Below are positions 1-64,000 of a stretch of DNA of 64,000 nucleotides, in pieces. The position numbers were made by a program, and so were the translations under genes. This stretch comes from Rhodobacterales bacterium HKCCA1288 (GTDB lineage: Bacteria; Pseudomonadota; Alphaproteobacteria; Rhodobacterales; Rhodobacteraceae), in NCBI GenBank assembly GCA_015693905.1, contig CP065161.1:2401001-2465000 (forward strand), in the 5' to 3' direction. Within the stretch, counting starts at the first letter, position 1, and each line of letters begins with the position of its first letter. Under the pieces are notes generated by a model. The model saw only the letters and a program-made list of their open reading frames with translations. It did not search any database and had not been told where the DNA came from.

Positions 1-1099
1 CAGCAGTCGACAGCGTGCCGGTCACAACACCCAACACCTTAGACCATTGCGCAAACGGGGCTTCGGTCACGAGGATCGTGTCACCATCGCGGATCACAAA
101 ATCGCGCGCCTCGAACATGCCCGTGGGTGCGGTCAGATCCAGCACATAAATCATCCGCTGCGTGCCCGTCAGATCATTGCGGCCCAATACATTGCGCGCG
201 ATGGTTTCAGGCTCGTTGCGCAGTACGAAAACCCCTGTTGGATCGGCAAGGTTCGAGTTCAGGCCACCCACTGTTGCAATGGCATCAATTGCGGAGATCG
301 TTTGGCTCTCGAAATCGACCCGTGTTTGTTGGCCTGTCGCACCAAGCGAGGTGAAGGAACGGCTGTCCTCCTCAACCAGAATTCGGTCGCCCGCACGAAG
401 AGCGATATCCAATTCTGGGTTTTCATAGAGATCTTTGAACCAAATTGTTCCGCGATGCGCACCGCGCAAAACCGTGACGCGAGAAATATCAGGGTCGCCC
501 GTCATGCCGCCTGCAACGGCCAACATACCCGACAAGGTGCGGTTAGGGCGCTCGATTGGGTAGACGCCTTGGCTGGCAATGGTGCCTGCCACTGACACAG
601 TCGACCCATCGCCCGCAGTGCGGCGCACGATGACTTGGGGGTCTGGGGTTTGCTCGTCCAAATTGCGGGTCAAGATTTCCCGCAATTGATCGGGCGTGTT
701 GCCTGCGGCGCGAATGCGACCTGCATAGGGCACGAAAATATTGCCTGCGCCATCCACTTGGACTTCTTGGATTGTGGCATTGCCAGATTGCCCTGCCAAT
801 AGGCCATCATCCACGTTTTCATAAACGGTCAGGCTAATCTCATCCCCTGGTTGGATGATGTCCGCATTGCCAATCCCTGCCGTGATGAACTCGGTCGGGA
901 ACCCAAGCGCCTCGGTCACTGAGGTCGCGCGGGTTACACGCGAATTCACCTCGACCACAAAGGCATCGCCTTGGCGCTGAACAGAGCCTGCAAAGATTTG
1001 ACCACGGGTTGGCCCTGATCGCGGCAAACACCCTGCAAGCATTGCCGCAACAACAACAAGCGCGACAAGGCGCGCCCCTTTTGAAGCCTGCTTGAACAC
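1..1099 (-). CDS. Polysaccharide export lipoprotein, Wza/KpsD-like (partial)
   Basis: Outer-membrane auxiliary lipoprotein of a capsule or exopolysaccharide export channel. I start it at a GTG (1097-1099) with AAGGAG about nine bases upstream. The first 23 residues form a lipoprotein signal ending in the lipobox LAGC, so Cys24 would be lipidated. A Poly_export domain (roughly residues 55-150) is followed by SLBB-like repeats. The frame stays open to base 1, so 366 codons are seen and the C-terminus is outside the window. It lies 72 bp downstream of a KpsS-like gene on the same strand, which fits a capsule export locus. Whether it is closer to Wza or KpsD cannot be decided from the visible part. 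Confidence 0.82.
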   Translation of the reverse strand, partial: MFKQASKGARLVALVVVAAMLAGCLPRSGPTRGQIFAGSVQRQGDAFVVEVNSRVTRATSVTEALGFPTEFITAGIGNADIIQPGDEISLTVYENVDDGLLAGQSGNATIQEVQVDGAGNIFVPYAGRIRAAGNTPDQLREILTRNLDEQTPDPQVIVRRTAGDGSTVSVAGTIASQGVYPIERPNRTLSGMLAVAGGMTGDPDISRVTVLRGAHRGTIWFKDLYENPELDIALRAGDRILVEEDSRSFTSLGATGQQTRVDFESQTISAIDAIATVGGLNSNLADPTGVFVLRNEPETIARNVLGRNDLTGTQRMIYVLDLTAPTGMFEARDFVIRDGDTILVTEAPFAQWSKVLGVVTGTLSTA

Positions 1100-1171
1100 G
1101 TGACGGCTCCTTCTGAAATAACTGCCTCGATTATATTTTTTTATTATCCTAACATATCATGTAGGATTGAT

Positions 1172-2428
1172 CTAGTGTTTTGGCGTCTTTGTGGGGGCCA
1201 GTAATTTCTGATAGGGGTCTGCCTCGGATAGCATCAAATCCCCCATGCGGCGCAGCAATTGTGCCCGCCCTGCCGCGGAATAAAACGACCCACGAATTTG
1301 CGAGCTTTCCATCAAGAATTGCCGAAAAAGCAAATAGCTTGCGTGATTGGGTTTTGCGGGGTTCTCGAAGAAGGATGCCGTGTCTTGGTTGGAAACAAAT
1401 TCGGGTTTGCTGTAGACTGCGGTTCCATAGGCCTTGAGCGGCAGACCCCGCCACAACGCCTGTTGTGCGGCGGTTGAATTCACAGTGAGGGCCGAGCAGG
1501 CCTCGTCTAAAAGCGCGGCCAATTTGCCACCATCAATGAAATGCACACGCCCTGTGAGATCATACTCGCGCGCTAGATCGCGCAAGATGCGTGGGATCGG
1601 GCTGCGTCCATCTTCGAGGGGATGTGCTTTGAACACCAAATGATGATGTAAGGGGGCGCCCTTGGCAAAACCTGCCATCACTTCCTGCAAAAAGGTGCGT
1701 TGATTGGCAAAGGGCCCGTGATCTCGAAAACTGGCATCATGTTCCAGTTGCAAAAGAACCAGATGATAAGGGCGTCCTTGCCATTGCAGGCGGCGGGTGG
1801 CGAAATGGCGGTGCAAATAGATAAAGGGCGCAAGGGTCATACGGCGCAGATAAAGGCGGAATTCCCCCGCCACGCTTAGACTGCGATGGGGGCGAAACTG
1901 CCGATAGGCGCGATTCAACGCTAAGACATACCAATGATAGACTGCGCCATAGTAAATGTGGTGCCACAATTGCCCCCAACGGGCAGGAATATCGGTCAAG
2001 TCGGGTTCGCGTCCGATCACCGCTGCTTCGATTTGCGACATCGGCATATCCATCAGCGGGCTGTTTCCGTTGGCCCCCCCGCGTTCATAGCTGACCCAAT
2101 AGGGCCGCAGATACCCTTCCTCAAAAACATGGATCCGCATTTTCTGTGCCTTGGCCAGTGCGATGGCCGTGGCATGGATTGGACGGGTGTCGCCATAGAG
2201 AACAAGATCACTAAAGGGTGTCTCGCGCAAAAACGTGGCTAGCCATGTCCGCCATTCATCAGGCGCTTCAAGATAGGGGGTATAGGTCTTGCGATCTTGC
2301 CAAAATGCCTGATCGCCGCGATTAAACCCGATGCGATGACATATTGCGCCCGCCGCGGTCAATTGCTGCGCAAGTTCCGAAAAAAAGGGCCCGTGAGGCC
2401 CCTGAAGAAAAAGAAACTTGCGCTGCAT
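1172..2428 (-). CDS. Capsular polysaccharide export/synthesis protein, KpsS-like
   Basis: A 418-residue protein of the Capsule_synth family. KpsS-type enzymes are cytoplasmic beta-Kdo transferases that start the Kdo linker on the lipid anchor of ABC-transporter-dependent capsules. The N-terminus (FLFLQGPHGPFF) and the segment VFEEGYLRPYWVSYE are typical of KpsS rather than KpsC, as is the single-module length. No membrane segment is visible. The export lipoprotein gene follows on the same strand, so the two probably belong to one capsule locus that continues left of the window. Family assignment is good; the exact acceptor is inferred from E. coli relatives. Confidence 0.8.
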   Translation of the reverse strand: MQRKFLFLQGPHGPFFSELAQQLTAAGAICHRIGFNRGDQAFWQDRKTYTPYLEAPDEWRTWLATFLRETPFSDLVLYGDTRPIHATAIALAKAQKMRIHVFEEGYLRPYWVSYERGGANGNSPLMDMPMSQIEAAVIGREPDLTDIPARWGQLWHHIYYGAVYHWYVLALNRAYRQFRPHRSLSVAGEFRLYLRRMTLAPFIYLHRHFATRRLQWQGRPYHLVLLQLEHDASFRDHGPFANQRTFLQEVMAGFAKGAPLHHHLVFKAHPLEDGRSPIPRILRDLAREYDLTGRVHFIDGGKLAALLDEACSALTVNSTAAQQALWRGLPLKAYGTAVYSKPEFVSNQDTASFFENPAKPNHASYLLFRQFLMESSQIRGSFYSAAGRAQLLRRMGDLMLSEADPYQKLLAPTKTPKH

Positions 2429-2685
2429 CGTAACCTTTTACACGCCGAAGGGGAGGCGCGCACAAAGCGCGCATTGGGGAATAGAGAGTGGCACCGCCCG
2501 TGCCGAGCCTTATTATTTTGAGGATGCTTGGGCACATCCCACGAAAATCATGCGCTTAGATGGTGGTTGCAGTAGGGCTGAATTGTGGCACAAATTTGGC
2601 GCAGCTTTTGGGGCACGCTCTTGCTCTAAGGCAGGGGCGGCGCTAGGCAGAGGGACAAAGAGGGTCTCAAACGAAAGGCGGGCCG

Positions 2686-3276
2686 ATGTTCACTGGCATC
2701 ATCACAGATATCGGAACGGTCACGGTATTAGAGCCGCGCGGGGATTTGCGTGCGCGCATTTCTACACATTATGACACGACACGCATTGATATCGGGGCTT
2801 CGATTTCCTGTGACGGCGTTTGTTTGACGGTTGTGTCATTGGGTGAGGATTGGTTCGCGGTCGATATCTCGGCCGAGACCGTGTCGAAAACCACGATTTC
2901 GGACTGGGTCGAGGGGCATCACATCAACCTTGAGCGGGCCTTGCGCTTGGGTGATGAGATGGGGGGCCATATCGTTTCGGGCCATGTGGATGGCGTGGCT
3001 GAATTGATTGAAATGTATGACGAAGGCCAATCCACCCGTATGCGATTTCGCGCACCACGCGATTTGGCCGGATTTATCGCGCCAAAAGGATCGGTCGCGC
3101 TGAATGGCACATCTTTGACCGTGAACGAAGTGGACGGCGATGTGTTCGGCGTGAATGTGATCCCCCACACGAAATCGGTCACAACATGGGGGGCAATGGC
3201 GGTGGGTGCGCGCCTGAATATCGAGATTGATATGCTCGCGCGCTATGTCGCCCGATTGCAGGATTGGAGAGGTTAA
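2686..3276 (+). CDS. ribE: Riboflavin synthase, alpha chain
   Basis: Catalyses dismutation of two 6,7-dimethyl-8-ribityllumazine molecules to riboflavin, the last step of flavin synthesis. The 196 residues contain two lumazine-binding repeats. The first begins MFTGIITDIG and carries GVCLTV; the second begins near GHVDG and carries ALNGTSLTVNEV. Length is normal for the family. In many Rhodobacterales ribE is followed by ribBA and ribH before nusB. Here nusB comes about 100 bp later and neither ribBA nor ribH is present, so lumazine synthase must be encoded elsewhere. I see no FMN riboswitch in the 257 bp upstream. Confidence 0.95.
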   Translation: MFTGIITDIGTVTVLEPRGDLRARISTHYDTTRIDIGASISCDGVCLTVVSLGEDWFAVDISAETVSKTTISDWVEGHHINLERALRLGDEMGGHIVSGHVDGVAELIEMYDEGQSTRMRFRAPRDLAGFIAPKGSVALNGTSLTVNEVDGDVFGVNVIPHTKSVTTWGAMAVGARLNIEIDMLARYVARLQDWRG

Positions 3277-3382
3277 CACCTCTCTGCGTTGACGCGCCGC
3301 GCGAAGCACCTTAGATGCGGCGCAACTTATGACAGATGATGCGCGCGCGAGATGCTGCGCCCCAAGGATTGATACAAGCCCG

Positions 3383-3880
3383 ATGAGCACCCCGTCAGAT
3401 GACACCCCTAGCCGAGAGACTGCCCCACAAAATGCGCGGCAGATGAAATCGGCAGCCCGTCTATATGCGGTGCAAGCCCTCTTCCAGATGGAGCATTCTG
3501 GCCAAAGCGTGGACGCCGTGCGCCGCGAATTCGAGGCGCATCGCTTTGGTGCGGTTCTCGATGGCGAAGAAATGGCTGAGGGCAATATCGACCTTTTCAC
3601 CCAGCTTCTTGAGGATGCTGTGGCGCGTCAGGCCAAGATCGACCAAATGACTGATCGCGCCTTGGTTGCAAAATGGCCGATTGACCGCATTGATCCCACC
3701 TTGCGTGCTTTGTTTCGCGCGGCTGGGGCGGAATTGGTTGGGTCTGATACACCGCCCAAGGTCATCATCACGGAATTTGTAGATATTGCGCGCGCGTTCT
3801 TTCCCGAAGGACGCGAACCAAAATTCGTGAACGCCGTGCTAGATCATATCGCCCGCGAAGCACGCCCCGAGGCGTTTTAA
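3383..3880 (+). CDS. nusB: Transcription antitermination factor NusB
   Basis: NusB binds boxA RNA with NusE (ribosomal protein S10) and supports antitermination in rRNA operons. The 165-residue product has a short polar N-terminus, then the NusB helical domain starting at SAARLYAVQALFQME and ending with the conserved segment EFVDIARAF...EPKFVNAVLDHIAR. I place the start at ATG 3383 (MSTPSDD). An in-frame ATG at 3329 would add 18 unconserved residues. It is codirectional with ribE and the two may be cotranscribed. Confidence 0.93.
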   Translation: MSTPSDDTPSRETAPQNARQMKSAARLYAVQALFQMEHSGQSVDAVRREFEAHRFGAVLDGEEMAEGNIDLFTQLLEDAVARQAKIDQMTDRALVAKWPIDRIDPTLRALFRAAGAELVGSDTPPKVIITEFVDIARAFFPEGREPKFVNAVLDHIAREARPEAF

Positions 3881-3991
3881 CCGCCAAAGCCATGCGGCCG
3901 ATCTGTCGCAGGAATCGCAGTTGCACTGGCGTTTCTTTGCGCTAACCTCTCTTTAGGGATTCCCAAATTATCCTGCAAAGGGAGGTGCGAG

Positions 3992-4303
3992 ATGCCAGAA
4001 CATATCCGTTTGATTCTACGCCACGCGGCCATTGGTGCCGTGATTGCCTTTGCCTTTGTTGCGATGCTGTTGGGTTTCAACCTTGCCAATCTGCGTCATC
4101 TGGTTCTGAACAGCGCTGATGGGGTTCTTGCCGTTGTGATGCTTTATATCTTTTGCACCATTACCTTCGGTTCGGCGCAAGTCGGGTATCGCATTATGAC
4201 CCTATCAGATGAGGACAAAGGCGATCAGGGTCGCCGTGATCGGGCCTTTACCCCCGAGATGCAGCCAATTCCCGTTCGTATCCGTGAGGATAAGCGCGGC
4301 TAA
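3992..4303 (+). CDS. Small conserved membrane protein of unknown function
   Basis: A 103-residue protein with two predicted membrane helices, about residues 10-30 (AAIGAVIAFAFVAMLLGF) and 43-65 (GVLAVVMLYIFCTITFG), and a charged C-terminal tail rich in Asp, Arg and Lys. AGGGAGGTG lies a few bases upstream of the ATG, a strong ribosome binding site. I recognise the type as a small inner-membrane protein common in Rhodobacterales but cannot assign a function. It stands alone between nusB and the structured RNA locus. Confidence 0.75.
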   Translation: MPEHIRLILRHAAIGAVIAFAFVAMLLGFNLANLRHLVLNSADGVLAVVMLYIFCTITFGSAQVGYRIMTLSDEDKGDQGRRDRAFTPEMQPIPVRIREDKRG

Positions 4304-4315
4304 GTTTAAGGCTGA

Positions 4316-4478
4316 GGTGACGGAACCGCATCCACCGTAGAGGCGTAATTCCCGAGAGCCTGTATATACAGGTGGGTGCCAGGTAACGCGACCAGGGCCG
4401 TGACAGAGCCAGCTCCCTCGGAAATGATTAAGGCCACCGGAATGTTGCCACAGATACGAATGGCGCAGAACCGTCACC
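4316..4478 (-). ncRNA. ssrS: Probable 6S RNA (structured non-coding RNA)
   Basis: A 163-nt element closed by a perfect 8-bp terminal stem (4316-4323 with 4471-4478). Read on the minus strand, the closing stem continues as CUGCGCCAUU against a near-complementary stretch on the other side with one bulged A. A large asymmetric internal bubble follows, then a distal stem (4417-4425 with 4348-4356, one mismatch) and an apical CCUGUA/UACAGG hairpin (4359-4372). This rod with a central bubble, and the length, fit 6S RNA, which binds the housekeeping RNA polymerase. The stretch UACCUGGCACCCACCU resembles what I remember of alphaproteobacterial 6S RNAs. A TTGTCG-N17-TAAGTG promoter sits at the right spacing. 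Strand and identity are inferred. Confidence 0.5.
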
Positions 4479-4482
4479 ACAT

Positions 4483-4511
4483 CACTTAGGTCTTTCCTTG
4501 GCTTTCGACAA
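4483..4511 (-). promoter_or_regulatory. Candidate sigma-70 promoter of the 6S-like RNA
   Basis: On the minus strand a TTGTCG hexamer (complement of 4506-4511) is separated by exactly 17 bases from TAAGTG (complement of 4483-4488). The predicted start falls about six bases further on, at or beside the first G of the closing stem at 4478. Alphaproteobacterial housekeeping promoters usually keep TTG at -35 and tolerate a weak -10, as here. An inverted repeat CTTAGGTC/GACCTAAG overlaps this region. Confidence 0.4.
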
Positions 4512-4542
4512 GTGGGGCAGGATCGACCTAAGCCTTGCTTTT

Positions 4543-4557
4543 GTTCCGTATTTGTTC
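4543..4557 (+). promoter_or_regulatory. LexA (SOS) box upstream of mmcB
   Basis: GTTC at 4543-4546 and GTTC at 4554-4557 are separated by seven bases, an exact match to the alphaproteobacterial LexA motif GTTC-N7-GTTC. It ends 13 bp before the ATG of mmcB. In Caulobacter mmcB is described as SOS-regulated, so motif and gene agree. Confidence 0.8.
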
Positions 4558-4570
4558 CAATCATGTGACT

Positions 4571-5029
4571 ATGACTGCCTCTGATCCGCACCCGTCCGAT
4601 ATAATGACCGCAGGCCAACGTCTTGCACGGGGGGTGTGTCGGCATTTCGCGCGGCTTGGTTTCACCACATTGGAGGAGTTTTGCCCCAAACGGGGCAAGC
4701 GTGTGGATGTCATCGCACTTGGGCCCAAAGGTGAAATTTGGATTATCGAGTGCAAATCAGGCGTGGCTGATTTCCGCAGTGACGGCAAATGGGATGGCTA
4801 CCTCGAATGGTGTGACCGTTATTTCTGGGCGGTTGATGCCGATTTCCCAACCGAAATTCTGCCCGAGGATACTGGGCTGATCTTTGCGGATGATTACGAT
4901 GCCGAAGTGATCCGCATGGGGCCAGAGGTAAAACTGGCCCCTGCGCGGCGCAAAAAGATCACGCATGATCTGGCGCAGACCGCCGCGCGGCGCTTGGCGC
5001 GGATGCGCGACCCGATGGGGCGTTATTGA
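4571..5029 (+). CDS. mmcB: MmcB family DNA repair protein
   Basis: A 152-residue putative nuclease of the PD-(D/E)XK type, linked in Caulobacter to mitomycin C resistance. After a short N-terminal helix region (IMTAGQRLARGVCRHFARLG) comes KRGKRVDVIALGPKGEIWIIECKSG, whose Asp and ECK residues fit the nuclease core. WDGYLEWCDRYFWAVD and a basic C-terminal tail follow. I use ATG 4571 because the LexA box lies immediately upstream; a longer in-frame start at 4535 would place the box inside the gene. It ends one base before the convergent DUF6324 gene. Confidence 0.88.
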   Translation: MTASDPHPSDIMTAGQRLARGVCRHFARLGFTTLEEFCPKRGKRVDVIALGPKGEIWIIECKSGVADFRSDGKWDGYLEWCDRYFWAVDADFPTEILPEDTGLIFADDYDAEVIRMGPEVKLAPARRKKITHDLAQTAARRLARMRDPMGRY

Positions 5030-5218
5030 TTATTTGCGCGATTTGCGTGCGGCTTCGGCAGCAAGGCGCAATTCTTCGGCGATTTCATCTGCCTCGTCAG
5101 GATCGAAATCAAGCGGAAGGTCGACACCTTCGGCCTCGACATAGATGCGCACCATCCCAAGGCTTGTTGGCCCGATCTGTAGATTCGCGGCGATATCGCT
5201 TTCGCTATTGATACTCAT
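5030..5218 (-). CDS. DUF6324 family small protein
   Basis: A 62-residue acidic protein (MSINSESDIAANLQIGPTS...) ending in a predicted amphipathic helix rich in Ala, Glu and Arg. The ATG at 5218 follows AGAGGAAGAG on the minus strand. An upstream in-frame start would add 17 residues unlike the family. The product type is known from Rhodobacterales genomes as an uncharacterised family; no enzymatic motif is visible. It faces mmcB tail to tail. Confidence 0.75.
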   Translation of the reverse strand: MSINSESDIAANLQIGPTSLGMVRIYVEAEGVDLPLDFDPDEADEIAEELRLAAEAARKSRK

Positions 5219-5358
5219 CTCTTCCTCTCCAGATGACAAAAGGCACGGATGCATTGCCCCTTGCGGCAAAGGCCCTAATCCTTTGCGCCATGAATGACAA
5301 TATCCGCGTCATCCACCCCTTGCAATCGCGGCGCGAGGGGGCTATTTCCGCCGACAGT

Positions 5359-5435
5359 GCCGCCTTAGCTCAGTTGGTTAGAGCGCTGGATTGTGGATCC
5401 AGAGGTCCCCCGTTCAAGCCGGGGAGGCGGTACCA
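5359..5435 (+). tRNA. tRNA-His (GTG anticodon), no G-1, A73
   Basis: A complete cloverleaf: acceptor GCCGCCT pairs with AGGCGGT (one G-U), the D-loop contains AGCTCAGTTGGTTAGA, the anticodon stem-loop CTGGATTGTGGATCCAG reads GTG, and the T-arm contains CGTTCAAGC. CCA is encoded. The base before position 1 is T, not G, and the discriminator is A73. This departs from the usual G-1:C73 identity pair and matches the form reported for many Alphaproteobacteria. Confidence 0.97.
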
Positions 5436-5456
5436 TCTCTCTCTCCCTGTCTATCG

Positions 5457-5786
5457 TTACTGCGCGGTTGTGATGTCCAACCGTCCGATTTCGGCCATGG
5501 TGGTCGCGTCAAACACAATGATCTGCGCGCCTTGATCGACCACCGCAATCCACCCATCGCCAAAGGTCACGGCCGTTGCTGTGATCCCTTCGGGCAGGGT
5601 AAGGTCAGCTGGAAGGGCGATTTCATTTTGCGCGGGCTTTGGGAAACGGGTGACAAAAACCGAAACCACCGTTATCAGGCCCAAGATCATCACAAGGGTC
5701 AAAACCCAAACCATACGCTGCAGCCAGACCAGATGGGATGGCAGCGCGGCAGATTGGGGATCGTCACCTGAGGAAGGCGTGTTCAT
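5457..5786 (-). CDS. DUF6476 family membrane protein
   Basis: A 109-residue protein with a polar N-terminus, one membrane helix at about residues 28-48 (VWVLTLVMILGLITVVSVFV) and a C-terminal extracytoplasmic domain (PADLTLPEGITATAVTFGDGWIAVVD...) typical of the DUF6476 family in Rhodobacterales. I start it at the ATG whose complement is 5784-5786 (MNTPSSGDD), preceded by GGAG on the minus strand. This start shares two bases with the start of the divergent rluD. Function unknown. Confidence 0.8.
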   Translation of the reverse strand: MNTPSSGDDPQSAALPSHLVWLQRMVWVLTLVMILGLITVVSVFVTRFPKPAQNEIALPADLTLPEGITATAVTFGDGWIAVVDQGAQIIVFDATTMAEIGRLDITTAQ

Positions 5787-6816
5787 GGCGGAACTCCGCA
5801 TCATTAGTTTCGAGATTGGGCCAGAGCCTGCACCTCGTCTTGATAAGGCACTTGGCCGCGATGTGCCAGAAGAAGCCGCGCTCAGCCGATCCCGGCTTGC
5901 CCGGTTGATTGCGGCAGGGGATGTCGCGATCAATGGCGCAACAATCACAGATGCCCGCGCGCGTGTTGTTGAGGGCGATCAGGTCACCATTCGCGTGGCC
6001 GAGGCATCAGAGGTGGAAACCCGTCCTCAGGATATCCCGCTTGATATTTGCTACGAGGATGACGATCTGATTGTGGTGAATAAGCCCGCAGGTTTGGTTG
6101 TCCACCCCGCACCAGGCAGTCCTGACCACACGCTTGTGAATGCGCTGCTGCATCATTTTGGCGGCAATTTATCTGGGGTGGGCGGCGAAAAGCGGCCAGG
6201 CATTGTGCATCGCATCGATAAGGACACATCGGGCCTTCTGGTCATTGCGAAATCAGATCGTGCGCATCATGGGCTGGCCGACCAATTCGCCGCCCATAGT
6301 GCCGAGCGGCATTACATCGCGCTCTGCCATGGCAGCCCTGACCCCGCTGATCCCCGCCTGCGAGGTGTGCGTGGCACAAGTTTTGAGGATGGTAATATCC
6401 TAAAAATCACCACCCAATTGGCGCGCCATAAAACTGACCGTCAACGTCAAGCGGTTCTGTTCCAAGGGGGGCGTCACGCTGTGACGCGGGTCAAACCCTT
6501 GCAAAACTATCACGATGCCTTGGCCTTGATTGAATGCAGGCTAGAGACGGGTCGCACGCATCAAATTCGCGTGCATCTTTCGCATGCAGGTCATGCGCTT
6601 GTGGGGGACCCCGTCTATGGCGGGCGGCGTAGGGTTTCGGAAAAGCTGTTTGGGCCCGAGCTTGCGGGTGCCGTGAACCAATTTCCGCGTCAGGCCCTGC
6701 ACGCTGCCTCGCTTGGCTTTGCACACCCTGCCAGTGGCGAATGGATGCGCTTTGAGGCGGATTTGCCCGAGGATATGGCAACCCTCGTCACTCGCCTTGA
6801 GGCAACCTTAGCTTAG
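5785..6816 (+). CDS. rluD: RluA-family 23S rRNA pseudouridine synthase, RluD-like
   Basis: A 343-residue pseudouridine synthase acting on 23S rRNA. An S4 RNA-binding domain (about residues 15-75, RLIAAGDVAINGATI) precedes the catalytic domain with the signature HRIDKDTSGLLVIAKSD, whose Asp is the catalytic residue. The RluA-type late motif LETGRTHQIRVHL is also present. AGGAAGG lies 7 bp before ATG 5785. RluD is preferred because of the N-terminal S4 domain and the full length. The gene overlaps the convergent gamma-glutamyltransferase gene by four bases at its end. Confidence 0.85.
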   Translation: MAELRIISFEIGPEPAPRLDKALGRDVPEEAALSRSRLARLIAAGDVAINGATITDARARVVEGDQVTIRVAEASEVETRPQDIPLDICYEDDDLIVVNKPAGLVVHPAPGSPDHTLVNALLHHFGGNLSGVGGEKRPGIVHRIDKDTSGLLVIAKSDRAHHGLADQFAAHSAERHYIALCHGSPDPADPRLRGVRGTSFEDGNILKITTQLARHKTDRQRQAVLFQGGRHAVTRVKPLQNYHDALALIECRLETGRTHQIRVHLSHAGHALVGDPVYGGRRRVSEKLFGPELAGAVNQFPRQALHAASLGFAHPASGEWMRFEADLPEDMATLVTRLEATLA

Positions 6817-8389
6817 CGCGCCAAGGCCAAGCCATTTGCGCGGGGGTCGGTCGCGGCCTCAACCAGGCCGTCCAAATGGGTGACAACCGCGCCCGCATGA
6901 CCAACCAAATCGCTGTAATCGGGTAAGATTTCTGTCTCATGCCCCATATTGGAAAGAGCCGTGATCAAGTCAGGACCAAACCGTGCCTCGAGTTTCAGAG
7001 AGGTCGTTGCATCGCCCCATGTTCGCCCCAACAGCCATCGTGGCGCTGTTGTAATTCCTGACCCAAATAGGCATAGCGCGCAAAAATCGCCGCTTGGGTT
7101 TGTGGCTGTCCTTCGCCGCCCATCGTGCCATAAGCCATGACGCGCCCGTCTTCGAACACGGCCATTGCGGGGTTGAGGGTATGAAATGGCACTTTGCGCG
7201 GCGCGATTTGGTTCGGGCCATCGCCCATGCCAAAGCCTGCGCCACGGTTTTGGAAAAACACGCCCGTGTCGGGGCAGGTCAGGCCTGACCCAAATTCCCA
7301 GTAGACGCTTTGGATGAAGCTCACAGATGTGCCTTCCGCATCGCTGGCCCCCATCCAAATTGTATCACCGTCCTTTGGCTCATAGGGCCATGGCAATGCG
7401 CGCTTGTGGTCAATTTGCCCTGCCAGATCGTCTAGCACCTGATCTTGCAAGAACGTCTCGGGCGGTTGCCGCATGGCGCTGAGGTCACCCAATTCACGAT
7501 TGCGCAGAATAAAGGCCTGCTTCGTGGCTTCGATCAGGGCGTGAATAGGCGCGACCCCTTCTTTCGCCCATGTTTGGATGCGATCATAAATCCCCAAAAT
7601 CATCAGTGATGACATCCCTTGGGTGGGTGGGATCATGTTGTAAAGCATGGCTTTTGATGTCTTGACCGACAGCGGTGTCACCGCACGGGCGCTATAGGCG
7701 GTGAAATCTTCAAGACGCAAAGGGCTGCCTTGGGCCTCAAGAAAGGCCGCGTGGGTTTTGGCCAAATCGCCGTGATAATAATCTGCAATGCCCTTTTGCG
7801 CGATCTGGCGCAGCGTTGCCGCCAAAGCAGGTTGTGTAAACCGCGCACCTGCCACAGGGATTGCACCGCCAAACAGATAGGTATCCGCAAATCCAGGCAC
7901 ATCTTTCAGCCCGTCAATCTTGTCTGTGATGCACTGGGATTGATTATTGCTGACAGGAAAGCCTGCCTCGGCGTGATAGATTGCATGCTCAAGAAGACGC
8001 GACAGGGGCAGGGGGGTGGCGCTTGGGGCGGCTTCGAGCGCGGCGCGCCACCCATCCACCGATCCTGGAACAGTCAACGCGGCCTTGGCGCCGCGGGTGG
8101 GGATTGCATCGGTGAAACCAGCGGCCTCATACCACGCACGGCTTGCCAACGCGGCAGAGTGGCCCCCTGCAAAAATCGCCTGCACAGGGGCATCCTTGCG
8201 TTTGATCAGCCAAAACCCATCGCCGCCGATCCCGTTCATATGCGGATAGGTCACGGCTATTGTTGCGGCCATGGCCACCATCGCTTCAACGGCGCTGCCG
8301 CCCTCGGCGAGAATATCCTGACCTGCCTGTGCGGCCAAATGATGGGGGGCTGTCACGGCGCCCCGAAATCCTTGTGTGGTGTTCAGCAT
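6813..8389 (-). pseudogene. Gamma-glutamyltransferase, interrupted by a frameshift
   Basis: A member of the gamma-glutamyltranspeptidase family (YwrD-like branch), which is made as a proenzyme and cuts itself before a Thr nucleophile. From ATG 8389 the frame reads MLNTTQGFRGAVTAPHHLAA and continues through DTIWMGASDAEGTSVSFIQS, where the Thr lies, to about YLGQELQQ. It then hits a stop at 6995-6997. The expected C-terminal part (APRWLLGRTWGDATTSLK through VGHAGAVVTHLDG) continues in another frame from about 7045 down to 6813. Joined, the product would be about 525 residues, normal for the family. A one-base loss near 7041-7055 explains it, either a recent mutation or a sequencing error. Confidence 0.8.
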
Positions 8390-8559
8390 GGTTTGTCCCT
8401 CGTCACGCGTTGAGCTTTAGCTTATGTCGTGGCTGCCTCGTGACAAGGGGTGGGACGCATTGCGATCATATCCGCGTGAGCTTTGCTATAAAAAATGGCA
8501 GTATGCCTTGTTTGCTGCTGGTTGCGGGGGTAGGCCTAGGATCTTTCTGCACGCTTCCC

Positions 8560-8587
8560 CTTGAATGGGGGATAAAAATTCCCATCT
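8560..8587 (+). promoter_or_regulatory. Sigma-32-type promoter upstream of rpoH
   Basis: CTTGAAT (8560-8566), a 14-base spacer and CCCATCT (8581-8587) resemble the heat-shock consensus CTTGAA / CCCCAT-T. The predicted start lies about 70-80 bases before rpoH. This suggests that rpoH is partly autoregulated. It was found by reading only and has not been scored. Confidence 0.5.
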
Positions 8588-8670
8588 GAGATGAAGTTAA
8601 TCATCGTTACATTCACGGTTTCTTAAAAAAAATCGTGCAAATTAAGACGAAAATCAGGGATCCTATGCTT

Positions 8671-9564
8671 ATGAGCAGCTATGCAAATCTTCCAGCACCT
8701 TCCCCCGAACAGGGGTTGAACCGCTATTTGCAGGAAATTCGCAAATTCCCCCTGCTTGAGCCCGAACAAGAATACATGTTGGCCAAGCGTTGGGCGGAAG
8801 ATCAAGATACCGAAGCCGCCCATCAATTGGTCACATCGCATCTGCGTTTGGCGGCTAAAATTGCGATGGGGTATCGTGGGTATGGCTTGCCGCAGGCCGA
8901 GGTGATCTCTGAGGCCAATGTGGGCCTGATGCAGGCAGTCAAACGTTTTGATCCCGAAAAAGGGTTTCGTCTCGCCACCTATGCGATGTGGTGGATCCGC
9001 GCGGCGATCCAAGAATACATCCTGCGCTCTTGGAGCCTTGTAAAACTTGGTACGACATCAGCACAGAAAAAGCTGTTCTTCAATCTGCGCAAGGCGAAGG
9101 CGCGGATCGGCGTGTTGGAGGAGGGCGATTTGCGCCCCGAGAATGTCGCCAAAATCGCCACAGATTTGGGTGTGACTGAGGATGAAGTGATCTCAATGAA
9201 CCGCCGCCTGTCGGGTGGGGATGCCTCGCTCAATGCGGTGATTGGCAGCGATGGCGAGGGTGCCACGCAATGGCAAGACTGGCTTGAAGATGAGGATGCT
9301 AACCAAGCCGAAGATTACGCCGAGCGGGATGAGTATCAAAGCCGTATGGCCTTGATGCAGCAGGCCATGGAAGTTTTGAATGAGCGCGAGCGTGAGATTC
9401 TCGCGCAGCGCCGCCTGCAAGATGTGCCTGTCACCCTTGAGGAGCTGTCTGGAAAATACAATGTCAGCCGCGAACGCGTGCGCCAGATCGAGGTGCGTGC
9501 CTTTGAAAAGCTGCAAAAGAAAATGCGTGAACTGGCCGTTGAAGGCGGGATCATTCCCGCCTAA
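8671..9564 (+). CDS. rpoH: RNA polymerase sigma factor RpoH (sigma-32)
   Basis: Heat-shock sigma factor of the RpoH1 type. The 297-residue product shows region 2 (EANVGLMQAVKRFDPEKGFRL then TYAMWWIRAAIQEYILRSW), the RpoH box around QKKLFFNLRKAK, and a region 4.2 helix-turn-helix (LEELSGKYNVSRERVRQIEV). I choose ATG 8671 (MSSYANLPAPSPEQGLNRYL) by resemblance to relatives. ATG 8665 is equally possible; AGGGA at 8656-8660 serves either. A CTTGAAT/CCCATCT promoter lies upstream. The end of the gene forms a GGCGGGA/TCCCGCC hairpin (9544-9561) at the convergent junction with the LysR gene, without a clear T-run. Confidence 0.95.
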   Translation: MSSYANLPAPSPEQGLNRYLQEIRKFPLLEPEQEYMLAKRWAEDQDTEAAHQLVTSHLRLAAKIAMGYRGYGLPQAEVISEANVGLMQAVKRFDPEKGFRLATYAMWWIRAAIQEYILRSWSLVKLGTTSAQKKLFFNLRKAKARIGVLEEGDLRPENVAKIATDLGVTEDEVISMNRRLSGGDASLNAVIGSDGEGATQWQDWLEDEDANQAEDYAERDEYQSRMALMQQAMEVLNEREREILAQRRLQDVPVTLEELSGKYNVSRERVRQIEVRAFEKLQKKMRELAVEGGIIPA

Positions 9565-9571
9565 CCTGCGT

Positions 9572-10429
9572 TCAGGCGGGTTCTGCGTTCAGGGCTGTGA
9601 TGAGGGGGGTAAAGGCCTCTTCAAGTCGCTGTTGAAGATGCCAGTAAAACGCTTTTTCGGCCCGCGCTCTGCCGCTGCCTATTTGCACCAAACTACCCGT
9701 TTCAAGGGGGCCTTTGAGCATGTCATGCGGGGCCGCGACCCAGCCAAGCCCCGATTGTGCGCCAATCACGCAATCCCCAAGCGATGGCATGATCCGCGCA
9801 GGGCCAAACGCGTCATGCTTATTGCCAAAATGTGCCTTGGCCCAAATATCGGGCAGAGAGGATTTTGGCGCGGTGACCAGACGCGGGGCCTTTAGGATGG
9901 CAGCCTCTGGATAATTGCGCACCATTGCAGGGCTTGCGCAGGCGACAATTTCCATCGGGGGCAAACTATAGCTTGCCACACCCGAAATCGACAAAGGGCG
10001 GCTTGTGATCCCTGCATTCACCTCGCCGCGCCGTAATAAGTCCAACACATCGTCAGAATTGCGCTGCACGATTTCAAAATTTTGCATTTGCGCGCGTCCC
10101 AAAGCCCGCAGGAGCAGGCCATTAATCGCCTCGCTTGGGGCAGCGATGCGGAAATGCGCGCTGATATTGGGCGCAAGCAGGCCTAAATCTTTGATCAGCT
10201 GAGCTTCCATAAGGGTAACATCGTCAATGTGGCGCAGCATCCTTTGGCCCGCTTCGGTTGGGCGGGCCGGGCGGGTGCGTTGCACCAAATTGCACCCAAG
10301 CCGTTCCTCCAATGCTTTGACGCGCTGCGACACAGCCGATTGCGTGACGCCCAAGATTTGCGCGGCCGCGTCAAAAGACCCAGTCCGCAAGACAGCAGCA
10401 AAAGCCGCAAGCGCAGCATAATCCAACAT
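9572..10429 (-). CDS. LysR-family regulator, ArgP-like
   Basis: A 285-residue LysR-type transcription factor of the ArgP (IciA) branch. The N-terminal winged helix (MLDYAALAAFAAVLRTGSFD, then ILGVTQSAVSQRVKALEERLG) is followed by a substrate-binding domain with the ArgP-like stretch RRGEVNAGITSRPL. ArgP proteins sense basic amino acids and activate an amino-acid exporter gene. Here the divergent neighbour is an EamA-type DMT transporter rather than LysE/ArgO, so it may be the target. The 124-bp intergenic region is AT-rich and contains ATTATT and AATAAT in inverted arrangement (10452-10476), a possible operator. Confidence 0.85.
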   Translation of the reverse strand: MLDYAALAAFAAVLRTGSFDAAAQILGVTQSAVSQRVKALEERLGCNLVQRTRPARPTEAGQRMLRHIDDVTLMEAQLIKDLGLLAPNISAHFRIAAPSEAINGLLLRALGRAQMQNFEIVQRNSDDVLDLLRRGEVNAGITSRPLSISGVASYSLPPMEIVACASPAMVRNYPEAAILKAPRLVTAPKSSLPDIWAKAHFGNKHDAFGPARIMPSLGDCVIGAQSGLGWVAAPHDMLKGPLETGSLVQIGSGRARAEKAFYWHLQQRLEEAFTPLITALNAEPA

Positions 10430-10553
10430 GGCAAACCTGCATTTGTATAGAATTATTAGGCATAATTATAAATAATGCGAAGGTAAATCAAGACTTTCAT
10501 CGCGTGACGCCCGCGGGATTTTGCGGCTTGTGGTTTTTTGAGATTGGCGCATC

Positions 10554-11483
10554 ATGCGCGCTATGACGACCACCCCACGCCTCAAAAAAGAAACAGCCAC
10601 GCGCCCCGTGATTGGGATGGCGTGGATGTTGTTGACGGGCCTCTGTTTCGTTCTGGTGACGGCCTTGGTCAAACATGTTGGCAGTGATGTCCCGCCCGCA
10701 CAATCCGCCTTTTTGCGCTATATTTTAGGCTTGGGTTTCTTGATCCCGATGATCCGCCCCATTTTGCGCGCGCGCCTGACGCGGGGGGATCTGGCGCTGT
10801 TTTCTTTGCGGGGCGCGTTGCACAGTTTGGGCGTGATTTGTTGGTTCTATGCGATGACGCAAATCCCAATCGCTGAAGTGACCGCGATGAACTATCTGAA
10901 CCCTGTTTATGTCACTGTTATGGCAGTGCTTTTCTTGGGCGAGCGTATGGCGCTGCGCCGCGCACTTGCGGTGCTTTTGGCCTTTGTCGGGGCGCTTGTA
11001 ATCTTGCGCCCGGGCTTTCGCGAATTATCGATGGGGCATTTCGCGATGATTTTCACGGCCCTGTTTTTCGCAGGCGGCTATTTGGTCGCCAAGATCATGG
11101 CAGATCGGGTTGATGCAGCAGTGGTGGTTGGGATGCTGTCGGTCACAGTGACCATCGGCCTTGCCCCCTTTGCTTTTGCGGTTTGGATCACACCCACATG
11201 GGAACAGATTTTTTGGCTGTTCCTTGTGGCCTGTTTTGCCACGGCGGGACATTACACCATGACCTTGGCCTTTGCAGCTGCACCTTTGACCGTCACGCAG
11301 CCTGTGACCTTCCTTCAACTTGTGTGGGCGACCACGATGGGGGCTGTCGTGTTTGGCGAGGCGGTTGACCCCTATGTGATTTTCGGTGGGGCGATTATCA
11401 TTGGCTCGATTTCCTTTATCACATGGCGCGAAGCGGTCTTGAATCGCCGTCAAATCACGCCAGCGGTGCCGCAAACAAAGTAG
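10554..11483 (+). CDS. DMT-family transporter (EamA domains)
   Basis: A 309-residue inner-membrane protein with about ten helices in two EamA repeats. The first repeat covers roughly residues 18-150 and includes AEVTAMNYLNPVYVTVMAV; the second covers about 160-295 and ends IFGGAIIIGSISFITWREA. DMT proteins of this size usually export amino acids or other small metabolites. Divergence from an ArgP-like regulator suggests amino-acid or related export, which is inference. The start may be ATG 10554 or 10563; neither has a strong ribosome binding site. Confidence 0.85.
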   Translation: MRAMTTTPRLKKETATRPVIGMAWMLLTGLCFVLVTALVKHVGSDVPPAQSAFLRYILGLGFLIPMIRPILRARLTRGDLALFSLRGALHSLGVICWFYAMTQIPIAEVTAMNYLNPVYVTVMAVLFLGERMALRRALAVLLAFVGALVILRPGFRELSMGHFAMIFTALFFAGGYLVAKIMADRVDAAVVVGMLSVTVTIGLAPFAFAVWITPTWEQIFWLFLVACFATAGHYTMTLAFAAAPLTVTQPVTFLQLVWATTMGAVVFGEAVDPYVIFGGAIIIGSISFITWREAVLNRRQITPAVPQTK

Positions 11484-11632
11484 GTGAATTTTGGATTGCC
11501 TGTTTCTTGGGCATCGCGCTTGTTTTTTGCACAAGCGCGCACCAGCCTGCCACGCTGCAATGCAGAAAGGTCGGCCATTTCATTGTTCCTTTACGTTGAT
11601 TTGCTTCAGTCAAACCAAAGGAGTTGCGGTGA

Positions 11633-12340
11633 ATGTCTGACTGGTTGCAGGGCTATGATGCGGTGATTTTTGGCGGGCTTGGCACATTGGCCGATTGTGC
11701 AGAGCTTGACCTTGCCGCGTGGAACGCGGCCTTTCGGATCCATGGGTTAGATTGGTTCTGGTCATGGGAAACATATGCATCCCTGACCCATGAGGTGGGG
11801 CATCGTCATTTGGCGGCGGCCTATGCGGCGCTGCATGGTGAAGATCATCGTGCTGATGCACTTGATGCGACCCACCAGAAAATCTTTGCAGCGAAACTGG
11901 CTCAGAACATTCATTTGCGTTCGGGTGTGCGCGATGTGCTGCGCGCTGCGGCCCATGGGGGGCGGGGTCTTGGCTTTGTCTCGCGCTCGGATTTGATGCC
12001 TGTGCGCGCGCTTTTGGGGGCAACGGCCCGTGCCCGCGAAGGAATTTCCTTTGACGCTGTGATCCTGCGCGGCGATGTCACCCGCCACGCCCCTCATCCT
12101 GAGGCCATGCAAAGCTGCATCAGGGCGCTAGAGGTTCCAGCAGACAAGGTTTTGGCAATCGTTGATCGCGGTGCCGCGGCCTATGCCGCACAAGATGCGG
12201 GGTGTCATGTGGTGGGTTTTCCCAGCCGTTTGGCAGAAGAGGGCGAATTTCCTGCTGACCTGCCCTTGCTGCATATTTTGGATATTACAAAATTGGTTAG
12301 ACCCGGCGCTGACGGGCAGGGCCAACACGCCGCTGAATAA
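11633..12340 (+). CDS. HAD-like protein with degenerate catalytic motif
   Basis: A 235-residue protein with the fold layout of CbbY/PGMB-type HAD phosphatases: a helical cap after residue 20, motif II near GLGFVSRSD and a motif IV-like segment VLAIVDRGAAAYAAQDAG. Motif I, normally DxDGT, reads VIFGGLGTLAD, so both catalytic aspartates are missing. This form appears to recur in related Rhodobacterales proteins, which suggests a conserved non-phosphatase role rather than decay. AAGGAG precedes ATG 11633. It ends in front of a strong bidirectional terminator. Confidence 0.75.
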   Translation: MSDWLQGYDAVIFGGLGTLADCAELDLAAWNAAFRIHGLDWFWSWETYASLTHEVGHRHLAAAYAALHGEDHRADALDATHQKIFAAKLAQNIHLRSGVRDVLRAAAHGGRGLGFVSRSDLMPVRALLGATARAREGISFDAVILRGDVTRHAPHPEAMQSCIRALEVPADKVLAIVDRGAAAYAAQDAGCHVVGFPSRLAEEGEFPADLPLLHILDITKLVRPGADGQGQHAAE

Positions 12341-12345
12341 GGTGC

Positions 12346-12377
12346 AAAAAAGGCTGGCCACATGGCCAGCCTTTTTT
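12346..12377. terminator. Bidirectional intrinsic terminator
   Basis: GGCTGGCCA (12352-12360) pairs perfectly with TGGCCAGCC (12363-12371). Six A precede it and six T follow, so it can stop transcription from both the HAD gene on the plus strand and yebC on the minus strand. Confidence 0.92.
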
Positions 12378-12400
12378 AATTCTCATGCGGGCAGATCAGA

Positions 12401-13141
12401 TCACAGTTGATCCATGATCTCGTCAGGAATTTCAAAATTCGCTGTGACGGTTTGCACATCGTCATCATCTTCAAGCGCATCAATCAGCTTCATCAGCTTC
12501 TGCGCCCCGTCAAGATCAAGCGGTGTTGTCGTCTGGGGACGCCAGACCAATTTGGTGCTTTCCGATTCCCCCAATTGATCCTCAAGGGCGGTCGAAACAT
12601 CCGACAGGTCGGTGTCGGCGCACCAGATGATATGACCATCTTCGCTGCTTTCGACATCCTCGGCCCCGGCCTCAATTGCGGCCATCATGACGCTATCTGC
12701 ATCCCCTGCTGAGGCGGGATAGCTGACCTGACCTTTGCGGTCGAACATAAAGGAAACCGACCCTGTTTCGCCCAAATTCCCGCCATTCTTGCTAAAGGTC
12801 GAACGCACATTTGATGCGGTGCGATTGCGGTTGTCTGTCATGGCTTCCACGATGACCGCAACGCCATTGGGGCCATAGCCTTCGTAACGGATTTCTTCGT
12901 AATTCTCCGCATCGCCGCCTTGCGATTTCTTGATCGCGCGCTCAATCACGTCTTTCGGCACTGAGCTTGACTTCGCTTCTTTCACGGCAAGGCGCAAACG
13001 TGGGTTTTTATCAGGATCGGGGTCGCCCATCTTCGCGGCAACGGTGATTTCCTTTGCCAGCTTAGAAAACAGCTTAGAGCGCAGCTTGTCCTGCCGCCCT
13101 TTGCGATGCTGAATATTCGCCCATTTTGAATGGCCTGCCAT
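12401..13141 (-). CDS. yebC: YebC/PmpR family regulator or translation factor
   Basis: A 246-residue YebC protein beginning [19 protein letters not shown], the family signature, with [17 protein letters not shown] in the middle and an acidic C-terminal third. YebC proteins were described as transcription regulators; recent work also ties them to relief of ribosome stalling on proline-rich stretches. Length is normal. It ends 24 bp from the shared terminator with the convergent HAD gene. Confidence 0.95.
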
Positions 13142-13221
13142 GGCATGCGTCCTTGTGTTTGAAACTCGCGCGGGGTTTTAGCCCTGCGGCCCAGATTGCG
13201 CAAGCGCGGCTTTCGGGATGA

Positions 13222-13608
13222 TCAGCGAATGGGAGCCACGGGGCGGGGTGATACAAATTCGTAGGTCTGGCCCCGCGCATCTGTGATGGTCACGCTTGCC
13301 ACTGGGGGAAGCTCTGCTTCGGGTGCCACCGATTTGACCACCAATTCGACCACGCGGCGCAAGATATTGCTGCGCGGGTCAATCTCAACCACATAGCCAA
13401 AGCCATCAGGGCAGCCCTCAAGCGCCCCTTGCCACAGCGTCACATCCGCTTCGGGCGCGGTTGCGGTGCAGGTTGTTCCATCACTCATTCGCACTTCTAA
13501 GTCACCACGCGACAGGCGGATGTCCGTAGGGTTTGGGTTCGCTTGGGAAAGCGCGCAAGCACAAAGCGCAAAAACCAAAGGCACAAGTGCAAAATTGCGT
13601 GTCATCAA
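13222..13608 (-). CDS. Small putative lipoprotein of unknown function
   Basis: A 128-residue secreted protein with an N-terminal signal (MMTRNFALVPLVFALCAC) ending in a lipobox-like LCAC, so Cys18 may be lipidated. The Cys at -2 is unusual. The mature part has two Cys (in TTCTATAPE and LEGCPDGFGY) that could form a disulfide. The start may be ATG 13608 or 13605. It lies 12 bp downstream of the SLC13 transporter gene, so it is probably cotranscribed. I do not recognise the family. Confidence 0.7.
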   Translation of the reverse strand: MMTRNFALVPLVFALCACALSQANPNPTDIRLSRGDLEVRMSDGTTCTATAPEADVTLWQGALEGCPDGFGYVVEIDPRSNILRRVVELVVKSVAPEAELPPVASVTITDARGQTYEFVSPRPVAPIR

Positions 13609-13620
13609 GAACCATCCTTT

Positions 13621-15402
13621 TCACAGTGGCCAAAGCAGAGGAATGGTCAAACAGACCACGACACCTAAGGATATATTCAAAGGGATACCCACTTTGAGAT
13701 AGTCGGTAAAGCGATAGCCCCCAGGCCCGTAAACAAGCATATTGGTCTGGTATCCAATCGGCGTCGCAAAACAGGCAGAGGCTGCAATCATCACCGCCAC
13801 GACCAAGGGGCGCGGATCCACCCCCATCGTTTGCCCAAGCGCGATGGCAATCGGGGCCATAATCACGGCGATTGCGTTATTGGACACCAGTTCCGTCAGA
13901 AGTGTTGTGATGAAGTAGATTGTCCAAATCAGAACCACGGGCGGCACATTTTCAAGCCAAGGGGCAAGACTGCCAACCAAAAGCTCGATGGCGCCCGTGT
14001 GTTCAAGCGCTGCGCCAACAGCCAGCATGGCGAAAATCAAAGCCAAAAGCCGTCCTTCGACAAAAGAGAACGCTTCCTCGGCGTCAATGCAGCGCGCAAT
14101 CAGAACCACGGCCATGGCTAAGACGGCCAAGGGCAAAATAGGGGCCAAATTCAGCGCGGCCAAAACCACGATGCCTGCCATAGCCAACAGCGCGATTGGG
14201 GCTTTCTCGCGGCGATAGGGGCGTTCGGATGGGGTTGAGACATCGACCATGTCCATGTCAGCTGCAAGGCGTTGGATGTCGGCGGGATCGCCCTCCAACA
14301 ACAGGGTATCGCCCACTTGCACAACCAAGTCATCTAATTGCCGACCGATATTTTGGTTCCGCCGATGCGCTGCCAATGGATAAACGCCATAGCGCCGCCG
14401 CAGGCGCATAGACCCGAGGGATCGGCCCACCATGCGGCACCCAGGTGTAATCAGAACCTCAACAGTGGTGGTTTCCACCGAAGACAGCTTATCAATCGTG
14501 CGCAGGTCTTTTGAGCTTTGCATCCCCAACAGCTCGGCCATCTCGGTGCGCAAAACCACGCGATCGCCCAACTGTAACGTGACCCCGTCCATGTTGCGCC
14601 GCAGCGAGGCATCCCCGCGCAAAACGTCAATCAAACGCACCCCGTCTCGGGTAAACAGCTCGACCTCGGTGACATTTTGCCCGATCAGCGCACTGTCTTC
14701 TGGAATGGCCACTTCGGTAAAGAATTTCATTTTGGCCCGATTGCCACCCAAAAGCGTGGCCATAGAGGCGCGATCAGGCAACAGATGCCGCCCGATTAAG
14801 GCAAGGTAAATCATGCCCCATGCGACCACGACAAGGCCAAGCGGGGTTACCTCAAAAATCGTGAAAGGCTCTAATCCCTGACTGCGCGCCACCCCATCGA
14901 CCAAAAGATTGGTTGATGTGCCGATCAATGTCAGCGTGCCCCCCATGATTGCGGCATAGGACAGCGGGATCAAAAGTTTAGACGCAGATTGTTTGAGGAT
15001 TTTCGCGACCTGCACGAAAATCGGGATCATGATGACCACAATGGGCGTGTTGTTGATAAAGGCCGAGGCCAAAGCCGCAAAACCAAGCAAAAGCGTCACC
15101 GCCAATTTCGGATGCGTTTTGGCCGTGGTTTCCGCCAAACGCGTCACCCGATCAAGCGACCCTGTTCGCACCAAAGCCCCCATGACAATAAACATGGCCG
15201 CAATTGTCCATGGTGCGGGGTTCGACAAAACCGCCAAGCCATCACTATAGGGCAAAAGACCCGTGACCAGGAGCAGGCCAACGACACCAATGGCCACCAC
15301 CTCGGTCGGGTAGGTCTCGCGCAGGAATAGGATGAACATCCCAACCAAAATGATCAGGGTTGTAATCGCCTCACCCGTTGGTGTCAGTCCCAAGTCTAGC
15401 AT
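13621..15402 (-). CDS. SLC13/DASS-type permease with two TrkA-C domains
   Basis: A 593-residue inner-membrane transporter. Helices in the first 200 residues include the re-entrant-type segment ASAFINNTPIVVIMIPIFVQ. Two cytosolic TrkA_C (RCK_C) domains follow at about residues 205-385, then a second bundle with ELVSNNAIAVIMAPIAIALG. This order, CitT-like half, TrkA-C pair, CitT-like half, is typical of the SLC13 family permeases of bacteria. Substrates range over sulfate, dicarboxylates and other anions and cannot be assigned here. The start is ATG 15402; a GTG at 15408 would add two residues. Confidence 0.9.
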   Translation of the reverse strand: MLDLGLTPTGEAITTLIILVGMFILFLRETYPTEVVAIGVVGLLLVTGLLPYSDGLAVLSNPAPWTIAAMFIVMGALVRTGSLDRVTRLAETTAKTHPKLAVTLLLGFAALASAFINNTPIVVIMIPIFVQVAKILKQSASKLLIPLSYAAIMGGTLTLIGTSTNLLVDGVARSQGLEPFTIFEVTPLGLVVVAWGMIYLALIGRHLLPDRASMATLLGGNRAKMKFFTEVAIPEDSALIGQNVTEVELFTRDGVRLIDVLRGDASLRRNMDGVTLQLGDRVVLRTEMAELLGMQSSKDLRTIDKLSSVETTTVEVLITPGCRMVGRSLGSMRLRRRYGVYPLAAHRRNQNIGRQLDDLVVQVGDTLLLEGDPADIQRLAADMDMVDVSTPSERPYRREKAPIALLAMAGIVVLAALNLAPILPLAVLAMAVVLIARCIDAEEAFSFVEGRLLALIFAMLAVGAALEHTGAIELLVGSLAPWLENVPPVVLIWTIYFITTLLTELVSNNAIAVIMAPIAIALGQTMGVDPRPLVVAVMIAASACFATPIGYQTNMLVYGPGGYRFTDYLKVGIPLNISLGVVVCLTIPLLWPL

Positions 15403-15486
15403 TGGCACCCTCGCTTGTGCGGGCCAAGGTCAGCCCGCCCACAGCCCCATCTTCCCCATCTGATCAGGAGAGCGCAAGCACCCTAT

Positions 15487-16299
15487 TCACGCAGTTGCCT
15501 GAGACAGCTTGCCGCCGACCCGCACCGCGCGCGCGACAGTGGCGCGGCCTGTGCGGTCATCGGTTTCAATGTATACCCCTGATAAGGTCGCCTCACCGAG
15601 GGCAGGGCTGAAACGCTCTTTTGGGATGTGGGTCAGGAAACGGCGCAGCGGCTCGGCCTTATCCATCCCGATCACGCTGTCATAATCGCCGCACATCCCC
15701 GCATCTGTTTGATAGGCGGTGCCATTTGACAGGATCATCGTGTCTGCGGTCGGCACATGGGTGTGGGTGCCCACAACAAGGCTCGCGCGGCCATTGCAGT
15801 AATGGCCCATGGCCATTTTCTCGGATGTCGCTTCAGCGTGGAAATCCACGATGACCGCTTGCACCATGCCGCCCAAAGGATGCGACTTTAGGATCGGATC
15901 AAGGGCTGAGAAGGGATCATCATAAGGGTGTTTCATGAACACCTGACCCAAGGCCTGCGCAACCAATACTTTGCGCCCACCGGGGGCTGTGAAAATACGC
16001 GCGCCCTGTCCAGGTGCCGCTTTCGAGATATTCAGGGGCCGTATCACGCGCGGCTCATTTTCGATAAAGCCAAACATATCTTTTTGATCAAACGCATGAT
16101 CGCCCAAAGTTATGCAATCAGCCCCAGCCGCCAGAATATCTTTCGCATGCCCACCCGACAGTCCCATGCCCGAAGTGGCGTTCTCGCCATTCACAACAAC
16201 GAAATCAAGTTTCCAGTCTTCGCGCAGACGCGGCAGATGGGTGGTGATGGCGGCGCGCCCCGCGCGGCCCATCACATCTCCTAAGAAAAGGCATTTCAT
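15487..16299 (-). CDS. TIGR00282 (YmdB-like) metallophosphoesterase
   Basis: A 270-residue phosphodiesterase of the YmdB family, which uses a two-metal site and acts on cyclic mononucleotides in tested members. It begins MKCLFLGDVMGRAGRAAI and carries NGENATSGMGLSG, LGDHAFDQKD and VGTHTHVPTADTMIL, which supply the metal-binding Asp, Glu, Asn and His residues. I choose ATG 16299 by family fit; a longer in-frame extension upstream is not conserved in character. It begins 10 bp after the stop of the upstream 5-formyl-THF cyclo-ligase gene, so the two are likely one transcript. Confidence 0.9.
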   Translation of the reverse strand: MKCLFLGDVMGRAGRAAITTHLPRLREDWKLDFVVVNGENATSGMGLSGGHAKDILAAGADCITLGDHAFDQKDMFGFIENEPRVIRPLNISKAAPGQGARIFTAPGGRKVLVAQALGQVFMKHPYDDPFSALDPILKSHPLGGMVQAVIVDFHAEATSEKMAMGHYCNGRASLVVGTHTHVPTADTMILSNGTAYQTDAGMCGDYDSVIGMDKAEPLRRFLTHIPKERFSPALGEATLSGVYIETDDRTGRATVARAVRVGGKLSQATA

Positions 16300-16309
16300 G
16301 GGGAAACCC

Positions 16310-16903
16310 CTAGTCCCCTTTGGTGTTTTGCGCAAGCGCAGCATGGTGAAGGCCGCTTTCGGTGACGACCACATCCAAGGGTTGATCTGTTGGCTCAACG
16401 GGCAAGCCGCCAAATCGTTGGGCACTATAGGCAAAGCCAATCGCGCGCAAATTAGGCTTTGCTACGCGCAGACCTTCTAGGCTGCGGTCGTAAAACCCGC
16501 CCCCATACCCAAGGCGCTGGCCATGATCGTCAAACCCGACCAAAGGAACAATCACGATATCAGGGATCAGGCTTGCCCCTTCTGGCGGGATTTCTGCGCC
16601 AAATTCCCCCGTGATCAACGGGCCATCATAAGCCCATTCTCGAAACAGCAGCGCCGCATCCTTGGCCACGATTACGGGAAGGCAGAGGCGATTTTTCTGC
16701 CCCAAACGTGCCATTGCAGGGCGGGGGTCTATTTCCGTGCGGATGGGCATATACGCGGCGATGATTGCCCCCTCGACTGGCCCGATTTCAGCCAAAAGTC
16801 GCGCGGTCGCGGCCTCAGGCGCAGGCCCTAATTCGGTATGGGCCAATTTACGCGCGGCGAAGGCAGATTTGCGCAAGAGCGCCTTGTCATTCGGGGTTGT
16901 CAT
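16310..16903 (-). CDS. ygfA: 5-formyltetrahydrofolate cyclo-ligase
   Basis: Converts 5-formyl-THF to 5,10-methenyl-THF with ATP in one-carbon metabolism. The 197 residues include the N-terminal KALLRKSAFAARKL, the middle AAYMPIRTEIDPRPAMARL and the family signature GYGGGFYDRSLEGLR near the C-terminus. ATG 16903 is preceded by AGAGG; an ATG 33 bp further upstream is less likely. In many proteobacteria ygfA lies beside the 6S RNA gene. Here no RNA of that size fits upstream, and the 6S candidate is 12 kb away. Confidence 0.93.
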   Translation of the reverse strand: MTTPNDKALLRKSAFAARKLAHTELGPAPEAATARLLAEIGPVEGAIIAAYMPIRTEIDPRPAMARLGQKNRLCLPVIVAKDAALLFREWAYDGPLITGEFGAEIPPEGASLIPDIVIVPLVGFDDHGQRLGYGGGFYDRSLEGLRVAKPNLRAIGFAYSAQRFGGLPVEPTDQPLDVVVTESGLHHAALAQNTKGD

Positions 16904-17014
16904 TTTTGCCTCTTGCCTTTGCGCCGAAATCTTCATTCAACACGATCATAAGGTCGTGCAAGGGCGCAAGGATGTTTGCGCGCGACCATAACCCTGCATA
17001 AAGGCGACTTGAAG

Positions 17015-17632
17015 ATGATGATGGTATTAGATCACGTGGCAATCGCCGCAGAAGACTTGGCTGGCGCCGAGGCAGAATTGACCGCGGCCCATGGCCTGAC
17101 CTTTCAAGGCGGCGGTCAGCATATGGATATGGGCACTCATAATCGCCTCATTGGGCTTGGGCCTTCGGAATATTTGGAACTGATTACCCCGTGCCCAGAC
17201 ATTCCCGCACCTTCGCAACCGCGTTGGTTTGATTTGGATCGGTTCTCTGGCGCGCCGCGGGCGCGGTCTTGGGTCTGCGCAGTGACAGATTTGGACGCTG
17301 CTTTGGCGCAAATTCCCTTTCCTGTGGGCAAGGTCTGGAATTTGGGCCGTGGTGATCTGCGGTGGCGCATGACGATCCCTGAAGATGGGATTTTGCCGTT
17401 TGATGGCCTGTTTCCTGCGCTGATCGAATGGCAATCGGGCGGCCACCCTGCAACGCGCCTGAATGAGGTTGGGGTGCGACTTGAGGCGCTCGCGCTAGAA
17501 ACGCCACAGGCGGAGGCGCTTCGGGCCGCGCTTGCGCCTCTTTTCGCGGATACCCGCTTGTCTATCGCCAAGGCGGACACGCCTAAGATTTCCGTAACGC
17601 TTGCGACCGAAACTGGCACTGTGGTTCTTTAA
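17015..17632 (+). CDS. VOC-family protein (glyoxalase-like domain)
   Basis: A 205-residue protein whose first half is a vicinal-oxygen-chelate domain: LDHVAIAAEDLAGAEAEL, then GGQHMDMGTHNRLIGLG and EYLELITP, with metal-ligand candidates His and Glu in the first strand set. The second half, around LFPALIEWQSGGHPATRL, completes the Glyoxalase_3-type layout. Reaction and substrate are unknown. Three consecutive ATG codons (17015-17023) make the exact start uncertain. It heads a run of four to five closely spaced plus-strand genes. Confidence 0.8.
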   Translation: MMMVLDHVAIAAEDLAGAEAELTAAHGLTFQGGGQHMDMGTHNRLIGLGPSEYLELITPCPDIPAPSQPRWFDLDRFSGAPRARSWVCAVTDLDAALAQIPFPVGKVWNLGRGDLRWRMTIPEDGILPFDGLFPALIEWQSGGHPATRLNEVGVRLEALALETPQAEALRAALAPLFADTRLSIAKADTPKISVTLATETGTVVL

Positions 17633-17665
17633 ATTGTGGTTCTCTCAACAATCGACACCTTCAAA

Positions 17666-18145
17666 ATGACCCCAGAAATTTGTCCCGCCCGTGCCGCGCA
17701 TATTCCTTCGATCCTTGAGATTTGGAACCATGTGATCCGTGACACGGCCTATACATTCACAAGCACGCTCAAGACGGTTGAAGATGTGGAACATATCCTC
17801 ACCGATCAATGCGCTCTTGTGATGGTTGAAGGGGCGCGGGTCATTGGGTTCGCGCGCTTTGGCCCGTTTCGCGGGGGGGATGGTTATAGGTTTATCGCAG
17901 AACATACGATCTTGATGGCCCCATCGGCGCGCGCACGCGGGCTCGGCCCCCGCCTCCTATCGGCCCTTGAGGACGAAGGGCGAAAGGCAGGCATCGCGCG
18001 TTTCGTTGCGGGTATTGGTGGCGAAAATGACATCGCGCAGAAATTTCATAAATCCATGGGATATACCGAAACGGGGCGGATGCCGCGCATGGGGTGGAAA
18101 TTTGAACGCTGGCACGATCTGGTCTTGATGCAGAAAGATCTTTGA
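17666..18145 (+). CDS. GNAT-family N-acetyltransferase, Pat/Bar-like
   Basis: A 159-residue acetyltransferase resembling phosphinothricin/methionine-sulfone N-acetyltransferases. Features are ARAAHIPSILEIWNHVIRDT at the N-terminus, GFARFGPFRGGDGYRFIAEHT in the core, a divergent acetyl-CoA loop at SARARGLGPRLLSALE, and C-terminal MGYTETGRMPRMGWKFERW. The natural substrate is unknown. ATG 17666 is used; a GTG at 17636 would add ten residues. It starts 33 bp after the VOC gene. Confidence 0.85.
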   Translation: MTPEICPARAAHIPSILEIWNHVIRDTAYTFTSTLKTVEDVEHILTDQCALVMVEGARVIGFARFGPFRGGDGYRFIAEHTILMAPSARARGLGPRLLSALEDEGRKAGIARFVAGIGGENDIAQKFHKSMGYTETGRMPRMGWKFERWHDLVLMQKDL

Positions 18146-18205
18146 GTGGCGGCAAAAGCCCAAAAAACTCTGACAAGCCCTGCCAAACAAGCTATGGCTA
18201 GGCCC

Positions 18206-18898
18206 ATGTCGATCTGGGCCAAAATATCGGATGCCATATCCGCCCTCGCCCGTGGTGAAAGCCTCTCGGTTCTGTTCGAGCGCCTGCGCCGTCCGCCCGA
18301 GCGCAGTGTGGCCTTTACCATCGCAGTCATCGCGCTTGGGGCAAAAATGGCCAAGGCGGATGGTCAAGTCACCCGTGATGAGGTCGCAGCCTTTCGGCAA
18401 GTGTTCCATATTCCTGCGGCGGATACCGCTGCTGCCGCGCGTGTTTTCAACCTAGCGCGCGAGGATGTAGCAGGATTTCAGGATTACGCGCGCCGCATCG
18501 CACGGATGTTTGAGCCCGCTGCGCCAATTTTAGAGGATCTGCTTTCAGGTCTGTTTCATATCGCCCAAGCCGATGGTCACTATCACCCCGCTGAGGATGA
18601 ATTTTTGGCGCGAGTGGCCGAGATTTTTGGAATTTCGCCTGCGCGGTTTTCCGCCCTGCGCGCAACATTTATCCCAGATGCGCCGCAAGACCCTTTTGCC
18701 ATTTTGGGCATATCCCCTGAGGCCAGTGCACAGGACATTCGCAGCCGCTATCGCGCGCTTGTGCGGGAAAACCACCCAGACCAGATGCAGGCCCGTGGCG
18801 TGCCGCCCGAAGCGGTTAACCTTGCTGCTCATAAAATGGCGGCGATCAACCGCGCCTATGATGAGATTGTAAAATCCCAGACCCGACAGGGGGGATAG
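18206..18898 (+). CDS. TerB domain plus J-domain protein (DjlA-like, soluble)
   Basis: A 230-residue protein with a TerB-like helical domain (about residues 35-150: VAFTIAVIALGAKMAKADG and GLFHIAQADGHYHPAEDEF) followed by a C-terminal J-domain (DPFAILGISPEASAQDIR). The J-domain keeps the HPD motif in ENHPDQMQ needed to stimulate DnaK. It resembles DjlA without the N-terminal membrane anchor. I start it at ATG 18206 (MSIWAKISDAI) by family fit; a GTG at 18146 directly after the preceding stop is the longest alternative. Confidence 0.85.
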   Translation: MSIWAKISDAISALARGESLSVLFERLRRPPERSVAFTIAVIALGAKMAKADGQVTRDEVAAFRQVFHIPAADTAAAARVFNLAREDVAGFQDYARRIARMFEPAAPILEDLLSGLFHIAQADGHYHPAEDEFLARVAEIFGISPARFSALRATFIPDAPQDPFAILGISPEASAQDIRSRYRALVRENHPDQMQARGVPPEAVNLAAHKMAAINRAYDEIVKSQTRQGG

Positions 18899-19906
18899 AT
18901 GCGCTTCGCCAGCTACAATGTCGAATGGTTTGATGCGCTGTTTTCGGATGATGGCAGCTTGCTTGAAGATGGCACATGGTCATCGCGCTATAAAATCACC
19001 CGCGCGGATCAAGTGCGGGCCTTGGGGCGGGTTTTCATCGAGCTAAATGCCGATGCGGTGATGATCATCGAAGCCCCAGACACCAAAAAATCCCGCGACA
19101 CAGTGCGTGCCCTTGAAAATTTTGCGGCCCGATTTGAGCTGCGCTGCCGTAAGGCTATCAAAGGATTTGATAACGACACACAACAGCAAATTGCGCTTTT
19201 GTATGATCCTGATCAGATGGATGTGCGCCATGATCCCGTGGCGAGCGAGGCCGCGCCGCGGTTTGACGGAAAATTCCGAATTGATCTCGATATTGATGCG
19301 CGCGCCGATGTGATTGGCTTTTCCAAGCCGCCGCTTGAGGTCGCCGTGACAACCGCTAAAGGCGCAATGCGCATGATCGGTGTTCATGTGAAATCCAAAG
19401 CCCCGCATGGGGCCCGTAGCCCCGAGGAGGTGATGCGCCTCGCCATCGCCAATCGGCGCAAACAACTGGCCCAAGCGATCTGGTTGCGTGCCCGTGTTGA
19501 TGACCATTTGGCCGCAGGTGATCCCTTGATTGTGATGGGCGATTTCAATGACGGGCCAGGTTTGGATGAATATGAAAAACTGTTTGGGCGCTCCTCGCTT
19601 GAGATTGTTTTGGGCTGCGATCTGCCGCGGGCGCAACAATTGTTTGATCCGCATGCCGCGCGCGCGCTGCAAAGCCTAACTGCGGCAACACAAACCAGCG
19701 CGCGGTTTTATATCCCAGAGGAAAAGCGCTATCTGTCAGCGCTGCTAGATTATATCATGGTTAGCCCCGATTTGCGCGCCAAACGGGGGCAGTGGCGCAT
19801 CTGGCATCCGTTCGAGGATGCCGCCTGCTACGCGGATATTGATCTGCGCACAGCGCTGTTGGTGGCATCCGATCACTTCCCCGTTGTGGTTGATCTTGAC
19901 CTTTAA
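18899..19906 (+). CDS. Endonuclease/exonuclease/phosphatase (EEP) family protein
   Basis: A 335-residue EEP-fold enzyme. The family's metal and catalytic motifs are in order: RFASYNVEWFD (Asn), AVMIIEAPD (Glu), MIGVHVKSKAP (His), VMGDFNDGPG (Asp, Asn) and LDYIMVSP then SDHFPVVVDL (Asp-His). Members hydrolyse phosphodiesters in nucleic acids or lipids; no targeting sequence is visible, so a cytoplasmic role is likely. The ATG directly follows the stop of the TerB-J gene, indicating translational coupling. Confidence 0.87.
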   Translation: MRFASYNVEWFDALFSDDGSLLEDGTWSSRYKITRADQVRALGRVFIELNADAVMIIEAPDTKKSRDTVRALENFAARFELRCRKAIKGFDNDTQQQIALLYDPDQMDVRHDPVASEAAPRFDGKFRIDLDIDARADVIGFSKPPLEVAVTTAKGAMRMIGVHVKSKAPHGARSPEEVMRLAIANRRKQLAQAIWLRARVDDHLAAGDPLIVMGDFNDGPGLDEYEKLFGRSSLEIVLGCDLPRAQQLFDPHAARALQSLTAATQTSARFYIPEEKRYLSALLDYIMVSPDLRAKRGQWRIWHPFEDAACYADIDLRTALLVASDHFPVVVDLDL

Positions 19907-20008
19907 CTTGGCGCCCTGAGAGGAAATCTGCGCCTTAGGGGTTGAGGGCGCGGGGTTTGCACCGCATATCTTGGGAAAGATATTTCGCAGTTTATCAAAG
20001 GCAGTGAC

Positions 20009-21832
20009 ATGACCCATCATACCGATCCCCGCCAATTCGATGCCCAGTCTGAGACAGGTGGCGGGGCATGGGCGGATTTGCCCGAATGGGATTTGAGCGA
20101 CCTTTACCCATCGGTTGATGCGCCCGAACTCAAACGCGACATGGAATTTTTGACCAAAGAATGCGCGGCATTTGCCGCGGATTACGAGGGCAAATTGGCC
20201 AATCTCGATGCCAAGGCCATGCTGGATTGCGTGCTGCGCTATGAAAAGATCGACATGGTGGCAGGGCGGATCATGTCCTTTGCAGGTTTGCGCTATTACC
20301 AAAAAACCACTGATGCAGGCCGCGCGAAATTCATGTCCGATTGTCAGGACAAGATCACCAACGCGACCACTGCGCTGGTATTCTTTAGCCTTGAGTTTAA
20401 CCGTTTGGACGAAGCCCATCTTGAGGCGTTGTTGGCTGCGAATGCCGAACTGGCGCGGTATCGCCCCGTCTTTGATCGGATGCGCGCGATGAAGCCCTAT
20501 CAGCTGTCTGACGAGATGGAGAAATTCCTGCATGACCAATCGGTCGTGGGGGCGGCTGCATGGAACCGTCTTTTTGACGAAACGATCGCAGGCATGAGCT
20601 TTGAGGTGGATGGCGAAGTGATGGGGATTGAGGCCACGCTCAATTGCCTATCTGAGCAGAACCGCGCCAAGCGCGAGGCGGGTGCGCGCGCCTTGGTAAA
20701 GGGGTTCACTGCGCAATTACCCCTCTTTGCGCGGGTGCATAACACTTTGGCCAAAGAAAAAGAGATCGAGGATCGGTGGCGCAAATTGCCCTCCGCGCAG
20801 GCGGCACGGCATTTGGCCAACCATGTCGAGCCCGAGGTGGTCGAGGCGCTACGCAACGCGGTCGTGGCGGCCTATCCGCGCATTTCGCACCGCTATTACG
20901 CGCTTAAGGCCAAGTGGCTGGGCCTTGAGACCTTAGAGGTCTGGGATCGCAACGCGCCCCTGCCGATGGAGGATGAGCGCATCGTACCATGGATCGAGGC
21001 GCGCCGTATTGTGACCGAGGCTTATTCAGCCTTTGATCCGCGCATGGCCGAATTGGCCGAGCCGTTTTTCACCGATGGTTGGATTGACGCGGCGGTGAAA
21101 GAGGGCAAAGCGCCCGGTGCCTTTGCGCATCCCACTGTGGCCGATGCGCATCCCTATGTGATGCTCAACTATCTGGGGAAACCGCGCGATGTGATGACCT
21201 TGGCGCATGAATTGGGCCACGGCGTGCATCAGCGTCTGGCGGCAGGGCAGGGGGAATTATTGTCCTCCACGCCTTTGACCTTGGCGGAGACGGCAAGCGT
21301 TTTTGGCGAGATGCTGACCTTCCGCAGAATGTTGTCTGAGGCCAAAGATCAAGCTGCGCGCAAGGTTATGTTGGCGGGCAAGGTTGAGGATATGATCAAC
21401 ACAGTCGTGCGGCAAATTGCGTTTTATGATTTTGAATGCAAACTCCATGCGGCGCGGCGCGAGGGGGAGTTGACCCCTGACGATATCAACGCGCTTTGGA
21501 TGAGCGTCCAAGCCGAAAGCCTTGGGCCTGTGTTTAACTTCATGGAAGGCTATGAAACCTTCTGGGCCTATATCCCGCATTTCGTGCATTCGCCCTTCTA
21601 CGTATATGCCTATGCCTTTGGCGATGGGCTGGTGAACGCACTTTATGCGGCTTATGAGGAGGGCCAAGACGGGTTTGAGGAGAAGTATTTCGATATGCTA
21701 AAGGCAGGCGGGTCAAAGCATCACAAAGACCTGCTTGCGCCCTTTGGGCTTGACGCCTCTGACCCTGCGTTTTGGGATAAGGGCCTGTCTATGATTGAAA
21801 GCATGATTGATGAGCTAGAGGCGATGGAATAA
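20009..21832 (+). CDS. pepF: M3-family oligoendopeptidase F
   Basis: A 607-residue cytoplasmic zinc metallopeptidase that degrades oligopeptides. The zinc motif HELGHGVHQ sits at about residue 395, with the second Glu in TASVFGEMLTF. The N-terminal part (WDLSDLYPSVDAPEL) is typical of the PepF/M3 branch. Length is normal. A strong hairpin terminator follows. The 102 bp before the gene hold only a GC-rich imperfect inverted repeat. Confidence 0.95.
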   Translation: MTHHTDPRQFDAQSETGGGAWADLPEWDLSDLYPSVDAPELKRDMEFLTKECAAFAADYEGKLANLDAKAMLDCVLRYEKIDMVAGRIMSFAGLRYYQKTTDAGRAKFMSDCQDKITNATTALVFFSLEFNRLDEAHLEALLAANAELARYRPVFDRMRAMKPYQLSDEMEKFLHDQSVVGAAAWNRLFDETIAGMSFEVDGEVMGIEATLNCLSEQNRAKREAGARALVKGFTAQLPLFARVHNTLAKEKEIEDRWRKLPSAQAARHLANHVEPEVVEALRNAVVAAYPRISHRYYALKAKWLGLETLEVWDRNAPLPMEDERIVPWIEARRIVTEAYSAFDPRMAELAEPFFTDGWIDAAVKEGKAPGAFAHPTVADAHPYVMLNYLGKPRDVMTLAHELGHGVHQRLAAGQGELLSSTPLTLAETASVFGEMLTFRRMLSEAKDQAARKVMLAGKVEDMINTVVRQIAFYDFECKLHAARREGELTPDDINALWMSVQAESLGPVFNFMEGYETFWAYIPHFVHSPFYVYAYAFGDGLVNALYAAYEEGQDGFEEKYFDMLKAGGSKHHKDLLAPFGLDASDPAFWDKGLSMIESMIDELEAME

Positions 21833-21854
21833 CCCCGCGCCACCACAGCCAAAG

Positions 21855-21889
21855 AAAAAGGGGCCGCGCGGATGCGTGGCCCCTTTTTT
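21855..21889. terminator. Bidirectional intrinsic terminator
   Basis: GGGGCCGCGC (21860-21869) pairs with GCGTGGCCCC (21874-21883) around a four-base loop, with one G-U pair. A T-run follows and an A-rich run precedes. It separates pepF from the convergent Gfo/Idh/MocA gene. Confidence 0.9.
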
Positions 21890-21890
21890 C

Positions 21891-22859
21891 TTACCCCGCC
21901 TTGGCGCGGATTGCGTCAATCGTTTCTTGGGTTTCTACCGCATCCTCAAGTCGCCATTTGAGCGCGGCGCCATCCAAAATGGCCGCATTCAGATTTTCCA
22001 CCTGCAACACATATTGATTGACCTTGGGGAAGCGGATTTCGCGGCGCTCCATCCCTGTTTCAATCACGAGGCGGGCTTGGTCGAACACGCCCGCATTATA
22101 GGGGGTTGGGACGCGCAAAACCCCATCGCTGCCGTGGAAGGTGACCTCTTGGAACGGGTGCATCCGCATTGAGGTGAGCCATTGCGCATCAAACCCATCA
22201 AAGCCTGCCCGCGCCTCTGCGGTAACTTCACAATCGCCCTCATATTCGATTTTCGCGTTATAAATCTCGCGTAAGGTTCCACCTGTTGCAAAACGGGTCG
22301 AGCCGATGGTGTAAACCCCGATATCGGGCAATGATCCGCCACCCATGGCCGCCTTATTGCGGATGTTCTGGGTATCGGCCGCATTGTTATAGGTAAAGGC
22401 CGCACGCACGCGCTGCAGCTGCCCCAATTGGCCCGATGTAATAATCTCTCGGGCCATTTGCCATTGCGGGTGATGCACGATCATAAAGGCCTCGCTGGCA
22501 ACCAGACCTGATTTATCGCGGGCTTCGATCAAAGGTTGGATTTCGGGCGCGGTCATCGCGGTTGGTTTTTCAACCAAAACATGCTTGCCCGCTTGGAGGG
22601 CTTTGATCCCCCATTCAACATGCATCGTATGGGGCAGCGGAATATAGACCGCATCAATCATCGGATCCGCCAAGAGCGCGTCATAGCTGTCATGCACGTT
22701 CAGGTCAGGGGCGATCCGAGTGAAGGGCGCGGCCTTGCCGACATCGCGCGTGGCAATTCCCGCCAAACGCCCACGCCCCGCCAGATGCAGCGCAGGTGCC
22801 ATCTCGTTTAGTGCAAAATTGGATGCGCCCAAAATGCCCCAATTGACGTAATGTTCCAT
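21891..22859 (-). CDS. Gfo/Idh/MocA family oxidoreductase
   Basis: A 322-residue NAD(P)-dependent dehydrogenase. The Rossmann half begins NWGILGASNFALNEMAPAL. VYIPLPHTMHVEWGIKALQAGKHVLVEKP contains the conserved EKP Lys. The C-terminal half carries GGGSLPDIGVYTI, where the Asp is followed by Tyr where relatives often have His. Substrates in this family are sugars, inositols or trans-dihydrodiols, and none can be fixed here. It stands alone, divergent from the YdcH-like gene. Confidence 0.88.
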   Translation of the reverse strand: MEHYVNWGILGASNFALNEMAPALHLAGRGRLAGIATRDVGKAAPFTRIAPDLNVHDSYDALLADPMIDAVYIPLPHTMHVEWGIKALQAGKHVLVEKPTAMTAPEIQPLIEARDKSGLVASEAFMIVHHPQWQMAREIITSGQLGQLQRVRAAFTYNNAADTQNIRNKAAMGGGSLPDIGVYTIGSTRFATGGTLREIYNAKIEYEGDCEVTAEARAGFDGFDAQWLTSMRMHPFQEVTFHGSDGVLRVPTPYNAGVFDQARLVIETGMERREIRFPKVNQYVLQVENLNAAILDGAALKWRLEDAVETQETIDAIRAKAG

Positions 22860-23000
22860 TCTGTCCCTCCCTTATATGCCGAAACCCTAGCGCCAAGCTG
22901 TGGCGCATGCAAAGTGCAATCATTTGATTTAGCGCAAAGACCGCTGCCTGTCTGGGGATTTAGATGGGGCGTGACTGTAATGGTAAAAGGACGCGAACCG

Positions 23001-23240
23001 ATGTCGAACACCCCGCATGAACTGGCCGAAGATTTTCCACAGGATGCTGAGAAAATCCATGAGCTGAAAACCCAAAACGCGCATTTTGCAAAACTGGCGG
23101 CTGATTATCATGAGGTGAACCGCGCCGTGCATCGTGCCGAGACAGGTGTTGAGCCATTGGAAGAATTGGCTGAAATGGCGCTGCGCAAGGAGCGGATGCG
23201 TCTCAAAGACGAAATCGCCGCCATGTTGGCGGCGGCGTAA
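23001..23240 (+). CDS. YdcH family (DUF465) small protein
   Basis: A 79-residue helical protein of the DUF465/YdcH family. Features are ELAEDFPQDAEKIHELKTQN then HFAKLAADYHEVNRAVHRAE, and the C-terminal KERMRLKDEIAAML. Heptad patterns suggest an antiparallel coiled coil. ATG 23001 is chosen because upstream in-frame codons do not resemble the family. Function is unknown for the family. Confidence 0.85.
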   Translation: MSNTPHELAEDFPQDAEKIHELKTQNAHFAKLAADYHEVNRAVHRAETGVEPLEELAEMALRKERMRLKDEIAAMLAAA

Positions 23241-23284
23241 TCGCAGATTGAAAATTTGGGGGTGGGCCTGATTGGCCCCCCGCC

Positions 23285-23740
23285 TTAGCCCTCAGCAGTG
23301 CCTTCGACCTGCGCCTGAAAGCGTTCAAAGAATTGATCAGCCATTTTAGTGGCAAAGCTATCAATCAAGCGCGAGCCAAGTTGTGCGATTTTACCTCCAA
23401 CTTTGGCCTCGACCTCATAGGTCAGTTCGGTGCCACCGCCCTCGGCATCGGATAAGGCCACTTTCGCGCCCCCTTTGGCAAAGCCCGCAACACCGCCTTT
23501 GCCTTCGCCTGTGATCGTGTAGCTTTCAAGCGGAACGATATCGGAAAGCGTGACCTCGCCCTTAAAGGTTGCTGAAACAGGCCCAACCTTCTGTTTGACT
23601 GTAGCGGCGAAGCCTTCCTCAGGGCTGCCTGTCAATTCCTCGCATCCTGGGATGCACGCCTTGAGCACCTCGGCGGAATTCAGCGCCGCCCAAACGGTTG
23701 CGCGGTCTGCGTTCAAAATACGAGAGGCTGCTAATTCCAT
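23285..23740 (-). CDS. CoxG-like SRPBCC family protein
   Basis: A 151-residue protein of the SRPBCC/START fold, CoxG subfamily (carbon monoxide dehydrogenase subunit G). It begins MELAASRILNADRATVWAAL and contains CIPGCEEL, the CoxG hallmark, and GEGKGGVAGFAKGGAKV. In carboxydotrophs CoxG helps CO dehydrogenase join the membrane, but many relatives occur without cox genes, as here. GGAG lies nine bases before the chosen ATG; an upstream GTG would add six residues. It is 72 bp downstream of the ScfR-type regulator on the same strand. Confidence 0.85.
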   Translation of the reverse strand: MELAASRILNADRATVWAALNSAEVLKACIPGCEELTGSPEEGFAATVKQKVGPVSATFKGEVTLSDIVPLESYTITGEGKGGVAGFAKGGAKVALSDAEGGGTELTYEVEAKVGGKIAQLGSRLIDSFATKMADQFFERFQAQVEGTAEG

Positions 23741-23811
23741 GGATGTCATCTCCGTCACTGTGTTGCGAAAATCCTATATCCTAGGGTGGTCAGCCGTCAA
23801 TTCTGCATGGC

Positions 23812-25224
23812 CTAAGTTTCGAGGCGATAGGGCAGTGTGCCGCGTTCATGCGGATCAACGCGCAGTTTTCCTTCGAGAGGCGGCACGGAGCGTTGGTGAC
23901 AATTTTGCCGTTCGCAAATGCGGCAGGAAATCCCGATGGGCTGATAGGCCCCATCATCGTCCAAGGGCATGCCATCGGCATAGATCAATTCCTTGGCATG
24001 TTTCACCTCGCAGCCCAAAGAGATCGCAAAGCGGCGCAACGGTGCGCCCCATGCCCCGCCTGATTTCGAAACATCCCGCGCCAAAATGAAATAGCGCACC
24101 CCGTCAGGCGTTTCGGCCAATTGACGCAAGAATTGGGTCGGTGTTTCAAAAGCCTGATGGACATTCCACAAAGGGCAAGCCCCGCCAAAGCGCGCGAATT
24201 GAAAGCGTGTCGCAGAATGGCGCTTAGTGATCGTGCCTGCTTGATCGACACGGGTAAAGAAAAACGGCACCCCTTTGGCCCCTGGTCTTTGTAGGGTGGC
24301 CAGACGATGGGCAACTTGTTCAATTGAAGCGCCAAACTGGATCGACAGGCGTTCTAGATCATGGCGGGTGGTGCGCGCGGCCTCGGCAAAACGGGTATAG
24401 GGCATTAACACAGCGCCCGCGAAATAATTGGCCATGCCGACTTGGGCAATGGCGCGGGCTGTCTCCGATTGGAACCGAGCGAAATCAAGCGTTGCGTCCA
24501 ACAACTGCGCCTGCCCCAAAAGCGCGTATTGATGCAGCAATTGAAAGCGCTGTGTTTCGGGCGCGGCGCGTGGCGACAGCGTTAAAACGCGCGTTTCGGT
24601 GTCATAACGGCGCAATCCCTGATCTGTCGCGCGCCGAATTGTGACGCCTTGCGCGGCCAACATGGCCTCGGTATGCGCGGCCAAGTCCCCTTGCGCTTTC
24701 GCGGCAAAACGTTCGGCGGCATGATCCACGGCATCAATGTAATTGTCGCAATAATGGAAGAAATCCCGCACCTCCTCCCAAGGTGAGGGGGCAGCGCCGC
24801 TGCCATCGCGGCCCAATGCCTCATCCAAGGAGGCGAGGCGCTCTTGCGCCTGACGATAGGCGCGATGCAGGGAGAGGAAACTACGGGCAAGCGCGGGCGC
24901 GTTTGAGGCGGCCAGCCTCAGATCGGTCAGCGCAGGTTGGCCATCCGTGAAAACGGGGTCTGCCAAGGCCTCGCGCATATCAGAGATCAGGCGTTCCGCA
25001 TCGCCCGAGGTCAGTTCAGTCACATCAAAACCAAATTCCTGCGCCAAGGCCAAAACAACCACGGTCGAGAGCGGGCGGTTGTTGTTTTCCATTTGGTTCA
25101 GATAGGGCAAGGAAATGCCAAGCTTGGCTGCGAAGTCCTTCTGCGTCAGCTCAAGCCTTTGACGCAATTCGCGCAATTTCGCGCCCACATAGAGCTTGCG
25201 TGTATCTTGGCCATTCGCGCGCAT
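23812..25224 (-). CDS. ScfR/PccR-type regulator of short-chain acyl metabolism
   Basis: A 470-residue transcription factor with an N-terminal Cro/C1-type helix-turn-helix (LTQKDFAAKLGISLPYLNQM), a central domain of the ImmA/IrrE type without a clear HExxH, and a C-terminal ScfR domain with clustered Cys (GISCRICERQNC). Family members such as PccR of Rhodobacter sphaeroides and RamB of actinobacteria control propionyl-CoA, acetate or glyoxylate-cycle genes. TTTGCAAA-type half-sites stand just upstream, so autoregulation is likely. ATG 25224 (MRANGQDTRKLYVG) is chosen; a start nine codons earlier is less likely. Confidence 0.88.
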   Translation of the reverse strand: MRANGQDTRKLYVGAKLRELRQRLELTQKDFAAKLGISLPYLNQMENNNRPLSTVVVLALAQEFGFDVTELTSGDAERLISDMREALADPVFTDGQPALTDLRLAASNAPALARSFLSLHRAYRQAQERLASLDEALGRDGSGAAPSPWEEVRDFFHYCDNYIDAVDHAAERFAAKAQGDLAAHTEAMLAAQGVTIRRATDQGLRRYDTETRVLTLSPRAAPETQRFQLLHQYALLGQAQLLDATLDFARFQSETARAIAQVGMANYFAGAVLMPYTRFAEAARTTRHDLERLSIQFGASIEQVAHRLATLQRPGAKGVPFFFTRVDQAGTITKRHSATRFQFARFGGACPLWNVHQAFETPTQFLRQLAETPDGVRYFILARDVSKSGGAWGAPLRRFAISLGCEVKHAKELIYADGMPLDDDGAYQPIGISCRICERQNCHQRSVPPLEGKLRVDPHERGTLPYRLET

Positions 25225-25244
25225 GGATTTGCCCCTTGGTTGGC

Positions 25245-25274
25245 TTTGCAAACCCTATTTTGCCAATTTGCAAG
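25245..25274. promoter_or_regulatory. Candidate ScfR/PccR operator
   Basis: TTTGCAAA at 25245-25252, TTTGCCAA at 25259-25266 and TTTGCAAG at 25267-25274 form a cluster of half-sites 20-50 bp upstream of the regulator's start. PccR of R. sphaeroides is reported to recognise paired TTTGCAAA sites, and RamB motifs contain the same core. Confidence 0.6.
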
Positions 25275-25288
25275 ATTGCGCGCAAGTC

Positions 25289-26014
25289 TCACACGCGGGC
25301 ACGGATCCCCTGATAGGCGAGAGCGGCGATCCCGCCAACAGCGGCAAGGCTCAGTGATGGATCACTTTGCCATTGCGAGACAATCACACCAACCAAGGCC
25401 CAGATCACGGCAATCGGATAAGTGATGACCCTGAGCCGCGTGGTCAAGGCGGAGGCGGTGGCAAGCGCCCCCAAAAGACCCGCCCAACCTGCAATCTCGC
25501 GGGGCATTATGCCAAAACCCGTCAAGGTTGTTGCAAGCGCCACAAACCCCGCAGCCGAGAGCCACCCCGCATATAGGCCCAAAGGCGCCCGCGCCCATGA
25601 GGTTGGGCTTATTGGTGCGCGTAAACAGGCCAGAACGGCGGTGATCAGCATGACGAAGATAAGGATCGTTGCCCAAATCGGACTGCGCAGCGCCACCTCA
25701 ATCCAGATTGCGCCAATGCCTGCGCTGACGATCAGGGGCCAGCGCATGGCATCCCAGTTTGGATTGTTGGCATGGCGCCACAGCCCATAGCCCGCGCTTG
25801 CAATCAGCCACAGGTAAATGACCCCCCAAATCGCAAAGGCATAGCCCGCGGGCTGCACAGGCGGGGTGCTGACATCATAGGGCAGGGTTGAGGGGTCAAA
25901 TCCTGTGAAAGGCGCGGTTAAAAGCGGCGCGCCTGCAAAGGCCAAAACCAAGACCAGCGTGACAGCGGCACGCAATGTTGTGGGGTTTAGGCCAGAGTTA
26001 GCCAAGCGTGCCAT
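25289..26014 (-). CDS. TspO-like / tryptophan-rich multi-pass membrane protein
   Basis: A 241-residue integral membrane protein with about seven helices, including [19 protein letters not shown] and [20 protein letters not shown]. The [15 protein letters not shown] stretch recalls the TspO/MBR and related tryptophan-rich sensory proteins, but the protein is longer than classical TspO (about 160 residues). Function uncertain. The chosen ATG (complement of 26012-26014) overlaps the last codons of serS by 17 bp in another frame, implying coupled translation. Confidence 0.7.
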
Positions 26015-27290
26015 CCGCCAAAAGCCGTGTTTTGCCGCCCAAATAGGGGTGCAGCGCCGCAGGCAGGGTGACGGAGCCATCTGCCTCTTGCCCATTTTCA
26101 AGCACTGCGATCAAACAGCGCCCGACCGCAAGGCCAGAGCCGTTGAGGGTATGCACAAATTCAGGCTTGCCGCCGCCTGATGGGCGGAAGCGCGCATTCA
26201 TGCGGCGTGCTTGGAAATCTCCGCAGCTTGAGACTGAGGAAATCTCGCGATAGCAATCCTGACCTGGAAGCCATGCTTCAATGTCATAGGTGCGCACCGC
26301 GCCAAAGCCCATATCGCCCGTGCAGAGCGTGACAGTGCGATAGGGGATATTGAGCGCCTCTAAAATGCCCTCAGCACAGCGCAACATCCGCTTTTGTTCA
26401 TCATCCGAGTGATCGGGATGCGTGATCGAAACCATTTCAACTTTTTCGAACTGGTGCTGACGCAGCATTCCCGCCGTATCGCGCCCTGCGCTGCCTGCCT
26501 CAGACCGAAAACACAGGGAATGCGCGGTATAGCGCATCGGCAATGCGGCCTCCTCCACAATCTCGCCTGAGACGATATTGGTCAGCGTCACTTCGGAGGT
26601 TGGGATCATCCACCAGCCATTGGTGGTTTCATAACTGTCTTCGCCGAATTTCGGCAATTGGCCCGTGCCGAACATCGTTTCAGGGCGCACAAGGACAGGG
26701 CCGTTCATTTCGGTTAGGCCGTTTTGATCGACATGGGTGTCGAGCATAAATTGCGCCAAGGCGCGGTGGATCCGTGCCACAGCACCCCCAAGCATCACAA
26801 AGCGCGCGCCTGACAGTTTTGCGGCTGTCTCAAAATCCATGCTTGGCGCAACAGACGACAATTCAAAATGCTCTAAAGGTTTGAAATCAAAGCTGCGCGG
26901 GGTGCCCCATTTGTGCAATTCCACATTGTCAGTCTCATCCGCCCCATCTGGCACATCAGCGGCGGGCGCATTGGGGATCGTGGCCAGCATATCGCGCAAA
27001 GCCGCATCACGGGTCTTGGCCTCATCCTCAAGGCGGGCAATCTCGTCTTTCTTTTCTGCAACAAGGGCGCGCAGGCGATCGAATTCGGCTTCATCACCGC
27101 GGGCCTTGGCCGCCCCCACATCTTTTGATGCGGCATTGCGTTCGGCCTGCGCCGCCTCAGATGCCGTGATGCAGGCGCGCCGTGCTTCGTCCAACGCCAG
27201 AATTTCCGCAGACAGTGGTGCGAGACTGCGGCGCGCAAGGTTGGCGTCAAATTGTGCGGGGTTTTCACGAATGGCGCGAATGTCATGCAT
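25998..27290 (-). CDS. serS: Seryl-tRNA synthetase
   Basis: Class II aminoacyl-tRNA synthetase charging tRNA-Ser. The 430 residues show the N-terminal long coiled-coil arm (about residues 28-105), then the catalytic core with [14 protein letters not shown], motif 2 [22 protein letters not shown] and motif 3 [17 protein letters not shown]. Length is typical. It is monocistronic or followed by the overlapping membrane-protein gene, and divergent from yajC-secDF. Confidence 0.97.
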
Positions 27291-27625
27291 TGGATTTGCC
27301 TTTATCTCAGAACGGGGCGCAGGTTCCCTTTTGGGCGGTATGCAATATTGCGCGGCGCGGGGAAAGGGGGTGTTATAATTCTTGGCGCCTCAGGGGCTGA
27401 CAGCGCCGCATCTTATACCCATATAGGGCGCGATGGCAGGATTGCCGCAGGGCGCAGTCGCAGTATTGGCCTGCCTTGCGCTTCGGGCGGGGGGAAAGTA
27501 ACGTGCCGCCAAATTGACGGGGCTTGGATTAACATGCACCCAAGTCCGCCAACCATCTGCCCGATCTTGGGTGAATTTGATCAAGCCTCCGCCGCTGCGG
27601 GCGCGAATATAAGGATAGACCGACC
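27291..27625. other. Intergenic leader region between serS and yajC
   Basis: This 335-bp gap has no convincing long gene. It holds a TATAAT (27374-27379) that could be the -10 of a plus-strand promoter, and a 22-codon ORF at 27433-27501 (MAGLPQGAVAVLACLALRAG...). A nested inverted repeat follows: outer GGCTTG/CAAGCC (27521-27526 with 27582-27587) and inner CACCCAAG/CTTGGGTG (27537-27544 with 27566-27573). AAGGAT at about 27612 is the ribosome binding site of yajC. The layout is compatible with a regulated 5' leader, but this is inference. Confidence 0.4.
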
Positions 27626-27907
27626 ATGGAAGCATTTGCACAATTCGTGCCGCTGATTTTGATCTTCGCGATCATGTATCTGCTTTTGATCCGTCCCCAG
27701 CAGAAAAAAGCCAAAGAGCATCAGGCGATGGTTGCTGCCTTGCGCCGCGGCGATCAGGTTGTGACCGCAGGCGGCATCATGGGCAAGGTCAGCAAAGTCA
27801 AGGATGAGCGCGAGGTCGAGCTTGAGATTGCAACGGGCGTAAATGTCCGCGTTGTGCGCAACACCATCACGCAGGTTGTTTCAAAAACAGAACCCGCGAA
27901 AGAATAA
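27626..27907 (+). CDS. yajC: Preprotein translocase subunit YajC
   Basis: A 93-residue single-span inner-membrane protein of the SecDF-YajC holotranslocon accessory complex. The helix covers about residues 5-25 (FVPLILIFAIMYLLLIRPQQ) and is followed by the typical KKAKEHQAMVAALRRGDQVVT and GGIMGKV segments. First gene of the yajC-secD-secF-Mth938 operon, with 58 bp to secD. Confidence 0.95.
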   Translation: MEAFAQFVPLILIFAIMYLLLIRPQQKKAKEHQAMVAALRRGDQVVTAGGIMGKVSKVKDEREVELEIATGVNVRVVRNTITQVVSKTEPAKE

Positions 27908-27965
27908 TCTTCGACTGACCAAGCCCTGCCATTTGGCGGGGCTTTGTGTGAGAAAAGGCTAAGAT

Positions 27966-29633
27966 ATGCTCGATATCCCGCTATGGAAACGCATCCTGAT
28001 TTGGGGCGTGGTTCTGGTTGCACTGGCTTTGGCTGTTCCAAATTTGGCCTATGATCGGGTCGAGCGTCACAATGATGCCCTTGCTGCCCTCGAAGGTGGC
28101 GCACCCTCTACGCCTGAACTCGAAGCAGATCTGGCACTTTGGCCGTCTGTCCTGCCCTCAAGCCTTGTTAATCTTGGGCTTGATTTGCGCGGTGGCGCGC
28201 ATCTTTTGGCTGAGGTGCGGGTTGAGGATGTCTATACCGCACGCATGGACGCGCTTTGGCCCGAGTTGCGGGATGCATTGCGCGATGCCCGCGATGAGGT
28301 AGGCCCCATTCGCCGCACCGATGCCCCCGCAGGCGAATTGCGGGTGCAATTGGGTGAGGCTTCGGGCATGGCCCGCGCGGTGGAATTGGCCCGCGGTTTG
28401 GGTGGCCCTGTTGTCAGCCTAACAGGTGTAGGATCAGCCAGCCTTGAGGCGCGCGGCGAGGGTGATGTGCTGATCGTCTCGCTTTCTGAGGCGGAGAAGA
28501 TCGCAACCGATGATCGCACCATGCAGCAATCGGTGGAAATTGTGCGCCGCCGTGTCGATGAGGCAGGCACCCGTGAGCCGACCATCCAACGCCAAGGCGA
28601 AAATCGGATTTTGATCCAAGTTCCCGGTGTAGGTTCTGCACAAGAGTTGAAAGACCTGATTGGCACCACGGCACGCCTGACCTTTCACCCTGTCATCACC
28701 CGCACCAGCGACCCTGAGGCCCGTGTGGACGCGCGGCAACTGCTGCTGCCCTCGATGGATGAAGAAGGCGCGTATTACATTCTAGAAGAAACCCCCGTGG
28801 TGACGGGCGATGATCTTGTGGACAGCCAACCCGGTTTTGACGCGCAAAATGGTCAGCCCAATGTCAGCTTCCGCTTTAACCCGCACGGCGCGCGCCTCTT
28901 TGGGGAATATACATCGGCTAATGTCGGTGCGCCTTTTGCCATTGTTCTGGACGATGAGGTCATTTCAGCGCCCACAATCCGTCAGGCGATTACGGGCGGC
29001 TCTGGTCAGATCACAGGCAGTTTTACGGTCGAAAGTTCGACCCAATTGGCGGTTCTTCTGCGCGCAGGGGCCTTGCCTGCTGAGATGACCTTCCTTGAGG
29101 AACGCACCATTGGCCCTGAATTGGGGGCTGATAGTATCGCAGCGGGTCGGATTGCCGCGATTGTGGCCTTTGTGGCGGTGCTGGTGTTTATGCAGGCGAG
29201 CTATGGCCTTTTCGGCCTGTTCGCCAATATCGCGCTGCTGATGAACGTGGCGATGATCTTTGGTACCCTAAGCCTTGTGGGGGCAACCCTGACCCTGCCG
29301 GGGATTGCGGGGATCGTCCTGACGATTGGTATGGCGGTTGATGCCAATGTGTTGGTCTTTGAACGGATCCGTGAAGAATTGAAAACTGCACGCGGCCCCG
29401 CCCGCGCGATTGAACTAGGCTATGATCGTGCGATGTCGGCGATTGTGGATGCCAATATCACAACCTTCCTAATCGCGGTGATCCTGTTCACCCTTGGCTC
29501 TGGCCCTGTCAAAGGCTTTGCCGTCACCTTGGCCATTGGGATCATCACATCTGTTTTCACTGCGCTTTATGTGACGCGGGTCATGGTCGTGACATGGTTC
29601 GAACGCGCCCGCCCCAAAAAGATTGAGGTCTGA
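27966..29633 (+). CDS. secD: Protein translocase subunit SecD
   Basis: A 555-residue RND-type membrane protein that, with SecF, uses the proton gradient to pull proteins out of the Sec channel. It has one N-terminal helix, a large periplasmic domain starting with VNLGLDLRGGAHLL (the D1 motif), and the P1 head region. Five further helices include GIAGIVLTIGMAVDANVLVFERIREEL (split: TIGMAVDANVL, FERIREEL), whose Asp takes part in proton use. Length is slightly below E. coli SecD, usual for alphaproteobacteria. Confidence 0.96.
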   Translation: MLDIPLWKRILIWGVVLVALALAVPNLAYDRVERHNDALAALEGGAPSTPELEADLALWPSVLPSSLVNLGLDLRGGAHLLAEVRVEDVYTARMDALWPELRDALRDARDEVGPIRRTDAPAGELRVQLGEASGMARAVELARGLGGPVVSLTGVGSASLEARGEGDVLIVSLSEAEKIATDDRTMQQSVEIVRRRVDEAGTREPTIQRQGENRILIQVPGVGSAQELKDLIGTTARLTFHPVITRTSDPEARVDARQLLLPSMDEEGAYYILEETPVVTGDDLVDSQPGFDAQNGQPNVSFRFNPHGARLFGEYTSANVGAPFAIVLDDEVISAPTIRQAITGGSGQITGSFTVESSTQLAVLLRAGALPAEMTFLEERTIGPELGADSIAAGRIAAIVAFVAVLVFMQASYGLFGLFANIALLMNVAMIFGTLSLVGATLTLPGIAGIVLTIGMAVDANVLVFERIREELKTARGPARAIELGYDRAMSAIVDANITTFLIAVILFTLGSGPVKGFAVTLAIGIITSVFTALYVTRVMVVTWFERARPKKIEV

Positions 29634-29634
29634 T

Positions 29635-30603
29635 ATGAAACGTCTGAGACTGGTTCCAGAAGTCACCAATATCGACTTCTTCCGTCATGCCCGTATCACG
29701 TTTGGGGCCTCAGTCGTGGCGGTGTTTCTGTCCATTGGGGTTTGGTTTGCGCTTGGTCTGAATTTCGGGATTGATTTTTTGGGTGGCACGACCATCCGTG
29801 CCGAAAGCTCGACCCCTGTCGATGTGGGGGCCTATCGTGAAGCCCTCAGCCCGCTGGGCCTTGGCGATATCGCGATTTCCGAAGTGTTCGACCCAAGCTT
29901 TGGCGAAAACCGCCATGTGGCCATGATCCGAATTCAGGCACAGGCGGGTGAAGAGTCTGTTACACCCGAGATGATCGCGGCGGTTGAAGCCGCATTGCAA
30001 ACCATCGCGGCGGATATGACCTTCCCATCGGTAGAATCCGTTGGCCCCAAAGTGTCAGGTGAATTGATCACCACAGCCCTCATTGCGGTGGGCGCCTCCC
30101 TTGCGGCGATTTTGATTTATATTTGGCTGCGATTTGAGTGGCAATTTTCGGTGGGTGCAATTGCGGCGCTGGTGCATGACGTTCTGCTGACCATTGGCCT
30201 TTTTTCCCTTCTCCAAATCCGCTTCGATCTGGCGACCATTGCCGCGATTCTGACGATCATCGGTTATTCGATCAACGACACGGTGGTGATTTTTGACCGC
30301 CTGCGCGAGAATCTGATCAAATACAAAAAGCGCGATTTGCAAGATGTGATGAACCTATCGGCCAATGAAACACTCAGCCGCACCTTGATGACATCCGGCA
30401 CCACCCTTTTGGCGCTTTTGGCGCTGCTTGTTCTGGGGGGGGATGTGATCCGCAGCTTCGTTTTTGCGATTTTCTGGGGTGTCATCGTTGGCACCTATTC
30501 CTCGATCTATGTTGCAAAGAATGTGGTGTTGATGATTGGTGTAAAGCGCGATTGGTCAAAACCAGACCAGAAGGCAGGCACGACCTTCGCGGAAAAAACC
30601 TAA
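29635..30603 (+). CDS. secF: Protein translocase subunit SecF
   Basis: Partner of SecD; 322 residues, six helices. LNFGIDFLGGTTIRAES is the SecF form of the D1 motif, and IIGYSINDTVVIFDRLREN is the conserved fourth-helix region with the functional Asp. ATG 29635 follows the secD stop by a single base, with a GAGGTCTGAT stretch as ribosome binding site. Confidence 0.96.
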   Translation: MKRLRLVPEVTNIDFFRHARITFGASVVAVFLSIGVWFALGLNFGIDFLGGTTIRAESSTPVDVGAYREALSPLGLGDIAISEVFDPSFGENRHVAMIRIQAQAGEESVTPEMIAAVEAALQTIAADMTFPSVESVGPKVSGELITTALIAVGASLAAILIYIWLRFEWQFSVGAIAALVHDVLLTIGLFSLLQIRFDLATIAAILTIIGYSINDTVVIFDRLRENLIKYKKRDLQDVMNLSANETLSRTLMTSGTTLLALLALLVLGGDVIRSFVFAIFWGVIVGTYSSIYVAKNVVLMIGVKRDWSKPDQKAGTTFAEKT

Positions 30604-30624
30604 TCCGAAGGGGGCGTATTGCCG

Positions 30625-30978
30625 ATGGAACTTAACGAGGTGCGCTATAATGGCGGCATGCCGATTGATGGATATGGCGCAGGCTTTTTCCGCATTGACG
30701 GGGCGGTCTATCACGGCGCTCAGCTGATCTTGCCCAATGGGCGGCAGGATTGGGGCGGCTATGATGATCCCGCGCCCCTGCTTGCAGCGGCGGGTTTAAT
30801 TGATGTTTTGCTGATTGGCACAGGGGCGGAGATTGCGCATATCCCCGCCAAACTACGCGCGGCACTTGAAGGCGCGGGATTGGGTGTTGAAGTGATGGGC
30901 AGCCCCTCAGCCGCGCGCAGCTATAATGTGCTGCTTGGCGAGGGGCGGCGCATCGGTGCGGCCCTGCTCCCTGTTTAG
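30625..30978 (+). CDS. Mth938-like domain protein
   Basis: A 117-residue protein of the Mth938/DUF498 family (NDUFAF3-like in eukaryotes, where it aids complex I assembly). Typical segments are IDGYGAGFFRIDGAVYHGAQLIL and LIGTGAEIAHIPAKLRAALEGAG. In alphaproteobacteria it commonly follows secF, as here (21 bp). The start could be ATG 30625 or TTG 30619. It overlaps the convergent aminotransferase gene by four bases. Confidence 0.88.
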   Translation: MELNEVRYNGGMPIDGYGAGFFRIDGAVYHGAQLILPNGRQDWGGYDDPAPLLAAAGLIDVLLIGTGAEIAHIPAKLRAALEGAGLGVEVMGSPSAARSYNVLLGEGRRIGAALLPV

Positions 30979-32351
30979 GCAACCTCCCGAAACACGGCGT
31001 TCAATGCGCTGTTCAGCTTGTCGCACATTTCGTCCATTTGCTCATTGGTCAGATTGAACGGCGGACACAGAACCACGGACTGTCCCAAGGGGCGGCAAAT
31101 CAAGCCGTGATCCGTGCAGGTGTTGGCGATGCGCTCACTGACCGATAAATCAGAGGCAAAGGGGGTTTTTGTGGCGCGATCCTGCACCGCCTCAAGCGCC
31201 CACATATAGCCGATCCCGCGCAACTCGCCGATATTTGGGTGCTTCGCGATCTCGCGAAGACCTGCCTCCATGCGGGGTGCGCCGATCTTCACCATATCGG
31301 CCAATCCCTCGTTCAGAACCACATCGATTGCTTTAAGCGCAACGGCGCAGCCCACAGGATGGCCTGAGGCGGTGAAGCCGTGCGGAAATTCCTCGACCGG
31401 GTCGATGGTGGCTTGCAGTCGCGCGGATAATTCTGGCCCTAAAATCACCGCGCCCATCGGGAAATAGCCTGCGGTCAGCGCCTTGGAGGAGATAATCGCA
31501 TCAGGCACAAACTGATAAGTGTCGCATCCCCATAGGTTGCCCGTGCGACCAAAGCCGCAGATCACCTCATCTGCGATGAGAGGGATGTTATGCTTGCGCA
31601 AGATCTCTTGCACGATCTGGAAATAGCCTGCTGAGGGGGGGATCACGCCGCCTGCACCCATGACGGGTTCTGCGAAAAACCCTGCGATTGTATCGGCGCC
31701 TTCGCGCGCGATGACCTCCTCCAATTCTGTGCCAAGGCGGGCGCTGAATTCTGCCTCGGTTTCATCTGCGCGCCCTTCACGCCAGTAATGCGGACAAGTC
31801 AGGTGGATGAACCCCTCCATCGGAAGACCAAAGAGGCTGTTGTAAGGTTTGCCTGTCATCGAGGCTGAAACCGCGGTGACGCCATGATAGGCATTCTTGC
31901 GGGTCAGAATCTTGCGCCCCTGTGGCCGCCCCTCGGCCTGTGTCATGAACCATAGCATCTTGACCATGGTGTCATTCGCCTCAGACCCAGAATTGGTGTA
32001 AAACACCTTGCCGCTATCAAAGGGGGATACCTCAATCAGACGTTCAGAGAGAGCAACAGTCTGATCTGACATCCGCCCGAAAAAGGCGTGATAGCCAGGA
32101 AAGCGGTCATATTGCGCCTTGGCGGCTTCGGCCAAACCTTTGTGATCAAACCCCGCCACCATATTCCACAGGCCAGAGTTCGCGTCCAAATAGCGTTTGC
32201 CGTTTGTGTCGAACACATAAGGCCCCTCGCCATGGGTTAAAACGACAGTGCCACGATCCCGAACGGATGGCAGATCGGTAAAGCCATAAAGACTATATTC
32301 TTCAGCGCGGGCTTCCCATGAATTGAGCGGGCTATGATCATGCGCGGGCAT
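30975..32351 (-). CDS. Class III (omega) aminotransferase
   Basis: A 458-residue PLP-dependent aminotransferase of the SpuC / omega-amino acid:pyruvate group. Conserved parts are YTNSGSEANDTMVKM (PLP phosphate site), LIADEVICGFGRTGNLWG with the PLP-ring Asp, and ISSKALTAGYFPMGAV with the Schiff-base Lys. Likely substrates are putrescine or other terminal amines with pyruvate as acceptor. The gamma-glutamylamine cluster a few kilobases upstream on the same strand supports a role in amine catabolism, but it is separated by a terminator and the DegT gene. Confidence 0.85.
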   Translation of the reverse strand: MPAHDHSPLNSWEARAEEYSLYGFTDLPSVRDRGTVVLTHGEGPYVFDTNGKRYLDANSGLWNMVAGFDHKGLAEAAKAQYDRFPGYHAFFGRMSDQTVALSERLIEVSPFDSGKVFYTNSGSEANDTMVKMLWFMTQAEGRPQGRKILTRKNAYHGVTAVSASMTGKPYNSLFGLPMEGFIHLTCPHYWREGRADETEAEFSARLGTELEEVIAREGADTIAGFFAEPVMGAGGVIPPSAGYFQIVQEILRKHNIPLIADEVICGFGRTGNLWGCDTYQFVPDAIISSKALTAGYFPMGAVILGPELSARLQATIDPVEEFPHGFTASGHPVGCAVALKAIDVVLNEGLADMVKIGAPRMEAGLREIAKHPNIGELRGIGYMWALEAVQDRATKTPFASDLSVSERIANTCTDHGLICRPLGQSVVLCPPFNLTNEQMDEMCDKLNSALNAVFREVA

Positions 32352-32432
32352 CTGGTCACTCCTTCAAGCGTGTCTGTGCAGAGGCTAGCGCCGCATCTGC
32401 GCTGCTGCAATTGGGCAAACGCGCCAAAGCCA

Positions 32433-32465
32433 TAATAAAAAGCCCGCGCAAAATTGTGCGCGGGC
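32433..32465 (-). terminator. Intrinsic terminator after the DegT-family gene
   Basis: GCCCGCGCA (32442-32450) pairs with TGCGCGGGC (32457-32465). Read on the minus strand, the hairpin is followed by TTTTTATTA, so it ends transcription of the aminotransferase gene at 32496-33722. Confidence 0.9.
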
Positions 32466-32495
32466 CTGTCTTGCTATTGGATCAGGGGTGCTGCG

Positions 32496-33722
32496 TTACG
32501 TGCCGTAGGCGGCCTCCTCTGACCCCATCACATCTTCGGCCGCCATCACCAGCGCGTTAATGATAAAGTCAAGCTCGCTGCGTGTCAGGCGGGCAGGCAG
32601 GCGCACATCGCAGGCGCGCATCAACATCGCGCGCGTCTTTGGCAGATCAGGCATCTCACCGGGAATGAATTGCCAGTTCCAAAACGCACGGGCATTGTCG
32701 GTCGATAGGCCAAAGACCTGCACCTTCACGCCGCGTGCTGCTGCTGCATCTTGAAAGGCGACCGCATCCTCATCACGCGCAAAATCCACCAGATTAAACT
32801 GGATAGAATCTGGTGCGCGGGTTTCGGGCGCCAAGGCAGGGGGAACATTCAGCCAAGGTGATTTGTTCAACTCACCCGCGACATAGTCGTGATTGGCAAG
32901 GCCATCGCGCACACGGCGCGCCAATTCAGGCAATTGCGGACGGATCACTGCGGCAGACAGGTTTTGCAGGCGCATGTTGTAAAGCGGCAATTGGTTTTGC
33001 CAACGCGCAAAGGCCTCAGCCAATTCTGGGTCATTTTGACCATTCGGGCCTTTGTGCTTTTTCCAATTATGTTCATAGGCCCCTGACATGATCACAGCGC
33101 GGGCAATCAGGTCGGGATCATTCGAGATTAAAATCCCTCCTTCGCCCGCGTTGATCATTTTATAAGATTGGAAAGAGAAACACCCAACTTTGCCAAGGGT
33201 GCCAATTTTTTCGCCATGCCACAGCGTGCCAAGCGAATGGGCCGCGTCCTCAATCACGGGGATATTGCGCGCGTCACAGAGCGCCTTGATGGCATCCATA
33301 TCGGATGTATGGCCGCGCATATGGCTGATCAAAACCGCATCAATGTCTTGGTCGATCTTGGCTGTGAAATCGTCCAAATCAATGCGGTAGTTTTCACCCA
33401 CTTCGACCAATACAGGCTGCATCCGTGCATGCACGATGGACGAGGGAACAGCGGCAAAGGTGAAGGCAGGAATAATCACCCGCGCGCCCTGTTTCAGGCC
33501 AAGCGCCTCGAGCGATAAAAACAGCGCGGCGGAACAAGAAGACACCGCAAGCGCGTATTTCACGCCCATCAAATCTGCAAATTCGCGTTCAAGCAGCGCA
33601 ACAGGCGCATCGGCGGGGGCGGTGTAGCGGAACAGGTCGCCAGAGTGCAGAAGGCGGTCGATCTCGGCACGCGCGGCTTCGGGGATCGGTTCTGCGTCAT
33701 AAACATTTGGCGCAACGGTCAT
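32496..33722 (-). CDS. DegT/DnrJ/EryC1/StrS-family aminotransferase
   Basis: A 408-residue PLP enzyme of the sugar/aminocyclitol aminotransferase family. It contains VSSCSAALFLSLEALG, VIEDAAHSLGTLW with the PLP-binding Asp, and FSFQSYKMINAGEGGILIS, where the Lys forms the Schiff base. Family members amino-transfer keto-sugars for surface polysaccharides or antibiotics. No sugar-nucleotide genes are adjacent, so the substrate is open. Monocistronic, with its own terminator. The 132 bp upstream include an AT-rich stretch with TTTTTGAAAAAG-like symmetry (33730-33745). Confidence 0.85.
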   Translation of the reverse strand: MTVAPNVYDAEPIPEAARAEIDRLLHSGDLFRYTAPADAPVALLEREFADLMGVKYALAVSSCSAALFLSLEALGLKQGARVIIPAFTFAAVPSSIVHARMQPVLVEVGENYRIDLDDFTAKIDQDIDAVLISHMRGHTSDMDAIKALCDARNIPVIEDAAHSLGTLWHGEKIGTLGKVGCFSFQSYKMINAGEGGILISNDPDLIARAVIMSGAYEHNWKKHKGPNGQNDPELAEAFARWQNQLPLYNMRLQNLSAAVIRPQLPELARRVRDGLANHDYVAGELNKSPWLNVPPALAPETRAPDSIQFNLVDFARDEDAVAFQDAAAARGVKVQVFGLSTDNARAFWNWQFIPGEMPDLPKTRAMLMRACDVRLPARLTRSELDFIINALVMAAEDVMGSEEAAYGT

Positions 33723-33854
33723 GATTTCACCTTTTTGAAAAAGTCCCTTTCAAAAATCTTTACATAAAACGCGGTTCAAAATCTAGCGAAGCTTTTGTGA
33801 CACTGGGGCGGTCAGGGCAATTCGCCATGCGTCTGTGGCATCAGTGCCGCAGCG

Positions 33855-35156
33855 CTAAATTCCCAATCGGTCGCGCAAAGCGAACCACGTCATTGCAAGG
33901 GCAAGGATTGGCGCGCGCAATGCGCTGCCACCTGGAAAGCGGGGCGTGGGAAGGGTTGCGAAGGTCTCAAGCCCGCGCCCATCCCCTAAAATGGCCTCAG
34001 CCATGATGCGCCCCGCCATGCCTGACAGCGCAACCCCCTGTCCCGAAAACCCGCCAGCAGCGATGATATTGGGCGCAATGCGCTTGACCATCGGCAAACG
34101 GGTGGGGGTGATGCCAAGCGCGCCACCCCAAACATAGTCGATCTTCACCCCCTCAAGCTGAGGGAATAGGCGATGCATCCGTGCGACAAGCGCGGTGGCG
34201 ATATCATCGGGAAAGCCAATCGAATAGCTTTCCCGCCCGCCGAATAAAAACCGCCGATCTGCGCTGAAGCGATAGTAATTCACAACGAATTTGCTATCCG
34301 CCACGGCAATATCTTGGCCCAGCACCTCTTGCCATTTTTGGGGCAGGGGTTCGGTCGCAGCAATGAAACTGTTAATGGGCATCACGGCCGCATTCACCTG
34401 CGGCAGAATATTGGGCAGATACCCATTTCCTGCGACAATCACCTGATCTGCTGTGACACTGCCCTTAGCGGTTTTCAGGGTTGCCTTTGCCCCGCGGACA
34501 ATTTCTGTCACCTCGCTGCATTCGTGGATGACCGCCCCTTCGGCCTCGGCTGCACGGGCAAGGGCTTGGGCATAGGCCAAGGGGTGTAGATGTCCGCCGC
34601 TTGGGTCAAGCGTGCCGCCGCGATAAAGCGGGGATTTGACCAATTCCGCAAATTGGGAACGATCCATCACATGGATCTCATGGTCATAGGTGCGGGCCAT
34701 ATAGTCAGCCTCGCGGGCCAATTCATCCCGCTCGGCCATGCTATAGGCGCCATGCGTGATCCCTGAGCGATATTCTGCTTCGGGCGCGTGGGTCTCGCAA
34801 AAATCGCGCAGGTTTTTCTTTGCCGCTTCGCTAAGGGCCCATAAGGCGCGGGCCGCATCAACCCCAAGTCGCGCCTCAAGCCAATCTTGCCCCTTGTTAA
34901 AGCCAGAATGCACCTGCCCGCCATTGCGCCCCGATGCCCCAAACCCCACGCGATGCGCGTCTAGAACCACAACCCGCACGCCACGGCGGGCAAGGGTTAG
35001 GGCCGCCCAAAGACCTGTGAACCCTGCGCCCAAGATGGCCACATCGGCGCGGATCGTGTCGGCCAATGCGGGCCGATCAGGCGCGGGGGGCACTGAGGCC
35101 GCATACCAAGAGGGGGCATGATGTCCCGAAATGTCGTTGCGATAAAGCGGGTTCAT
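33855..35156 (-). CDS. FAD-dependent oxidoreductase, PuuB-like (gamma-glutamylamine oxidase)
   Basis: A 433-residue DAO-family flavoprotein. The FAD fold VAILGAGFTGLWAALTLARR is followed by GFGASGRNGGQVHSGFN, characteristic of PuuB/OrdL-type oxidases that oxidise gamma-glutamylputrescine to its aldehyde. The C-terminal GGFSGQGVALSGMAGRIMAE is also typical. Its ATG lies inside the last codons of the preceding glutamine-synthetase-like gene (ATGA overlap), so it is translated from the same mRNA. Substrate is inferred from context. Confidence 0.87.
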   Translation of the reverse strand: MNPLYRNDISGHHAPSWYAASVPPAPDRPALADTIRADVAILGAGFTGLWAALTLARRGVRVVVLDAHRVGFGASGRNGGQVHSGFNKGQDWLEARLGVDAARALWALSEAAKKNLRDFCETHAPEAEYRSGITHGAYSMAERDELAREADYMARTYDHEIHVMDRSQFAELVKSPLYRGGTLDPSGGHLHPLAYAQALARAAEAEGAVIHECSEVTEIVRGAKATLKTAKGSVTADQVIVAGNGYLPNILPQVNAAVMPINSFIAATEPLPQKWQEVLGQDIAVADSKFVVNYYRFSADRRFLFGGRESYSIGFPDDIATALVARMHRLFPQLEGVKIDYVWGGALGITPTRLPMVKRIAPNIIAAGGFSGQGVALSGMAGRIMAEAILGDGRGLETFATLPTPRFPGGSALRAPILALAMTWFALRDRLGI

Positions 35157-36520
35157 ACGTTCAACAAAAGATGCTCGCGTTCCCAAGGGCTGATAACTTG
35201 CAGGAATTCTTTATATTCGAGGTCTTTGACCGTCTTGTAGACGCTACAAAATTCAGGCCCGAGGATTTCGGTCATTGCCGCGTTTTCCACGAATAAATCC
35301 AAAGCATCGCCAAGACCGCGGGGAATATTGTCATCGCCTTGATAGGCATCGCCTTTGAATTCTGCGCTTGGCATTTTACCCTCGTGCAGCCCGATCAAAC
35401 CGCAGGCCAGAGAGGCGGCAATCCCAAGATAGGGGTTGCAATCCATGCCTGGCAGGCGGTTTTCGACACGGCGGCTTGCAGGGTCAGACACGGGCACACG
35501 CAGGCCTGTCGTGCGATTATCGCGCCCCCATTCAAGGTTAATGGGGGCTGCGAAATCAGGGACATAGCGGCGATAGCTGTTTACATATGGGGCCAGTAGG
35601 GCAATCGCAGCAGGCAGGTTGTTTTGCAGCCCTGCTATGAAATGTAGAAATTCGGGCGTTTCATCACCTGACAGGGTCGAGAAGATATTTTGCCCTGTGG
35701 CCATATCCACCACTGAATGATGGATATGCATCGCTGAACCCGGCTCGCCCTCAATCGGTTTCGCCATAAAGGTGGCATAGCAGTTGTGGCGCAACGCGGC
35801 CTCGCGGATCATGCGCTTGAAATAGAAAATCTCATCTGCCAATCGCACAGGGTCGCCATGGCGGAGGTTCAACTCAATTTGGCCTGCGCCGCCCTCTTGC
35901 AAAATACCATCAATCTCAAGGCCCATGGCTTCGGCAAAGTCGTAGATATCGTCAATCACAGGGCCATATTCATCGACCGCAGACATGGAATAGGCCTGTC
36001 GAGCGGCAGCCCGCCGCCCTGAGCGGCCCATGGGTGGCTCGATCTCGCGGGCGGGGTCGGTGTTCGGGGCCACGAGGTAGAATTCCATCTCAGGCGCCAC
36101 AATCGGCGCGAGCCCTTTGGCGTTATACATTTCGACCACGCGGCGCAGCACATTGCGCGGAGCAAAGGGCACCATCTGACCCTGTTGGTCATGAATGTTA
36201 TGGATCACCTGTAGCGTCCAATCGGCTGTCCATGGCGCAGGCAGGGCAGTATCCCAATCAGGGGTCAGCACCATATCAGGTTCAGTGAACCCATCGGGCG
36301 AGGCATCCGCCCAATCCCCCGTGATCGTTTGGAAGAAGATAGAATTGGGTAGGTAAAACTGGGTTTGGCCTGCAAATTTCTGGCCGGGCATGGCCTTGCC
36401 ACGCGCAACACCTGCAAGGTCGGAGACGATACATTCCACCTCGTCCAAGCGGCGATTTTCTAGAAAACTGCGCGCAACCTCAGGAAGTTTGTCAAGAAAA
36501 CTGTCATAAACGCTGCTCAT
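35153..36520 (-). CDS. Glutamine synthetase family ligase, PuuA-like (second copy in operon)
   Basis: A 455-residue GS-superfamily enzyme. PuuA-type members ligate glutamate to putrescine or other amines. It has EMEFYLVAP, EGGAGQIELNLRHGDPVRLADE, the ATP site segment SAMHIHHSVVDMATGQ and the late NRLPGMDCNPYLGIAASLACG. It lacks the adenylylation-site region of housekeeping GlnA. It overlaps the amidotransferase gene upstream and the oxidase downstream by ATGA, so all three are one operon. The amine substrate is not known. Confidence 0.87.
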   Translation of the reverse strand: MSSVYDSFLDKLPEVARSFLENRRLDEVECIVSDLAGVARGKAMPGQKFAGQTQFYLPNSIFFQTITGDWADASPDGFTEPDMVLTPDWDTALPAPWTADWTLQVIHNIHDQQGQMVPFAPRNVLRRVVEMYNAKGLAPIVAPEMEFYLVAPNTDPAREIEPPMGRSGRRAAARQAYSMSAVDEYGPVIDDIYDFAEAMGLEIDGILQEGGAGQIELNLRHGDPVRLADEIFYFKRMIREAALRHNCYATFMAKPIEGEPGSAMHIHHSVVDMATGQNIFSTLSGDETPEFLHFIAGLQNNLPAAIALLAPYVNSYRRYVPDFAAPINLEWGRDNRTTGLRVPVSDPASRRVENRLPGMDCNPYLGIAASLACGLIGLHEGKMPSAEFKGDAYQGDDNIPRGLGDALDLFVENAAMTEILGPEFCSVYKTVKDLEYKEFLQVISPWEREHLLLNV

Positions 36521-37206
36521 GCAGGCACCTTGGCGCTTTTGAATAGGCTTGCCATCTGTTCAGCCAAAATCCCGTTATCGGTGGGGGCTGAAAGTTCGGC
36601 TTTGGCGCGCTGCAAGAGGGGGTCGGGCACAATCCCTTGACCCCGATGCGCAATCAATCCCGCAATCACATCAGCCCCGAATTCTGGATGGGCCTGCACA
36701 GTAAAGGTATGCCCCCCGTAAGACAGCATCGCATGGGCGCAAAATTCATTCGAGGCAAGGGTTTCCGCCCCCTCACAGGGGGTAATGACCTGATCCTGAT
36801 GCCATGCGTTCAAATGCAATTTGCGGCCATCTTTGAGGTGGTATTCTTGCCGCCCGACACACCAGCCGCCTGAAAATTTTTCAACCCGCCCGCCAAGGGC
36901 CTGCGCGATGATTTGGTGCCCGAAACATACCCCAATCAACGGAATGCGCGCGGCGTGGATGTCGCGGATCAATGCCTCGAGCGGCGGGATAAAAGGATGA
37001 TCCTCATAGACCCCATGACGTGAGCCCGTAATGAGCCACCCATCGGCATCAAATAGGCCTGTGGGAAACTCCATATCGACCACGTTATAGACGCGGAATT
37101 CGAAATCTTGCCCGTCCAAAAGCTGGGCAAAAAGCCGCGCGTAATCGGTGAAATCAGGTTTTAATTCATCAGGCATATGGCCTGTTTGTAAAATGCCAAT
37201 GATCAT
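36517..37206 (-). CDS. Class I glutamine amidotransferase-like hydrolase
   Basis: A 229-residue triad-type amidase of the GMP-synthase-like GATase group. The nucleophile elbow is GVCFGHQIIAQALGG with catalytic Cys, and the His-Glu pair is in VQAHPEFGADV. In polyamine routes a different family (PuuD, peptidase C26) releases glutamate from gamma-glutamyl-GABA. The place of this gene between two PuuA-like ligases suggests an analogous hydrolase, which is inference. ATG 37206 (MIIGILQTGHMPDEL) is chosen by family fit. ATGA overlap with the next gene. Confidence 0.83.
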   Translation of the reverse strand: MIIGILQTGHMPDELKPDFTDYARLFAQLLDGQDFEFRVYNVVDMEFPTGLFDADGWLITGSRHGVYEDHPFIPPLEALIRDIHAARIPLIGVCFGHQIIAQALGGRVEKFSGGWCVGRQEYHLKDGRKLHLNAWHQDQVITPCEGAETLASNEFCAHAMLSYGGHTFTVQAHPEFGADVIAGLIAHRGQGIVPDPLLQRAKAELSAPTDNGILAEQMASLFKSAKVPA

Positions 37207-37272
37207 GGGTGGCCTGTAAAAAAAGGATATCCAAAGGCTACGCCGCCGCGCATCGTTCGGCAAGGGGGCAGT

Positions 37273-38607
37273 TTAGACAGTGTCGAGGTAGAGTTGCATC
37301 TGCTCTTCGGGTGAAAGTTCGGCCATGTAATGCATCTCTTGACGCTTGGTGGCGAGGTAGTTTGCGACCAACTCCCGCGGAAAGATTTGCGCGGTCATCT
37401 GGCAGTCTTCAAAGGCCGCGATGGCCTCACCCCATGTGGTTGGCAAATGCGGGCTTGCCGCATCATAGGCGTTGCCATGGGTGGGCGTGGGTGGTGTGAG
37501 TTTGCCCTCAATCCCTGTGAGTGCCGCGCCAAGGATACTGGCCACCAAGAGATAGGGGTTCACATCACCCCCCGCGACCCGATGTTCGATCCGCCGCGCG
37601 GCAGGCGCGCCAGAGGGAACCCGCAGCGCGGTTGTGCGGTTCTCATAACCCCACGCCAAAGCAGTTGGGGCGTGGGCGCCTGGCACAAATCGATCATAGC
37701 TGCTGGCATGGGGGGCGAAGATCAGCATAGACCCTGCCATCCCTGCCAAGCACCCCGCAATGGCATGGTGCAGCGCCTCTGACCCTTCAGTGCTGCCATT
37801 GTCGAAAATATTGCGCCCCTGTTGATCAAGAACCGAGAAATGCATATGCATTCCGTTGCCCGCGTAATCTTCGTAGGGTTTGGCCATAAACGAGGCGGCA
37901 AAGCCATATTTGCGCGCAACACCTTTGACCAAAAGCTTGAACAGCCACGCGTCATCCGCCGCCTTCAAAGCATCGGATTGGTGCATCATATTGATCTCGA
38001 ACTGTCCAGGGCCTGCCTCGGAAATCAATGTGTCGGCGGGTATATCCATCGCCTCGCAGGCATCATAAATTTCGGTAAAGAACTGATCAAAGGCATCAAG
38101 CTGCCTGAGGGCCAGAATTTCGGCTTGATTGCGTCTTTTGCCTGAGCGGGGCGATGGCGGCACGCGCAAGTCGGGGCCGCGATCATCGATGATGTAGAAT
38201 TCCAACTCGGTGGCCACAACAGGGGTCAGGCCAAGCGCCTGATACCGATCTAGAACTCGCGCCAGCGCGTGGCGCGGATCACCCGCAAAGGGGCGGCCAT
38301 CTTCGTGGAACATCCAAAGCGGCAACAGCGCGGTTGGATTGCTCAGCCACGGCATTGGCACAAAGCCCCGCTCGGTCGGCAGAAGCAGACCATCGGGATC
38401 ACCGCTTTCAAAGACAAGCGGGCTGTCATCGATATCTTCGCCCCAAATATCAAGGTTCATGACGGAGAAGGGAAAGCGTGTTCCGTCTTCCCATGCTTTT
38501 TGCGCATAAAGCCGCGCAATCCGTTTTCCGCGCGGCTGACCATTGAGATCAGAGGCCGCAACGCGGATCGTTTTGATCTCTGGATTATCGTTGAGATAGC
38601 TGCTCAT
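37273..38607 (-). CDS. Glutamine synthetase family ligase, PuuA-like (first copy in operon)
   Basis: A 444-residue GS-superfamily enzyme, clearly related to but distinct from the second copy at 35153-36520. Matching segments are VVATELEFYIIDD, EAGPGQFEINMMHQSDALKA, GNGMHMHFSVLDQQGRN and VAGGDVNPYLLVASILG. First gene of the cluster, with 66 bp to the amidotransferase. Two ligases in one operon suggest either two amine substrates or a mixed oligomer. No regulator is adjacent. Confidence 0.87.
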   Translation of the reverse strand: MSSYLNDNPEIKTIRVAASDLNGQPRGKRIARLYAQKAWEDGTRFPFSVMNLDIWGEDIDDSPLVFESGDPDGLLLPTERGFVPMPWLSNPTALLPLWMFHEDGRPFAGDPRHALARVLDRYQALGLTPVVATELEFYIIDDRGPDLRVPPSPRSGKRRNQAEILALRQLDAFDQFFTEIYDACEAMDIPADTLISEAGPGQFEINMMHQSDALKAADDAWLFKLLVKGVARKYGFAASFMAKPYEDYAGNGMHMHFSVLDQQGRNIFDNGSTEGSEALHHAIAGCLAGMAGSMLIFAPHASSYDRFVPGAHAPTALAWGYENRTTALRVPSGAPAARRIEHRVAGGDVNPYLLVASILGAALTGIEGKLTPPTPTHGNAYDAASPHLPTTWGEAIAAFEDCQMTAQIFPRELVANYLATKRQEMHYMAELSPEEQMQLYLDTV

Positions 38608-38681
38608 GCGCCCAGTCTAGCGTGGCATTTTTGAAATGGCAGCGAAATTCGCGCAGGCTTGCGCGTAATTTATGCGCTTGC

Positions 38682-39119
38682 CTAAAGTTTGGCCACACGT
38701 TGGCGCGCAAGGGCGCTGTCGCGGTCGTTGATCCCCAACATAGGCGCCACCATACGCAATAGCGCGTCCTCATCCGCGCTGCGGTGCCCATCGGCTAAGG
38801 CAATCGCCCAAAGGGCCTCAATCACCACGATCCGATCTTCATAGGCGACCGACTCCTTGATGGCGCGTGTAAAGCGCACCGTGTCTGGGGCTTCTGCTTC
38901 AACCGCCTCGGCCTCATGGATCAGGGCGTCAATGCCTGACGGGTCAAGCCCGTAGCGCGCCGCTAAGGTTTCCGCGATTTTCGCGCGTTCTGCTTGGGCA
39001 TAATCGCCGTCACTGCGCGCAAGACGCACGAGTAATGCGCAAAGCGCCAGCCGCGCATCGCTGTCAGTGATGGGTTCTGGTTTGGGTGCGCCAAGGCGGC
39101 GAAGGAGATCTGCAAACAT
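38682..39119 (-). CDS. TerB-family (tellurite resistance-like) protein
   Basis: A 145-residue all-helical protein of the TerB/DUF533-like family. Features are ALCALLVRLARSDGDYAQAE, then LAARYGLDPSGIDALIHEAE and EALWAIALADGHRSADEDAL. Aspartates in the SDGDY and ADGHRSADE turns recall the metal-binding acidic patches of TerB. Function unknown. ATG 39119 is chosen; upstream in-frame sequence is unlike the family. A second TerB protein occurs at 18206-18898. Confidence 0.78.
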   Translation of the reverse strand: MFADLLRRLGAPKPEPITDSDARLALCALLVRLARSDGDYAQAERAKIAETLAARYGLDPSGIDALIHEAEAVEAEAPDTVRFTRAIKESVAYEDRIVVIEALWAIALADGHRSADEDALLRMVAPMLGINDRDSALARQRVAKL

Positions 39120-39159
39120 AGGCCCCAATATAAGCCGTTTTTGCGATAAGAGAACCCGC

Positions 39160-39948
39160 CTATTGCGCCTTGGATTTTGCAAACACCGCTGCAATCTTGG
39201 CCAATGCGGCCTCCATGCCGAAAGGCGGGTTGAGAATAAACAGGCCCGAGCCAATCATCCCATGCCCTTCGCGGGCGGGGGGGAAGGTCTGGCGGTGGAG
39301 CATCGCATCAGTAAAGGTTTGGCGTAACTCTGTTTCCATCGGCTGATGGGCTTTGTTTGCGAGGATCGGATACCACAAGATTATAATCCCAACATTCCAT
39401 TTGCGCGCCAACTGCCCCATGATTTTTGGGATGCGGGCATAGTCGGTCTTCACCTCATAGGAGGGATCAATCAACATCAGGCCACGCCGTGGATCAGGCG
39501 GGCAAATGGATTGCGCCATCTCGAACCCGTCTTGGCGATAGAGCTGCGCCCCGCCCGCTTGGATCATTGCCGCCTGCAGGGCAGCATGTTCCTGAGGATG
39601 CAATTCCGCGAGATGTAAATTATCCATAGGCCGCAATAATTCAGCCGCTAAAAGGGGGGAACCCGCATAGGCCTGAGGGCCGTATTTTGCGGCAATTTTT
39701 TCCTGCAGGGCCGCGTAAGGATGATCTGCTGCAAAACCTGCGCGCAAGCGGGCGATGCCTGCCGCTGCTTCGCCCGTTTTTACGGCTTCGGGGGCGGCAA
39801 GATCATAAAGCCCCCGCCCCGCATGGGTTTCGATATAACTCAGCGGTTTGTCTTTGCGCGTCAGGTAATCCAACACCCATGCGAGGGCCGCGTGCTTATG
39901 CACATCGGCCAAATTGCCCGCATGATAGATATGTTGATAAGACAGCAT
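39160..39948 (-). CDS. rlmJ: 23S rRNA (adenine-2030-N6)-methyltransferase RlmJ
   Basis: A 262-residue SAM-dependent methyltransferase that modifies A2030 of 23S rRNA. It begins with the family signature MLSYQHIYHAGNLADVHKHAAL and carries the catalytic-type motif LIDPSYEVK (DPPY-like) in the middle. Length is slightly below the E. coli enzyme (280). It lies 21 bp downstream of pyrG on the same strand. Confidence 0.93.
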   Translation of the reverse strand: MLSYQHIYHAGNLADVHKHAALAWVLDYLTRKDKPLSYIETHAGRGLYDLAAPEAVKTGEAAAGIARLRAGFAADHPYAALQEKIAAKYGPQAYAGSPLLAAELLRPMDNLHLAELHPQEHAALQAAMIQAGGAQLYRQDGFEMAQSICPPDPRRGLMLIDPSYEVKTDYARIPKIMGQLARKWNVGIIILWYPILANKAHQPMETELRQTFTDAMLHRQTFPPAREGHGMIGSGLFILNPPFGMEAALAKIAAVFAKSKAQ

Positions 39949-39968
39949 CGCGGGCCTGTCAGGCAGGC

Positions 39969-41612
39969 TTAGACAAGCCTGCTGACATCCTTGGCTGCCC
40001 GCACAAAGTCACGGAACAGCGGGTGAGGTGCGAAGGGTTTCGATTTCAATTCTGGATGGAACTGAACCCCGATATACCACGGGTGGTCTTTGATCTCGAC
40101 AATCTCGGGCAGTTTCCCATCGGGCGAAAGGCCCGAGAAAAGCAGACCGCATTTTTCAAGTTTATCACGATATTTGATATCGACCTCGTAGCGGTGGCGA
40201 TGGCGTTCCTCGATAGCAGTTGTGCCATAGGCCTCGGCTACGCGGCTGCCTTCTGCGAGAACCGCATCATAAGCACCCAAACGCATCGTGCCGCCTTTGT
40301 CATCATCTGATTTGCGGGTGACTTTATAATTGCCCTGCACCCATTCTTTGAGGTGATACACAATCGGCTCGAACCGCTTTTGACCCGCTTCGTGATCAAA
40401 TTCCTCCGACCCTGCTTTGGCCATGCCCGCCAGATTGCGCGCAGCCTCGATCACCGCCATTTGCATACCCAAGCAGATGCCCAAATAGGGGATCTTGCGG
40501 GTTCGGGCGAATTCTGCAGCTTTGATCTTGCCCTCGGTTCCGCGCTCACCAAACCCACCAGGGACAAGGATCGCATGGAAGCCCTCAAGATGTGGCGCAG
40601 GATCTTCGCGGTCGAAAATCTCGGCATCAATCCATTCGGCGCGCACTTTGACGCGATTGGCCATGCCGCCATGGGTCAGCGCCTCGGCGATAGATTTATA
40701 GGCATCTTCCAACTGCGTGTATTTGCCAACAATCGCCACGCGCACTTCGCCTTCGGGATTGTGAATGCGATCTGACACATCTTCCCAACGGCTGAGATCT
40801 GGTTTCGGGGCGGGGGCGATTTGGAAAGCATCCAACACCGCCTGATCCAACCCTTCACGGTGATAGGCCAAAGGCGCATCATAAATCGTGCTGAGGTCTT
40901 GTGCGGCAATCACGCTATCGGGGCGCACATTGCAAAACAGCGCAAGCTTCTCGCGCTCTTTGCGCGGGATCGGCCCCTCAGACCGGCATACCAAAATATC
41001 GGGGGCAAGCCCGATAGAGCGCAGCTCCTTTACGCTGTGTTGGGTGGGCTTCGTTTTCAACTCACCCGATGCTTTGATATAGGGCAATAGGGTCAGGTGC
41101 ATAAAGATACACTGGCCACGCGGGCGCTCTTGGCCGAATTGACGGATCGCCTCAAAAAACGGCAGGCCCTCGATATCGCCGACCGTGCCGCCGATTTCGC
41201 ACAGCATGAAATCCACTTCATCCTCGCCGATGGCGATGAAATCTTTGATCTCATTGGTGACGTGGGGAATCACTTGGATGGTTTTGCCTAGGTAATCACC
41301 ACGGCGCTCTTTTTCCAAAACGTTGGAATAGATACGGCCTGATGAGACGCTGTCTGTCGCGCGGGCAGAGACGCCTGTGAAGCGCTCGTAATGGCCCAAA
41401 TCCAGATCGGTTTCCGCACCATCATCGGTCACGAAAACTTCGCCATGTTCAAAGGGCGACATCGTCCCAGGATCAACGTTGAGATAGGGGTCAAGCTTGC
41501 GCAAACGCACGGTGTAGCCACGTGCCTGTAGCAATGCACCAAGCGCGGCTGAGGCGAGGCCCTTGCCAAGCGAAGAGACCACACCACCCGTGATAAAAAT
41601 GTATCGTGCCAT
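39969..41612 (-). CDS. pyrG: CTP synthase
   Basis: Makes CTP from UTP, ATP and glutamine. The 547-residue protein has the N-terminal amidoligase domain ([39 protein letters not shown]) and the C-terminal class I amidotransferase domain ([31 protein letters not shown] with the nucleophile Cys, late [11 protein letters not shown] with His and Glu). It lies about 190 bp downstream of secG, beyond the secG terminator, the usual order in Rhodobacterales. Confidence 0.98.
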
Positions 41613-41741
41613 ATACCTGTATTCTCCCGCGCGGGCTATTTTGTCTGTTGGAAACAGACCGCGTTTGCCACCTGTATCACGGGATTTGACCGTATCAGGA
41701 TTCGTGTCCTTAGGGCAAGCGGTCAGCGCTATATCATGTGG

Positions 41742-41780
41742 CTAAAAATAACAAAGACCCAATATTTATTGGGTCTTTGC
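41742..41780 (-). terminator. Intrinsic terminator after secG
   Basis: A 12-bp perfect stem, CAAAGACCCAAT (41753-41764) with ATTGGGTCTTTG (41769-41780), around a four-base loop. On the minus strand it is followed by TTATTTTTAG. It stops secG transcripts before pyrG. Confidence 0.92.
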
Positions 41781-41804
41781 GGTGAATTAATTTTAGATGC
41801 TGCG

Positions 41805-42188
41805 TTATTCCGCCCGTGGCGGTAGCGCGGGCGCATCCCCCAGTGCTGGGGGCAGAAGGCTATCTGCCGCAGGCGCGTTGTCGGTTGTGCCATCGGTTGC
41901 GGCCCCGTCAGCGGGGGCTGATGTGCCAATGCGGTCTAGCACAGATGTGGTGGCCGAGTTTTGCGCCGCCAAAATGGTCAATGTAACCGATGTAATCAAA
42001 AACGCAGTCGCAAAGGCCCATGTGAGTTTGCTGAGGGCTGTTGCCGCTTGGCGGCCTGTCATAAGGCCACCGCCTGCACCACCGCCGCCACCAAGGCCCA
42101 TGCCGCCCCCTTCGGAGCGCTGCAAAAGCACCACGGCAATCAAGCAGATTGCGAGGATAAGATGGATGACGAGAACGATATTTTCCAT
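41805..42188 (-). CDS. secG: Preprotein translocase subunit SecG
   Basis: A 127-residue inner-membrane subunit of SecYEG. Two helices (IVLVIHLILAICLIAVVLL and TWAFATAFLITSVTLTILAA) flank a Gly-rich cytoplasmic loop (GGGMGLGGGGGAGGG). The C-terminal 45 residues are an Ala, Pro and Asp-rich tail, longer than in E. coli SecG but common in the Rhodobacterales. Its own terminator follows. Confidence 0.94.
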   Translation of the reverse strand: MENIVLVIHLILAICLIAVVLLQRSEGGGMGLGGGGGAGGGLMTGRQAATALSKLTWAFATAFLITSVTLTILAAQNSATTSVLDRIGTSAPADGAATDGTTDNAPAADSLLPPALGDAPALPPRAE

Positions 42189-42471
42189 GAGCGGCCTCAG
42201 GTGCGTGTCTGTAACAATCCGTCACTTTTCGCGGCTTACTTAGGGGATGCGACCCGCCGCCGCAAGCCAAGAGTTTCACAACTTTAAGGCGAATTTGGTG
42301 AATATTGCAACACATATGACAGTTCCATGACCCAAGGATGCGGGCCCGTCCCGCGTTCTGCCGCAGGCGGGCAATGCGTTTCGCGCTTTTCACCGAGGCT
42401 GCGTGTCGTTATAGACGCCATCGTTTGCAAGAGCCGGCCATTCTGGCCTGCGGATAAGGACGGATCGTAAA

Positions 42472-43767
42472 ATGGCGAATGTTGTGGTTGTTGGCGCGCA
42501 ATGGGGGGATGAAGGCAAGGGCAAGCTTGTCGACTGGCTCAGCGAGCGCGCAGATGTGATTTGCCGCTTTCAAGGCGGGCATAATGCAGGCCATACATTG
42601 GTTATTGACGGCAAGGTCTACAAGCTCAACGCGCTGCCTTCGGGTGTGGTGCGCGGCGGCAAGCTGAGCGTTATTGGAAATGGCGTTGTTCTAGATCCTT
42701 GGCACCTCATCGAAGAGATCGGCAAAATCCGCCAAGATGGTGTGACCATCAGCCCTGAAACATTGATGATTGCGGAGAATACCCCGCTGATCCTGCCAAT
42801 CCATGGTGAGTTGGATCGTGCCCGCGAGGATGCGGCCAGCGCCGGTACCAAAATCGGCACCACAGGCCGCGGCATCGGCCCTGCCTATGAAGATAAGGTT
42901 GGTCGCCGTTCGGTGCGGGTTGCGGATTTGGCGGATGAGGCCACCTTGATCGCCCGTGTTGATCGCGCGCTGCAGCATCACGACCCGCTGCGCCGTGGCC
43001 TTGGCATCGCGCCTGTCGATCGCGATGCGCTGATCGAAAAGCTCAAGGCCATTGCGCCTGAGATTTTGCCCTACGCCGCACCCGTTTGGAAGGTTCTGAA
43101 CGAACAGCGCCGCGCGGGTAAGCGTATTTTGTTCGAGGGCGCACAAGGCGCGCTGCTGGACATTGATTTTGGCACCTATCCCTTTGTGACCTCCTCCAAC
43201 GTCATTGCAGGGCAGGCTGCGACAGGTGTCGGTCTTGGGCCAGGTGCGGTTGATTATGTGCTGGGCATCGTAAAAGCCTATACAACCCGCGTGGGCGAGG
43301 GGCCGTTTCCAACGGAATTGGACGATGAAGATGGCACCCGTCTGGGGACGCGTGGCCATGAATTTGGCACGGTCACAGGGCGCAAGCGGCGCTGCGGGTG
43401 GTTTGACGCCGCCCTTGTGCGCCAGACCTGCGCGACCTCTGGTGTGAATGGCATTGCGCTGACGAAGCTGGATGTTCTTGACGGGTTTGACACGCTCAAA
43501 ATCTGCGTGGGCTATGAATTGGACGGCACGCGGATTGACTATCTTCCAACCGCGTCTGAGGCGCAAAAACGCTGCACGCCAATCTATGAAGAGATGGAAG
43601 GATGGCATGAGACGACCGAGGGCGCACGCTCTTGGGCGGATTTGCCTGCCAACGCGATCAAATATGTGCGCCGTGTGGAGGAGTTGATTGACTGCCCCGT
43701 GGCGCTACTTTCCACCTCACCCGAGCGTGAAGACACAATTCTTGTGACTGACCCGTTCGCGGATTGA
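42472..43767 (+). CDS. purA: Adenylosuccinate synthetase
   Basis: First committed step from IMP to AMP, using GTP and aspartate. The 431-residue enzyme begins [17 protein letters not shown], the P-loop-like GTP site, and contains [26 protein letters not shown] (IMP site) and the late [14 protein letters not shown]. Divergent from secG; the 283-bp gap holds a GC-rich hairpin near 42340-42360 but no motif I can name. Confidence 0.97.
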
Positions 43768-43800
43768 TCTGATCACCGACCAAAGGGAGAGCTGCCCGTC

Positions 43801-44034
43801 ATGGCCCTTGGCTATAAAACCCGCAAGCGATTGTCCCTGCTTATCCTGATCTTCGGGCTGCCTGCCTATATCGCGGCGGCGTGGTGGCTGATGAGCTTGT
43901 TTGAGCGCCCCTCCATCTGGGTGGAGTTTGCCATATATGTGGGGCTTGGTATTTTGTGGGCCCTGCCATTCAAAGCCGTTTTCAAGGGCGTTGGACAGGC
44001 GGATCCAGGCGCAGCTCATGACGATCAGCGCTAG
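43801..44034 (+). CDS. DUF2842 family small membrane protein
   Basis: A 77-residue protein with two helices (LSLLILIFGLPAYIAAAWWL and WVEFAIYVGLGILWALPF) and the DUF2842 pattern, a family of unknown function found mainly in alphaproteobacteria. AAAGGGAGA upstream is the ribosome binding site. It lies 33 bp after purA and is probably cotranscribed. Confidence 0.85.
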   Translation: MALGYKTRKRLSLLILIFGLPAYIAAAWWLMSLFERPSIWVEFAIYVGLGILWALPFKAVFKGVGQADPGAAHDDQR

Positions 44035-44037
44035 CCA

Positions 44038-45954
44038 TTAAGCGAGAGAAAAGGCCCCATTCTCATCGCGGGTAATGCGGCCTGACTGCAACAAGGCTGC
44101 AAACCCTTGCAACAGCGTCTCGCGTTCGAAACCCGCCCCTGCATCGACCTCCAGCAGTTCAAGGATTTGTGGGCGCTGAAACTTTGGGCTGTCGGAATAG
44201 TCGATGATATGGCGCGCCGCCAAAAGAATTGCGTCTTCCGCCGTTTTAGGGGCCGCGTCTAGAAACGCCGCCGCAAAATTTCCACGAAGGTCTGGGCGCA
44301 ATTTCGGCAGGTTTTCTGCGCCGCCCCCAATACTGGCGGTGCGTTCTGCCAACATTGCCAAAGTTGCCGTGAACTTGCGGGTTGGCATGCGTGGCACGGG
44401 CGCGCCATTGGCATAGCCTCCGCCACCCGCCACGGCGCGGCGTGGGGGCAGCGCTTCTTCAACTTCGCCGAGTGCGGGTGCATTGAGATCAATGCGTTGT
44501 TCGGACACCAGCACCAAGGGGGCGGGGCGGGCTGCCACCTCAGATGCCTCTGGCCTATTTTCCAAACTGCCACGCTTTACATCTACGCTCACGCGGCGTG
44601 GCCCCTCTGTTGCTTGCGCGACTTGTGCCTCAGCACTTGTTGCAGCCATCGCCGCCTTGAGGTGGCGCAAAGTGTTTTGACGGCGTGCATGTCCCTCATC
44701 ACCCATATAGGCGTCGCTTGAGGCGAAGAGACGGGCCGCCACCGCGTCAGGATTTTCAGCGGGGGCTGTCATCCCTGGCGGGGTGGTTGAGCTTTTCCCT
44801 TCCTCCTGCGCAATGGCGTTGAGTTGTGCCATCAACTCGTCATCGGCCACAGTGTCGAGGGTGGACATTGCTGGTGCAGGCGGGGGTGCCTCCGCGTCAC
44901 GCGTGTCGCGTTTGGCCAAATCATCCATCCGCTCGGTCATCTCGGTGACGATATCAAGCGGAGGGATGTCCGAAGGCGCAGCTTCGCTTGCAGGGGCGGG
45001 GGTGGCCTCATCCTCGACAGTGCTGTCTGGTGTCGGGGATACGGGCAGGTGATCTGGTGTTTCTGGTTTCGGCGCTGTGCGGCGGATGCGCGCCTCGTTC
45101 AGAATATCGGCAAGGGCAGCTTCTGCCGCAGCAGCCAAATCAGGATTATCTGTTGCCTCCGCAAAAGTTTCGCCAACCGTGGTTGCCTCTTCGGTTTCGG
45201 CTGTCGGTTGCGGGGCTGCCGCCTGCGCAATTGGCTGAGGCGATATTTCGGGCGCGGGTTCCGCCGCGATGGTTGACGCAGCTTCGGTCGTTTTGCGCAA
45301 GGTGACAGGCGCGGTCATATCAGAGGCTTCGGCCCCTCTATCGCGGGTCAAGGCCTCGATTTGCGGGTCACGCTCCGATGCTACGGGATCCGCCGAAATC
45401 TCAACCGCGGGCGCAGGTTTCGCGGGGGGTGCCATGAAATCGGCGTCAGCGTGTTGATCTTCGGTAAACTCGTCTTGCGGCGCCCGCGAGATCACGCTGC
45501 TTAGTGCCGCCAATCTCGGACGCGTGGCCCCCTCCACCGCAGTTGGGGGGGGCGGTGCGGAAACAGCCGCATCGCCCATAGGTTCATCGGCGGGCTTTGG
45601 GTCAGGCATAGATGCTGCGCCCGCATCAGGGTTTTGGGCCTCGGGTGCTTTCGGCTGCGCGGCATTGGTCACCATATCTGGGTCAACTGCATCTTGAGCA
45701 AGCTCAGGGCGCAGGATCATGCCGTTTTCAATCATCTCGGCGCGAATTTTCCCTCGTGCGGCGGTTTCAGCGAATTGGCGTAGCATCTCGGCATCGGGTT
45801 GCGGGGGCTCTGCGCCAAAAAAACGATCCTCTGCGGCGAGGTCACGGAAATATTCTGCGACACCTTTCATGGCGCTGAACGGATCATCAAACCCCTCCAA
45901 CGTGCAGGAAAATGTGCCATAGGACACCGTTAGAATTTTTTGCGTTTCACCCAT
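44038..45954 (-). CDS. Large low-complexity protein with conserved ends, function unknown
   Basis: A 638-residue protein in three parts. A conserved N-terminal domain (about residues 1-85: [20 protein letters not shown], then [19 protein letters not shown]) is followed by a long Ala, Pro, Glu and Thr-rich stretch (about 90-450) that is probably disordered. A compact C-terminal domain (about 530-638: [38 protein letters not shown]) ends in a winged-helix-like tail. The layout recalls conserved Rhodobacterales hypothetical proteins. No membrane segment or catalytic motif is visible. ATG 45954 is chosen over a GTG three codons earlier. It converges on DUF2842 with a 3-bp gap. Confidence 0.7.
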
Positions 45955-46063
45955 CTGAACCACTCGCTTGCGCTTTGGGGCGCATAGACTTCATTTATCA
46001 TTTATTCATTTACGGTAAAAAAACTATTAATCATAAAGACGACAGGATTGGGGCTATTCAGTG

Positions 46064-46768
46064 ATGAATTCTTGCGAAATTCGCCACAATGCGGCGGGAG
46101 AGCCGCGGATCGTTTCCGAAACGGGATTGATCTGCCTGATCGGTGGTGGGGCGGTCGATTTTGAGGCCGTTCAGGATTTGGTCGCGCGCGGGGCGATTCT
46201 TGTGGCGGCAGATGGGGGGGCGGATCACGCCCGCGCACTCGGTCTGCGACCTGTTGCTGTTATTGGGGATATGGATTCCATCAGCCCTGAGACGCGCGAC
46301 CAATTTGGGGATCTTCTGCATCACATTCCCGAGCAGGACAGCACCGATTTTGAGAAATCTTTGCGGGTTTTGGATGTTGCGGGCATCGTAGGTTTTGGGT
46401 TTCTAGGGCCGCGCGCCGATCATGGATTGGCCGCGATGCAGGCCTTGGCGCGGCATCAAGGCGCGCCCGTCATTTTGCAAAGCGCGCAGGATGTGGTTTT
46501 CCACCTACCTGCGCATCGTGAAATGGCTTTTGAATTGCCACCAGAAACGCGCGTCTCTTTATTCCCCTTTGCCTCTGTGGCTTGTGCCGCTGAAGGGCTG
46601 CGTTGGCCCCTTGATGGTTTGACCTTCGACCCGATGGGGCAGATTGGCACATCCAACAAGGCCACGGGTGGGGCGCTGCGTCTGATGGCCAAGGGGGCAG
46701 GGCTGCTTGCCATTTTGCCTGCGCGTCACCGTGATCAGGTTTTGCAGAGTTTCGGTTTGTCTCTTTGA
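46064..46768 (+). CDS. Thiamine diphosphokinase
   Basis: Transfers pyrophosphate from ATP to thiamine, giving thiamine diphosphate. The 234-residue protein shows the TPK catalytic domain with LVAADGGADHARALGLRPVAV, GDMDSISPE (metal-binding Asp residues) and QDSTDFEKSLRVL, and a C-terminal thiamine-binding part with GQIGTSNKATGGALRL. An overlapping GTG at 46061 is a slightly longer start. Divergent from the large low-complexity gene across a 110-bp AT-rich promoter region. Confidence 0.88.
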   Translation: MNSCEIRHNAAGEPRIVSETGLICLIGGGAVDFEAVQDLVARGAILVAADGGADHARALGLRPVAVIGDMDSISPETRDQFGDLLHHIPEQDSTDFEKSLRVLDVAGIVGFGFLGPRADHGLAAMQALARHQGAPVILQSAQDVVFHLPAHREMAFELPPETRVSLFPFASVACAAEGLRWPLDGLTFDPMGQIGTSNKATGGALRLMAKGAGLLAILPARHRDQVLQSFGLSL

Positions 46769-46872
46769 CCCTCGCATCCCTGAACAAGTTTCGCTAAACA
46801 TGATGCGAGATCGACAAACGCCACTGGCGCAGCGCGGCTGACCCTTTGGCATGACAATATGGAGACGCGCGA

Positions 46873-47655
46873 ATGGCGGCTGACCTGAACCCAATTGATA
46901 AAGCAAAATATGTGGCGGCAAAGCGCGCTGTTGATTTTGTTGAAGATGGGATGCGCCTTGGGCTTGGGACGGGATCAACGGCGGCGTGGATGGTGCGTTG
47001 TCTGGGCGAGATGGTGCGCGAAGACGGATTGCAGGTCACAGGTGTTGCCACATCCACCCGCACAGCAGAGCTTGCCCGTGAAGTTGGCATCACAGTCAAA
47101 ACCTTGGACGAGGTGAAATGGCTGGATCTCACGATTGACGGCGCGGATGAGTTTGACCCAAACTTGAACCTCATCAAAGGTGGCGGTGGTGCGTTGTTGC
47201 AAGAAAAAATCGTAGCAACCGCTTCGGATCAGATGATCGTGATTGCCGACCCTGCAAAAGAGGTAACGGGTCTTGGGGCCTTCCCCTTGCCCGTTGAGGT
47301 CATTCCGTTTGGATGGCAAACCACCAAAGCCCTGATTGAGGAAGTTTTGGTCAATCTCGATGTTCTGGGTCGCAGCACATCTTTGCGCCTTTCGGGGGAA
47401 GAGCCCTATCGCACAGACGAAGGGAATTTCATCATCGACTTGCATCTCAAGCGCATTGCCAACCCGCAACAAGCCTCGCTTGTTCTGAACCAGATCCCTG
47501 GCGTGGTGGAGAATGGTTTGTTCCTCGATATTTGCGACATTATCGTGATCGGCAATGGCGATGGCACCGTTGAGGTGCGCAATATCAACGATGGCACGGT
47601 CGAGCGGGAAAAGATCGAAATTCTTGAGGGTGATAACCTCTTTAACCTCTCCTAA
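46873..47655 (+). CDS. rpiA: Ribose-5-phosphate isomerase A
   Basis: Interconverts ribose 5-phosphate and ribulose 5-phosphate in the pentose phosphate pathway. The 260-residue product contains LGTGSTAAWMVRCLGEM (phosphate loop), TIDGADEFDPNLNLIKGGGG with catalytic Asp and Lys, and EKIVATASDQMIVIAD. Length is somewhat above E. coli RpiA (219) because of a C-terminal extension common in alphaproteobacteria. It is followed after 21 bp by gor. Confidence 0.96.
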   Translation: MAADLNPIDKAKYVAAKRAVDFVEDGMRLGLGTGSTAAWMVRCLGEMVREDGLQVTGVATSTRTAELAREVGITVKTLDEVKWLDLTIDGADEFDPNLNLIKGGGGALLQEKIVATASDQMIVIADPAKEVTGLGAFPLPVEVIPFGWQTTKALIEEVLVNLDVLGRSTSLRLSGEEPYRTDEGNFIIDLHLKRIANPQQASLVLNQIPGVVENGLFLDICDIIVIGNGDGTVEVRNINDGTVEREKIEILEGDNLFNLS

Positions 47656-47676
47656 CCCCTCAACTCAGGCTGATTG

Positions 47677-49032
47677 ATGACATTTGACTATGATCTTTTC
47701 GTAATTGGTGGTGGCTCTGGCGGGGTGCGCGCCGCACGCGTTGCAGCAGGTTTGGGGGCCAAGGTGGCCTTGGCCGAGGATAGCCGCATGGGGGGCACCT
47801 GTGTGATCCGCGGATGCGTGCCCAAAAAACTGATGGTCTTTGCCTCTGAATATGCGCCGATGGCAGAAGATGCAGCCGCCTATGGGTGGGACATTTCACT
47901 GGGGGCATTTCATTGGCCAAATTTCCAGCGCAAATTATCCGCCGAGTTAGATCGCCTAGAAGGCGTTTATAACGGCCTGTTGGACAAATCAGGTGTCACT
48001 GTTTTTGCGCAGCGCGCCACCCTGTCGGATCCGCATTCCGTGCGCCTTGCCGATGGCACAATCAAATCCGCCAAACATATCTTGATCGCCACGGGCGGTC
48101 GGCCTGTCCGCCCCGATGTCAAAGGCGCGGAATATGGCATTGTATCGGATGATATTTTCAACCTGCCGCAACTGCCGAAATCAATATTGATTGTGGGCGG
48201 TGGCTATATCGCGTGCGAGTTCGCCTGTATTCTCAACGGCCTTGGGGTTGAGGTCACGCAATATTATCGCGGCGCACAAATTCTGCGTGGCTTTGATGAT
48301 GAGGCGCGTGGGCTGATTTGCGATCAGATGCGGGCCAATGGGATTTCGATCCATATGGGCACCGATGTGATTGGGATTGAGAAAACAGACACGGGCTTGC
48401 GTGTTGAGGCGACCAATGGCGAGATGCAAAGTTTTGATCAGGTGTTTTTTGCCACAGGTCGCCGCCCCAACACAGATGGGTTGGGGTTAGACGCTCTCGG
48501 CGTGGAATTGGGCCGTGGTGGTGAGATTGTGGTGGATCAATTCAGCCAAACCGCCGTGCCTTCAATTTATGCGATTGGGGACGTGACCAATCGTGTGAAT
48601 CTAACCCCCGTTGCCATTCGCGAAGCGATGGCCTTTGTGGCGACAGTCTTTGAAGGCAAAAAGACGCCTGTGGATCATGACTTAATCCCCTCGGCGGTGT
48701 TCACACAGCCCGAATTTGGCACTGTGGGCCTGTCTGAGGAAGAGGCCCGCGCGGCAGGCCCGATTGAGGTCTACGCGACCTCTTTCAAACCGATGCAATC
48801 CAGTTTTGCCGGGCGTTCTGATCGCGTGATGATGAAATTGGTAGTTTGCGCTGAAACGCGCCGCGTTTTGGGCTGTCACATTGTCGCCCCACAGGCGGGT
48901 GAGATGATCCAATTGGCGGGTATTGCTGTGAAAATGGGCGCAACAAAGGAAGATTTTGACCGCGTCTGTGCCGTGCATCCCACCATGTCGGAGGAATTGG
49001 TGACACTGAAAACACCCGTCCGCGTGGCTTGA
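47677..49032 (+). CDS. gor: Glutathione-disulfide reductase
   Basis: A 451-residue flavoprotein disulfide reductase. The FAD fold FVIGGGSGGVRAARVAAGLG precedes the redox-active disulfide GGTCVIRGCVPKKL. The NADPH fold starts ILIVGGGYIACEFACILNGL, and the C-terminal dimer domain contains the His-Glu pair in CAVHPTMSEELV. The PKKL after the disulfide and the following residues match glutathione reductase rather than lipoamide dehydrogenase. ATG 47677 directly overlaps a TTG alternative. Probably cotranscribed with rpiA. Confidence 0.94.
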   Translation: MTFDYDLFVIGGGSGGVRAARVAAGLGAKVALAEDSRMGGTCVIRGCVPKKLMVFASEYAPMAEDAAAYGWDISLGAFHWPNFQRKLSAELDRLEGVYNGLLDKSGVTVFAQRATLSDPHSVRLADGTIKSAKHILIATGGRPVRPDVKGAEYGIVSDDIFNLPQLPKSILIVGGGYIACEFACILNGLGVEVTQYYRGAQILRGFDDEARGLICDQMRANGISIHMGTDVIGIEKTDTGLRVEATNGEMQSFDQVFFATGRRPNTDGLGLDALGVELGRGGEIVVDQFSQTAVPSIYAIGDVTNRVNLTPVAIREAMAFVATVFEGKKTPVDHDLIPSAVFTQPEFGTVGLSEEEARAAGPIEVYATSFKPMQSSFAGRSDRVMMKLVVCAETRRVLGCHIVAPQAGEMIQLAGIAVKMGATKEDFDRVCAVHPTMSEELVTLKTPVRVA

Positions 49033-49156
49033 AAATCAGGCGCAAAGGCACATCTGTGACAAGACGGTGATGGCCCATGTGGTGCAGCGTGGCGCGGCAG
49101 GGCACAGATTTGACTGAATATGTAAGACGAGAGATCACAAGAGGATATAGCGCAGC

Positions 49157-50293
49157 ATGGCTGGAAATAACGGCGGCCCTTGGGGCTCTGGTGGAAATCG
49201 CGGTGGCGATGATGATGGTCGCAATGGCGGCCCGCGGCGCCCTGAACAGGGCGGTGGGCAACAGATCCCCGAATTGGATGATTTGGTTCGCAAGGGCCAA
49301 GAGCAACTCCGCGTTTTGATGGGGGGGCGCGGTGGCGGCAATGGCGGCTTTGGCGGCGGCGCAGGCGGCGGTGGGTTTAAACCGACACGCGGCATGTTTC
49401 TGCTTGGCGCGGGCGCAGGCATCGTTGCTTGGTTCTTGGCCTCCTTTTACACGGTTCAGCCGTCTCAGCAGGGCGTTGAAACATTCTTTGGCAGTTTCTA
49501 TCGCACCACGGGCGATGGCCCGCATCTGGCGCCTTGGCCCTTTGTGCGCGCCCAAGTAATCGAAGTCACCACGCAGCGCACCGAGGCGATTGGGTCTTCC
49601 CGCGCGGGCGAAGGCCTGATGCTGACCACGGATGAAAACATCGTTGATATTGATTTCCAAGTTGTTTGGAACATCAAAGACCCCGCAGAGTTCCTCTTTA
49701 ACCTTCGAGATCCAGAGGTCACGGTGCGCTCGGTGTCTGAGGCCGCCATGCGCGAAGTTATCGCGCAATCCGAACTTTCGCCAATTCTAAACCGTGATCG
49801 CGGCGTGATCGCAGATCAGGTGCGGGATTTGATCCAAACCACGATGGATGGATATGATTCAGGCATCAATATCGTGCGTCTCAACCTTGACCGCGCTGAC
49901 CCGCCCGCCGAGGTGATTGACGCCTTCCGTGACGTGCAAGCCGCAGAACAGGAACGCGACCGACTAGAGCGTCAGGCGGATGCCTATGCCAACCAAGCCC
50001 TCGCGGGCGCGCGCGGTGAAGCGGCGCAGCTGCTAGAAGAGGCCGAAGGGTATCGCGCCCAAGTGGTCAATGAGGCCGAAGGTCAAGCAAGCCGTTTCTT
50101 GGCGGTTCTTCAAGAATATCGCGGGGCGCCCGAAGTGACACGCCGCCGTATCTATCTTGAAACCATGGAGCAGGTTCTGGGTGATGTGAACCTGATCGTC
50201 ATGGATGAGAATGGCGGGGGGAATGGCGTTGTGCCGTATTTGCCGCTCAATGAATTGCGCAGAACTGAGCCCGCAGCAGGGGGGAATAACTGA
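49157..50293 (+). CDS. hflK: FtsH protease modulator HflK
   Basis: SPFH-domain membrane protein that forms, with HflC, a cage around FtsH. The 378-residue protein has a cytoplasmic Gly/Asn/Arg-rich N-terminus (about residues 1-75, with GGRGGGNGGFGGGAGGGG), one membrane helix (GMFLLGAGAGIVAWFLASFY) and the SPFH domain (TDENIVDIDFQVVWNIKDPA). A long helical tail rich in Glu, Gln and Ala follows. Its stop overlaps the start of hflC (TGATG). Confidence 0.95.
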   Translation: MAGNNGGPWGSGGNRGGDDDGRNGGPRRPEQGGGQQIPELDDLVRKGQEQLRVLMGGRGGGNGGFGGGAGGGGFKPTRGMFLLGAGAGIVAWFLASFYTVQPSQQGVETFFGSFYRTTGDGPHLAPWPFVRAQVIEVTTQRTEAIGSSRAGEGLMLTTDENIVDIDFQVVWNIKDPAEFLFNLRDPEVTVRSVSEAAMREVIAQSELSPILNRDRGVIADQVRDLIQTTMDGYDSGINIVRLNLDRADPPAEVIDAFRDVQAAEQERDRLERQADAYANQALAGARGEAAQLLEEAEGYRAQVVNEAEGQASRFLAVLQEYRGAPEVTRRRIYLETMEQVLGDVNLIVMDENGGGNGVVPYLPLNELRRTEPAAGGNN

Positions 50294-51171
50294 TGTCTCG
50301 TATTGCTTTCCTAATCCCTGTTGGCGTTCTCGCCGTTGCCGTGGCGTTCAGCTCACTGTTCATCGTGGATGAGCGTCAAAAAGCGCTTGTTCTGCAATTT
50401 GGTCAAATTCGTCAGGTCATCGAAGAGCCAGGGTTGAATGTCAAAGTGCCGTTCATCCAAGAGGTGGTGTATTATGACGACCGGATCCTGTCGCTTGACA
50501 CCCAACCGATTGAGGTGACCCCGTCTGATGATCGCCGCTTGGTGGTTGATGCCTTTGCGCGCTATCGGATTTCGGATGTGGTTGCCTTCCGTCAGGCGAT
50601 TGGCGCGGGCGGTCTGCGCGCGGCTGAGGCGCAATTGCAAGATATTCTCAACCCACAGATCCGTGCTGTTTTGGGTGCTGATGGTGTGACATCAAACACG
50701 ATTTTGTCGAGCGAGCGCGCAGAACTTATGGCGCGGATCACGGCGCAAGCGCGTGTCTTGGCCGAGCGTTTGGGTCTTGAAGTTCTGGATGTGCGCCTTA
50801 AACGCACGGAATTGCCACAGCAAAACCTTGAAGCCACCTTCGCCCGTATGGAGGCCGAGCGGCAGCGCGAAGCCACCGATGAACGCGCCCGTGGTGCCGA
50901 GGCTGCACAGCGTGTCCGCGCCCAAGCCGACCGCACCGTGGTTGAGATCGTGTCAGAGGCAACCCGCGAAGCCGAAATCATCCGCGGTGAAGCAGATGGG
51001 GAACGGAACCGCATCTTTGCTGAGGCCTTCTCGCAGGATACGGAATTCTTTGAATTCTATCGTTCGATGAATGCCTATAGCCAAGCCCTGCGCACGGGGA
51101 ATTCAACCTTCCTCTTGGCCCCTGATAGCGAATTCTTTGATTATTTGGGGTCTTCGCAGAGCCCGCGCTGA
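50293..51171 (+). CDS. hflC: FtsH protease modulator HflC
   Basis: A 292-residue partner of HflK. The N-terminal membrane anchor (IAFLIPVGVLAVAVAFSSLF) is followed by the SPFH domain, which starts IVDERQKALVLQFGQI, and a helical region with ERQREATDERARGAEAA. The ATG overlaps the hflK stop, and its own stop overlaps the DUF2065 start in the same TGATG manner, so the three are translationally coupled. Confidence 0.95.
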   Translation: MSRIAFLIPVGVLAVAVAFSSLFIVDERQKALVLQFGQIRQVIEEPGLNVKVPFIQEVVYYDDRILSLDTQPIEVTPSDDRRLVVDAFARYRISDVVAFRQAIGAGGLRAAEAQLQDILNPQIRAVLGADGVTSNTILSSERAELMARITAQARVLAERLGLEVLDVRLKRTELPQQNLEATFARMEAERQREATDERARGAEAAQRVRAQADRTVVEIVSEATREAEIIRGEADGERNRIFAEAFSQDTEFFEFYRSMNAYSQALRTGNSTFLLAPDSEFFDYLGSSQSPR

Positions 51172-51374
51172 TGCTGGGATTGTCGTGGGACATTATAATT
51201 GCAGGGCTTGGTATGGCCCTGCTGATCGAGGGGCTGGTCTTTGTGCTGGCCCCTTCGCGTTTGGAAAATCTGATTGCTTTTCTCGCGGCGATCCCCGTGG
51301 AAACACGCCGCCTCATCGGCTTTGGTGCGGTGTGTGTCGGGGTTATCATTCTGGCCTTTGCGGGAAGTTTGTAA
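51171..51374 (+). CDS. DUF2065 family small membrane protein
   Basis: A 67-residue protein with two membrane helices (IIIAGLGMALLIEGLVFVL and LIGFGAVCVGVIILAFAGSL) separated by a short charged loop, matching DUF2065 (YjeT-like). The family often follows hflC. Function unknown. Coupled to hflC by TGATG. Confidence 0.87.
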   Translation: MLGLSWDIIIAGLGMALLIEGLVFVLAPSRLENLIAFLAAIPVETRRLIGFGAVCVGVIILAFAGSL

Positions 51375-51427
51375 TTTACTTTCACGGCCTTGTGACGGGG
51401 GTGTGAGATAGGGTGATAGGGATGGTT

Positions 51428-51456
51428 CTTGAATAGCTTTGTGGGCGGCCAAATAT
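51428..51456 (+). promoter_or_regulatory. Possible sigma-32-like promoter before degP
   Basis: CTTGAAT (51428-51434), a 14-base spacer and CCAAATAT (51449-51456) have the same -35 and spacing as the proposed rpoH promoter, but the -10 match is weak. It lies about 80 bp before the degP start. Confidence 0.25.
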
Positions 51457-51537
51457 TCATCTGACCCTATTGGTTATGACGGAACCTAACCACAGCTCGT
51501 CTGGGCGTGGTTTGGGAGATGAAAAAGGAGTGTGCAG

Positions 51538-53070
51538 GTGAGACGCGATTATCAAACCACGGAATGGATGCGGCCAAGAGGTGCTGCGCGGGCGAATGCA
51601 ATTGCCATCGCGCCACCGCAGGTCTCGCGTCTGCGCCAAACGGCGCTATTACTGGCTGCCGCACTTGTGGCGCTGGGGCTGATCACCCTGCAAAGCCCCG
51701 CGCAAGCGCAATCGGCGCGGCCTGACACGTTTGCAGATTTGGTGGATCAAGTGGGCGATGCGGTGGTGAATATCACCACAACCTCAATCGTTGCCGCCCG
51801 CCAACAAGGGCCGCAGGGCATCCAACCCATGCTGCCACCTGGATCGCCATTTGAGGATTTCTTTAACGATTTCATGAACCGCAATGGCCAAGGGGGCCAA
51901 GCCCCCCGCCGCTCGCAGGCGCTTGGATCGGGGTTTGTGATCTCTGAAGATGGGTTCATCGTCACCAATAATCACGTGATCGAAGGGGCCGATGAGATTT
52001 CGATTGAATTCCGCACGGGCGAGGTGTTGCAGGCTGAATTGATTGGCACAGACCCCAACACAGATATTGCGCTTTTGAAGGTAGACCCTGAAAGCCCGCT
52101 CACCTCTGTCTCCTTTGGGGATAGTGACGCGCTGCGCGTGGGCGACTGGGTTATGGCCATGGGAAACCCGCTAGGGCAGGGGTTCTCTGTCTCGGTCGGT
52201 GTCGTATCGGCACGCGGGCGGGAATTGTCGGGGGCCTATGACGATTTCATCCAGACAGACGCTGCAATCAATCGCGGTAACTCGGGCGGGCCATTGTTCA
52301 ACCTCGATGGCGAAGTCATCGGCGTCAACACTGCGATCCTGTCACCCAACGGTGGCTCGATTGGTATCGGGTTTTCTATGGCCTCTGCCGTGGTCAGCGA
52401 TGTGGTTGATCAATTGCAGCAATTCGGCGAAACTCGCCGCGGATGGTTGGGCGTGCGCATTCAGGACGTGACCCAAGATATCGCCGATGGCCTGTCCTTG
52501 GAGGAGGCGCGCGGTGCATTGGTCACAGATGTGCCAGAAGGCCCCGCCCGTGATGCGGGTGTCGAGGTCGGCGATGTGATCCTAAGCTTTGATGGGCAGG
52601 ATATTCAGGACACCCGCGAATTGGTGCGTGTTGTGGCCGCGGCCCCTGTTGGGGAAACAGTGGATATGGACGTTCTGCGCAGTGGTGACGTTGAAACCCT
52701 CTTTGTGACCTTGGGGCGCCGCGAGACCGCGGATGCAGGCGGCGCGGGGCAGCCCGAACCGATTAAACCCGCATCCGTGGATGTGCTTGGCCTGCGCCTT
52801 GGACCTATCACCGAAGAGGATCGTGCAGACCTCGCGGCACGGGGCCTGAGCGGTGTGGTGATTGAGGCGGTCGATCCAAGCTCGGACGCGGCGGCAAAGG
52901 GCCTGCAGGCGGGCGATATCGTGACCGAAGTTGCGCAAATGCCGATTTCCACCCCACAGGAATTTGACCAAATTGTTGGAGAGGCGCGTGATGCTGGGCA
53001 AAAATCTATTCTCTTGCTGATCCGCCGGGCGGGGGATCCACGCTTTGTTGCTCTGACGCTGACGGATTAA
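51538..53070 (+). CDS. degP: Do/DegP-type periplasmic serine protease
   Basis: A 510-residue HtrA-family protease-chaperone for envelope quality control. A signal or anchor helix (LLLAAALVALGLITLQSPAQA) is followed by the trypsin-like domain with the triad in VTNNHVIEG (His), NTDIALLKVD (Asp) and NRGNSGGPLFN (Ser). Two PDZ domains (about residues 285-375 and 410-500) follow. I choose GTG 51538 because AAGGAG ends seven bases upstream; a GTG at 51532 is too close. It follows hflKC and DUF2065, a common order in Rhodobacterales. Confidence 0.93.
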   Translation: MRRDYQTTEWMRPRGAARANAIAIAPPQVSRLRQTALLLAAALVALGLITLQSPAQAQSARPDTFADLVDQVGDAVVNITTTSIVAARQQGPQGIQPMLPPGSPFEDFFNDFMNRNGQGGQAPRRSQALGSGFVISEDGFIVTNNHVIEGADEISIEFRTGEVLQAELIGTDPNTDIALLKVDPESPLTSVSFGDSDALRVGDWVMAMGNPLGQGFSVSVGVVSARGRELSGAYDDFIQTDAAINRGNSGGPLFNLDGEVIGVNTAILSPNGGSIGIGFSMASAVVSDVVDQLQQFGETRRGWLGVRIQDVTQDIADGLSLEEARGALVTDVPEGPARDAGVEVGDVILSFDGQDIQDTRELVRVVAAAPVGETVDMDVLRSGDVETLFVTLGRRETADAGGAGQPEPIKPASVDVLGLRLGPITEEDRADLAARGLSGVVIEAVDPSSDAAAKGLQAGDIVTEVAQMPISTPQEFDQIVGEARDAGQKSILLLIRRAGDPRFVALTLTD

Positions 53071-53099
53071 GGCATCCCGCCAGGCAGTGAACGACACAG

Positions 53100-53138
53100 G
53101 CGCGGGCTGAATTTATCTTCGGCCCGCGCTATTTCTTT
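53100..53138 (+). terminator. Hairpin terminator after degP
   Basis: GCGCGGGC (53100-53107) pairs perfectly with GCCCGCGC (53122-53129) across a 14-base loop, followed by TATTTCTTT. It is 30 bp downstream of the degP stop. Confidence 0.7.
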
Positions 53139-53208
53139 GCCCCAAGCGCAAGGGTTTGCTAGGGGAGGCGTGACCAGAATTTCGACTGCCCCAAGGAGGG
53201 CCAAACCC

Positions 53209-53781
53209 ATGCGCCACTTGCCCGTTGCTTTGATCATGACCACCACCTTTTTTGCAGGGTGTCAACCAATGAGCATGCCCCCTGTGGAGGAGTTAAGCCC
53301 CCCCCAACAGGCTTTGGCGCAGGTGATCCCGCCCCGTGGTGGGGTGGTTATGGCCGCCTTCACAGACCCGGAACTGCAGCCGCAATATCTGACCGATGAT
53401 TTGGTGCAGGCCTCGGCCCGCGCTGCCGCCTGCCATCAGGACGCCTATGGGGTGCCACTAGAGATAAGCGACGTCTTGCCAGTCCTCGCGGAACTTCCTG
53501 AGACCTTAGTCTATGAGAGCCAGATAGAGACCTTGCAAGCAGCACAGGTATCTGTATTGACCGGTCGCACTCCAGGCTCACAGCGCGTGGATGTCACGTT
53601 ATTGCGCCACGGGGTTCGTTGGAAAATTGCTGACCTTTCGTATGACGGTAAATTACTGTCGGCTCAATTGGGTGCTCACTGTGATTTTATAGCCCGGGAG
53701 GCGGCTGCACTCGAGCGTGCGGCCGCCCAGTCGGAAGCTGAAGCAGACGCGTCAACTCAAGAGGCGCCGCCAGCGAGCTGA
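53209..53781 (+). CDS. Putative lipoprotein of unknown function
   Basis: A 190-residue protein with an N-terminal signal (MRHLPVALIMTTTFFAGC) whose lipobox FAGC makes Cys18 the likely lipidated residue. The rest is soluble, with a Gln/Ala/Glu-rich C-terminus and two further Cys (AAACHQDAYG, GAHCDFIARE). AAGGAGG lies about ten bases before ATG 53209. Codon choice changes part way, around 53460: the first half looks like the rest of the left region and the second half uses more ATA, CTA, AGA-type and CCGG-containing codons. I do not recognise the family. Confidence 0.75.
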   Translation: MRHLPVALIMTTTFFAGCQPMSMPPVEELSPPQQALAQVIPPRGGVVMAAFTDPELQPQYLTDDLVQASARAAACHQDAYGVPLEISDVLPVLAELPETLVYESQIETLQAAQVSVLTGRTPGSQRVDVTLLRHGVRWKIADLSYDGKLLSAQLGAHCDFIAREAAALERAAAQSEAEADASTQEAPPAS

Positions 53782-53985
53782 GGCCCTATATGGCCATCGA
53801 TATCTTTTGGCCGCTCGTCTCGCGATGAATTTTTATCATTGCTGGCGATTTCTAATGTAATGGTAGCTTGATAAAATGGTCGCCGTTGTATGAACAATAT
53901 TACCCTCGATTGCTGGCGCAATTGATTGATTTTACCTGCTGAGATATATTGTCCGCATGGATTAAATTATTTGGAGAGGCTTCCA

Positions 53986-54288
53986 ATGGGGCGGCATGCA
54001 AGTTTAGCTCGTATCTGTGTACTGGCATCGCGTCTGGAGCGTATGGAGCAGGCTGCTGGGATAGGCAGCCTGTCTCATCTTGAGAGGAAGGTGTTGAGGG
54101 CAGCCTTTGCGGCATCCAATTCGGAAAATATATTTTCTCCGGTTGAGGTTCTTGAAATGTTGAGGGGAGAGGACGGTGTGTCTCGGAGTTCTTTTTTTCG
54201 TTCACTCAAAGCTTTGTGTGCAGGTGGCTACGTAACTAGGCTCGGAACGGACAAGAGAGCTGGGTACGCAATTTCGTTGCCAGATTGA
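53986..54288 (+). CDS. Small winged-helix protein, paralogue of 54914-55204
   Basis: A 100-residue protein. An N-terminal helix (RICVLASRLERMEQAAGIG) precedes a MarR-like winged helix: LSHLERKVLRAAFAA, recognition helix SRSSFFRSLKALCAGGYVTR, and a wing before the end KRAGYAISL. It aligns along its length with the protein at 54914-55204 (for example RLERMEQAAGIGSL with TLEKMEASVGIHQL). GGAGAGG precedes ATG 53986. It sits in AT-rich DNA beside an H-NS-like gene, so it may be a small transcription factor of an acquired region. Function unknown. Confidence 0.72.
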   Translation: MGRHASLARICVLASRLERMEQAAGIGSLSHLERKVLRAAFAASNSENIFSPVEVLEMLRGEDGVSRSSFFRSLKALCAGGYVTRLGTDKRAGYAISLPD

Positions 54289-54478
54289 TATTATTATATT
54301 TTTGGTATTAAATCTTCTGCTTCATTCTGAAGTTCTTTAGTCACTTAATTATTTTTGCTTCATTGATTAATTATTGATAAAAGATTTAAAAAATTTTTTT
54401 GCGCTCCCATTAAAAAAAATCTTGAATTTTTCTTCCATTTATTGAATTGGTTTCAAGTAATTTATTTGGAGTATCAAA
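54289..54478. other. Very AT-rich intergenic DNA upstream of the H-NS-like gene
   Basis: 190 bp dominated by A and T runs, far more AT-rich by eye than the rest of the window. It lies between the first winged-helix gene and the H-NS-like gene. It has no ORF and no clear terminator hairpin. Such DNA is the usual target of H-NS proteins, so self-repression is plausible. Confidence 0.6.
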
Positions 54479-54796
54479 ATGAATATAGATCTTGATAACC
54501 TCTCCTTAGCTGAACTCCGTGATTTGAATAAGCGCGTCAGTAAGGCTATCGATGGCTACGAAGACCGAATGAAGAGGGAAGCGCTAGCCAAACTTGAGAA
54601 GCAGGCTGCCGAGATGGGCTTTTCGCTTTCGGACTTATTGGGCGGGAAACCAAGGAAGTCGGTATCCAAGGTGGCGCCAAAATACGTGAACCCGGACAAT
54701 TCAGAGCAGACTTGGACTGGGCGTGGGCGCCAGCCAAAGTGGGTCGAGGCACACCTTGCCTCCGGCAAATCACTTGACGGTTTGCTCATAAAGTAA
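54479..54796 (+). CDS. H-NS family nucleoid protein (HvrA/Spb type)
   Basis: A 105-residue H-NS-like DNA-binding protein. The N-terminal half is a helical oligomerisation region (LSLAELRDLNKRVSKAIDGY, then KREALAKLEKQAAEMGFSLS). The C-terminal half holds the DNA-binding motif PKYVNPDNSEQTWTGRGRQP then KWVEAHLASGK, with the GRGR loop that enters AT-rich minor grooves. In Rhodobacter the homologues HvrA and Spb regulate photosynthesis and nitrogen-fixation genes. GGAG lies just upstream of the ATG. Flanked by two related winged-helix genes. Confidence 0.9.
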   Translation: MNIDLDNLSLAELRDLNKRVSKAIDGYEDRMKREALAKLEKQAAEMGFSLSDLLGGKPRKSVSKVAPKYVNPDNSEQTWTGRGRQPKWVEAHLASGKSLDGLLIK

Positions 54797-54913
54797 CTGA
54801 AGCGTTATGTGGCTGGGCGGTGCTTGGCCACATGAGCGGCTATCCAGAAAGTGTTTCGTGGGTTATAATTCAACCCAGTGAGGCGAAATTTTGTGAGGTG
54901 GAGGCAATTGGCT

Positions 54914-55204
54914 ATGAATTTTGACATCCTCACCAATGTCGCGCGCTTGCGCTATACGTTGGAAAAAATGGAGGCGTCAGTGGGCATCCACCAACTCACT
55001 GAGGCTGAGAAATATGTGCTCAGTGCAGCGGCATTGGCCGCAAAAGCGGACGGCTCATTTTCGCTTCATGATTTAGAGGCGCAGGATTTGATTGCGGACA
55101 TGCCCGTGAGCACGAAATTCCGCACGCTGCGCTGCCTGATCGATAAGGGCAAGCTGAAGCGCGCAGGCGCAGGTCGCAAGTCCGATTATATTATCGTGGC
55201 TTAA
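54914..55204 (+). CDS. Small winged-helix protein, paralogue of 53986-54288
   Basis: A 96-residue protein with the same layout as its relative on the other side of the H-NS gene: a helix (NVARLRYTLEKMEASVGIHQ), LTEAEKYVLSAAALAAKADG, a recognition-helix region STKFRTLRCLIDKGKLKRAG and a C-terminal RKSDYIIV strand. GGAGG (54900-54904) sits nine bases before ATG 54914, favouring it over a GTG 36 bp upstream. Likely a DNA-binding protein; targets unknown. Confidence 0.72.
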   Translation: MNFDILTNVARLRYTLEKMEASVGIHQLTEAEKYVLSAAALAAKADGSFSLHDLEAQDLIADMPVSTKFRTLRCLIDKGKLKRAGAGRKSDYIIVA

Positions 55205-55234
55205 TCTTTTAAGCTCCCGAGTAAGGCTGTGCGT

Positions 55235-55783
55235 ATGCGGCATGCACTTATGACCGATCTTGTGGCCTTGGTCATGTGTTCGATCTTTTACGCGGTTGCC
55301 TTTGAGGCTGTATTTGTAGTCTCGGATAAATTGCAGCAGTCCGTGGTGCCGGGCATTATTTATGGCAGCGTGCTGTTCTTCCCGCATGGTGTGCGGGTGC
55401 TGGCGGCCTATTTATTTGGTTGGCGGAGCATCCTCTACCTTGTGCCTATCAGCGCGGTTTATGCGGGGCTTGGAGGTGATGCCGCCACGATCCTCCAAGG
55501 GCTTGTTCTGGCATTGGGGAGCCTCGTGGCCTGCGTTCTGGCCTTTGAGGTGTTGAGCCGCTTTGACTTTATCGAGCGCAATTATCTCGCCGTTTCAATC
55601 GATTGGAAAAGTCTGGTTCTCGCAGGTGCGTTTGGTGCAATGATGAATGCGGCCCTGCACTACACTTTGGATGTAACAGACGCGCGGGCCTCTGGCGCTA
55701 TTTTTGTCGGAGATGTGTTAGGTTTTGCAGCAGTGCTCGCAGTTTCGATGCTTTTCTTCAGATTGCTCCGCGAACTCTTCTGA
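55235..55783 (+). CDS. Multi-pass membrane protein of unknown function
   Basis: A 182-residue protein with five to six hydrophobic helices, for example DLVALVMCSIFYAVAFEAVF, ILQGLVLALGSLVACVLAFE and VLGFAAVLAVSMLFFRLLRE. The arrangement recalls MASE-type sensory membrane domains, but no signalling output domain is attached. AAGG lies eight bases before ATG 55235; a GTG at 55229 is an alternative. It follows the second winged-helix gene by 30 bp and could be in the same transcript. Confidence 0.65.
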   Translation: MRHALMTDLVALVMCSIFYAVAFEAVFVVSDKLQQSVVPGIIYGSVLFFPHGVRVLAAYLFGWRSILYLVPISAVYAGLGGDAATILQGLVLALGSLVACVLAFEVLSRFDFIERNYLAVSIDWKSLVLAGAFGAMMNAALHYTLDVTDARASGAIFVGDVLGFAAVLAVSMLFFRLLRELF

Positions 55784-55890
55784 GCCCATCTGCAAATGCG
55801 ATGATTGGCAAGCAGACGGCCTGTGGAAGTAAATTTTTGCACACCCAAACATAACTTAACCCCACAAGCAGTATAGCTCAGTCGTCACGC

Positions 55891-56160
55891 CTACTCGGCG
55901 GCAAAGTTTTTACTTTGTCTGTGTTGTGCAAGGCGCTCTAACTTTTCTGATAGTGCTTTATGAAGCCGCGGGTGTACAAAATCAGGTTCCAAGTTCGCCA
56001 TCATACACACTTCTCGAAAGTCTCTCGATGGGTATTCTCCAATCCAGCGCCTGACGTCTTGAAACTCTCGATCCCTGCTGCTTTCGCTTGCTTGTAAATC
56101 CTGATTTGCCCTCCACAGGACGGCTTGCCACAGTCTCAACTCTGGAATCGGATCGCTCAT
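55891..56160 (-). CDS. Small hypothetical protein (WQAVLWRA...FREVC type)
   Basis: An 89-residue protein with PELRLWQAVLWRANQDLQAS then RWIGEYPSRDFREVCMMANL and a basic helical C-terminus. Short proteins with this WQAVL...RDFREVC pattern are common in alphaproteobacterial genomes, often near phage-like genes, but I know no function. No strong ribosome binding site is visible before the ATG. It lies alone between an unknown membrane protein and a LysR gene. Confidence 0.6.
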   Translation of the reverse strand: MSDPIPELRLWQAVLWRANQDLQASESSRDREFQDVRRWIGEYPSRDFREVCMMANLEPDFVHPRLHKALSEKLERLAQHRQSKNFAAE

Positions 56161-56244
56161 TTCGTGAGGCTATCATGGGTATTTTTTCTATCAAGATGAA
56201 AGATAACTGCACGTCGATATAATTTGTAGACTTAGCCCCGCAGA

Positions 56245-57126
56245 CTAAGCGACTGTCTTGATCCAGTTAACAAACGAGCGGGTATTTTGTGTCAGTGTTT
56301 TCCAGCTTGAGATGTAATATGCCGTACCAAAATTGTGGGCTAGATCTGCGAGTGGTCGAAGTGTTCCATCATTAATTGCGCCAGCAGTAATCGAGCGCCA
56401 CCCTAGCATGAGGCCTCGGCCATCCAGAGCTGCTTGCATCGCTTGGACATAGTTATTGAATGAGTGCCCTGCCTGCTTAGGCGCTGGCATACCCTTGGCT
56501 GCAAGATAGGCCTCCCACCCGGCCCAGTGTTGTGTGTGCGGGTTTCGCACATGTATTAAGGGGGCGCTCCATATTGGAGTGCCACTTGCTCGCAGTGTAT
56601 CGATGAGCTTAGGGGCTCCCACGGGACAGACCACTTCATCAAACAGCTTTTCGTTGTGCCCGTCACGCCAATTCTGAGCCCCATAACGCAGGGCCAGATC
56701 GATATCTGGCGACAGTATTGGTAAGTCTGTGGGTGGCGCCTGGACGTTCACCGTTATTTCTGGGTGCAGCGCGTAAAACTGCGGGAGGCGGGGCATCAGC
56801 CAATAGGTCGCAACCCCCAGAGTGCAGGCGACTGTGATTTGCAGCTCACGTCCCGCTTGCGCTGCCCGAATGTCGCTGATGGTCGCGCGAATTTGGCTCA
56901 ATCCCTCGCGCACAGAGCGCGCCAGCATCTCACCTTCTTCCGTCAAGCTTGCCGGTTTGCGGCGCCGATCCAATAGTGTGGTGCCAATATATTCCTCGAG
57001 TGTCTTTATCGCCTGACTGATTGCTGGCTGGCTCACGTTCATTTGTGCGGCAGTCTCGCGCATGGATCCGTGCCGGGCGAATGCCTCAAAGCAGACCAAT
57101 AAGCGAAGTGGGGGGAAGTGATCCAT
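56245..57126 (-). CDS. LysR-family regulator, GcvA-like
   Basis: A 293-residue LysR-type factor. The helix-turn-helix is GSMRETAAQMNVSQPAISQA in the first 50 residues; the effector domain begins near LQITVACTLGVATYWLMPRL. The sequence style is that of the GcvA group. It is divergent from the dioxygenase-aldolase pair across about 110 AT-rich bases, so that pair is the likely target. ATG 57126 is preferred to an upstream GTG at 57144, because the proposed operator would otherwise cover the start codon. Confidence 0.88.
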   Translation of the reverse strand: MDHFPPLRLLVCFEAFARHGSMRETAAQMNVSQPAISQAIKTLEEYIGTTLLDRRRKPASLTEEGEMLARSVREGLSQIRATISDIRAAQAGRELQITVACTLGVATYWLMPRLPQFYALHPEITVNVQAPPTDLPILSPDIDLALRYGAQNWRDGHNEKLFDEVVCPVGAPKLIDTLRASGTPIWSAPLIHVRNPHTQHWAGWEAYLAAKGMPAPKQAGHSFNNYVQAMQAALDGRGLMLGWRSITAGAINDGTLRPLADLAHNFGTAYYISSWKTLTQNTRSFVNWIKTVA

Positions 57127-57134
57127 AATATGAT

Positions 57135-57157
57135 TATAACTCACGACTTATGTTATA
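57135..57157. promoter_or_regulatory. Candidate LysR operator (TATAAC-N11-GTTATA)
   Basis: A perfect 6-bp inverted repeat, TATAAC (57135-57140) and GTTATA (57152-57157), separated by exactly 11 bases, between the LysR gene and the divergent dioxygenase gene. LysR-type operators follow a T-N11-A pattern with dyad symmetry. Confidence 0.6.
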
Positions 57158-57236
57158 TTCATATAAATCTACCTATAATTAAAAAATCAATGTGCAATTG
57201 TAATTTTTAATTATTGTAATCATCTGGACCAAAGTA

Positions 57237-58379
57237 ATGCTTGACGGAAAATCCTCAGTCGTAATGGCAGTAGAGTTGGGGAATAGGGGCCTGTTCGTGA
57301 CCCTGCCCAAGCGGGGCCGTCGCTACCTAAATTATTATTGGCTGCGCGACAATTGCCCTAGTTCCTTCAGCCCAATAACGCGTGAACGTAGTTTTGACAT
57401 TTTTCATTTAGAGCAACCGCCACGAGCGAAAGCAGCCCGGATTGCTGATGGTATCCTGCAGGTTGAGTGGTTAGACGAGGATCACGTGACGCGCATGCCG
57501 CTAGACTGGATTGAAACTTATGCAATTGGCAAGCCCCGCCCAGATCCAGCCGACCTCAAGCGTGAGGCTTGGTATAGCGATCACTACCCCAATGTTCCGC
57601 GTTTTGCGCAACCGGATCTCCTTGCAGACACTGGACAGCGATCAGCGTGGATTGAGGCCATGCTCGTCTATGGCTTTACGATAGTCACGGACATGCCCGA
57701 CAGTGACGAGGGATTGACCCAGACTGCTGAGTTGATGGGGTATGTTCGCCCGACATTCTTCGGCACTTATTTTGATGTGCGCACTCACATCAATCCAACC
57801 AACACCGCCTACACCTCGGCTGCGCTCGAGCTACACACAGACACACCCGCAGAGGAGTTTGCGCCGGGCATTCAGTTCCTTCACTGTCGTGTCAACACAG
57901 TTGAGGGAGGGCAGAGCCTTTACTCTGACGGCGTGGCAGTGGCTAATGATTTCCGGCTGCGAGACCCACGGGGGTTTGAGCTCCTTTCAACGATCTCAAT
58001 TCCGTTTTTCTGTGAACACGACCACTACGATGCACGCTCACGCCAGACTGTGATTGAACTCGACAATCATGGCGAGGTGTCGGGTCTCACAATTAGCCAG
58101 CACATGGCAGATATTTTTGACCTCGATCAGACGCTGTTGGATGAGTATTACCCCGCCTTCTGCCGGTTTGGCCGTATGCTCCAAGAGGACAGGTATATGA
58201 TGCGCTTCATGATGAAGGGCGGCGAGTGCATGGTGTTCGATAATCACCGAATTGTTCACGGGCGCGCGGCCTATTCAGCAACGAGTGGAGATCGCTATCT
58301 GCGAGGTTGCTACGTTGATCGCGGCGAGATGCGCTCGACATATCGCGCATTGGTCAGTGAGGGGCGGTTCAAGTCATGA
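57237..58379 (+). CDS. Gamma-butyrobetaine-hydroxylase-like Fe(II)/2-oxoglutarate dioxygenase
   Basis: A 380-residue enzyme of the BBOX/TMLH branch of the TauD superfamily. The N-terminal GBBH-like domain has WLRDNCP (residues 35-41) and EDH (81-83). The catalytic jelly roll has the iron ligands His200 and Asp202 (ELHTDTP) and His341 (NHRIVHGR), and Arg356 probably binds 2-oxoglutarate. Human BBOX1 binds zinc through three Cys and one His in the N-terminal domain. Here only one of those Cys (Cys40) and the His remain, so the zinc site is probably lost. Substrate is likely a betaine- or amino-acid-like compound. The gene overlaps the aldolase start (ATGA). Confidence 0.88.
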   Translation: MLDGKSSVVMAVELGNRGLFVTLPKRGRRYLNYYWLRDNCPSSFSPITRERSFDIFHLEQPPRAKAARIADGILQVEWLDEDHVTRMPLDWIETYAIGKPRPDPADLKREAWYSDHYPNVPRFAQPDLLADTGQRSAWIEAMLVYGFTIVTDMPDSDEGLTQTAELMGYVRPTFFGTYFDVRTHINPTNTAYTSAALELHTDTPAEEFAPGIQFLHCRVNTVEGGQSLYSDGVAVANDFRLRDPRGFELLSTISIPFFCEHDHYDARSRQTVIELDNHGEVSGLTISQHMADIFDLDQTLLDEYYPAFCRFGRMLQEDRYMMRFMMKGGECMVFDNHRIVHGRAAYSATSGDRYLRGCYVDRGEMRSTYRALVSEGRFKS

Positions 58380-59104
58380 TGGAGGAGCATGAAATTACCC
58401 TGCGCGCAGAATTAGCCGATGCGTTTCGAATTTGTCACGCTCTCGGCTGGAGCGAAAGTGTCGGTAACCACTTCAGCGCGGCGCTAGACCCGGATGGCAA
58501 AGTCTTTCTTCTAAACCCCCGGTGGCAGCACTTTGCGACCATCAGTCCCGAGGATCTCTTGGCCTTGAATTCAGGTGACCCATCCGTCATGACGCGGAAT
58601 AACGCGCCCGATGCGTCTGCTTGGTGTATTCATGGGGCAATCCACCGGCGACTGCCGAGCGCGCGTGTGGTGTTGCACGTGCACTCGCCCTATGCGACTG
58701 CCTTAGCCTGCCTTGAAGACCCCACACTCTGGCCGATTGACAATAACACTGCACGCTTCTTCGGCCGGGTCGCGTATGATCTGCACTTTGGTGGCATTGC
58801 GGACGCGCTAGAGGAAGGCGAAAGGATTGCAGAGGCACTGACTGATAAATCAGTGCTCGTGATGGGCAACCACGGCGTCACTGTCGCGGGACCTACCGTT
58901 GCCGATGCGTTTGAGGATCTATATTTTTTCGAGCGTGCGGCCCAGACCCTCATGCTGGCCTATGCAACTGGACGCCCCCTGGCGGTGCTGGAGGATAAAG
59001 TGGCGAGGGACACCGCAGAGGGTTGGGTGGCCTATCGTGGTATGGCGGCACGCCACTTTAACCACCTGCGGACTGCCTATGGGCTAGCAAATAACGCTGG
59101 CTAG
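58376..59104 (+). CDS. Class II aldolase/adducin family protein
   Basis: A 242-residue zinc aldolase fold. The metal ligands are the His pair of VLHVHSPYATAL and the His of MGNHGVTVAGP. The N-terminal part (DAFRICHALGWSESVGNHFS) is typical of the branch that is neither fuculose nor ribulose phosphate aldolase. Its start lies inside the stop of the dioxygenase gene, so the two products are made together. One reading is hydroxylation followed by retro-aldol cleavage of the product; this is inference. Confidence 0.87.
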   Translation: MMEEHEITLRAELADAFRICHALGWSESVGNHFSAALDPDGKVFLLNPRWQHFATISPEDLLALNSGDPSVMTRNNAPDASAWCIHGAIHRRLPSARVVLHVHSPYATALACLEDPTLWPIDNNTARFFGRVAYDLHFGGIADALEEGERIAEALTDKSVLVMGNHGVTVAGPTVADAFEDLYFFERAAQTLMLAYATGRPLAVLEDKVARDTAEGWVAYRGMAARHFNHLRTAYGLANNAG

Positions 59105-59116
59105 ACAATAGCCGTC

Positions 59117-60595
59117 TTAGAGGTTTGAAAATACCGAGTAAATTGCTGCTGAAATTAAGGCCGCAGATGGGACTGTTATCACCCATGCGGCGATAATCGT
59201 CATGAAGTGTGACCGGCGTACCAGCTTGCGGCGCTTCTTCTCCTCGCGCCCCGGTAGGTCAGATTTTGATAGACCAATCTGTAGTCTCTGGCGCCGCCGA
59301 TTTGCATCCCACTCTCGGAAGAAGCCCACTCCGAAGACACCACCAACCGCTATGTGAGTTGAGCTTACTGGTAGCCCGAGCCAGCTGGCCACGATAACCG
59401 TGATTGCCGCTGAGAGGGCCACGCAGTAGGCCCGCATTGGGTTAAGTTTCGTAATTTGATTGCCGACCATGTGGATCAGCTTGGGGCCAAATAGGAATAA
59501 GCCAAATGAGATCCCGAGCGCCCCAATAATCATGACCCAAAGGGGAATGGCTGCGGTACTTTCCACCATACCTGATTGCGAGGCCTGCACAATGGCAGCA
59601 AGCGGACCCACGGCATTGGCCACGTCGTTTGCCCCATGTGCGAAACTCAACAATGCCGCCGAGACGAGTAGCGGTATGCGGAACAATACCTTGAGCGACT
59701 TATTTCTATTTTCCAATCCCTCGGATTGTTTCTTGATCACTGGAAACATTAGGATTGTGACTAAGATGCCCGCTGCCACTCCGATACCGAGCGCTGTGGT
59801 GAGATCAATCTTCACTATCTTCTTGATGCCCTTGAGCGCCAAGTAAGTTGCAAATGCACCGGCCATAATTCCAAGTAAAATCGGGACCCACTTTCGAGCC
59901 GCCTGAATTTTATCTTCCTGATAGATGATCCGAGACTTGATCAGCGCCAAAAAGCCCGCCGCGATGACGCCACCCAACACGGGTGAGATGACCCAACTCG
60001 CCGCGATCGCACTCATGGTGGGCCAATTAACGCTGGCCAACCCCGCGGCGGCGATACCCGCGCCCATGACCCCGCCCACAACTGAGTGAGTGGTGGACAC
60101 TGGCGCGCCAATCCAAGTCGCTAAGTTAACCCACAGGGCAGAGGCCAATAGGGCGGCAAGCATAGCCCATATGAAACTCTGGGTGTTAGACAGTGCGGAT
60201 TGGTCAATAATGCCCTTCGCAATGGTCGAGACCACATCTCCGCCCGCAATCAGCGCGCCCGCGCTCTCGAATACAACGGCAATCGCGATTGCGCCGGCCA
60301 TTGTAATTGCCTTTGCACCTACGGCTGGCCCCATATTATTTGCGACGTCGTTGGCTCCAATGTTGAGTGCCATGTAGGCACCAAAAATTGCTGCCAACAC
60401 AATTAGGAAGCCACCATCGGAGAAGCCGAACATTGTGGCACTGGCTAAACCGGCTATCGCAATGAAAACAAACGCAAGGCTGGGGCCAACAATTGGGCGT
60501 GAAACATAATTAGACGCAACTTCAATTGCAGAAAGACGGTCGAGGTCACGGTCGAGGGTCTCCAAGTGCCTTGGATCAAACTGATTTTGTGCCAT
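59117..60595 (-). CDS. Inorganic phosphate transporter, PiT family
   Basis: A 492-residue low-affinity phosphate:cation symporter with about ten to twelve helices. The two PiT signature repeats are NIGANDVANNMGPAVGAKA and FAHGANDVANAVGPLAAIV, with the paired VSTTHSVVGGVMGAG and VSSTHIAVGGVFGVG. ATG 60595 is chosen; an in-frame extension upstream is not family-like. It lies 26 bp after the Nudix gene on the same strand and converges on the aldolase gene with a 12-bp gap. No PhoU-like protein is adjacent. Confidence 0.93.
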   Translation of the reverse strand: MAQNQFDPRHLETLDRDLDRLSAIEVASNYVSRPIVGPSLAFVFIAIAGLASATMFGFSDGGFLIVLAAIFGAYMALNIGANDVANNMGPAVGAKAITMAGAIAIAVVFESAGALIAGGDVVSTIAKGIIDQSALSNTQSFIWAMLAALLASALWVNLATWIGAPVSTTHSVVGGVMGAGIAAAGLASVNWPTMSAIAASWVISPVLGGVIAAGFLALIKSRIIYQEDKIQAARKWVPILLGIMAGAFATYLALKGIKKIVKIDLTTALGIGVAAGILVTILMFPVIKKQSEGLENRNKSLKVLFRIPLLVSAALLSFAHGANDVANAVGPLAAIVQASQSGMVESTAAIPLWVMIIGALGISFGLFLFGPKLIHMVGNQITKLNPMRAYCVALSAAITVIVASWLGLPVSSTHIAVGGVFGVGFFREWDANRRRQRLQIGLSKSDLPGREEKKRRKLVRRSHFMTIIAAWVITVPSAALISAAIYSVFSNL

Positions 60596-60621
60596 ATCTC
60601 TCTCCAAGGCCGTGAAGTTCG

Positions 60622-61119
60622 TCAGCGCCCCACGGGTGTATCTTGTCCGGCTACCGCTGTCGAGAAATCTAAGATCATCTTTTTTAATTCGGGTTCCGAA
60701 ACTTTTTTGGCTGCCTTCTTCGGGGTGAACCACTTACGCTTACGCTGGCTTTTCTCGGGGTAGTTTTTTGTGACCTTCGATACCTCGCAGGAATACACAA
60801 AAGTCGTGACGGGCAGTGCCAGGCCACTCGCCATTTTCTTGCGATAGCGATATTGTCCGAGCGGTTCGCTTTCGATCTGAGCAACAGCCACCCCAGCCTC
60901 CTCCCAAGCTTCTTGCTTTGCAGCGGGGGACCCGTGCTTGCCCGGCATTGGCCAGCCCTTCGGAATAATCCAGCGCTTTGTGCCGCGGCTCGTAACCAAA
61001 AGGATCTGTAATTTCCCTTTTTTGTGGCGATAGCACAGTGCGCCGACTTGAACCCACTCGGGGCGCTGCACCAACAGCTTAAGGCTCTCTTCAACGATTT
61101 TTGGAATAAAATTTTTCAT
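60622..61119 (-). CDS. Nudix hydrolase, diphosphoinositol/diadenosine polyphosphate type
   Basis: A 165-residue Nudix protein. WIIPKGWPMPGKHGSPAAKQ is followed by EAWEEAGVAV, forming the Nudix box with Lys in place of the first Glu and Gln for the Arg. The Lys also appears in related alphaproteobacterial proteins of the DIPP/Ap6A type. The N-terminal VGALCYRHKKGKLQILLVTS and a basic C-terminal tail fit. It is probably cotranscribed with the phosphate transporter, suggesting a link to phosphate or polyphosphate nucleotides. Confidence 0.85.
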   Translation of the reverse strand: MKNFIPKIVEESLKLLVQRPEWVQVGALCYRHKKGKLQILLVTSRGTKRWIIPKGWPMPGKHGSPAAKQEAWEEAGVAVAQIESEPLGQYRYRKKMASGLALPVTTFVYSCEVSKVTKNYPEKSQRKRKWFTPKKAAKKVSEPELKKMILDFSTAVAGQDTPVGR

Positions 61120-61228
61120 GCGGTGCGGATGCCGCCTCTCTGCCGAAGGTGCTTTTGAGCCTCAATCATGTTTCTAGTGTGGATTAGATCCAATAGCCAG
61201 CTCAGGGCCCAATATTGTGATCGGCCCG

Positions 61229-62404
61229 CTAATTGTAGACGATCTGATGTGTTCTGTGCGCGGCAATAAACTCCCAGTCGTAAGCCACGCCAAGCCCCAG
61301 GCCATCAGGCAATTGGACCATGCCGTTTTCGTCAATGCAGCCGAGTTGGTCAGTGTAGCCGCATTCGTACACTGGCGGCACTGCATTTGGGCAGTCAGGC
61401 CCCACCAGGGCCACCTCGTAGAAGTTTGAGTTACGACTGCGGGCGATCATATGGCGATGCGCGGGCCCACAGGCATGCACCTCGACATCCACGCCAAAAC
61501 TCTCGGCCATATTATGAATTTTAAGGCAGCCCGTGATCCCCATGTCATATTCGGGATCAGAGCGCAGGAAGTCAGTGCCGCCCGCAATTAAGAAGTCAGC
61601 TTTGGGTTCAACGCCACGCACGTGTTCAGTTTGTAGCAGCGGAGTGCGCAACATTTCGCGTAATTTCTTGTGGGCAAAAGCTGAGACGCCGCTGTCGCGG
61701 TAGGGATCTTCAAGCCAAAAGTAATTGGCCTCGTCGCAGGCCTTCCCGACGTAGAGCGTGTCCGCGAAGTTGCGCAACTGACAGGCCGGGTCGAGCATCA
61801 GCGTCATCTCATCGCCAACAGCCTTACGCACGTGAAGCACTAACTCTGCCTCCTCTCGGGCATTGCCATCGTGCCAGCCGTGGATTTTAAAGCCGCGATA
61901 TCCCATTTCCTTGCAGGCTAAGGCGAAGTCACCGTAGGCCTCCTTGCAGTCTAGCCCGCCACTGCGGTCGCCGTGGTAGGTGCTGGCATAGGCGGGGAAT
62001 TCCCGCCGGTGGCTACCGAGTAGTGTGGCTATCGAGCAACCCAGTGCTTTTCCCTGCCAATCCCAGAGGGCAATATCAATCGGCCCATGCCCCATGTGAT
62101 CAAACTGGCGAGCCTCACGCTTGAGGTCGTCGTATATACCCTCACGCTCCTCCGCGTCGCGTCCAATAAGCATTGGTGCCAGCATCTGCATTTGCCCGAA
62201 TACTGAGAGTGATGCCCCCCAGTGCACCACGTAGCTTCCAATGCAGCCATCTCCTGTCTCGACTTCAACCGCGTATTTTTTGATTGGCGTGGACGCGCCG
62301 GGTCGGTAGTGAAGCCCGCCGATCGAGCTGCCCCCGGCGGACGGTGCCAGATTTGCGGCCTCGAATTCAAATTCAGTGAGGGTGACGCGCGTAATCTTGG
62401 TCAT
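61229..62404 (-). CDS. Enolase-superfamily (mandelate racemase/muconate lactonizing) protein
   Basis: A 391-residue enzyme that would abstract the alpha-proton of a carboxylate. The N-terminal cap domain is followed by a barrel with GFKIHGWHDG (Lys in a KxH variant of the KxK motif), LMLDPACQ and WLEDPYRD and LLQTEHV (three metal ligands), then FLRSDPEYDMG and VEVHACGP as a possible Asp-His pair. Dehydration or racemisation of a sugar acid or hydroxy acid is plausible; the substrate is unknown. It starts 11 bp after the D-2-hydroxyacid dehydrogenase gene. Confidence 0.87.
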   Translation of the reverse strand: MTKITRVTLTEFEFEAANLAPSAGGSSIGGLHYRPGASTPIKKYAVEVETGDGCIGSYVVHWGASLSVFGQMQMLAPMLIGRDAEEREGIYDDLKREARQFDHMGHGPIDIALWDWQGKALGCSIATLLGSHRREFPAYASTYHGDRSGGLDCKEAYGDFALACKEMGYRGFKIHGWHDGNAREEAELVLHVRKAVGDEMTLMLDPACQLRNFADTLYVGKACDEANYFWLEDPYRDSGVSAFAHKKLREMLRTPLLQTEHVRGVEPKADFLIAGGTDFLRSDPEYDMGITGCLKIHNMAESFGVDVEVHACGPAHRHMIARSRNSNFYEVALVGPDCPNAVPPVYECGYTDQLGCIDENGMVQLPDGLGLGVAYDWEFIAAHRTHQIVYN

Positions 62405-62415
62405 TCCAAAGTTTC

Positions 62416-63378
62416 CTAATTCAATTGATTGATGAGGGGCAGGCCCTCAGCCAGGCGCGTGATGTTATCCGCGATTGTAGCCTGTCGCCGCGCTATGGTG
62501 CCGCTTGTCCATCCCGACATGTGCGGCGTCATAACTATGTTTGGCAGCTCCTCGAAGCGGCGTGTCGCGGGGCGGTGTGGTGTGGAGGTATCCGTCGGAT
62601 AACTGTACCAAGTATCTATGATTGCGCCGCCAATTGTCTTGTCCGCGAGGGCGTCATATAGCGCGTCTTCATCTACCACGCCGCCACGACCCACGTTCAG
62701 GAAGACGCAGTGGCGCTGCATGGCGGTGAAGGCTGAGCCGTCAATCAATGAGACTGTGGAGGGCGTGAGCGGGAGCGTGTTGACGACAATGTCAACCGCG
62801 CTCAGCATATTGTTGAGTTCGTCTAGACCGTAAACGGCGGTATAGCGTTCGCCCGTGACAGGGCTTCGATTGGCAACGTGCACCGCCATGCCAAAGGCTG
62901 CCGCCCGCTCCGCGACGGCCTGCCCGATGTGGCCATGGCCAATGATCCCAATGCTCTGAGCACCCAGTTCGGTTCGCAGAGCCGTGGGGCCCGCGCCCGC
63001 CCAAAAATTCCAGGTGCCCGCTCTCAATTGAGCGTCTGCCGTCGCTAGGGGGACGTGACGGGAGAGGAGGGCAGACATTACATATTCTGCAATCGCATTC
63101 TCGTGGCCAAAGGCGTTACACACTCTGCAGGTGGCCGGAAGAGCGTCAAATGCCACCTGGTCGTACCCTGCTGCGGGTAGCTGGAATAGTTGCGCATTTC
63201 GAGCTGTGACGGGGGACTTGAAGTGGACACCCACTACAACGTCTGCTGCGTTAAGTGCATCCTGAGCAATTTGATCAACCGCGTCCGGTACGCTGGTGAT
63301 CTCATGGGGGGTCGCTAACAGGTCAGACAATCCCGGTAGAAAGGTTGTGGCATTTGCACCGTAGAAGACAATTTTCAT
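62416..63378 (-). CDS. D-2-hydroxyacid dehydrogenase (NAD-dependent)
   Basis: A 320-residue dehydrogenase of the D-isomer-specific family. SIGIIGHGHIGQAVAERAAA is the nucleotide-binding loop, NVGRGGVVDEDALYDAL carries the catalytic Arg, and MTPHMSGWT holds the catalytic His. It would interconvert a 2-keto acid and a D-2-hydroxy acid. It lies between the DddP-like gene (31 bp) and the enolase-superfamily gene (11 bp), all on the minus strand, so the three are a likely operon. Confidence 0.9.
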   Translation of the reverse strand: MKIVFYGANATTFLPGLSDLLATPHEITSVPDAVDQIAQDALNAADVVVGVHFKSPVTARNAQLFQLPAAGYDQVAFDALPATCRVCNAFGHENAIAEYVMSALLSRHVPLATADAQLRAGTWNFWAGAGPTALRTELGAQSIGIIGHGHIGQAVAERAAAFGMAVHVANRSPVTGERYTAVYGLDELNNMLSAVDIVVNTLPLTPSTVSLIDGSAFTAMQRHCVFLNVGRGGVVDEDALYDALADKTIGGAIIDTWYSYPTDTSTPHRPATRRFEELPNIVMTPHMSGWTSGTIARRQATIADNITRLAEGLPLINQLN

Positions 63379-63409
63379 GGCCTCAATGTCTCGTCAGATT
63401 GCTGCGTGT

Positions 63410-64000
63410 TCACTCACCCATAAGATATTGATCAAACGGATAGGTCGAGAGATTTTCGTATCCGCACTCAGTGATGACGACCTGGTCCTCCAACTTGATC
63501 GAGAAATCCTGTCCCACTTCACTCACCAGTACCTCCACGCAGAGCGTCATGCCGGGCTGCAGAATGTAGTCGAATGCCCCGGCGACCTCCTGGTCGGGGT
63601 AAGCCACCAACGGCCACTCGTCGCACAGTCCGACGCCGTGCATCAGGCACCCATATTTTTGCGCTTGGTATTTGTCTGCGAGGCGGTGCGACTTCGCCAC
63701 GAGCTCTGGGATGCTGATGCCGGGCCGCAGTAAGCTCATGTTAGTTATCATGTGCTCGTGGGCGTGCCGCATTGCCTCCACCATGTCGGGGCGAGGGCGC
63801 TGATCGCCCACCCACCAAGTCCGGCTCATGTCAGTGCATATGCCATAGCTTCCGATGAGGTCAGTGTCGAAGGCTATGATTTCATTGTTTTGCACAATCC
63901 GTCCCCCGCACTCCTGAAACCATGGATTGGTGCGCGGGCCCGAGGTGAGGAGGCGTGTCTCGATCCACTCACCCCCTCGGCGAATGTTTTCCGCGTGCAG
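63410..64000 (-). CDS. dddP: DddP-like DMSP lyase, M24 peptidase fold (partial)
   Basis: The last 197 codons of an M24-fold protein; the frame is open to base 64000. It begins LHAENIRRGGEWIETRLLTS and ends YPFDQYLMGE, which agrees with my memory of roseobacter DddP, the iron-dependent lyase that splits dimethylsulfoniopropionate into DMS and acrylate. Anchored on HGVGLCD, the spacing reproduces without gaps the reported DddP residues: Asp295, Asp297, Asp307, His371, Glu406 and Glu421 (metal) and Tyr366 and Asp377 (active site). The substrate Trp in the N-terminal part is outside the window. No acrylate genes are seen nearby. A DddP-like peptidase with another role cannot be excluded. Confidence 0.78.
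   Translation of the reverse strand: MHAENIRRGGEWIETRLLTSGPRTNPWFQECGGRIVQNNEIIAFDTDLIGSYGICTDMSRTWWVGDQRPRPDMVEAMRHAHEHMITNMSLLRPGISIPELVAKSHRLADKYQAQKYGCLMHGVGLCDEWPLVAYPDQEVAGAFDYILQPGMTLCVEVLVSEVGQDFSIKLEDQVVITECGYENLSTYPFDQYLMGE

Follow-up and report, generated by a model that had tools for sequence, protein, structure and literature searches.

Positions 4476 to 4319, minus strand, of the analyzed stretch of Rhodobacterales bacterium HKCCA1288 DNA (64,000 nt, here called the window) almost certainly form a gene for 6S RNA (ssrS), the only one in this Rhodobacteraceae-type alphaproteobacterium; the RNA is predicted to act as a regulator of RNA polymerase. This is an ordinary, already known kind of gene and not a new kind of RNA, and the value of the result is that one housekeeping regulatory RNA has been annotated correctly. 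Membership in the 6S family, a fold with compensatory changes, a promoter, a template site and the neighboring genes were all computed for the locus.

4319–4476, minus strand: 6S RNA gene (ssrS), about 158 nt, with probable ends placed by the RF00013 match and the limits of conservation in the genus

Identity and Strand of the RNA

In a scan of the whole window with Rfam, two matches reached or exceeded their gathering scores: a tRNA (5359–5432) and 6S. The match to the 6S model, RF00013, runs from 4474 to 4319 on the minus strand with 55.2 bits (E = 3e-08) and covers the model over its full length (1–187 of 187); the score is above the gathering cutoff of 46.4, although only moderately so. 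Searching the whole 2.66-Mb genome gave one 6S copy, at the window locus. The preliminary description had called the RNA probably 6S and had named the Rfam 6S model as a check. That check, once run, gave this full-length match above the curated cutoff, and with the covariation and the conserved promoter described below it bears the assignment out.

The alternative held open in that description was a new structured RNA with no relation to 6S beyond a similar shape. A rod shape and a folding energy by themselves identify no family, and an 8-bp terminal stem such as the one found here is common by chance, which is what such a reading could draw on. The RF00013 match, which spans the whole model and exceeds the curated cutoff, excludes it, and a template site conserved at the position of Escherichia coli U44 also argues against it, as does a gene order like that of the experimentally studied 6S RNA of Rhodobacter sphaeroides, as given in PMC8414754. 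A new RNA is thus highly improbable.

The 6S gene is assigned to the minus strand because the Rfam model, a lineage model and the conserved promoter all agree. The lineage covariance model was built from 55 relatives and scores the minus strand at 160.9 bits and the plus strand at 19.2 bits, the window sequence being part of its training set. Folding energy was rejected as a strand test. The minus strand folds at −63.1 kcal/mol (z = −2.3, with 5 of 200 shuffles equally good), and the plus strand folds comparably (z = −2.7), so energy cannot decide between two strands of about equal stability.

Fold and Limits of the RNA

The minus-strand fold contains the extended closing helix, bubble, distal stem and apical hairpin that had been described from the sequence. 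Its main elements are as follows.

4457–4476, minus strand: 5' arm of the closing stem, supported by an arm-swap test; in helix 1, 96.7% of cells are paired and 3 pairs are changed on both sides
4319–4342, minus strand: 3' arm of the closing stem, partner of 4476–4457 and supported by the same arm-swap test
4418–4443, minus strand: 5' side of the central bubble with the predicted product-RNA template; GGCC in 55 of 55 sequences, U 4430 in 54 of 55
4373–4418, minus strand: apical arm with terminal hairpin (GGGAGCUGGCUCUGUC... GGCACCC), helices 5–7
4359–4372, minus strand: 5-bp hairpin in the 3' side of the bubble, with pairing probabilities of 0.82–0.93 in the free RNA and 0.87–0.99 with the template blocked

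The 8-bp terminal stem first reported is exact in this genome (GGUGACGG/CCGUCACC), but relatives keep only UGACGG/CCGUCA, and the two outermost G–C pairs are specific to this genome. The stem by itself is also weak evidence, because exact inverted partners over a span of 140–200 nt exist for 107 8-mers of the 64-kb window. Across the four genomes of the genus, conservation starts at UGACGG and stops at CCGUCAC. Since the two outer pairs are not kept in relatives, the RNA is placed at about 4476–4319; the extent originally proposed, 4316–4478 (163 nt), had the right locus but overran the probable RNA by 2–3 nt at each end.

Conservation and Covariation

Among the four genus members, 97% of positions are invariant within the RNA, a share that drops to 61% in the upstream gene and to 53% in the DNA downstream. 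This pattern also bears on a protein-coding reading, in which a 146-codon minus-strand open reading frame (4205–4645) would take the place of the RNA gene. In this genome the frame is uninterrupted, but its product has no Pfam match, stops break it in one genus mate (L034), and conservation tracks the limits of the RNA and not those of the frame. A coding gene here is next to impossible.

Compensatory change, which had been named as a further check on the 6S assignment, proved abundant in relatives. The alignment used was made independently of structure, and the consensus structure was later derived from that same alignment. Standard pairing is found in 96.8% of cells in this structure, and 14 of 36 consensus pairs show changes on both sides with pairing kept. 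In the apical arm (helices 5–7), 90–100% of cells are paired and 7 pairs have changed on both sides. The covariation score is 0.245, versus 0.155 ± 0.005 when shuffled, and none of 500 shuffles reached it, a figure that is not a probability because the shuffles ignore relatedness. When partner columns are slid by one to three positions the signal is lost; this control preserves relatedness, though the structure came from the same alignment.

RNAalifold, run on the MAFFT alignment, shifted the register of the outermost stem because of end gaps, and this register was discarded. Because of this shift at the alignment ends, the closing stem was tested by arm swapping. Over 93 relatives the arms pair better with their own partners than with swapped ones, and none of 2000 permutations did as well.

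A Conserved Promoter

The correctly spaced minus-strand promoter reported from the sequence holds up, and it is widely conserved.

4484–4512, minus strand: sigma70-type promoter of the 6S gene, with −35 CTTGTC (4512–4507), a 17-nt spacer and −10 CTAAGT (4489–4484)

The −10 element sits 7–8 nt ahead of the expected 6S start. Of 93 relatives, 81 have the pattern TTG-N19..22-TANNT at about −37, versus 0.015 occurrences expected per 62 nt from the surrounding DNA; the stricter form CTTGNN-N16..18-CTANNT is present in 64 of the 93, and the promoter is also conserved within the genus. A generic scan for E. coli-type promoters missed the CTTGTC/CTAAGT site, the true pattern being CTTG...CTANNT. The site resembles CTTGAC/CTATAT, which we take to be the alphaproteobacterial sigma70 consensus. 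Those letters are absent from the main text of PMC3616915. The sequence thus points to an independent gene that is predicted to be transcribed from its own promoter.

Template Site and Proposed Mechanism

Polymerase binding, a product RNA and a growth-phase role would be expected of this RNA by analogy with the 6S family. It would fold as a rod whose central bubble mimics an open promoter, and as growth slows the rod would bind the housekeeping sigma70 RNA polymerase and block the enzyme. When nucleotides return, the polymerase would use the bubble as template for a short product RNA, with a predicted start at U 4430, and this synthesis would unwind the 6S RNA and release the enzyme.

The bubble carries GGCC-UUAA, and its GGCC is invariant in all 55 sequences. 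The second U, 4430, is the one kept in 54 of 55, including those with the variant GGCC-GAUAA, and the two A residues that follow are kept in 54 and 51 of 55. U 4430 was aligned with U44 of E. coli 6S, using letters that we take to be those of the E. coli RNA, because the second U is retained even in the GGCC-GAUAA sequences. In E. coli, U44 is the product-RNA start (PMC8876501). We therefore infer a start opposite U 4430, and the predicted product RNA, read rightwards from 4430 in plus-strand letters, would be 5'-AAGGCCACCGGAAU, beginning AAGGCCACCGG. U 4431 was dropped as a candidate start, U 4430 being the conserved position. A product RNA with a length of at least about 13 nt rearranges 6S and frees the polymerase (PMC8876501).

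The window RNA shares with E. coli 6S (ssrS, RF00013) the rod, the central bubble, the closing and apical arms and a template U at the equivalent position; the E. coli RNA is longer, at 184 nt versus about 158 nt. The two also differ in the hairpin of the 3' bubble, which in E. coli arises on product-RNA synthesis (PMC8876501). In the window RNA the free form is already predicted to carry this hairpin, which would become slightly firmer once the template is blocked; 91% of the hairpin's cells are paired, with covariation limited to one pair. Bacillus subtilis 6S-1 has a short 3'-bubble hairpin in the free RNA (PMC8876501), as predicted here, although it differs from the window RNA in phylum, sequence and product-RNA start nucleotide. 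On energy parameters only, the predicted behavior of the hairpin is nearer to that of B. subtilis 6S-1 than to that of E. coli.

6S RNA in the Family and Sensitivity of the Rfam Model

A 6S match is present in all 4 genomes of the genus, in 133 of 149 family genomes (RF00013, E ≤ 0.001) and in 83 of 115 genomes of a class-wide sample. Only 33 of the 149 family genomes pass the RF00013 cutoff, leaving 100 of the 133 matching genomes under it. The lineage model finds 6S in 11 of the 16 genomes that lack an Rfam match (91–161 bits, all outside its training set), so at least 11 of the 16 apparent absences in the family are false.

Low Rfam scores in the Rhodobacteraceae look like a lineage effect, as suggested by the high lineage-model scores of both the window sequence, on which the model was trained, and the untrained genomes. 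The Rfam 6S model under-scores the 6S RNAs of this family (for example, those of loci L098–L108), and a lineage-specific model retrieves them. Because Rfam puts most of them below its own cutoff, many Rhodobacteraceae 6S genes are probably missed by automatic annotation. One incomplete family genome (G008) has two 6S matches (C260 and C266), which may reflect a second copy or contamination.

Neighboring Genes

Three genes in the window bear on the setting of the 6S gene.

4571–5029, plus strand: mmcB-like gene, divergent from 6S (Pfam PF06319, 2.7e-46)
3992–4303, plus strand: gene for a protein of 103 aa that has two hydrophobic segments (hydropathy peaks), convergent with 6S and ending about 16 nt from its 3' end
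16310–16936, minus strand: ygfA-like gene (5-formyl-THF cyclo-ligase), 11.8 kb from 6S

The loci of relatives span 1–1.5 kb on each side of 6S, and the counts of neighbors are therefore lower bounds. Among the 93 relatives, an mmcB gene lies upstream and divergent in at least 53, a gene for a small membrane protein with two segments downstream and convergent in at least 50, and nusB downstream on the opposite strand in at least 39.

The 103-aa protein gave no match in Pfam or NCBIfam; its matches in genus mates are 90, 79 and 77% identical. These values coincide with those for Rhodobacterales bacterium LSUCC0387, a Roseicyclus sp. MAG and Rhodobacteraceae bacterium XHP0102, to which the source of the window is probably closely related. 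R. sphaeroides, a member of the same bacterial family, likewise has a small gene for a salt-stress membrane protein immediately downstream of 6S on the opposite strand, as described in PMC8414754, which cites Elkina et al. 2017; the likeness is one of gene order. Given that shared order, the 103-aa protein is likely the counterpart of the R. sphaeroides protein, an assignment based on position. The R. sphaeroides RNA has a knockout study behind it, whereas the window RNA is known from its sequence. In that knockout the opposite-strand gene was raised, according to PMC8414754.

This arrangement raises the question of whether the 6S RNA also acts as a cis-antisense RNA on the mRNA of the convergent membrane-protein gene, coupling 6S to a salt-stress gene. 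The convergent order in at least 50 of 93 relatives, often with 20–200 nt between the two, would fit such a coupling, as would the raised opposite-strand gene in the R. sphaeroides knockout, but that effect could be indirect, via the polymerase. The membrane-protein coding sequence does not overlap the 6S RNA, the gap ranges from 2 to more than 700 nt among relatives, and the DNA downstream of 6S is unconserved, all of which make an antisense role unlikely. It is quite unlikely, too, that 6S and the convergent gene form a conserved Rhodobacteraceae regulatory pair in which read-through or antisense contact between the 3' ends would tie the salt response to 6S transcription. The conserved convergent gene does offer a ready test of a link between 6S and the salt response.

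The distance of 12 kb to ygfA given in the preliminary description agrees with the 11.8 kb found to the 5-formyl-THF cyclo-ligase gene. In E. coli, ygfA is the neighbor of 6S, and in the window it is not; the ssrS–ygfA operon arrangement is absent here, as the ygfA-like gene is not directly downstream. Adjacency to ygfA is not the rule in the family, where mmcB and the convergent membrane-protein gene are the usual neighbors. A ygfA-like gene is adjacent to 6S in at least 7 of 93 relatives, lying directly downstream on the same strand at loci L013, L021, L050, L051, L067, L069 and L071. Because these seven keep it next to 6S, there are two gene orders within the family.
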